A stretch of 33,964 bases of DNA from Eubacteriales Family XIII. Incertae Sedis bacterium (lineage in GTDB: Bacteria > Bacillota > Clostridia > Peptostreptococcales > Anaerovoracaceae). Positions 1 to 33,964 of the stretch are shown one piece after another (positions within the stretch are counted from its first letter, which is position 1; every line of letters starts with the position of its first letter). Made by a program: the position numbers and the translations under genes. Below the pieces are notes generated by a model. The model worked only from the letters and a program-made list of their open reading frames with translations, searched no databases and was not told where the DNA came from. The stretch lies in contig JAITEX010000013.1 in assembly GCA_031281765.1 (NCBI GenBank), forward strand, positions 1-33,964. Direction: 5' to 3'.

Positions 1-878
1 TCCGTGAACCTGACGGGTATGCCGTGTACGTTCGCGTACTCCTCGATGCGGTCGCGCGTGGTCCCGGGGATGTCGGAAACGATGGCTCTCGATTCCCTGA
101 GCAGCGCATTCAGCAGAGATGATTTTCCGACATTCGGCTTGCCTGCGATAACCACGTTCACTCCGTCGCGGACCATGCGTCCCGCGCTTGCCGTCTCGAT
201 AAGCTCACGCATCCTGCCCGCGGCGCCATCTACCATATCCGCGATTCTCGCCGCCGCCGAACTACTATCGCTGGGGTTCTCGTCCTCATTCGGATAGTCG
301 AGATTTGCCACGGCTTCCGCGAGCGCGTCCGCAAGCCCGGAGCGTATCTCCCGTATTCTGTTCGAAAGGTTTCCGCCGAGCCGGCCGAGAGCGGATTCGT
401 GCGCGAGGTCGGTACCGGCTTTGATAAGGTCGATGACCGCATCCGCCTGGGCAAGGTCTATTCTGCCGTTCAAAAAAGCCCGCTTCGTAAACTCCCCCGG
501 CGCCGCGAGTACGGCTCCGCAGGTAAGCGCCGCTTCAAGTATTTTCCTGACGGATATATGGCTTCCGTGGCAGTAGATTTCCACTATGTCTTCGCGCGTA
601 TAGGTGTGCGGTTTTTTCATAGAGACCGCAAGGACCTCGTCGATCACCGCGCCCGGCGGGAAGTTTTTAGAGCCCCGGCAGGACGTTTCGCTGTCCGGCG
701 CCGGGGCACATATCATTCCATAATAAAGTTTTCTGTCTTCGAAAGATTCCGCGGCGGACCCGTCTGTGCGGCGAAACAGTCTGCTGAGTATTTCTTCCGC
801 GCGGCCGCCGCTGATTCTTACGATGCCTATCGCGCCCTCACCCGGGGCTGACGATATAGCGGCTATGGTTTCGTTCAT
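1..878 (-). CDS. mnmE: tRNA uridine-5-carboxymethylaminomethyl(34) synthesis GTPase MnmE (N-terminal part; runs off window start)
   Basis: Minus strand reads [25 protein letters not shown]... and [39 protein letters not shown] (G1 motif). No stop within the window, so absent from the ORF track. Start overlaps the jag stop (ATGA). Confidence 0.95.
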
Positions 879-1870
879 TTTTCGCGTTCTATTATTACCT
901 TCCGGTAAGGCTCTTCACCCTCGCTTCGCGTGGTAATCCCGTCGATTTCCTGAAGGGTCGCGTGTATGACCTTACGCTCGTACGGGTTCATCGGTTCGAG
1001 CTTCACGCTGCGCCCCGTCCGGCGCACCTTGGCGGCAAGCTTCACCGCAAGGCTTTCGAGAACCTTTTCCCGCCGCGAGCGATAGCCCTCTATATCGATG
1101 ATGACGCGCTTGTACTCCTCGCGTCCCCTGTTGCTTACCAGATTCGCAAGATATTGGAGAGAGTCCAGCGTCTGACCGCGCCGGCCTATCATGATCTCCG
1201 TATCGTCGCCAAGGACTTCAATATAGATGCATTCGTCATTCTCATACGCCTTGACTTCCACCGGTACGCTCATTTTTTCGGCAATAACCGTAATAAAGGC
1301 CGCCGCCTCGTTGTTCTCTATTTCCACCAGGTCATCGGGGCGTTTTGAAAGCTGCGGCTTGTTTGAATAGTCGAATTCGGACAAATCTATCTCTTCGCGA
1401 TGATATTCCCGGCGTCTGCCGCCGGAGCGATCGCCATAGCCGCCGCCGTGACCGCCGTTATGGTCGCCGCCGTGACCACCCGAAGCATATCCGGAGCGGC
1501 CTCTGTCCCGACCATCCCGGCCATCCCGGCCTTCCCGACGGTCCCGTCCTTCCCGGCCGCCCGAAGATCCCGCGTCGCTCTGTCCCGAACCACCCTGCGA
1601 AGGACGGTTCTTCTTACGAAAGTCGCGTACGCTTCTTTTTTCCGTCTGCTCCATAAGGTTCCCGGACAGCGCGTTGTCCTCCGGTTCGTTTTCTATCTGA
1701 ATCTTCTCAACGCGCACTTTCGCGAGCTTATTGCCGAGCCCGAGGAATCCCTTTGTCGGCTCTTCAAGGACCGTCACCATCACTTCATTTTCGGTAACGC
1801 CGAGATCCTCAAGCGCCAAGCGCACGGCTTCGTCTACGTCTTTCCCCCATTTTTCCGAATAATCCATCAT
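875..1870 (-). CDS. jag: Jag/KhpB-like RNA-binding protein (Jag_N, KH, R3H) with RGD/Gly/His-rich linker
   Basis: Jag N-terminal domain ([21 protein letters not shown]), KH-like [22 protein letters not shown]-terminal R3H ([14 protein letters not shown]). Syntenic between yidC and mnmE. Confidence 0.93.
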
Positions 1871-1911
1871 ATATTCCTCCTTTACTATCTATTACTATTG
1901 TCCCGGGATAA

Positions 1912-2709
1912 TCAGAGCCGCGGCCCTCTCGTATCGTTCTTCGGCGGATTCGCCTTTTTTGCGGCCTTTTTTGCGTCGCTTTTGAACAGCGCTCCGCCCT
2001 TGCCCTCCGCTTTCATCGCCTCGAGCTTCTTTCTCCATACTTTCAGTGCTTGGGTCTGACCGACCGTAAACAGGTTTCCGATAAACCAGTAGACGGCAAG
2101 TCCCGCCGGAAAGGTACGGCCCATCCAAACGATCATGACCGGGAAGAAGTATTTCATCATCTTCATCATGCCGGCCATCTGGTTTCCTGAGGCGCCCGGC
2201 ATGGCGTTCTGTGACTGTGTCATCGAGAACGAGATGAAGGTTGTGATACCACACGCTATCGGCAGTATCCACAGATCCGGCTGCGCGAGGTCCTGTACCC
2301 AGAGAAAGCTCTCATGGACGGCAAATATCATATTATCTATCTGGCTCTCCGGCAGATAGACGGCGGGACGCCGCAAAAGCATGAACAAGCCAAACAGTAT
2401 CGGCATCTGAATGAGCATCGGAAGGCAACCGCGCATAGGATTGAAATTCTCCTCCTTGTACAGAGCCATCGTCTGTTTTTGCAGTTCCTCCTTGTCGTTC
2501 GCGTATTTCCTCTGGATTTCCTTCATCTTCGGCTGCACATTAGCCATCTTCATCGAATTTTTTATCTGGTTGGCATACAGCGGGAACAGGCACAGCTTTA
2601 CGATAACCGTGAAAATAATGAGCGTGATGCCGTAATCACCGATTACCGAGTAGATGCCTGCGAGAAGGTATCCGAGCGGTTTTGCGAATAAACCAAAAAA
2701 ACTATTCAA
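1912..2709 (-). CDS. yidC: YidC/Oxa1 family membrane protein insertase
   Basis: YGITLIIFTVIVKLCLFPLYANQIKNSMKM...MRGCLPMLIQMPILFGLF; synteny with rnpA/yidD/jag. Confidence 0.95.
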   Translation of the reverse strand: MNSFFGLFAKPLGYLLAGIYSVIGDYGITLIIFTVIVKLCLFPLYANQIKNSMKMANVQPKMKEIQRKYANDKEELQKQTMALYKEENFNPMRGCLPMLIQMPILFGLFMLLRRPAVYLPESQIDNMIFAVHESFLWVQDLAQPDLWILPIACGITTFISFSMTQSQNAMPGASGNQMAGMMKMMKYFFPVMIVWMGRTFPAGLAVYWFIGNLFTVGQTQALKVWRKKLEAMKAEGKGGALFKSDAKKAAKKANPPKNDTRGPRL

Positions 2710-2783
2710 ATAATTCCTCCTTTAGTAGGGAAACGCCGCTACACCCTGTCTCCATCTGATGAGCGGGATTCTCCGGCCTTCCC

Positions 2784-2993
2784 TTATTTCAGCGGGTCGT
2801 AGCCGCCCGGATTGAACGGGTGACACCTGAGTATCCGTCTGATTCCAAGATAGCTTCCCTTAAAGAAGCCGTATTTTTCAAGGGCTTGAATGAAATAGGC
2901 CGAACACGTAGGATAGAATCTGCAGGTTTGAGGAAAAAACGGGGAAATGAACTTCCGGTATCCCTTGATAAGAAAAATCAGCACCGTTTTCAT
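2784..2993 (-). CDS. yidD: Membrane protein insertion efficiency factor YidD
   Basis: [61 protein letters not shown], classic YidD. Confidence 0.96.
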
Positions 2994-3331
2994 AGGAGTA
3001 AACCGCTTTTTGTCAGCAGCTGTTTCATGTTTTTTTCTATATCTTTCTGCTTTGCGCGCGTTTCCGTCATCGTGTTCCGCGCAATAAAAAGTATATCAAA
3101 ACCGGGTTTCAGCCCACCCTCAACTACGCGAAAACTCTCCCTTATCAATCTGCGGGCCCTGTTTCTCTGCACGCTGTTTCCTACTTTTTTACTTGCCAGA
3201 AAAGCACGTCTGTTGTACTCAAAACCGTTCCTCACAAAAAACAGCACGAGATACTTTCCTCCTGCGGATTTGCCCTTCTTGAAAAGGCGGTCAAAATCTC
3301 TCTTGTTCCGCAGTATTTCCTTCTTCAGCAT
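2990..3331 (-). CDS. rnpA: Ribonuclease P protein component
   Basis: [41 protein letters not shown] (RNR motif region); overlaps yidD, adjacent to rpmH. Confidence 0.96.
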
Positions 3332-3401
3332 GGCCTAAGACTGAGAAAACGCCGATTCATTCCTGCGCCCGTATCCTCCGCGCGGAATCAATGCCGGTTT
3401 T

Positions 3402-3536
3402 CTACGCCGAGAGAACCTTTCTTCCTCTGGTCCTTCTGCGCTTCAACACATTCCGGCCGTTTTTCGTCTTCATTCTCTTGCGAAAACCGTGTTCCTTTTT
3501 CCTCTGCCTTTTCTTCGGCTGATACGTCATTTTCAT
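3402..3536 (-). CDS. rpmH: 50S ribosomal protein L34
   Basis: Minus strand reads [44 protein letters not shown] (44 aa); below the ORF-track length cut-off. Confidence 0.97.
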
Positions 3537-3650
3537 AAGCTTTTGCTCCTTACTTGATTCGCCGGGATCTAAATCTCAATCCCTCTCTCTTTCTTCCCTC
3601 TAAAATAAACTTTTCTCTAAAACGAACATTTTACATTATAACATATTACT

Positions 3651-4802
3651 TTACTCCCCGGTTGTTTGAAGCCTTACCGGCAGTACAAGATATTCGTAGC
3701 TGTCCCCTTTCAGCGGCCGTATCAGGCAGGGGCTGACGCTTTTATTGAACAGCATCAGTATTTTTTCATCATCTATGCCTTTCAGCGGTTCCCCTATAAA
3801 CCGGCCGTTAAACCCTATTTCTATATCCTCGCCCTCTTTTGAAATAACAACGCTCTCCCGCGTCGTCCCCTCATCGGCCCGTGAGGTGATTACGAGTTCA
3901 TTTCCCTCTATCTTAAATTTGATAAAGGAGTTTTTCCCCTCCTTCACAAGGATAGACGCCCTGTCCACGCAGTCAAGCAATTCTTTTTTATCTACCTCTA
4001 CCCGTATCGCGTTTTCTTTCGGAATAATATCCTCATACTTGATAAACTCGCCTTCCATAAGCCGGACCGATATATTCGTCTCATCCATGCTTATAAACAC
4101 CCTCTTTTCGCCTACCGCTATCTTTATCTCTTCCGAACTTTCTCCCTCTTCATCATCCGTCCCCTTTTCATAATCGGACAAAATCCTTCCCAGTTCGTTC
4201 ATTATCCTTCCGGAAATAATCATCCTCTGTTCTTCTCTGACTCCCTCCGCCGGTTCCTTTTTTATTGCCATCCGAAAGCCGTCAAGCGCCGCCATCGTTA
4301 TTATGCCATCCTTTATATCCATCAGAACGCCCGTAATAATTCCGCGCGCTTCCTCTATGCTTGCCGCAAAGGCCGTTCCCTTTATCAAATCTTTCAACGT
4401 TTCCTTTTCAAGCGATACCGAACCATCTCCCTGTATCATCTCTATCTTCGGAAAATCCTCCGTCGGGATGCCCTGAAGCGTGGAACTGAACGTCCCGTTC
4501 TCTATTTTCACCGTTCCTTCTTCGTTTATCGAGAAAAAAACACTCCCTCTGTTTAATTTTCTTATAATATCGGAAAAGAGCTTTGCGGAAACCACTATTT
4601 CCCCGGGTTCATCACAAACAGCCCTTATGCCCGTCTCTATATATATTTCAAGGTCGGAAGCGGTCAAAACCACTTTTCCTCTCTCCGAATCCGCCGTTAT
4701 CTTTATCCCCTTTAAAATGGGAAGCGTTGTCCTTGCTGAAACGCCTCGTGAAACGATATTAAGCGCTTTAATTAATTCTTTTTGTTCACATTTAAATTTC
4801 AT
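3651..4802 (-). CDS. dnaN: DNA polymerase III subunit beta (sliding clamp)
   Basis: MKFKCEQKELIKALNIVSRGVSARTTLPILKGIKI...; C-terminal LMLFNKSVSPCLIRPLKGDSYEYLVLPVRL. Confidence 0.97.
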   Translation of the reverse strand: MKFKCEQKELIKALNIVSRGVSARTTLPILKGIKITADSERGKVVLTASDLEIYIETGIRAVCDEPGEIVVSAKLFSDIIRKLNRGSVFFSINEEGTVKIENGTFSSTLQGIPTEDFPKIEMIQGDGSVSLEKETLKDLIKGTAFAASIEEARGIITGVLMDIKDGIITMAALDGFRMAIKKEPAEGVREEQRMIISGRIMNELGRILSDYEKGTDDEEGESSEEIKIAVGEKRVFISMDETNISVRLMEGEFIKYEDIIPKENAIRVEVDKKELLDCVDRASILVKEGKNSFIKFKIEGNELVITSRADEGTTRESVVISKEGEDIEIGFNGRFIGEPLKGIDDEKILMLFNKSVSPCLIRPLKGDSYEYLVLPVRLQTTGE

Positions 4803-4857
4803 TTTATTTTCCTTTCTTTATCTTTTATATTTATTGTTGTTATAAAGCGTGTGTAAT

Positions 4858-4931
4858 TGTTGATAAACTCTGTGGATTAGTTTGTTTCAACATATATCGT
4901 CTTTTTAACGTGTTGATAAAAATGTTGATAG
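4858..4931 (-). promoter_or_regulatory. Cluster of four DnaA-box-like 9-mers in the dnaA-dnaN intergenic region
   Basis: TGTTGATAA (4858-4866, 4911-4919), TGTGGATTA (4871-4879), TGTTGATAG (4923-4931): reverse complements of TTATCAACA/TAATCCACA-type boxes, all in one orientation. Confidence 0.7.
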
Positions 4932-4944
4932 AATAGTAGTAGTG

Positions 4945-6315
4945 TTAATTATTCCGTATGACATTCTCAAGCTCCGTAAGTATCTTCTTTATATTTCCAT
5001 CATTTGTCTTTAACCCGTTTATTTTTTCACACGCGTAGAGGACCGTTGTATGGTCCCTACCGCCGAACGAATTTCCTATCTCCTTCAGAGAGAGATTCGT
5101 CATTTCTTTGCAGAGGTACATCGCAAGCTGCCGCGGGAAGGAAAATGTCCGCGCTTTCTTTGACGATTCTATATCCGACACCTTTATTGTATAATATGCC
5201 GCGACGCTTTTCTTCACCGCATCCGGCGTCGGCACAATGTCCTGTTGCGTTATCACATCGTGAAGCACCGACCGGGCCATGACCTTATTGATAGGGAGAC
5301 CGCTCAAAGTGCTGTACGCGACCACACGGTTGAACGCGCCTTCCATCTCGCGCACATTGGTCTTTATTTTTTCGGCAATCAGCGAAATCACTTCATTCAG
5401 CCCGTCGGTCATCGGGATATTGTCGAGGATGGCCTTATTTTTCAGAATAGCTACCTTCGTTTCAAAAACCGGCGGCTGAATATCCGCAATCAGCCCCGAA
5501 GAAAGCCGCGACTGCAACCGTTCGTCAAGCCCCAGCAGGTCCTTCGGCGGCCGGTCGCTTGAGAAAATAAGCTGCTTGCCGCTTTCATACAGCGTATTAT
5601 ACGTCCAGAAAACCTCTTCAATAGTCCGCGTTTTGGATTCAATGAACTGTATATCGTCTATCATAAGGACATCGATATTGCGGTACTTCGCCTTGAACGC
5701 GTTCATATGCTCCGTCCGCTCGCTGCCCGAAGCCATAGACGCCGAAACATAGTCGTTCGTATACATCTCGGAGGAGACGTACCTGACCCGCAAGTCCGGA
5801 TAATGATCGATAATATAATGCCCGATAGCGCACATGAGGTGAGTTTTACCGAGGCCCGCCCCGCCGTAGATGAAAAGCGGGTTGTAGGACGGGTTCGGGC
5901 TTTCCGCGTTTTCCGCCACGTAGAGCGCGTAGGAATACGGGAACCGGTTGTTTTCGCCGACAACAAACGTATCGAAGGTGTAGCGCGGGTTCATGAGCCC
6001 TTCTTCGGAAATATCGAAGTCGCGGGAACCCTTGTGTTTCTTCCCGTTTTTCTCGATTTCCTCGGGAAGGAAGAAGAAAACATTCCTCACATTCCCCATC
6101 ACCTCATTGCTTTTGCTGATGATGATGTCGCGGTAGCGGTTCTCGAGCTGGGCTTTTGTCAGCTCGATAGGGGCTATGAGGTAGAGCGATTCCGATGCCT
6201 TATCATATTTGTAGAATTTCAGGTCGCTGAACCACGCATTGTAGTTCACATCCTCGAGAAAATCCTTTAAATTTGCCAGAACGGCATGCCATTTTTTTTC
6301 TGTGGTAACGGTCAT
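4945..6315 (-). CDS. dnaA: Chromosomal replication initiator protein DnaA
   Basis: Walker A NPLFIYGGAGLGKTHLM, Walker B VLMIDDIQFI, C-terminal SLKEIGNSFGGRDHTTVLYACEKI. Confidence 0.98.
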   Translation of the reverse strand: MTVTTEKKWHAVLANLKDFLEDVNYNAWFSDLKFYKYDKASESLYLIAPIELTKAQLENRYRDIIISKSNEVMGNVRNVFFFLPEEIEKNGKKHKGSRDFDISEEGLMNPRYTFDTFVVGENNRFPYSYALYVAENAESPNPSYNPLFIYGGAGLGKTHLMCAIGHYIIDHYPDLRVRYVSSEMYTNDYVSASMASGSERTEHMNAFKAKYRNIDVLMIDDIQFIESKTRTIEEVFWTYNTLYESGKQLIFSSDRPPKDLLGLDERLQSRLSSGLIADIQPPVFETKVAILKNKAILDNIPMTDGLNEVISLIAEKIKTNVREMEGAFNRVVAYSTLSGLPINKVMARSVLHDVITQQDIVPTPDAVKKSVAAYYTIKVSDIESSKKARTFSFPRQLAMYLCKEMTNLSLKEIGNSFGGRDHTTVLYACEKINGLKTNDGNIKKILTELENVIRNN

Positions 6316-6595
6316 AGGTGATTAAAACGTCCCTTTTTATAAAAAACTAACGATAACGGCCGGCAGTCTCACGAATGAAGCTACCACCTATCATATAATT
6401 TATTTTATTCACACACAAGCGGTAATTCTGAAATAAATCAAAAAAGAGCAAAAATATTTTATCCACCGCACAATAATGTTATCCACAATTCATCATCTTG
6501 TGTAAGCGCGTGGTTTCATCACTATTCGGAGTTATTGACAACGTGTTGATAAAAATTATGCAGATTTCCACACGCCTCGTATATAATAAGGGGAT
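6316..6595. promoter_or_regulatory. oriC: Putative replication origin (oriC), dnaA/recF divergent intergenic region
   Basis: AT-rich; DnaA-box-like TTATTCACA (6405-6413), TTATCCACC (6459-6467), perfect TTATCCACA (6479-6487), TTATTGACA (6532-6540), TGTTGATAA (6544-6552). All genes from mnmE to trpS diverge from this point. Confidence 0.85.
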
Positions 6596-7684
6596 ATGAT
6601 AATAAACGCAATAGAACTGACGAATTTCAGAAATTATGCAGGCGCTGCGGTCAGCTTCGACCCTGCCGCGAACATCGTGACGGGGAGAAACGGCCAGGGC
6701 AAAACGAACCTGCTCGAAGCAATCTACCTTATGTCTCTCGGAAAGTCCTTCCGCACCCTGAAAGATGAGGAAATGATACGTTTCGGCGAGGATTTTTTCC
6801 GCATTGCCGGCAGCTTTACGAAAGGCGGCGAAGCGCTTGCCGTGGAGATACGGGAAAGCCGGCGCGAAAAGAAATTCATTTTAGACGGGGCGGAACACCG
6901 CCGCTACGCTGACCTCGCGGGCCACGTCTACACCGTCATCTTCTCGCCGGAAGATCTGCGTATCGTCAAGGAAAACCCCGACAAACGGCGCAAATTCATG
7001 GACCGCGAACTCTTTTTCCTGAAGCCGCTCTACTACGTGGAATTAGTCCGGTACCGGAAAGCCCTGCGGAACAGGAACGCCGTCCTGCGCGAACCGAATC
7101 CGAACGAAGATCTGCTCAGTATCTATGAGGAACAGCTGGCGGAATCCGGCGCGCGCGTCATGCGCGAACGCGCCGCATTCACGGAAAAGCTCGACGCGCG
7201 AGCGCGCGAAACGCAGGAAAACATCACGAGCGGCGCCGAACGGCTGACCGTCGCCTACGACGCGGGCGTAGGATTCGTTGCGGACGAACAGGAACAGGCG
7301 CGTCTCATACGCGAGGCGCTTGCCCAAAGCCGCGAAAAGGATATACGGAACCGGATCACCTCGACCGGGCCGCACAAGGACGACCTGAAAATCTGCGCGA
7401 ACGGGATAGACCTGCGCAAATACGGCTCGCAGGGCCAGCACCGCACGGCCGCCCTCTCCCTGAAACTCGCCGAACTCAGCCTTATCAAAGAGGAGACGGG
7501 CGAGGACGCCATCCTCCTCTTAGACGACGTCCTTTCCGAGCTTGACGAGGATCGCCAGAAACAACTGATAAGCTCCTTCGAAAGCAACCAGCTGTTCATC
7601 TCAACCGCCGAACTGACGGACAATCTTCTTCGTCACCTGCCCGCCGGCAAAACCCACTGCGTGTCAGAGGGGCGTATAGTCTGA
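6596..7684 (+). CDS. recF: DNA replication and repair protein RecF
   Basis: MIINAIELTNFRNYAGAAVSFDPAANIVTGRNGQGKTNLLEAIYLMSLGKSFR...; signature LLLDDVLSELDEDRQ. Confidence 0.97.
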   Translation: MIINAIELTNFRNYAGAAVSFDPAANIVTGRNGQGKTNLLEAIYLMSLGKSFRTLKDEEMIRFGEDFFRIAGSFTKGGEALAVEIRESRREKKFILDGAEHRRYADLAGHVYTVIFSPEDLRIVKENPDKRRKFMDRELFFLKPLYYVELVRYRKALRNRNAVLREPNPNEDLLSIYEEQLAESGARVMRERAAFTEKLDARARETQENITSGAERLTVAYDAGVGFVADEQEQARLIREALAQSREKDIRNRITSTGPHKDDLKICANGIDLRKYGSQGQHRTAALSLKLAELSLIKEETGEDAILLLDDVLSELDEDRQKQLISSFESNQLFISTAELTDNLLRHLPAGKTHCVSEGRIV

Positions 7685-7759
7685 CACAAAAGCGCGGGCT
7701 TCCCGGTGTCTCTTATGATAAAGGCATCACACGCAAAAGAAAGGACGGCCAGTTCAAAG

Positions 7760-8977
7760 ATGAAACAGAGAAAGTACAGGATAATAGCCATAATGACAGT
7801 GGTTGCGGCGCTGCTGCTCGTGTCTGCGTGCGGCAAAGACGCCGGGGCGGAAAAAGGGAGCGGCAAAGCGGATAAGGCGCCGGCGGAAACCCGCTCCGTT
7901 ACGATACAGGACGAGGACATCGTCGTTACCTCCTGGGTATCGGAGGCCTCTCCGGACGAAAATGTATCCCACCTGAAAGACGCGACCTTTCTATCCGTCG
8001 GCTCGTCGGGCAAGGGAACGAAAGCGGTCGGTCTCGCGCGGTTCGCCCTGCCCTCCGGCATCACGCCGGACGATGTGGAAAAAGCGACGCTATCGCTGAA
8101 ACCGAAGAAAGGCAGCCTGTCCGGCGTCCGGGTCGCAGCGGTGACCAAGAAATGGGCCTTCGCGGAAGCCGATTGGAACACGCTGAAGGACGCGTTCGGC
8201 GTGCCCGCGGCGGAAGCCTCCGCCACACCCGGCGAAAACGGCCTTCTTGAAGCCGACGTGACCGGCATCGTCAAGTCATGGCTCGGCGCCGATACGGACA
8301 ATTACGGTTTTTCCCTCACCGGGGTGAAAGACGGGGAGACGGCCGAGTTCTATTCCGCCGGCGCCGACAACGTCAAGGATTTTCCCGCTCTGACCATCAC
8401 CTATCGGAGCGCCGTACCGGCGGAAAAGTATGGACGATTTGACTACGCCGCGGATAAAGGCGAGAGCGGCAATTGTTTCTCCTACGCCCTGCGCCACAAT
8501 CAGGGGATTTATCTGAAGGACCTCGGCGTTGACGAAAAGACGCTCGCAAACGAGTATCTCAACGGGGGAGAGGACAAGGCGCTCGAATATTTCAAGGGCA
8601 AGGCGCTCGCCTATATCGACGAACACAAGGCGGAGCTGAACATCGATTCGTGGCGCGAACTGAAAGGGATAGGCGACAAGATAGACCCGGAGAAGGAATA
8701 TATCGTGGTGATGAAAATCGGCTTCGCGGACGGCATTAAAACGGCGAAGGACTTCGACATCGACAAAGATTTCGACTTCCACTTCCGCGCGCGCCTGAGC
8801 GACGGGACATGGGCGGAGAAGATGGGCAGCGAGCCGTCGCGCGTCATCCCGGGCTCGAACCCGGCCTACGACGCGTCAAAATACCCGTGGGACAGCAACT
8901 ACCTGTGGGGCTATTCCAAGTGGAACGGCTTTTATAAGAGCAAGCCGGTCTACCTCGCTGTGACAAAGACGGCATAA
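7760..8977 (+). CDS. Predicted lipoprotein: DNRLRE-like domain plus C-terminal papain-like Cys/His domain (putative)
   Basis: Signal peptide with lipobox LLLVSAC; DNRLRE-like ADWNTLKD...LEADVTGIVKSWL...YGFSLTG; C-terminal GNCFSYALRHNQGIYL and DFHFRARLSDGTWAEKMG. Start taken at ATG 7760 rather than GTG 7706. Confidence 0.6.
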   Translation: MKQRKYRIIAIMTVVAALLLVSACGKDAGAEKGSGKADKAPAETRSVTIQDEDIVVTSWVSEASPDENVSHLKDATFLSVGSSGKGTKAVGLARFALPSGITPDDVEKATLSLKPKKGSLSGVRVAAVTKKWAFAEADWNTLKDAFGVPAAEASATPGENGLLEADVTGIVKSWLGADTDNYGFSLTGVKDGETAEFYSAGADNVKDFPALTITYRSAVPAEKYGRFDYAADKGESGNCFSYALRHNQGIYLKDLGVDEKTLANEYLNGGEDKALEYFKGKALAYIDEHKAELNIDSWRELKGIGDKIDPEKEYIVVMKIGFADGIKTAKDFDIDKDFDFHFRARLSDGTWAEKMGSEPSRVIPGSNPAYDASKYPWDSNYLWGYSKWNGFYKSKPVYLAVTKTA

Positions 8978-9000
8978 GAACGCCGCCTTTGCGCCCGAAA

Positions 9001-9042
9001 GGGACACAAAAAAGAACGTCCCCGGTGTGTCCCCGGTGTGTT
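9001..9042. repeat. Dispersed 'ACACA..GGGGACG' repeat, copy 1
   Basis: GGGACACAAAAAAGAACGTCCCCGGTGTGTCCCCGGTGTGTT; same architecture as copies at 19907 and 32333 (reverse complement). Confidence 0.75.
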
Positions 9043-9159
9043 GTCGGGGATTTAGTGGCGGGCAGGATTGCCAAAATCGCGGCTCTAAGGCAAAAACGGG
9101 GCGTGTTCTAAAGTTTTTGTCATTATTATTACAAAAGACGAAAAAAGACGAAATTCGCG

Positions 9160-9188
9160 TTGAAAACGGCGCGAATTTTTGGTATAAT
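9160..9188 (+). promoter_or_regulatory. Sigma-A-type promoter upstream of gyrB
   Basis: TTGAAA (9160-9165), 17-nt spacer, TATAAT (9183-9188). Confidence 0.75.
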
Positions 9189-9198
9189 TTATATATGA

Positions 9199-9269
9199 AA
9201 AGGACGAACACATTTTCGTAAATCAGGTAAGGCGCGGTGGGCGTAACAGCTCATCGTCCTTCTTTTTTT
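9199..9269 (+). terminator. Possible terminator/attenuator-like structure in gyrB 5' leader
   Basis: AAGGACGA (9199-9206) complementary to TCGTCCTT (9254-9261), followed by CTTTTTTT; lies between the promoter and the gyrB start. Confidence 0.35.
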
Positions 9270-9301
9270 GCTTATCGGGAGAGTACCAGCGGGAGGGATG
9301 A

Positions 9302-11254
9302 ATGTCAGCGGATACGGAACGACAGAAATATGACGCCGAACAAATAGAGGTATTAGAGGGATTGGAACCCGTCCGGCAACGGCCGGGTATGTATATCGGC
9401 AGCACAGGCACGAAGGGCCTGCACCACCTCGTGTACGAGGTCGTCGACAATAGCGTGGACGAAGCCCTTGCGGGCTTCTGTAAGAATATCAGCGTCACCA
9501 TTCAAAAGGACAATTCGATAGTCGTCGAGGACGACGGGCGCGGCATGCCCGTGGACAACCACCCGAAACTCGGGATACCGGCGGTGGAGGTCATTCATAC
9601 GGTGCTGCACGCGGGCGGCAAGTTCGGCGGCGGCGGCTACAAGGTTTCGGGCGGGCTGCACGGCGTGGGCGCCTCGGTCGTCAACGCGCTTTCCGAGCAT
9701 ATGGAAGTCGAAATCAAGCGAAACGGCTATACCTACAAGCAGACCTATTCGCGCGGCAAGACGCAGACGCCCCTTGAAATTATAGGGGAATCGAGGAAAA
9801 CGGGCTCAAAGACGACGTTCAAACCGGACCCGGAAATCTTTGACGAAACCGATTTCAACTATGGTACGCTCGAACACCGTCTGCGCGAGATGGCTTTTTT
9901 GAACAAGGGCGTAAAAATCGCCCTTGACGATCAGCGCGAGGGAAAGAAGAGGAAAGACGTATTCTGTTATGAGGGCGGCATCCGCGAGTTTGTAAAGTAC
10001 CAGAATGAGCACAAGGACATCGCGCCGATACACAAGGACATCATCTATTTCGAGGCGGTGCGCGAGACGGGGAACGCCGAGGTCGAAATCGCGATGCAGT
10101 ATACGAAGGCGTTCAGTGAAACGGTCTTCACCTATGCGAATAATATCAACACGATTGACGGCGGCATGCACCTTGCGGGATTCCGCTCGTCGCTGACGCG
10201 CGTGTTCAACGATTACGCCCGGCGCACGGGTATGCTGAAAGAAAAAGAGGAGAATTTCGCGGGCGAGGATATTCGCGAAGGCCTGACGGCCATTATCTCC
10301 GTAAAGATGGAAAATCCGCAATTCGAGGGCCAGACGAAGGGAAAGCTCGGGAACAGCGATATTCGCGGTTTTGTCGAAAGCACGACGAACGACAGGCTTA
10401 TGGCCTTTCTTGAAGAGAACCCGTCACAGGCGAAGGACATTCTCGCGAAAATCATCGCGGCCTACAAGGTCCGCCTGAAAACGCAGAAGGTGCGTGACAT
10501 CGAGCGCAAGAACCTGATGGGCGGCGGCAGCCTGCCCGGCAAGCTTGCGGACTGTTCCGAAAAGGATCCGGCGAAGTCGGAGATTTTCCTTGTCGAGGGC
10601 GATTCGGCCGGCGGCTCGGCCAAGCTCGGCCGCGACCGCACGCGCCAGGCTATCCTGCCACTGCGCGGCAAGATTTTGAACGTGGAAAAAGCGAACGAGG
10701 GGCGCATGCTCAGTTCGGACGAAATCAAGAACATGATTACGGCTTTCGGTTGCGGTATCGACATACCGGGCAGCGAGGATTCGTTCGACCTCGAAAAGCT
10801 GCGCTACCATAAAATCATTATTATGACGGATGCGGACGTCGACGGCGCGCATATCCGCACCCTGCTGCTGACATTCTTCTTCCGTTATATGAAACAGCTG
10901 ATTCTGAACGGCCACGTCTATATCGCGCAGCCGCCGCTCTATCAGGTGCGTCGCGGCAAGGAAATACATTATACCTATTCCGAACGGGAGCAGGATAAGC
11001 TGATGCGCGAGCTCGGCGAAAAGGCGCCGAACGCGAAGTACGACATACAGCGTTACAAAGGTCTCGGCGAGATGGACGCAGCCCAGCTGAAGGAAACGAC
11101 GATGGACTGGAACAACCGTACGCTGATTCAGGTAACGGTGGACGACATCACGCTTGCGGACGAGATATTCTCAATGCTGATGGGCGACAAAGTGGAGCCG
11201 CGCCGCCGCTTCATCGAAGAGAACGCGGCCTACGTAAAGAACCTCGACATATAA
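9302..11254 (+). CDS. gyrB: DNA gyrase subunit B
   Basis: YDAEQIEVLEGLEPVRQRPGMYIGSTGTKGLHHLVYEVVDNSVDEA; EGDSAGGSAKLGRDRTRQAILPLRGKILNVEKA. Confidence 0.98.
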   Translation: MSADTERQKYDAEQIEVLEGLEPVRQRPGMYIGSTGTKGLHHLVYEVVDNSVDEALAGFCKNISVTIQKDNSIVVEDDGRGMPVDNHPKLGIPAVEVIHTVLHAGGKFGGGGYKVSGGLHGVGASVVNALSEHMEVEIKRNGYTYKQTYSRGKTQTPLEIIGESRKTGSKTTFKPDPEIFDETDFNYGTLEHRLREMAFLNKGVKIALDDQREGKKRKDVFCYEGGIREFVKYQNEHKDIAPIHKDIIYFEAVRETGNAEVEIAMQYTKAFSETVFTYANNINTIDGGMHLAGFRSSLTRVFNDYARRTGMLKEKEENFAGEDIREGLTAIISVKMENPQFEGQTKGKLGNSDIRGFVESTTNDRLMAFLEENPSQAKDILAKIIAAYKVRLKTQKVRDIERKNLMGGGSLPGKLADCSEKDPAKSEIFLVEGDSAGGSAKLGRDRTRQAILPLRGKILNVEKANEGRMLSSDEIKNMITAFGCGIDIPGSEDSFDLEKLRYHKIIIMTDADVDGAHIRTLLLTFFFRYMKQLILNGHVYIAQPPLYQVRRGKEIHYTYSEREQDKLMRELGEKAPNAKYDIQRYKGLGEMDAAQLKETTMDWNNRTLIQVTVDDITLADEIFSMLMGDKVEPRRRFIEENAAYVKNLDI

Positions 11255-11266
11255 AAGGAGAATTAG

Positions 11267-13711
11267 GTGGAACAACAGATAGATGAACTGAAGATGATTC
11301 AAACCGAAATTCACGACGAGATGAAAAACGCGTATATCGACTACGCGATGAGTGTCATCGTCGCGAGAGCGTTGCCGGACGTGCGCGACGGTTTGAAGCC
11401 GGTACACCGGCGTATACTCTACGGCATGAATGAGCTCGGCGTGACGCCGGACAAACCGCACAAAAAATCCGCGCGTATCGTCGGCGATGTCATGGGTAAA
11501 TACCACCCCCACGGTGATTCGTCCATCTATGACGCGATGGTCAGGATGGCACAGGATTTCTCGACCCGATACCCCTTGGTTGACGGGCACGGGAATTTCG
11601 GCAATATCGACGGCGACGGGGCTGCGGCGATGCGATATACGGAAGCCCGCATGAGCCCGCTTGCCCTGCAGATGCTGCGCGATATTGACAAGGATACGGT
11701 GGACTTCGTACCGAATTTCGATGGGGAGGAAAAGGAGCCGAGCGTTCTGCCGTCCCGTTTTCCGAACCTGCTCGTCAACGGTTCAAACGGCATTGCGGTC
11801 GGTATGGCGACGTCCATCCCCCCGCATAATTTAACGGAAGTCATCAATGCTACCGTAACGCTGATAGACGAGCCGGAAACGGAGGTCGACGCGCTGTGCA
11901 AGATAGTGACAGGGCCGGATTTCCCGACGGGCGCGACCATTCTCGGAAAAAAAGGCGCGCGGGACGCATACAAGACCGGCCGCGGCTCCGTGCTCGTGCG
12001 GGCTACGCACGAATTTGAGGAGACGAAAAAAGGCAAACAGCAGATCGTCTTTACCTCCATCCCCTATCAAATCAACAAGGGGAACCTGCTCGAGAAGATG
12101 GGCGAACTCTGGCGCGAAAAGAAGATTGACGGCATCGCGGAGGTGCGCGACGAGTCGAGCATGGAGGGTATCCGTATCGTTGTTGAATTGAAGCGCGAGG
12201 CGAACCCGCAGGTGACGCTGAACCGCCTGTTCAAGCAAACGCAGCTTCAATCGAGCTATTCGATGATAATGCTCGCCCTCGTAGACGGCCAGCCGCGCGT
12301 ATTGAATCTGAAAGATATGCTCGGGCATTATCTTACGCACCAGAAGAACATCGTGACACGGCGTACGCGCTACGACCTCGCGAAAGCCGAGGCGCGGGCG
12401 CATATCGTCGAGGGCCTGCTGATCGCGCTCGACAATATCGACGAAATCATCAAGACTATCCGCTCGAGCTATGACAACGCGAAAGAGAACCTGATGGGGC
12501 GGTTCCACCTTTCCGACTTGCAGGCGCAAGCCATTCTCGATATGCAGCTGCGCCGCCTGCAGGGCCTCGAAAAAGAGAAGCTCGAAAAGGAATACGGCGA
12601 ACTGAAGAAGATGATTGCCTATTATAAGGAACTGCTCGGGGATGAACATAAGCTGATGAACGTCGTAAAGGACGAACTCATCGAGATTCGCGACAAGTGG
12701 GGCGACGCGCGCAAGACGGCCATCGCGCCGGCCGCGGCCGAGATAGAGGAGGAAGACCTTATCGAGGAAAGCAACGTGGCCATTACGCTGACGCACCTCG
12801 GCTATATCAAGCGCGTGGAGGCGGACGTCTACAAGACGCAGAAGCGCGGCGGCAAGGGCATCATGGGATTGACGACGCGGGACAACGATTTCGTGCGCGA
12901 CCTTATCATCACGTCCACACACGATTATCTGATGTTCTTTACAAATACGGGAAAGGTGCATAAAATAAAGGCATACGAAATACCCGAAGCCCAGAGGGCC
13001 GCGAAGGGTACGCCCGCCATCAATTTCCTGAACCTCATGCAGAGGGAGCGGATAACGGCGGTGATGCCGATACGGGAATTCCCGGACGACAAGTACCTGA
13101 TAGCCGTCACGAAGCACGGGACCATCAAGAAGACGTCGCTCTCGCAGTTCGACACGAACCGCAAGAACGGGCTGATTGCCATCAACCTGAAAGACGGCGA
13201 CGAGATGATCGGCATCAAGCAGACGAGCGGCACGAACATCGTCATGATTGTGACGAAGAATGGCAAGAGCATCTGCTTCCACGAGAACGATGTGCGGCCG
13301 ATGGGACGGCAGGCTACGGGCGTCAGGGCCATCAATCTCGACGAAAACGACGAGGTCGTGGCGATGGACCTTGCGGAGAAGGACGAGAAAGTCCTTGTCG
13401 TGACGAAGAACGGCTACGGCAAGAGGACGCCCGTCGAGGAATACAAGGTACAGACAAGAGGAGGCAAAGGCGTACTTACGTACGATAAGGCGAAGTTCAA
13501 GAAAACAGGAGAGCTCGTCGGGGCGACCATCGTGACCGACGACGACGAATTACTTTTGATCAACTCGGACGGCGTTATTATACGCATAGGAGCCAAGGAG
13601 ATCAAACCGCTCGGAAGGCAGACCCTCGGCGTTAAAATCATGAGGGTCGGCCAGGACGCACAGATCATAGCCATCGCAAAAGTGGTGAAGGAAGCAGAGA
13701 CCGAGGAGTAA
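11267..13711 (+). CDS. gyrA: DNA gyrase subunit A
   Basis: [35 protein letters not shown]...[38 protein letters not shown] start after AAGGAG. Confidence 0.98.
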
Positions 13712-13720
13712 GGGGGAGAG

Positions 13721-14029
13721 ATGACATACGCTATCAAGAAGGATTATGACAGCCAACGGGACAAGTGGCTTGTCGTACTCACCGGCGAAATCGATATTTC
13801 GAACGCGGCCGGACTGAAACAGGAGCTGAGCGACGCATACGGGGAACACGCGGCCGATATGGATGTCGATATAAGCGGCATATCCTATATCGACAGCACC
13901 GGGCTCGGCATTATTATCAGCCTGTATGGAAAGATGCGGGAAAGCGGGAATAAAATCAAACTTTTAAACCCGAGAGACAATGTAAAGAAGCTGCTGAAAA
14001 TCACGCAGTTGGACAAGGTATTATGTTAG
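13721..14029 (+). CDS. STAS-domain anti-sigma factor antagonist (RsbV/SpoIIAA-like)
   Basis: TGEIDISNAAGLKQEL...DVDISGISYIDSTGLGIIISLYGKM, including the phosphorylatable Ser in DSTGLG. Confidence 0.92.
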   Translation: MTYAIKKDYDSQRDKWLVVLTGEIDISNAAGLKQELSDAYGEHAADMDVDISGISYIDSTGLGIIISLYGKMRESGNKIKLLNPRDNVKKLLKITQLDKVLC

Positions 14030-14040
14030 GGGGGGCGGAA

Positions 14041-14457
14041 ATGAACGACCATATAAAACTCGTAATACCCTGCAAGCCCGAGTATGTAAGTACGGTACGG
14101 CTTATGGTATCGTCCGTCGCGAGTCGGGCGGGATTCAACATCGAGGCAATAGAGGATATGAAGGTGGCGGTATCCGAGGCGTGTACGAATATCATCAATC
14201 ACAGCAAATTATGCGGGGAAGATGAGTATCGGGTCATGTGCACGCGGGGAACAGACCGGATGGAGATATTGGTTGAGGACGATGGCGTAGGTTTTGACGC
14301 AGTCGGGCGGCCGGAGGTCGAACAAGGGAAAATAAGCGAAAGCGGCCTCGGGATATTTATTATCAAGGCCCTGATGGATGAAGCGGAAGTGTTGAGCGAG
14401 GAGGGGTGCGGAACCCGGTTTCTCATGGCAAAGTATCTGACAGTGGGCGAAGAGTAA
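14041..14457 (+). CDS. Anti-sigma factor serine kinase (RsbW/SpoIIAB-like, HATPase)
   Basis: EDMKVAVSEACTNIINHSK, ILVEDDGVGFD, ESGLGIFIIKALMDEAEV; downstream ATG with strong SD (AGGGGGGG) preferred over 14023. Confidence 0.9.
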   Translation: MNDHIKLVIPCKPEYVSTVRLMVSSVASRAGFNIEAIEDMKVAVSEACTNIINHSKLCGEDEYRVMCTRGTDRMEILVEDDGVGFDAVGRPEVEQGKISESGLGIFIIKALMDEAEVLSEEGCGTRFLMAKYLTVGEE

Positions 14458-14473
14458 CCGGATACGCAGGGCA

Positions 14474-15229
14474 ATGGAAGAAAACGCCTTTAATACCGAA
14501 CAGATCAGAAAACTGTTCAACGAATATTATAAGACGAAAGACATCGGGTTGAGGAATGAGCTTATCGAACACTATCTTCCGGTCGTGGATATTCTCATTT
14601 CCAAGTATTTGAACAGGGGCGTCGAATACGATGATTTGAAACAGGCCGGCTCGATGGCGTTGGTGTTCGCCGTGGAGAGGTTTGACCCGACAAAGGACTA
14701 TGAATTTACGAGCTTTGCGACGCCGACCATTATCGGTGAAATAAAGCGGTATTTTCGCGATAAGGGTTGGGCGATGAAAGTGCCGCGCCAACTGAAAGAA
14801 ATCGCGTTGCAGCTACCGAAAGCGCAGGAGCGGCTTTACTCGGAGCTTCAGCGGCAGCCGCAAATAGATGAAATAGCCAAATACCTCGGCTATTCGGAGG
14901 AAAGAATACTTGAAGCGATGGAAAGCAGCAAGAGTTTTCAGGCGCTTTCGCTGAATCAGGATTTCGAAGATGAAGGGAACGAGGAACAGGACTCGAGCAT
15001 CGAACGGTTTACGGGAACGCAGGAGAGCGGGTTTGAAAGTTTTGAGAACGCGGATTTGATAAAACGTGTGGTGGACACGCTCAATGAACGCGAAAAACTC
15101 ATTTTCACGCGGCGGATGCTCGGCAGCGATTCACAAGAGGAAGTCGCCGCCGAACTCGGCGTCAGCCAGATGACGGTATCCCGTATGGAAGAAGTCATCA
15201 GGCAGAAATTCCGGGCGGAGTTTTCGTAG
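14474..15229 (+). CDS. Sigma-B/F/G subfamily RNA polymerase sigma factor
   Basis: GVEYDDLKQAGSMALVFAVERFDPTKDYEFTSFATPTIIGEIKRYFRDKGWAMKVPRQLKE; region 4 SQEEVAAELGVSQMTVSRMEEV. Confidence 0.94.
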   Translation: MEENAFNTEQIRKLFNEYYKTKDIGLRNELIEHYLPVVDILISKYLNRGVEYDDLKQAGSMALVFAVERFDPTKDYEFTSFATPTIIGEIKRYFRDKGWAMKVPRQLKEIALQLPKAQERLYSELQRQPQIDEIAKYLGYSEERILEAMESSKSFQALSLNQDFEDEGNEEQDSSIERFTGTQESGFESFENADLIKRVVDTLNEREKLIFTRRMLGSDSQEEVAAELGVSQMTVSRMEEVIRQKFRAEFS

Positions 15230-15323
15230 GGCCGGGCAAAGAGATATGTCGCAGGGGCCGCGCGGAGACGGACGAGGCGAAGGCTGGAGCGGGTCCTGAA
15301 AAATAGAGAAATAAAGGAATTAT

Positions 15324-16313
15324 ATGAGGAAACGTGTTTTTTCGGGCGTGCAGCCCACGGGCAATATCCATATCGGCAACTATCTGGGGGCGCTCAGGCA
15401 GTTCGTGCAGCTTCAGGACGAAAACGACTGTATCTACTGCATTGTAGACCTGCACGCCATTACGACGCCGAAAGATCCGCGGGAGTTGCGGGAACATATC
15501 CTGAACGTGGCCGCGCTCTATATGGCGGTCGGCATAGACCCGGCGAAATCGACGGTTTTCGTACAGTCCGATGTGCCGGGCCACGCGGAACTTTCGTGGA
15601 TACTCATGTGCAATTCCTATACGGGCGAACTGTCGCGCATGACGCAGTTCAAGGACAAGAGCCGCGCGAGCGAATCAGCGGGAACCGGCCTTTTTGCCTA
15701 CCCCGTGCTGATGGCGGCGGATATACTGCTCTACGATTCGGATATAGTCCCGGTCGGCAACGATCAGAAACAGCATATCGAACTGACGCGCGACATCGCG
15801 ATTCGCGTAAACAATAAATACGGCGAGGACACGTTTGTCGTACCCGAGGGGCGTTTTCTGAAAGAGGGCGCGCGCATCATGGCGCTTGACGACCCGTCGG
15901 CAAAGATGAGCAAGAGCGCGGAAAATGAGCTGAGCCGTATCTCGCTTCTCGATGATGAAGCGAAGATAAAAAAGGCCATCATGCGGGCGACGACGGATTC
16001 GGACGGGGAAATACGTTTTGATCCGGAAAACAAGCCCGGGGTCAGCAATCTACTCACGATATACGGCGTGTTCACGGGAACCTCCGTGGCGGAACTGGAA
16101 AAGAACTATGCAGGGCAGGGCTATGGCGCGCTGAAAAAGGACTTAGTGGAAGTGACCATAGAGAGCCTGCGCCCGATACGCGAAAAATATGCGGAGATTT
16201 GCGCGTCCGGAGAGCTTCCGCGCATTTTGGCGGATGGCGCCGAACAGGCCGGAGCCAAAGCGGAACAGGTCATACGCCGCGTGAAAGAACGGTTCGGGCT
16301 CGGAAGCAGGTAG
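15324..16313 (+). CDS. trpS: Tryptophanyl-tRNA synthetase
   Basis: MRKRVFSGVQPTGNIHIGNYLGALRQFV (HIGN) and AKMSKSAEN (KMSKS). Confidence 0.97.
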   Translation: MRKRVFSGVQPTGNIHIGNYLGALRQFVQLQDENDCIYCIVDLHAITTPKDPRELREHILNVAALYMAVGIDPAKSTVFVQSDVPGHAELSWILMCNSYTGELSRMTQFKDKSRASESAGTGLFAYPVLMAADILLYDSDIVPVGNDQKQHIELTRDIAIRVNNKYGEDTFVVPEGRFLKEGARIMALDDPSAKMSKSAENELSRISLLDDEAKIKKAIMRATTDSDGEIRFDPENKPGVSNLLTIYGVFTGTSVAELEKNYAGQGYGALKKDLVEVTIESLRPIREKYAEICASGELPRILADGAEQAGAKAEQVIRRVKERFGLGSR

Positions 16314-16347
16314 GCGAAGCTACGGAGGAAAGGCGGGTCAGGCGCGG

Positions 16348-17250
16348 TTACTTTGGCCGTTGCTGTTCCCGCATTCTCTGTATCTGGGCGTGACGGCGTT
16401 CGCGCGCGGGGTCGGGCTGCTGGTTTTGTTGCAGCAAACGGTTTGGCTCACCGTCCTCATTCTGCGAAGAAGATATGCGCGGTTCGTTCCAAATCATCGT
16501 TGAGGGGAACTCCACCATCGGTACCTCCTTGCTCGGTCGGCCGGGGCGCTTCCACGGACGGCGCCTGCGTATCATCTGCCACGCGGGTTGTTCGTAGGTC
16601 AGCAGCCACTGCTGTGGATAGAACAGTTCATAGAGCGCCAGGAAGAGAATGAGCATCATGCCCGCGAGCAGCCAGCCGCCAAGTACGTCCGTCGGATAGT
16701 GTACCCCGAGGTAGATACGGCTCAGGCCGATACCAAACGCAAGCAAGGAAAGCGCTATCGTGAAAAACCACGACGCGCCGGGATTGTTCCGGAGGAAGAA
16801 ATAGCGGCGCAGCAGTATCATCAGCAGAATATAGAGCATGAATCCGGCGCTCGCATGGCCGCTCGGAAAACTGTAGGATCCGATGTCGATAAGGCGCAGC
16901 GCCTCATCGGGGCGTACGCGTTCCACGATTCCCTTTATTATCGCATTGACGAGGGCGCACAGCAGGACGCCTATTGAGGCGGGGGCGCCGAAACGGAAGC
17001 GCGTGGGCAGTATGAGCAGGACTGCGCATACGCCGATAATGGTATACGTATTCGCGCAGAATGTGAGGATCTTCATCACACTCGTCAAAAAATTGTTCCG
17101 CAGAGCGACAAAGGCGTCAAGAACCGGTTTGTCGACGTCCGCCGTCTTGCCCGTCGTCACAAGAATCGTGCAGAGGACAAACAGCGCGAGCAAAGCCGCA
17201 AAGATGATCCATTTCACTATTGACGGTTTTTTCTGTTCGTAAATTTCCAT
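16348..17250 (-). CDS. PAP2 family phosphatase (membrane)
   Basis: KGIVERVRPDEA, SYSFPSGHASAGFM, SRIYLGVHYPTDVLGGW: the three PAP2 motifs. Confidence 0.92.
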   Translation of the reverse strand: MEIYEQKKPSIVKWIIFAALLALFVLCTILVTTGKTADVDKPVLDAFVALRNNFLTSVMKILTFCANTYTIIGVCAVLLILPTRFRFGAPASIGVLLCALVNAIIKGIVERVRPDEALRLIDIGSYSFPSGHASAGFMLYILLMILLRRYFFLRNNPGASWFFTIALSLLAFGIGLSRIYLGVHYPTDVLGGWLLAGMMLILFLALYELFYPQQWLLTYEQPAWQMIRRRRPWKRPGRPSKEVPMVEFPSTMIWNEPRISSSQNEDGEPNRLLQQNQQPDPARERRHAQIQRMREQQRPK

Positions 17251-17259
17251 AGAATAATT

Positions 17260-18009
17260 TTATACCACACCGTTCCATTCGTCGAGCTTTGATCTCACGA
17301 TACCCTCAACCCGTTCCGCAAGGCCCGCGGCCTCTTCCTTTGTCAGCGACGCCGTTTCGATGGGCGGGTGTACGTAAAAATTCACCGTATGTGGCCGAAT
17401 ATAGCCCTTTTCCTCGTAGAGATGCCACGAGCCGCGTATCGTTACGGGTACCACGGGGACGCCCGTGCGCAGCGCGAGCCGCAGGCTCCCTTTTTTGAAC
17501 GAAGCCATGCCGTCGCCGAGATACCTCGTCCCTTCCGGGAAAATCACGAGTGAAAACCCCTCGCGCAGATATTCCTCGCCTTCGCGGAAAACCTCTACGG
17601 CCGCGCGCGGATCCCCCTGCACGAGAAAGACGCTGCGTATGCGCCGTATCCACCGGCCGAAAAAAGGAAGCTTCCCGAGGTTTTGTTTCGCCACAAAGCC
17701 GATTTGCCGTTTCCGGAAGAGTGCGAGGAATACGAAAATATCGCCGTAGGCCTGATGGTTCGAAACGAAGAGCGCCGGTTCTGCGGGTATGCGTTCAAGC
17801 CCTTCGGCCCGTATGTCCGCGCCGAATTTCTGCGTGATTTTTGCGCCCCACCATGACGAGGCTTTCAATATCGCCTCACGTTCCCCGCGGAAATCACCGG
17901 CCACTCTGCACCGGTCCGCCTCGGCGCCGAATTTGCGTATGTGAAAGAGGCTCCAGAGTATCCACGAAAAAAATCGCAGGTTTTTAAAGAATTTCGTCAC
18001 CGCTTCCAT
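17260..18009 (-). CDS. 1-acyl-sn-glycerol-3-phosphate acyltransferase (PlsC-like)
   Basis: FVSNHQAYGDIFVFLAL (NHx4D) and VIFPEGTRYLGDGMASFKKGSLRLA. ORF track start is 18042; MEAVTKFF start at 18009 preferred. Confidence 0.92.
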   Translation of the reverse strand: MEAVTKFFKNLRFFSWILWSLFHIRKFGAEADRCRVAGDFRGEREAILKASSWWGAKITQKFGADIRAEGLERIPAEPALFVSNHQAYGDIFVFLALFRKRQIGFVAKQNLGKLPFFGRWIRRIRSVFLVQGDPRAAVEVFREGEEYLREGFSLVIFPEGTRYLGDGMASFKKGSLRLALRTGVPVVPVTIRGSWHLYEEKGYIRPHTVNFYVHPPIETASLTKEEAAGLAERVEGIVRSKLDEWNGVV

Positions 18010-18013
18010 CAGT

Positions 18014-18931
18014 TCATCTCCATAGCTTGTCGGGATAGACACCCCTGTCCTTCAGCGCCTGCAGCGCGCTGACCACCGATTTCCGGTCCTCCTTGTACGT
18101 GATGCCGTACCAATGGTCGTCGGTCGTCATCACTTTCACGGTCGCTTCGCCGGCGTCCTTCATATCGCCGACCGTACGCGGCAGCTGATACTCGCCCCGC
18201 AGCGGGTCTGTGCGCAGTATCCTGTCCAATGCGGCGGGAAATTCCCGGACCGCTATTTCCATAAACCCCTCCGTGAAGCCCCAGAAGTTCATCGAGACCA
18301 CGGCGTCGGCCGGCAGCGGAATCCACGTCTCGTCGTCTTCCGTATAGGCGATCTCCGCGCCGCGCCGCATTATCTTCAGGCGCTCGTCGACGCCCGCCAT
18401 AAACCCGTCCGCGTCCACGCGGCAGATGCCGCGCGCCACATGACCGTTTTCCGTCACCGTATTCTTCAGCGTATAGCCGACCATCGCGTAACGCGCCGTT
18501 TCATCGTTTTTAGCCGATGAAAGGTAATCGAACATAAGCTGGTAGGCGTGCGGCCCGTAATAATCGTCTGCGTTTATCACGACAAAGGGCCCGCTCACCG
18601 CATGCCGCGCGGCCATCACCGCGTGGCAGGTCCCCCACGGCTTCACCCTGCCCTCCGGCACGCGATACCCGGCCGGCAGGTCATCGAGCCGCTGGAAGGC
18701 GTAGTCTATGTCGATATGTTTTCCGGCGCCCTCATCCAAAAGCGCGCGCACGTCCGCTTCTATATTTTTATTAATAACGAAAACCGCCTTCTCGAATCCG
18801 GCGAGGAGCGCGTCATACAGCGAAAAATCAGCAATGTTCTCGCCCTGCTCACTTACGGGCTCTATCTGTTTCAGTCCACCGTACCGCGAACCCATGCCCG
18901 CCGCCATCACTACAAGTACCGGTTTGTCCAT
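18014..18931 (-). CDS. Sugar-phosphate nucleotidyltransferase-like protein
   Basis: MDKPVLVVMAAGMGSRYGGLKQIEPVS...WGTCHAVMAARHAVSGPFVVINADDYYG. Confidence 0.85.
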   Translation of the reverse strand: MDKPVLVVMAAGMGSRYGGLKQIEPVSEQGENIADFSLYDALLAGFEKAVFVINKNIEADVRALLDEGAGKHIDIDYAFQRLDDLPAGYRVPEGRVKPWGTCHAVMAARHAVSGPFVVINADDYYGPHAYQLMFDYLSSAKNDETARYAMVGYTLKNTVTENGHVARGICRVDADGFMAGVDERLKIMRRGAEIAYTEDDETWIPLPADAVVSMNFWGFTEGFMEIAVREFPAALDRILRTDPLRGEYQLPRTVGDMKDAGEATVKVMTTDDHWYGITYKEDRKSVVSALQALKDRGVYPDKLWR

Positions 18932-19088
18932 ATATTCCTCCTGTTATACCGAAAGCTCCTGTCATATAGCCTTATATATTATAACCTCTTATCGCGGAAT
19001 CCGTACCACTTGAGCGAAATCGCTTTACTTCCGCGTATGGCTTCATATAATTTTATAATAGCACTCAATAAAAAACGGGGGAACGAAT

Positions 19089-19895
19089 ATGGAAATCAAA
19101 AACAAACACTCACGGACCGCCTACCGCGTCTTTTGGGGCATGGTGTTCCTGCTCGCGGGCGCGGCCATCATACTGAACGTCACGGGGATATTCGAAATCC
19201 CGAGCGGCGTAGATCTCGGCGACCTCGTCTGGTCCGTCGCGCTTGCGCTCGTCTTCGTATGGAGCATTCTCCACCGGTTCTGGTTCTTCACCTTCTGCGC
19301 CATCATCGGCGCGGGCGCCGTCTGGAGGGACCAGCTCGGCTTGCCGAACGAAAGCTTTTGGCCCATTGCCGGTGCGGCGTTATTGCTGAGCATCGGCCTG
19401 TCCATCCTGCTCAAGCCGAAACGCCGGTATGATTGGTCATACGAATATATCGGGAGATCTTCGCCCGGGCAGGGCGGATCGGACGGAAGTGAGGCGCAGA
19501 CGCCGCACAAGGAAGGCGTTGCTTCTTCCGGCGGCATACACACCTCCGCGACCGGGGACGATAATGACGTCTTTATCAAGGCTTCGTTCGGCGCGACCAT
19601 CAAATACGTGAACGCGCAGGCGCTGAAACACGCCTATCTCGACTGCTCGTTCGGCTCCATCAAGGCCTTTTTCGACAATGCGGCCATCCATGCGGACGGC
19701 GCCGTCATAGAGATAGACAATTCCTTCGGCGGCGTGGAGCTGTATATCCCGAAAGAATGGCGTTTGACGGACGACATCAATCGCATGCTCGGCGGCGTTG
19801 ACGTGAAAAACCCCGGTTTCGAAAAAGCGACGGGGCCCCCGGTCACACTGACCGGCAGCGTCAAATTCGGCGGCATAGAAATCATCTATGTGTAG
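19089..19895 (+). CDS. LiaF-like membrane protein (C-terminal cell-wall-antibiotic-response fold)
   Basis: Hydrophobic N-terminal helices; C-terminal ASFGATIKYVNAQALKHAYLDCSFGSIKAFFDNA...VEIDNSFGGVELYIPKEW (LiaF/DUF2154 style). Confidence 0.75.
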   Translation: MEIKNKHSRTAYRVFWGMVFLLAGAAIILNVTGIFEIPSGVDLGDLVWSVALALVFVWSILHRFWFFTFCAIIGAGAVWRDQLGLPNESFWPIAGAALLLSIGLSILLKPKRRYDWSYEYIGRSSPGQGGSDGSEAQTPHKEGVASSGGIHTSATGDDNDVFIKASFGATIKYVNAQALKHAYLDCSFGSIKAFFDNAAIHADGAVIEIDNSFGGVELYIPKEWRLTDDINRMLGGVDVKNPGFEKATGPPVTLTGSVKFGGIEIIYV

Positions 19896-19906
19896 CGACG
19901 TACAAC

Positions 19907-19946
19907 GACACAAATAAGAACGTCCCCATTGTGTTCCCATTGTGTT
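19907..19946. repeat. Dispersed 'ACACA..GGGGACG' repeat, copy 2
   Basis: GACACAAATAAGAACGTCCCCATTGTGTTCCCATTGTGTT. Confidence 0.75.
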
Positions 19947-19969
19947 CGATTTAGTATAATAGAGGCACT

Positions 19970-20416
19970 ATGAAGCTGCGCATTGAAACGGACGAAAACG
20001 CGGAAGAAACCGAAGTCGTGATACGCTGTCGGGAAATAGACAGTGAGGTCGCGGGAATACAGAACGCCGTGCTCACGCGGGCGGCGGGCGGCGCGAAGAT
20101 ACGCCTGTCGAAAGGCGGCGAGGATTTTTTCCTGCGGCCGGACGAGATATTATTCTTTGAATCCGAGGGCGGCCGGACGCGGGCGCATACGGCCGGCGAG
20201 GTCTTTGAGACAAAACTGCGGCTCTATGAGCTTGAGGAAGCGTTGCCGCGCGGCTTTCTGCGCGTATCCAAATCGGCCATTCTGAATACGGGCAGGATAT
20301 ATTCCATCGCGAAGAACCTGACGGGGCCGAGCATCGTAAGCTTCCGCGGCAGCCACAAACAAATCAGCGTGAGCCGCCAATACTTCTCCTTGTTGAGCGA
20401 CAGGTTGGAGCGGTAA
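19970..20416 (+). CDS. LytTR-type DNA-binding regulator (no receiver domain)
   Basis: GGEDFFLRPDEILFFESEGGRTRAHTAGEVFETKLRLYELEEALPRGFLRVSKSAILNTGRI...ISVSRQYFSLLSDRL. Confidence 0.9.
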   Translation: MKLRIETDENAEETEVVIRCREIDSEVAGIQNAVLTRAAGGAKIRLSKGGEDFFLRPDEILFFESEGGRTRAHTAGEVFETKLRLYELEEALPRGFLRVSKSAILNTGRIYSIAKNLTGPSIVSFRGSHKQISVSRQYFSLLSDRLER

Positions 20417-20533
20417 ACAGGGAAATTTGCGATTTCCTGAGCGGCGCTATCGCGATGGTACAAATATCGCGGCGGATAGAGTATAATAGTAAACGGTAAT
20501 TATACAAAGCATTGAAACGGAAAGAGGAATGCC

Positions 20534-20686
20534 ATGAAGCAAATAAAGACCATTTCGAAGGGTTCGGTCAAGGATATACGGAACAAGGGCTGCGGCGAAT
20601 GCCAGACGTCCTGCCAGTCCGCGTGCAAGACATCCTGCACGGTCGCGAACCAGGAGTGCGAGAATATTACTACTAAACGCAGATGA
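20534..20686 (+). CDS. scfA: SCIFF family ranthipeptide precursor (six cysteines in forty-five)
   Basis: MKQIKTISKGSVKDIRNKGCGECQTSCQSACKTSCTVANQECENITTKRR* (50 aa; Cys at 20, 23, 27, 31, 35, 42). Absent from ORF track because it is short; stop overlaps maturase start as ATGA. Confidence 0.95.
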   Translation: MKQIKTISKGSVKDIRNKGCGECQTSCQSACKTSCTVANQECENITTKRR

Positions 20687-22020
20687 TTCATCTCTTCACG
20701 TTCAAGGACCTGAATATCGTAACAGATACCGAAAGCGGCGCCGTTCACGTAGTGAGCGGCACTGTTTACGATATGCTGTCCGCAGCGGAACACAAAAAGG
20801 ACCGTCCCTTTTGTGTTGACGCGTCCACACAGCGAGAGGCAAAAGAGGAAATAGAGGAGCTTGTCCGCGAGGGACTGCTTTTTTCGGAGCCGGTTCCCGA
20901 GGAACTCGTGTCACCGGAGCTGCGCGAGCCCGTTATCAAGGCCATGTGCCTGCATATCGCGCATGATTGCAATATGCGCTGCGCCTACTGTTTCGCGGGG
21001 ACGGGCGAATACTCGGGCGAGCGCTCCCTGCTTCCGGCCGAAACGGGCCGGAACGCGATAGACTTTCTGCTTGAACATTCCGGAACCCGCAGGAACCTTG
21101 AGATAGACTTCTTCGGAGGCGAGCCGCTGATGAACTTCGGCGTCGTTCGTGACCTGGTTCGCTACGGGCGCGAACGCGAGCGGGAGCTTGGCAAGCATAT
21201 CCGCTTCACGCTCACGACGAACGGCCTTTTGCTCGACGACGAGAACTCGGCCTTTATCAATGAGCATATGGACAATGTGATTTTGAGTATCGACGGCAGG
21301 CCTGAAGTGAACGACCGCGTGAGGCGCACGGTAGCCGGCGGCGGTACATATGAGCATATTATAGGAAAGCTGCGGAGATTCGTGAAAGCGCGCGAAAAAG
21401 CCGGCAAACTCTACTACGTGCGCGGCACCTACACCGCGTATAACAAGGACTTTGCAGAGGACGTGGCGCATCTTGCCTCGCTCGGTTTCGGGAATGTCTC
21501 CGTCGAGCCCGTCGTGACTTCCGCCGAAGAGGACTTTGCGCTGACCGAAGCGGATATACCGGAGCTCTGCGCCGAATATGACCGGTTAGCCGACCTGATG
21601 ATAGAACGCGAAAAGAGCGGCGCGCCCCTTTCGTTTTTCCACTTCAATATCGACCTCTCGCAGGGCCCGTGCGTGTTCAAGCGCGCGGCGGGTTGCGGCG
21701 CCGGCACGGAATACGTGGCCGTGGCCGCAAACGGGGACCTCTATCCCTGCCACCAATTTGTCGGCGAGCCGGCATACCTGCTCGGCAACGTCAATGCGGG
21801 AAACTTTGAAAACCGCCTGTTTGACACGTTCAACACGGCGCACATCTTCAGCAAGCCCGCCTGCCGCGACTGCTGGGCGAAATACTGGTGCAGCGGCGGC
21901 TGCCACGCGAATGCGGTCCATATGAACGGCGATATTCTGCGGCCCCATGAACTCGTTTGCGCCCTCGAGCGCAAACGCCTCGAATGCGCCATCGGCCTTG
22001 CCGCGCTTGCTCAGATGTAG
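20683..22020 (+). CDS. scfB: SCIFF thioether-forming radical SAM/SPASM maturase
   Basis: CNMRCAYCFAG radical SAM motif, FFGGEPLMNF, SPASM Cys pattern C..GAGTEYVAVAANGDLYPCHQFVG...CRDCWAKYWCSGGCHANA; immediately 3' of the SCIFF precursor. Confidence 0.95.
   Translation: MIHLFTFKDLNIVTDTESGAVHVVSGTVYDMLSAAEHKKDRPFCVDASTQREAKEEIEELVREGLLFSEPVPEELVSPELREPVIKAMCLHIAHDCNMRCAYCFAGTGEYSGERSLLPAETGRNAIDFLLEHSGTRRNLEIDFFGGEPLMNFGVVRDLVRYGRERERELGKHIRFTLTTNGLLLDDENSAFINEHMDNVILSIDGRPEVNDRVRRTVAGGGTYEHIIGKLRRFVKAREKAGKLYYVRGTYTAYNKDFAEDVAHLASLGFGNVSVEPVVTSAEEDFALTEADIPELCAEYDRLADLMIEREKSGAPLSFFHFNIDLSQGPCVFKRAAGCGAGTEYVAVAANGDLYPCHQFVGEPAYLLGNVNAGNFENRLFDTFNTAHIFSKPACRDCWAKYWCSGGCHANAVHMNGDILRPHELVCALERKRLECAIGLAALAQM
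20789..20817. repeat. Dispersed repeat-family palindrome, copy 3, within the maturase coding sequence
   Basis: AACACAAAA-A-GGAC-C-GTCC-C-TTTTGTGTT near-perfect inverted repeat; shares the ACACAAAAxGGAC core with copies 1, 2 and 4. Confidence 0.65.
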
Positions 22021-22151
22021 ATATGTCAATGCGGGATTTGTGATACAGTCGCCCGTTTGGCGCGGAAACGCCGTCCGTGGCCGCCGTTTGATTGAACGAC
22101 AGGGCGGTATGTGGTAAACTAATGTAATGTTACGGATAAATCGGAGGCTCA

Positions 22152-22775
22152 ATGCCCACACAGACGTTTAATAATCTTAATGAAGAAAAAAAGACCCGAA
22201 TACTCGGGGCCGCAGCCAAGGAGTTCAGCCAGAGAAACGTAGAGGAGGCTTACCTCTCCAATATCGTAAACGACGCGAAGATAGCGAGGGGAAGCTTCTA
22301 TCAGTATTTCGCGAACAAGGAAGACCTGTACACCTATGTGTTCGAGAAGCTGAGGGCTGAACGCTCCGAGTATGTGCAACCCGCCTTCGAGTTTTACAAG
22401 ACCGAACCCTTTATGCGCTTCTTTGAGGAATTCTATGTATTGGACAGCGAGTTTTTATTGTCGCACCCCCAGCATATTGAACTCGGGAAGCACCTGTACG
22501 GACACGCGCACGGCGTTTCACGGCGATTGATACAGAATATCCAGACAAAGTACAAGGAGATGTTTCTGATTGCGATAGCTTACGACAAGGATCGCGGCCT
22601 CATATCGGAAGACATAAATACGGGCAGCTTAGCCGACCTCTGCGTTCATCTTACCACGGATATATTCATCTTCCAGTGCGTCATGGATCAACTTTCCCTG
22701 AGGAATATCAAGGAATATACGAAGAATATGCTGACCATTATACGGAAGGGCATAGAACCAAAACAGGGAGCCTGA
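22152..22775 (+). CDS. TetR/AcrR family transcriptional regulator
   Basis: KKTRILGAAAKEFSQRNVEEAYLSNIVNDAKIARGSFYQYFANKEDLYTYVFEK (TetR HTH); GGAGG SD upstream. Confidence 0.93.
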   Translation: MPTQTFNNLNEEKKTRILGAAAKEFSQRNVEEAYLSNIVNDAKIARGSFYQYFANKEDLYTYVFEKLRAERSEYVQPAFEFYKTEPFMRFFEEFYVLDSEFLLSHPQHIELGKHLYGHAHGVSRRLIQNIQTKYKEMFLIAIAYDKDRGLISEDINTGSLADLCVHLTTDIFIFQCVMDQLSLRNIKEYTKNMLTIIRKGIEPKQGA

Positions 22776-22787
22776 CGGCTCCCTGTT
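22762..22787 (+). terminator. Hairpin terminator at the tetR stop codon
   Basis: AACAGGGAGCC-TGAC-GGCTCCCTGTT (perfect 11-bp stem); the stop codon lies in the hairpin, followed by GTTATT. Confidence 0.6.
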
Positions 22788-22788
22788 G

Positions 22789-22951
22789 TTATTACGCCGG
22801 AAACCAATAGAGGGAAGTCGTGCGAATCTTTTCGCCAGTCTGCTTCGTTGTCAGAATCCTTACATACCACCAGTATGCGCGGTTCTTCCGCCTCGCATAC
22901 TGACGAAAATCCTCCGCTCTTTGTTCCTACTATTAGTTTCCGGCGTAATAA
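22789..22951. mobile_element. MITE-like element, about 163 bp, with 22-bp terminal inverted repeats and internal hairpin
   Basis: Left TTATTACGCCGGAAACCAATAG (22789-22810); right CTATTAGTTTCCGGCGTAATAA (22930-22951); 21/22 complementary. Internal hairpin CAGTATGCG (22871-22879) / CGCATACTG (22894-22902). No ORF. Confidence 0.7.
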
Positions 22952-22972
22952 TGAAGCGCTGTTATTCTGATT

Positions 22973-23698
22973 TTATAAACGCATACCGCCATTTACGCTG
23001 AGCAGATGCCCCGTGACATAGCTGCTTTCGTCGCTTGCGAGAAAGAGCGCGGCATTTGCGATTTCCACAGGTTCCCCGAGGCGTCCGAGCATGGTCAACC
23101 CCGCGAATTTATCCAAGAGGTCCTGCGGCACGGTTTTCAGTATATCGGTCATGACGTAACCGGGAGCGATGGCATTGCAGCGCACATTTGCCCCCTTGCG
23201 GGCGAATTCTTTGGCCCAGGTCTTTGCCATGCCCACTACGCCGGCCTTGGTCGCGGCATAATTCGTCTGGCCGATATTCCCGAATTCCCCGACAACGGAT
23301 GAAATGTTGATAATAGAACCGGAACCCTGTTCCATCATAAGCGGCCCGATGAGCCGGGCCATATTAAAGACCCCTTTGAGGTTGATGGCGATGACGAGGT
23401 CCCATATTTCGTCGGTCATCTTCTGTATCAGCGCGTCCCGCGTGATCCCCGCGTTGTTCACGAGCACATCGATTTTTCCGTGGCTGCCGGTGATTGCGGA
23501 AACCGCGTCCGCACAGCTTTGTGTGTCGGTAACATCCAACCGGATATATTCGACATTATCAGCCTCATAAGAGAGCGGCTGCAAATCACCGGCAAACACG
23601 ATTGCTCCCTCTCTTGCAAACAGCTTACAGCATTCCGCTCCTATACCGGCGGAACCCCCGGTCACTAATGCGACCTTTCCTTCCAAACGCTTACTCAT
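22973..23698 (-). CDS. SDR family oxidoreductase, FabG-like (3-oxoacyl-ACP/CoA reductase)
   Basis: GKVALVTGGSAGIGAECCKLF, DVLVNNAGITRDALIQKM, SSVVGEFGNIGQTNYAATKAG. Confidence 0.9.
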   Translation of the reverse strand: MSKRLEGKVALVTGGSAGIGAECCKLFAREGAIVFAGDLQPLSYEADNVEYIRLDVTDTQSCADAVSAITGSHGKIDVLVNNAGITRDALIQKMTDEIWDLVIAINLKGVFNMARLIGPLMMEQGSGSIINISSVVGEFGNIGQTNYAATKAGVVGMAKTWAKEFARKGANVRCNAIAPGYVMTDILKTVPQDLLDKFAGLTMLGRLGEPVEIANAALFLASDESSYVTGHLLSVNGGMRL

Positions 23699-23779
23699 AA
23701 AAATTGCCTCCTTATATAATTAATTGCTTTAACAGTAACGAATAACGAATCTTGATTGTGGCGAAGCGCGCCCGCGCCT

Positions 23780-24598
23780 CTATGCTATGGCGATATGTTC
23801 GGTTTCGCTGTTTATGAAACCGAGCAGCAGCGCGACAAACTCGCCGGGCTTCTCGTACATTGAGGCGTGCCCCGCGTTCTCGATCGTCACATGCCCGGCC
23901 TTCGGTATGAGCCGCGCCAGTTCCTCCTGATGAAAGAACGGCGTCACAAAATCGCTGTCCGAGGATATGACCAAAGTAGGGGCCTCAATGCGCGGGAGCT
24001 CTGCGCGCTCGTCGTGGTTCTCCGCGCTGCGGGTAAGCCGCCCGAACGCGTCATACACCTCCGGCGTAAATATCTTTACGAATAAGTCCTCGCGTTTCGC
24101 CAGCCATTCGTAATTCTCCTCATAGTAGCGGGGAGAATAGATGATGGGAATACAGGTTTTGAAGAACATATGCCCGTCGTAGCTTGCAAAGGAGTATTCC
24201 CATGAGCGCCCTATATCCCGCAGCCATGCGGAGGTGTAGGCCGTCGTATTTGCCAGAATCAGTTTTTTTACCCGGTCCGGGTGGTTTATCGCAATCTTCA
24301 TCGCGATTTCCCCGCCGTAACTGATACCCGCGATATTGACCGCCGGCAGGCCGAGTTCGTCAAGCAGGGCCAAAGCGACCTCGACCTGGATGTCCTGGCT
24401 GTATTCATGATTCACCTTATCGCTCTTTCCCTGGTCTATGAAATCAAGCAGCAACAGCCTGTTCGATTTTGTGAATGCCGGGATAAAGGCGGCCCATGAC
24501 GCGCACGACATGAAGATACCGTTGAGTATGAGCAGCGGCTCGCCCTCACCCGTATCTTCGTAGTATATATCGTGTTCTCCGTATTTGAATTTTGGCAT
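23780..24598 (-). CDS. Alpha/beta hydrolase (paralogue A)
   Basis: IAGISYGGEIAMKIA nucleophile elbow, SSDSDFVTP acid, ENAGHASMYEKP His. Confidence 0.9.
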   Translation of the reverse strand: MPKFKYGEHDIYYEDTGEGEPLLILNGIFMSCASWAAFIPAFTKSNRLLLLDFIDQGKSDKVNHEYSQDIQVEVALALLDELGLPAVNIAGISYGGEIAMKIAINHPDRVKKLILANTTAYTSAWLRDIGRSWEYSFASYDGHMFFKTCIPIIYSPRYYEENYEWLAKREDLFVKIFTPEVYDAFGRLTRSAENHDERAELPRIEAPTLVISSDSDFVTPFFHQEELARLIPKAGHVTIENAGHASMYEKPGEFVALLLGFINSETEHIAIA

Positions 24599-24608
24599 AC
24601 TGCACCTC

Positions 24609-25922
24609 CTATTTCAGGTATTTGAGGGTTTTTGCTTCCTCAAGCAGCGTTTCGCGGAAGTCCGGATGGGCGATGGAGATGAGCCTTTCGGCCTTCTCGC
24701 GGACAGTGACGCCGCGCAGGTTGACCGCCCCGTATTCCGTTACAACCCAGTCCACATCATTGCGGCTGAGCGACACCGCCGCGCCGGGACGAAGCGTCGG
24801 GACGATTTTTGATACGGTCTTTCGCTCCCCCGTTTCCGCGTCCTTGATTGCGGTCGTGCTGTACAGCGCGATGATGGAGCGTCCGTTTTTTGATATTTGC
24901 GCTCCGATGGCGGTATCCGCCTGCCCCCCGGTACCGGATATTTGCACGGGCCCTATGCTTTCACTGCAGCACTGGCCCGTAAGGTCGATTTCAACGGTCG
25001 TATTGATGCTCACCTGATTGTCATTCCGCGCGATGACGTAGGGATCATTTACGAGAGCGCCGTTCTTTATCAGTATATCGGGGTTGTCGTTCATGAAATC
25101 ATACATTTCCTGATTGCCCAAAGCAAAGGCGCAGACGACTTTTCCCACGTCGACTTGTTTCTTGCTGCCGTCCACGACACCTATACGCATCAGTTCCATG
25201 ATCCCGGTCGTCATCATCTCGGTATGGATGCCGAGGTTGCGTTTCGCTTTCAAAAAATTACACACCGCATTCGGGATGCCGCCTATGCCCACCTGGACGC
25301 AGTCGCCGTCCTGTACGAGGTTTGCGATGAGTTCGCCTATCTTCATGTCCTTCTCGTTGCTTTCGACATCGGGAATCGTACCCAAAGAATAGTCGCATTC
25401 AATCACGTAGTCGATGTCGTCCCATTCGAGGTAATTATCCCCGAATACATGCGGAACATTCGGGCTGATTTCAAGAATAACAATATCGGCCTTTTTCGCG
25501 ATTTCCTCCTCGTAGGTGTTGCTGCATCCAAAGCGTATACGGCCCGACTCTTCGGGCATGGACGCCGCGCATATCATAATATTTGTTTTCTTGTGGAAGT
25601 TGCGCTTGGAAGCGGCCAGATGCAAATGGTTCGGGATGAATGAGACGCGGCCCGTGTCCGCGAGTTTGCGCAAGGTCGGCGTAATGAACCACGAATCTAT
25701 CAGGAACGCTTTATTGATGTATGTTTCCGTCAGATATTCGCCCTTGGCGGTCGGCATACAGTTTGTGATTGTCACGTCGTCTACCCGGTCCGCTATGGTG
25801 TGAAGCTGTCCCAGAAAAGCCTGCGGCTCGTTTCCTCCGAGCCCGACCGTGATGTTGAACCCGCTCTCCACGAGCGCCAACGCTTCCTCAACCGAAATTT
25901 TTTTGGAACTGTAATCAAACAT
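24609..25922 (-). CDS. Acetyl-CoA hydrolase/transferase family CoA-transferase (4-hydroxybutyrate CoA-transferase-like)
   Basis: GDCVQVGIGGIPNAVCNFLKAKRNLGIHTEMMTTGIMELM...VNDPYVIARNDNQVSINTTVEIDLTGQCCSESIGPVQISGTGGQADTAIGA...VVTEYGAVNLRG. Confidence 0.9.
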   Translation of the reverse strand: MFDYSSKKISVEEALALVESGFNITVGLGGNEPQAFLGQLHTIADRVDDVTITNCMPTAKGEYLTETYINKAFLIDSWFITPTLRKLADTGRVSFIPNHLHLAASKRNFHKKTNIMICAASMPEESGRIRFGCSNTYEEEIAKKADIVILEISPNVPHVFGDNYLEWDDIDYVIECDYSLGTIPDVESNEKDMKIGELIANLVQDGDCVQVGIGGIPNAVCNFLKAKRNLGIHTEMMTTGIMELMRIGVVDGSKKQVDVGKVVCAFALGNQEMYDFMNDNPDILIKNGALVNDPYVIARNDNQVSINTTVEIDLTGQCCSESIGPVQISGTGGQADTAIGAQISKNGRSIIALYSTTAIKDAETGERKTVSKIVPTLRPGAAVSLSRNDVDWVVTEYGAVNLRGVTVREKAERLISIAHPDFRETLLEEAKTLKYLK

Positions 25923-25923
25923 C

Positions 25924-26967
25924 TTACTTTACCTTATCTTCCTTTCTCCCCCAACGAATGCACGTTGACGCCCAGACATACCCGATGCCCGCGGCTATCA
26001 TTGTCACAATATCCCCCTCTTTGATTTTCCCCTGTTCAAGCCCGAGGGACAGGGTAAGCACCTGATCCACCTGGCCGATGTGGCCATAGTCCTCCAGATA
26101 AATCGATTGGTCCTCCGAGAGGCCCATCTCCGCTAATATCGCCTTATGTTGGCTTCTCTTGAAATGCAGTATGCCGAGATAGTCAATATCCGCTCTCGTC
26201 AGACCACCGCTCTTTCGGAGGCTTTCGTCTATGCAGCGGTACCAGTTGGGAAGGCTGACCTCGTTCAGCCGGTTCTTCATATTTTCCGCGTCTAAGAGCC
26301 GCAGGGATTTGTAGCCTTCCTCCACCGTGTCGGGAGTGAACGGCCGGTTGATGCCGCCTATCTCGACAGCCGCCGCATAAGCAAGCGAACCGTCGGCTAT
26401 GATGTGCGACCCCAATATCAGATTGCGGTCCATCCCTTTCTTCAGGATCAGCGCACAGCCTCCCGCCGCGAGATTGTACATCATGCTCATATTCTTGTCG
26501 GTGTAATCCACGAAATCCCCGTTGCGATACCCGCCCGCGATAAGAATCGTATCTATCTCATCGTCGGAGATGAGCATGTCCTTCGCGATTTTCAAGGTGC
26601 TGAGCGTGGTACAGCAGCGGTTTGCCAGATCTATGCCCCACGCGTTCACCGCGCCTATCTCATTTTGTATATACAAGGCAGAGGTCGTCAGCCCGTATTC
26701 CTTCCATTCTTCTCCCACGCACAGAATCACGTCTATTTCCGCGGGGTCTATGCCCGTTCGCCGGATGGCGTCGGCGGCCGCGAGCGCACCCATGCGTTGG
26801 GTCCCGTCATGCGCGCCCGGGACAGGCTTGCGTCGGACGCCGAGTTTCTCGATGACAGCTTCCTCACTCCACACGCCTTTTGTAGCGTCGGCTATTTCCT
26901 TCGCTGTCATAAAGGTGTCCGGTATATACAGCCCGTAACCCGCTATTCCTATGTTTTCTTCTTTCAT
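25924..26967 (-). CDS. 3-oxoacyl-ACP synthase III-like (KASIII/thiolase-fold) protein
   Basis: NIGIAGYGLYIPDTFMTAKEIADATKGVWSEEAVIEKLGVRRKPV...DLANRCCTTLSTLKIAKDM...LGILHFKRSQHK...YGHIGQVDQVLTLSLGLEQGKIKEGD. Start taken at ATG 26967 (SD GGGGG) rather than 27012. Confidence 0.85.
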   Translation of the reverse strand: MKEENIGIAGYGLYIPDTFMTAKEIADATKGVWSEEAVIEKLGVRRKPVPGAHDGTQRMGALAAADAIRRTGIDPAEIDVILCVGEEWKEYGLTTSALYIQNEIGAVNAWGIDLANRCCTTLSTLKIAKDMLISDDEIDTILIAGGYRNGDFVDYTDKNMSMMYNLAAGGCALILKKGMDRNLILGSHIIADGSLAYAAAVEIGGINRPFTPDTVEEGYKSLRLLDAENMKNRLNEVSLPNWYRCIDESLRKSGGLTRADIDYLGILHFKRSQHKAILAEMGLSEDQSIYLEDYGHIGQVDQVLTLSLGLEQGKIKEGDIVTMIAAGIGYVWASTCIRWGRKEDKVK

Positions 26968-27026
26968 ATAAGATGGCCCCCTTTCCGCAGAGATGACTTT
27001 TACGCGCCACAATTGAATAATTTACA

Positions 27027-27083
27027 ATATGACAACCTTGTCACATTTACCATCAGTATAGCACGCTGAAATTATTAATACAA
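27027..27083 (-). promoter_or_regulatory. Promoter plus operator for the KASIII operon
   Basis: Minus strand TTGTAT (27078-27083), 17 nt, extended -10 TGCTATACT (TATACT 27055-27060), 11 nt, TGACA-N4-TGTCA within palindrome 27027-27046 (plus strand ATATGACAACCTTGTCACAT). Confidence 0.7.
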
Positions 27084-27200
27084 TACAAAATACGTATTTT
27101 TTATTTGAGCGCCGCCGTTGGGTTTATCGTGAAATTCTCTTGTATAATAATATAATAAAGGTACTCAAAAATAAATTATAAAAAATAAGTAAAATTTATA

Positions 27201-27257
27201 TTGAATTATAGGAACCGACCTGTTATACTAAACACGTAAATGACACATATGTCATTT
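27201..27257 (+). promoter_or_regulatory. Promoter plus operator for the liv operon
   Basis: TTGAAT (27201-27206), 17 nt, TATACT (27224-27229), 11 nt, TGACA-N4-TGTCA within perfect-arm palindrome AAATGACA-CATA-TGTCATTT (27238-27257). Confidence 0.75.
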
Positions 27258-27347
27258 TGCTCACGAACATGTATCGCAAATGAGTAGCTGGGGTTGGCAA
27301 TAAAATATAGCATGCGGTGACGCGCAACTAAAGAAAGGGAAAGCACC

Positions 27348-28223
27348 GTGGATATGATTATTCAACCGTTTATTCGGAGTCTTGAGACAGGCAGCGTGTA
27401 CGCGCTTGCCGCGTTGGGTATCATCATAGTGTGGCGAACAAATCTTGTGATGCACTTTGCGCAGGGTTCCATGGGAATGTTCAGCGCCACGGCCGTAGCC
27501 TTCGTGCTCAACAGGGCGGGCTTGCCGCTGTGGCTCAGTGTGCTTGCCGGCGTCGGCGTTGCCGTCCTGCTCGGTTTTGCCGTGGACTTCTCTATTATTC
27601 GCAGGCTGAAAAAGGCGACCGCCGTGGGCAAGGAGATTATTACGCTTGGCCTGATAATGGTGTTTCTCGGCCTGGCGCCCATTATATTCGGAACGGACCC
27701 GATGCAATTACCGAAGTTCATCACGAGCGGCGATGTGCAGCTTGGCGGCGCGTCGATTTCCTACAACGCGCTGCTGAATATAATCATAGGCATCGTCATA
27801 ACCTTGGTCCTTTTCTACATTTTGCAAAACACGAAGATAGGCCTTGCCGTCCGGGCGACGGCTTCCAGTGAAATTACGGCCCGCCTCATGGGCATTCCCA
27901 CCCGCACGGTGACCCTCTTTTCGTGGGCGACCGCGGGCGTGCTCGGCATGCTGGCCGGGGTGATGATTGCGCCGACGGTCATGGTCACGCCCTCCTTTAT
28001 GAACGCAGTACAGGTCAACGCGCTCTTTGCCTGCGTGCTCGGCGGGTTCCAAACCTTTTACGGCCCCGTGATAGGCGCCTACCTCATCGCCATTTGCAGC
28101 AATTTTCTCAAACTCTACGTCAGCTCGGTGTGGGGAGAACAGCTGATGTACCTCATCATATTGGCGTTCCTGCTGTTCCGTCCGAACGGGCTGGTTGGCA
28201 AGACGTATATCAAGAAGGTTTGA
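27348..28223 (+). CDS. livH: Branched-chain amino-acid-type ABC transporter permease LivH
   Basis: FIRSLETGSVYALAALGIIIVWRTNLVMHFAQGSMGMFSA...ARLMGIPTRTVTLFSWATAGVLGMLAGVMIAP; GTG start. Confidence 0.92.
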   Translation: MDMIIQPFIRSLETGSVYALAALGIIIVWRTNLVMHFAQGSMGMFSATAVAFVLNRAGLPLWLSVLAGVGVAVLLGFAVDFSIIRRLKKATAVGKEIITLGLIMVFLGLAPIIFGTDPMQLPKFITSGDVQLGGASISYNALLNIIIGIVITLVLFYILQNTKIGLAVRATASSEITARLMGIPTRTVTLFSWATAGVLGMLAGVMIAPTVMVTPSFMNAVQVNALFACVLGGFQTFYGPVIGAYLIAICSNFLKLYVSSVWGEQLMYLIILAFLLFRPNGLVGKTYIKKV

Positions 28224-28243
28224 CAAGGGGAGAAGGTGACGAT

Positions 28244-29326
28244 ATGACCGCTACGATCAAGCCGCAAAAGGCAATACAGGCAGTTTTGAAGAATGCGCAC
28301 GTGCAGTTTCTCGTCTTTGGCGGGCTGCTCCTGCTGCTGCCCGTCATCGCGGAATCCGGCATAATGAAAATGAGTACGCTTGAAACCCTCGGGTTTGTAT
28401 TGATATATTCCATCGTCTCTATCGGGATGAATCTTCTGCTCGGATATTCCGGGCTCGTATCGCTTGGTACGGCGGGCTTTATGGGGCTCGGGGCCTACCT
28501 CGCGGCATATACCGTTGAAAACCTCTCACTCTCCTTTTGGGTTGCCGTATTTGCGGCTATGGTTATTCCGACGGCCATAGGTCTGGCCGTCGGAGCCATT
28601 TCACTTCGTCTCCGCAATATCTATCTTGCGATAGCGACGCTGTGCATCTCGGAGATACTGATGAAGACCTTTGAACAGCTTGACTGGTTTACGGGGGGCA
28701 CCGCGGGAAAACAGTCGCAGTACCCCACTATCTTTGGCGACAAGTTGGATAGGGGCGGCGTCTTCGTCGTTATCGTCGTCGTCCTCGTGCTTATCATGAT
28801 GCTGACGCACAATATCGTGAACGGACAGATGGGAAGGGCCTTGCACGCCATGCGCTCCAGCGAAGTCGCCGCGCAGGCGATGGGCGTCAATCTCGTAAAA
28901 TACAAGCTCGTCGCGTTTGCCTTAGCCACAGCCTACGCCGGACTTGGCGGCGGCCTGTACCTGTTCTTCCTCAAGAGTTCCTATCCGAGTACGTGGAGTC
29001 TCATGCTTTCCCTGAACGTGATTGCCATGGTGGTCGTCGGCGGGCTGCGGTCCATATTCGGCACCGTGGCAGGCGCCGTTATTATCTGGGGAGTTCCGGA
29101 GCTTGTGTTAAAGAAGCTGCCCGTTATCGGGAGCATCAGCGGGTTGCCGTATATATTCAGCGGCATACTGATTATCGTCGTCATCATGTTTTTCCCGAGA
29201 GGGTTAAAAGGGCTGTTTGATATTATAGTCGACCGTATTCGCCGCCTGAGTAAAAAGAAGGTTTCCGCCGTACCCGGGAAATCCGCGGATACTACGGAGC
29301 CGACAGAACCGGAGGTGCAGCCATAA
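28244..29326 (+). CDS. livM: Branched-chain amino-acid-type ABC transporter permease LivM
   Basis: IYSIVSIGMNLLLGYSGLVSLGTAGFMGLGAYLAAYT...EVAAQAMGVNLVKYKLVAFALATAYAGLGGGLY. The ORF-track start (27923) extends out of frame through livH; ATG at 28244 used. Confidence 0.92.
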   Translation: MTATIKPQKAIQAVLKNAHVQFLVFGGLLLLLPVIAESGIMKMSTLETLGFVLIYSIVSIGMNLLLGYSGLVSLGTAGFMGLGAYLAAYTVENLSLSFWVAVFAAMVIPTAIGLAVGAISLRLRNIYLAIATLCISEILMKTFEQLDWFTGGTAGKQSQYPTIFGDKLDRGGVFVVIVVVLVLIMMLTHNIVNGQMGRALHAMRSSEVAAQAMGVNLVKYKLVAFALATAYAGLGGGLYLFFLKSSYPSTWSLMLSLNVIAMVVVGGLRSIFGTVAGAVIIWGVPELVLKKLPVIGSISGLPYIFSGILIIVVIMFFPRGLKGLFDIIVDRIRRLSKKKVSAVPGKSADTTEPTEPEVQP

Positions 29327-30171
29327 TGGAAAACACGAGAAAAGAAGCGTTGCGTATCGAGAAGCTGTCCATTCAATTCGGTGGGCTTAAGGCGCTCGAC
29401 GACCTCTCGTTCACTGTGTACGAGAATGAGATATTCGGGCTGATAGGACCCAACGGTGCGGGAAAGACCACGGTATTCAACTGTATTACGCAGTTTTACA
29501 AACCGGATGCGGGCCATGTTTTTTTCAACGCCTCTGACGCGCGGCAGCGCGGACATCTGAAGCGTCGTGATTTGCCCGCGGACGGAGAAATGGTCGACCT
29601 CGTCGGCAAACCCGTCCACCGGATCATCCGGTACGGCTTGGTTCGTACGTTCCAGAACGTAGAAGTGATTCCCGAACTCAGCCTGATAGACAATGTTCTG
29701 ATCGGAGCGCATGTGGACTTCAACTCCACGATGTTTGAGCAGGCGCTGCGGTTACCGAGGGCGCGGCGCGAGGAGAAAAAGCATCGCGCACAAGCGGTCA
29801 AAGCTATGGAGTTTCTCGGAATCGCGGATATAAAAGACCAGCTCGCGGGAGGCCAGCCGTACGGTATCTTGAAGAAGATAGAGATGACGCGTACCCTGAT
29901 GTGCGAGCCGCGCTTGATCATCCTTGACGAACCCGCCGCAGGACTCAATAACACGGAGACGGAAGAACTCGCGAAAATCATACACATGATACGCGAAAAC
30001 TACCATTGTACGATACTTTTGGTCGAACACGACATGAGATTGGTCATGGAGGTCTGTGACAGGATCTGCGCGATTTCCTTCGGCAAATTCCTTGCTACCG
30101 GGACGCCCGCGGAGATCCAGAAAGACAAATCGGTTCAGGAAGCATACTTGGGAGAACAGGAAGATGAGTGA
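29326..30171 (+). CDS. livG: ABC transporter ATP-binding protein LivG
   Basis: IFGLIGPNGAGKTTVFNCITQFYKPDAG, LIILDEPAAGLNNTETEEL; TAATG coupling with livM. Confidence 0.93.
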   Translation: MENTRKEALRIEKLSIQFGGLKALDDLSFTVYENEIFGLIGPNGAGKTTVFNCITQFYKPDAGHVFFNASDARQRGHLKRRDLPADGEMVDLVGKPVHRIIRYGLVRTFQNVEVIPELSLIDNVLIGAHVDFNSTMFEQALRLPRARREEKKHRAQAVKAMEFLGIADIKDQLAGGQPYGILKKIEMTRTLMCEPRLIILDEPAAGLNNTETEELAKIIHMIRENYHCTILLVEHDMRLVMEVCDRICAISFGKFLATGTPAEIQKDKSVQEAYLGEQEDE

Positions 30172-30883
30172 TTTGGCACTGAGCATTCGCGGATTGCGCA
30201 TCCGTTACGGGGCTGTCGAAGCTGTCAAGGGCATAGACATAGACGTCTATGAAGGCCAGGTCGTCGCCCTGCTCGGCGCGAACGGCGCGGGCAAGACGTC
30301 CACGCTGCGCAGCATATCCGGGCTTACTCCGGCGGATTCGGGGACGATTTCCTTTTTCGGCGTCGATATTACGCATACCGATGTTGAGAAAATCACCGCA
30401 ATGGGTGTCGTACAATCCCCCGAAGGCCGCCAGATATTCCGCGATTTGACGGTGGAGGAAAACCTCCGCACCGGCGCGTTCCCGCTCAAGAACAAGCGGC
30501 AGGTAGCGGAAAACTTCAAACGTTGCTACCGGTATTTTCCGCGCCTTGAGGAACGCAAATCACAGATGGGCTATACCTTGTCCGGCGGCGAACTCCAGAT
30601 GCTCGCGATTGCGCGCGCGCTGATGAGCAGCCCGCGGCTGCTCCTGCTCGACGAGCCGTCCCTTGGCCTCGCGCCCCTGCTCGTCCGCGATATTTTCAAG
30701 ATCATCGGGGAAATACGCAACGAAGGCGTCACCGTGCTGATTGTCGAGCAGAACGCGCTACAGACCCTGAAAATCGCCGATTACGGCTATGTGCTCGAAA
30801 CGGGCAAGAATAATATTCACGGCCCCGCGAATGAATTGATAAAGGATAAGCGCCTTGTGGAAGCCTACCTCGGCGCCATTTGA
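30164..30883 (+). CDS. livF: ABC transporter ATP-binding protein LivF
   Basis: VVALLGANGAGKTSTLRSISGL, LSGGELQMLAIARALMSSPRLLLLDEPSLGLAPLLV; overlaps livG end. Confidence 0.94.
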   Translation: MSDLALSIRGLRIRYGAVEAVKGIDIDVYEGQVVALLGANGAGKTSTLRSISGLTPADSGTISFFGVDITHTDVEKITAMGVVQSPEGRQIFRDLTVEENLRTGAFPLKNKRQVAENFKRCYRYFPRLEERKSQMGYTLSGGELQMLAIARALMSSPRLLLLDEPSLGLAPLLVRDIFKIIGEIRNEGVTVLIVEQNALQTLKIADYGYVLETGKNNIHGPANELIKDKRLVEAYLGAI

Positions 30884-30984
30884 GGCTCGCGTGTAGTGAC
30901 AAAAGCCCGATAATAAGATTGGGTTTATGTATAGAGTAAAACGGTTACAGTGAGAATTAAGTAAGAAGTTTGAGGAGGATTGAA

Positions 30985-32256
30985 ATGAAAAAGAAATTGT
31001 TAGTGCTCAGCTTGATTGTGGCGCTCGTAGGAACGTCGCTTCTTAGCGCGTGCGGCGGCGACAAATCGTCTGATAGCGACACCCCCGCGGATGGCGGCGA
31101 AACAGCCTATGTGCAGGGAATCACAGACGATGAAGTCATTATTGCCAACAGCGCCGCGACGTCCGGGGCCTATGCGCCGGTAGGCGTCCCCTTTGTTGCG
31201 GGCATAAATGCCTATATCGACATGGTCAATGAAAACGGCGGCATAGACGGACGGAAAATCACGTTCAAACATACCGACGATGAATTTGACCCCGCCAAGG
31301 GCGCGGCCGCATTGACGGAATACGTGGAAGATGAGAAGGTGTTTGCCATCGTCGGACACTTCGGCACGCCGGTCGTTGCGGCGACCATCAACGCGCTGAA
31401 GGACTACGGCATCCCTTCGGTGTATTTCGCGACCGGTATCGGCCAGCTGTACGCTACGGATGCCAAGACCAACGCTGATGGCTACAATATTTTCCCGGTC
31501 CAGCCGATTTATAATACGGAAGGCAAGATCATGGTCGCCTATGCGACGGGTAAGTTCGCGGCCAAGAAAATCGGCATCATCTACACGAACGATGACGCGG
31601 GCATGGATCTCGAAAAAGGGGCAAAGGAACAGATTGAATCGATGACCGGCATCGAACTCGTTGAGGAACAGGTAGCTGCGGGCGCCGCGGACGTTTCTGC
31701 GGCGGTCACCTCCATCAAAAACGCGAACGTTGACTACATCATCGTCGCTTCCATACAGGCCACCATGCCGACCATCGTCAAGGAGCTTGCCGCGCAGAGC
31801 GTCAACAAGGACTGCATCACCACCTATGTCAACGTATCGGACGCGATGAGCAGCGCGGTGCGCGACGACATCAAAGGCAAGTTTGACCTCTACGGCTTAG
31901 GCTGGGTTGCCTACGATACCCCGGAAGCTCAGGAAGCATTGGCCACATACCAATCACGGATCGACAAAGAATACGCGAGCAATCCCTACGCGCAGACCGG
32001 TTGGATAGCGGGGCATTTCTTCGCGGAAGGCCTCCGCAGGCTTGAGGGCAAAGAAGTTACCTGGGAGAGCTACATGAAAGCGCTTGAAGATGGAACTATT
32101 CAGAACCCGTTCGGAGGACAGATCGACTTTTCGAACGGCCAGCGTATCGGTACGCAGGAGATGAACCTGTCCAAAGTGACGGACGTTTCCGATGCCGCGC
32201 CGTTTGGCTGGGAAGCCGTAATACCGTTGACTTCAATGAACGACCTGTTGAAGTAA
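30985..32256 (+). CDS. livK: ABC transporter substrate-binding lipoprotein (LivK/type I periplasmic-binding)
   Basis: MKKKLLVLSLIVALVGTSLLSACGG lipobox; DDEVIIANSAATSGAYAPVGVPFVAGINAYIDMVNENGGIDGRKI; AGGAGG SD. Confidence 0.93.
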   Translation: MKKKLLVLSLIVALVGTSLLSACGGDKSSDSDTPADGGETAYVQGITDDEVIIANSAATSGAYAPVGVPFVAGINAYIDMVNENGGIDGRKITFKHTDDEFDPAKGAAALTEYVEDEKVFAIVGHFGTPVVAATINALKDYGIPSVYFATGIGQLYATDAKTNADGYNIFPVQPIYNTEGKIMVAYATGKFAAKKIGIIYTNDDAGMDLEKGAKEQIESMTGIELVEEQVAAGAADVSAAVTSIKNANVDYIIVASIQATMPTIVKELAAQSVNKDCITTYVNVSDAMSSAVRDDIKGKFDLYGLGWVAYDTPEAQEALATYQSRIDKEYASNPYAQTGWIAGHFFAEGLRRLEGKEVTWESYMKALEDGTIQNPFGGQIDFSNGQRIGTQEMNLSKVTDVSDAAPFGWEAVIPLTSMNDLLK

Positions 32257-32271
32257 TTACCTTTCCATGTC

Positions 32272-32304
32272 AAGGGGGACGCGTCCAAAAGACGCGTCCC
32301 TTTT
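32272..32304 (+). terminator. Rho-independent-type terminator after livK
   Basis: GGGACGCGTC-CAAAA-GACGCGTCCC followed by TTTT; 10-bp perfect stem extended by G:U/A:U pairs. Confidence 0.8.
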
Positions 32305-32332
32305 GACGTTCGTCACACTTTTTATGGCAACA

Positions 32333-32369
32333 CAAAAGGAACACAAAAGGGACGGTTCTTTTTGTGTCA
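32333..32369. repeat. Dispersed 'ACACA..GGGGACG' repeat, copy 4 (opposite orientation to copies 1 and 2)
   Basis: ACACAAAAGGAACACAAAAGGGACGGTTCTTTTTGTGTC. Confidence 0.75.
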
Positions 32370-32406
32370 CTGCGAAGTGAGTTCTGGGATAAAGGAGGAA
32401 AATAGT

Positions 32407-33219
32407 ATGTCTGAACGAGTGATTTCAGGAGTGAACCTTTATTATGAAGACCTCGGCGATCCTGACAGCGCCGACGTCATTGCCTTCTTTAACGGGGTAA
32501 TGGCCTCGACGAACAGCTGGGAGGGTATCTACCCCACCTTTATTGACAAAGGGTTTCGCGTCATCCTGCATGATTTCAAGGGGCAATTGAAGTCGGGGAA
32601 GCCGGAAGGGCCGTACACCTTTGAAGAACACGCGCGGGAAGCGAATGCGCTGTTAGAAAGCCTTGGCGTCACAAAAGCGCATCTTATCGGAACGTCTTAC
32701 GGCGGGGAAGTGGCGATGAAATACGCCGTCTTGTTCCCTGAAGCGGTCTCGACGATCTCCCTGATAGATTCCGTAAGCGAGTTGGACGAGGCGCTGAAAA
32801 GCTTTGTGCTCGGTTGGAAGGTACTCTGCGATACGAACGACGGAACAGTCTTTTTCAAAGGGATGGCGCCGAGTATCTACGGACCTGTTTTCATGGACAA
32901 GGAGCGGGAATTTCTTGAAGAGAGAGCGCTCGCCTTTGGAAAGGTGTCTCCCGATTATTTCACGGGGCAGAAATATCTGTACGATACCTTTGCGAACGAC
33001 GTGACCATGACGGACGACCTTCCGAAAATCAGTTGCCCGGCGCTCGTTCTCTGTGGAGAGGACGACATCCTGAAAAGACCGAAATTCTCCAGAATCATAG
33101 CGGAGCGAATCCCCTCGTCCGAGTACCTGCTTATACCGGATTGCGGGCACGTGGCTATCCTCGAAAAGCCCCGCGAACTAACCTCCGCGATACTGGGGTT
33201 CATCTTGAAGAATAGCTGA
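32407..33219 (+). CDS. Alpha/beta hydrolase (paralogue B)
   Basis: LIGTSYGGEVAMKYA, CGEDDILKRP, PDCGHVAILEKP; N-terminal VNLYYEDLGD resembles IYYEDTGE of the protein at 23780. Confidence 0.9.
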   Translation: MSERVISGVNLYYEDLGDPDSADVIAFFNGVMASTNSWEGIYPTFIDKGFRVILHDFKGQLKSGKPEGPYTFEEHAREANALLESLGVTKAHLIGTSYGGEVAMKYAVLFPEAVSTISLIDSVSELDEALKSFVLGWKVLCDTNDGTVFFKGMAPSIYGPVFMDKEREFLEERALAFGKVSPDYFTGQKYLYDTFANDVTMTDDLPKISCPALVLCGEDDILKRPKFSRIIAERIPSSEYLLIPDCGHVAILEKPRELTSAILGFILKNS

Positions 33220-33243
33220 GGGAACGGGAATACATTAAAACAA

Positions 33244-33269
33244 GGCCGCGCGGTGACCGCCGCGCGGCC
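33244..33269 (+). terminator. Strong GC hairpin downstream of hydrolase B (possible terminator, no U-tract)
   Basis: GGCCGCGCGG-TGACCG-CCGCGCGGCC (10-bp perfect stem). Confidence 0.5.
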
Positions 33270-33329
33270 CGACACAAAGCGCGGCAACAGGTATCTATGA
33301 AAATCCAAAAAGCCGCCAGAAAATTATTG

Positions 33330-33359
33330 TTGACATAGGAATATTCACCATGTTATAAT
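33330..33359 (+). promoter_or_regulatory. Consensus sigma-A-type promoter for the Rpn-family gene
   Basis: TTGACA (33330-33335), 18 nt, TATAAT (33354-33359). Confidence 0.75.
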
Positions 33360-33398
33360 ATCCCATCAATTGCACTGATGCACTAAGGGGAATTTGAC

Positions 33399-33964
33399 AT
33401 GGGACCATATGCGGAGCCGGAGCGCGAGTACAAAAACAACGTGTTTATCGATTATATAGGGACAAAGGACCGGCTTATCGAAGTCTACAACGCCATTCGC
33501 GGCACGGACTACCCGAAGGACACGGACATAGAAATCAATACGCTGAAGAATGTGCTCTATCGGTTTATCCAAAATGATATTTCATTTGTGATAGACGGGA
33601 AGCTCGTCGTTTTGATAGAGCACCAGAGTACGATAAACGACAATATGCCCATACGGATGCTCGAATATATCGCGAAGATATATGAGCAGATGATAGAGGG
33701 CGACGCCTATTACCGGAAGAACCGAATCATGCTGCCGCGGCCGGAGTTTATCGTGCTCTATAACGGGAAAGAGAAATATGACGAGCGGAAGGTGTTGAAG
33801 CTCTCATCATTATACGCGGACGGCGGTAACGGTGATGATTTGGAGCTGAACGTGACGGTATACAACATTAATTCCGGGATGAACAGGGATATGCTCGCGC
33901 GGGCCAAGGCGCTGAACGATTACGCGACGCTCATAGCGAAGGTGCGTGAGTTCGAGGAAATGAC
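33399..33964 (+). CDS. Rpn family recombination-promoting nuclease/putative transposase (PD-(D/E)XK), C-terminus off window
   Basis: KNNVFIDYIGTKDRLIEVYNAIRGTDYPKDTDIEINTL...DISFVIDGKLVVLIEHQSTINDNMPIRMLEYIAKIYEQM; no stop in window so absent from the ORF track. Confidence 0.85.
   Translation, partial: MGPYAEPEREYKNNVFIDYIGTKDRLIEVYNAIRGTDYPKDTDIEINTLKNVLYRFIQNDISFVIDGKLVVLIEHQSTINDNMPIRMLEYIAKIYEQMIEGDAYYRKNRIMLPRPEFIVLYNGKEKYDERKVLKLSSLYADGGNGDDLELNVTVYNINSGMNRDMLARAKALNDYATLIAKVREFEEM

Follow-up and report, generated by a model that had tools for sequence, protein, structure and literature searches.

Two exact TGACA-N4-TGTCA palindromes in the 33,964-nucleotide stretch of DNA analysed here (the window) very probably serve as operators for a TetR-family protein, the product of 22152-22775, which would repress two divergent promoters and be released from both together by a small molecule. 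The palindromes, the only two exact copies found in a scan of the whole window, lie in the 380-bp intergenic region between an operon for a KASIII-like enzyme, a CoA-transferase, a hydrolase, and a short-chain dehydrogenase (SDR), and an operon for a Liv-type ABC importer. An earlier sequence-only reading had named this TetR as the candidate regulator, and three separate lines of comparative evidence link the motif to it: the co-occurrence of both in orthologous loci across phyla; their paired replacement in other loci; and a family-wide signal of such sites upstream of the genes of distant TetRs, suggestive of autoregulation. The best reading is that a local TetR with an HrtR-type half-site would run an uptake and catabolic regulon, while the genes of its distant relatives often stand at the head of exporter operons. 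The switch itself is ordinary in kind; the regulon is uncharacterised, and the joint exchange of repressor and operator is the evolutionary twist. What began as a guess from one sequence is now a predicted regulon whose operator is defined, and many uncultured anaerobes can be scanned for that operator.

The sequence-only reading had described two divergent promoters with the same -10 hexamer (TATACT), 17-nt spacers, and a TGACA-N4-TGTCA palindrome 11 nt further on, and our own reading of the sequence bore out all of these elements and offsets; that both promoters match the consensus is likewise seen in the sequence. On the plus strand the operator core is TGACACATATGTCA (27241-27254), with arms that reach AAATGACA...TGTCATTT; on the minus strand it is TGACAAGGTTGTCA (27043-27030). 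If transcription starts about 7 nt past each -10, as we infer, each operator spans roughly +5 to +18. A TetR dimer would bind each of these sites, which begin some 5 nt past the predicted starts, and once bound would stand in the way of RNA polymerase at either promoter. The inducer would be a small molecule, probably the substrate that the importer brings in or a compound derived from it; with TetR released, the importer and the KASIII/CoA-transferase/hydrolase/SDR operon, that is, uptake and breakdown, would probably be switched on together.

Table. Predicted regulatory sites and genes of the two divergent operons and of tetR, with positions in the window.
Feature	Position (strand)	Description	Basis or remark
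Operator 1, TGACA-N4-TGTCA	27030-27043	over predicted start region of KASIII promoter	sequence; kept in relatives
Operator 2, AAATGACA-N4-TGTCATTT	27238-27257, core 27241-27254	over predicted liv start region	sequence; kept in relatives
Predicted sigma-70 promoter, KASIII operon	27055-27083 (-)	TTGTAT 27083-27078, 17 nt, TATACT 27060-27055	
Predicted sigma-70 promoter, liv operon	27201-27229 (+)	TTGAAT 27201-27206, 17 nt, TATACT 27224-27229	
tetR	22152-22775 (+)	TetR-family candidate repressor, 207 aa	HrtR-like DNA-binding end (R46, Y50, Q51)
SDR	22973-23698 (-)	FabG-like short-chain dehydrogenase	last gene of minus operon
Hydrolase	23780-24598 (-)	PcaD-like alpha/beta hydrolase	score under family cut-off
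CoA-transferase	24609-25922 (-)	4-hydroxybutyrate/butyrate CoA-transferase type	minus operon
KASIII-like enzyme	25924-26967 (-)	first gene of minus operon	NF005308/PRK06840, 459 bits (cut-off 315)
livH	27348-28223 (+)	LivH-type permease	first gene of plus operon
livM	27923-29326 (+)	LivM-type permease	listed frame begins within livH; real start probably further 3'
livG	29326-30171 (+)	LivG-type ATPase	
livF	30056-30883 (+)	LivF-type ATPase	real start probably 3' of 30056
Binding protein	30970-32256 (+)	Liv-type substrate-binding lipoprotein	Peripla_BP_6
Second hydrolase	32362-33219 (+)	PcaD-like alpha/beta hydrolase	candidate liv-operon member

Judged from their families, the genes of the two operons likely serve to take up a small carboxylic compound, activate it with CoA, and cleave it thiolytically; the corresponding set in relatives has a beta-ketothiolase or an acyl-CoA dehydrogenase as its neighbour. 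The second PcaD-like hydrolase, which has a 69% relative near the regulon in one other locus, perhaps belongs to the liv operon as well. A search of the literature on the KASIII/Liv gene set found no paper. Phloroglucinol degradation was considered as the pathway and rejected: that cluster has a Mn-dependent cyclohydrolase and a triacetate acetoacetate-lyase, and its description names neither a KASIII nor a CoA-transferase (PMC10470551). The proposed control by TetR would tie an uncharacterised set of genes for uptake and CoA-dependent catabolism to one switch, and the ligand that releases TetR would offer a route to the substrate. The tetR gene is convergent with the 3' end of the KASIII operon. 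Directly upstream of it lies a SCIFF system (20530-22020), in which the gene for a radical-SAM maturase (TIGR03974, 606 bits) follows that for its Cys-rich precursor peptide (MKQIKTISKGSVKDIRNKGCGECQTSCQSACKTSCTVANQECEN...); at 19089-20416 the gene for a LiaF-like membrane protein precedes one for a LytTR DNA-binding protein, and an open frame at 33380-33964 that runs past the end of the window resembles, by eye, transposase-like proteins of the Rpn/PD-(D/E)XK type.

A scan of genome contigs located 80 loci that encode a KASIII relative (65-77% identity). By gene content they fall into two groups: in one, from Bacillota, Actinomycetota, and Synergistetes, an orthologue of the TetR is present and the liv genes are mostly divergent; in the other, the orthologue is absent and the same genes mostly run all in one direction. 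The earlier reading had held that absence of the motif from orthologous loci would speak against it. The site is present in all 23 loci that have both the TetR orthologue (52-63% identity) and upstream sequence, as an exact copy in 22 of them and usually at least twice; a twenty-fourth locus was left out of this count because its sequence ends before the promoter. These motif-bearing loci span Bacillota, Actinomycetota, and Synergistetes. Five further loci carry sites and have the TetR orthologue (56-64% identity) elsewhere in the genome, and two have a site with no orthologue found in their draft genomes. The TetR-bearing and TetR-lacking loci belong largely to separate lineages and the 80 loci are not independent, so Fisher values calculated on them overstate significance and are given no weight here. 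In the alignment of orthologous loci the information content falls to about zero beyond some 4 bp from the operator core; the rest of the spacer has therefore turned over while the operators stayed.

The arrangement around the sites is less constant on one side than on the other. On the KASIII side most relatives in the Firmicutes and Synergistetes have a promoter like TTGAAA-17-TATACT with the operator 10-14 nt past the -10, whereas on the liv side the geometry of promoter and operator varies; in Propionibacteriaceae the operator on this side seems to sit between a TTGACA -35 and its -10. The exact match of the two promoters is therefore mostly particular to the genome of the window. Placement over the core promoter or start region would block the polymerase and fits what is expected of a repressor. 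A site also occurs close to tetR itself in some relatives (three loci), and the tetR genes of Actinobacteria are found downstream, along the direction of the operon. The variable liv side, together with the dissimilar cores and arms of the two operators (AAATGACACATATGTCATTT vs ATGTGACAAGGTTGTCATAT), would suit a TetR that binds both sites without switching the operons together, either by controlling mainly one promoter or by responding at clearly different inducer levels. We consider this quite unlikely, since neither site departs from the motif here and nearly all divergent loci keep the pair.

The link between the motif and the neighbouring TetR also receives support from loci in which the regulator is a different one. 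Where the TetR carries RGS-x-YQYF, TGACA-N4-TGTCA occurs in 21 of 23 loci and ATGAA-N6-TTCAT in none; where an unrelated TetR with GTFY(I/L)YF is encoded, as in many of the loci lacking the orthologue, the former occurs in 0 of 25 and the latter in 19 of 25. The reversed form of ATGAA-N6-TTCAT, searched as a control, was absent from both groups (23 and 25 loci). The second palindrome lies near the tetR gene of the GTFY(I/L)YF type, sometimes in two copies about 180 bp apart (loci with this TetR and palindrome: L069, L075, L076, L078, L079, L083, L088, L094-L097, L103, L105, L106, L110, L111, L113). From these sequences, regulator and operator appear to have been swapped as a pair while the pathway stayed the same, and the swap may reflect few evolutionary events. 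We regard it as probable that a clade of HrtR-like TetRs with N4 operators, many of which apparently regulate their own exporter operons, was recruited to a conserved regulon for import and acyl-CoA catabolism, and that elsewhere this regulon is served by an unrelated TetR that has a palindrome of its own, regulator and operators being exchanged as a unit. Such an exchange, with the pathway itself conserved, offers a clean example from nature of rewired local regulation. The operator of Bacillus FadR, also a TetR, is TGAATGANTANTCATTCA, and ATGAA-N6-TTCAT of the swapped loci resembles it. FadR shares with the window TetR its fold and the local control of acyl-CoA metabolism, which is predicted in the window; however, its half-site differs from those of the window operators, and the window TetR scores 34 bits against the NCBIfam FadR model, under the cut-off of 200.

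The window TetR contains the N-terminal helix-turn-helix of the family (Pfam TetR_N, 40.2 bits; cut-off 24), and its AlphaFold2 model is a confident, all-helical, two-domain TetR fold (pLDDT 89) whose Foldseek matches are TetR regulators, 3nrg and TM1030 being the best and FadR and MtrR among the others. These properties, and the palindromic operator nearby that the comparative data indicate, place the protein in the TetR family. HrtR of Lactococcus lactis, repressor of hrtRBA (PDB 3VOK, 3VOX, 3VP5), is its second-best sequence match in the PDB (E=5.5e-10). The operator of HrtR is ATGACACAGTGTCAT, that is, TGACA-N3-TGTCA, as against N4 in the window and in its orthologues. The two proteins have in common a recognition region, RGSFYQYF, with R46 and Y50, both invariant in the 24 TetR orthologues. 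HrtR senses heme through H72 and H149, contacts DNA with R46 and Y50, and binds a 15-nt palindromic operator (PMC12839281). The corresponding heme-ligand positions of the window TetR are S72 and G149; since both ligands are absent, heme is unlikely as inducer and was dropped as a candidate. R68, R71, H108, D145, H166, D170, and Q175 are likewise invariant in the 24 orthologues and are candidates for ligand contacts or for structural roles. The two regulators also differ in their surroundings: HrtR controls the heme exporter hrtBA within the hrtRBA operon, whereas the window TetR adjoins the KASIII and Liv operons for uptake and catabolism. Another TetR repressor with two palindromes (14 nt each) in one promoter region is FhtR of Enterococcus faecalis, which resembles the window TetR in this layout but is a heme sensor, one with no significant identity to HrtR (PMC7858072). 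Literature searches for the string RGSFYQYF found no paper, and those for the exact motif strings found only papers on plant WHIRLY, copper resistance, and GraSR, none of them on a TetR.

The motif extends to distant relatives of the window TetR. We searched 296 Bacilli genomes with the N-terminus of HrtR and read the 160 bp upstream of the start of each match. An exact TGACA-TGTCA palindrome with a spacer of N3 or N4 was found in this interval for 49 of the 77 HrtR-like TetRs with R46 and for 0 of the 10 with K46, and no other spacer appeared among the same proteins when lengths of 0 to 8 were tried. When the recognition-helix columns were left out, the resulting tree separated the N3 from the N4 proteins by one change and placed the window TetR inside the N4 clade (SH-aLRT 96). 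The members of the two clades (L149-L154, L170-L258; Bacilli and relatives) often have paired sites upstream of their own genes, and several TetRs with N3 or N4 sites head TetR-ABC exporter operons. Distant members of the group often appear to control their own genes, several of them in exporter operons. Six such operons in Bacilli and relatives encode TetRs 24-34% identical to that of the window, of the same N4 clade, with an exact TGACA-N4-TGTCA a short way upstream of their start; unlike in the window, the apparent target there is the exporter operon that contains tetR. No TGACA-N4-TGTCA was seen upstream of the tetR gene of the window, which in this differs from the majority of distant HrtR-like TetRs. 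As the N3/N4 split shows, operators with one common half-site come in two spacings among these TetRs. Residue 56 correlates with the spacing (K56 with N4 and L/I/M56 with N3; 24:5 vs 3:17, Fisher p about 5e-6), but a spacer code at this residue was rejected: on the tree the spacer changes once and K56 seven times, varying inside both clades while the spacing stays the same. The correlation comes down to a single event, and a role of residue 56 in determining the spacing is not demonstrated.

These upstream sites also bear on the proposal that some other protein, for example a regulator of the CRP/FNR type, binds the palindromes. FNR sites consist of two 5-bp half-sites with a 4-bp gap, a layout similar to that of our motif, but the half-sites here are TGACA and TGTCA and not TTGAT and ATCAA, the sites lie downstream of the -10 in the position of a repressor, and the motif tracks TetRs of the window type and precedes the genes of distant TetRs from the group to which these belong. 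We judge such a regulator to be very unlikely.

That the matched promoters and palindromes are a coincidence is hardly credible: shuffling the 380-bp intergenic region by dinucleotides 20,000 times gave two copies of the motif in no case and one copy in 3, and the motif is conserved in dozens of genomes, orthologous loci included. A control blind to the motif (any pair of 5-4-5 palindromes that share their arms) was satisfied in 26 of 5,000 shuffles of the region. Frequent occurrence across the genome, which the sequence-only reading had listed as a possible objection, was likewise not observed: of exact copies the 1.56-Mb assembly (72.6% complete) has three, including the two at this locus, and the pattern read backwards gives 0 matches. 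The third copy (contig C7, 11806-11819) is the one point in favour of coincidence: a single further copy is about what chance predicts, and this one was judged a chance occurrence; its neighbours are a response-regulator/HD-domain gene on one side and a small Hpt-like gene on the other.
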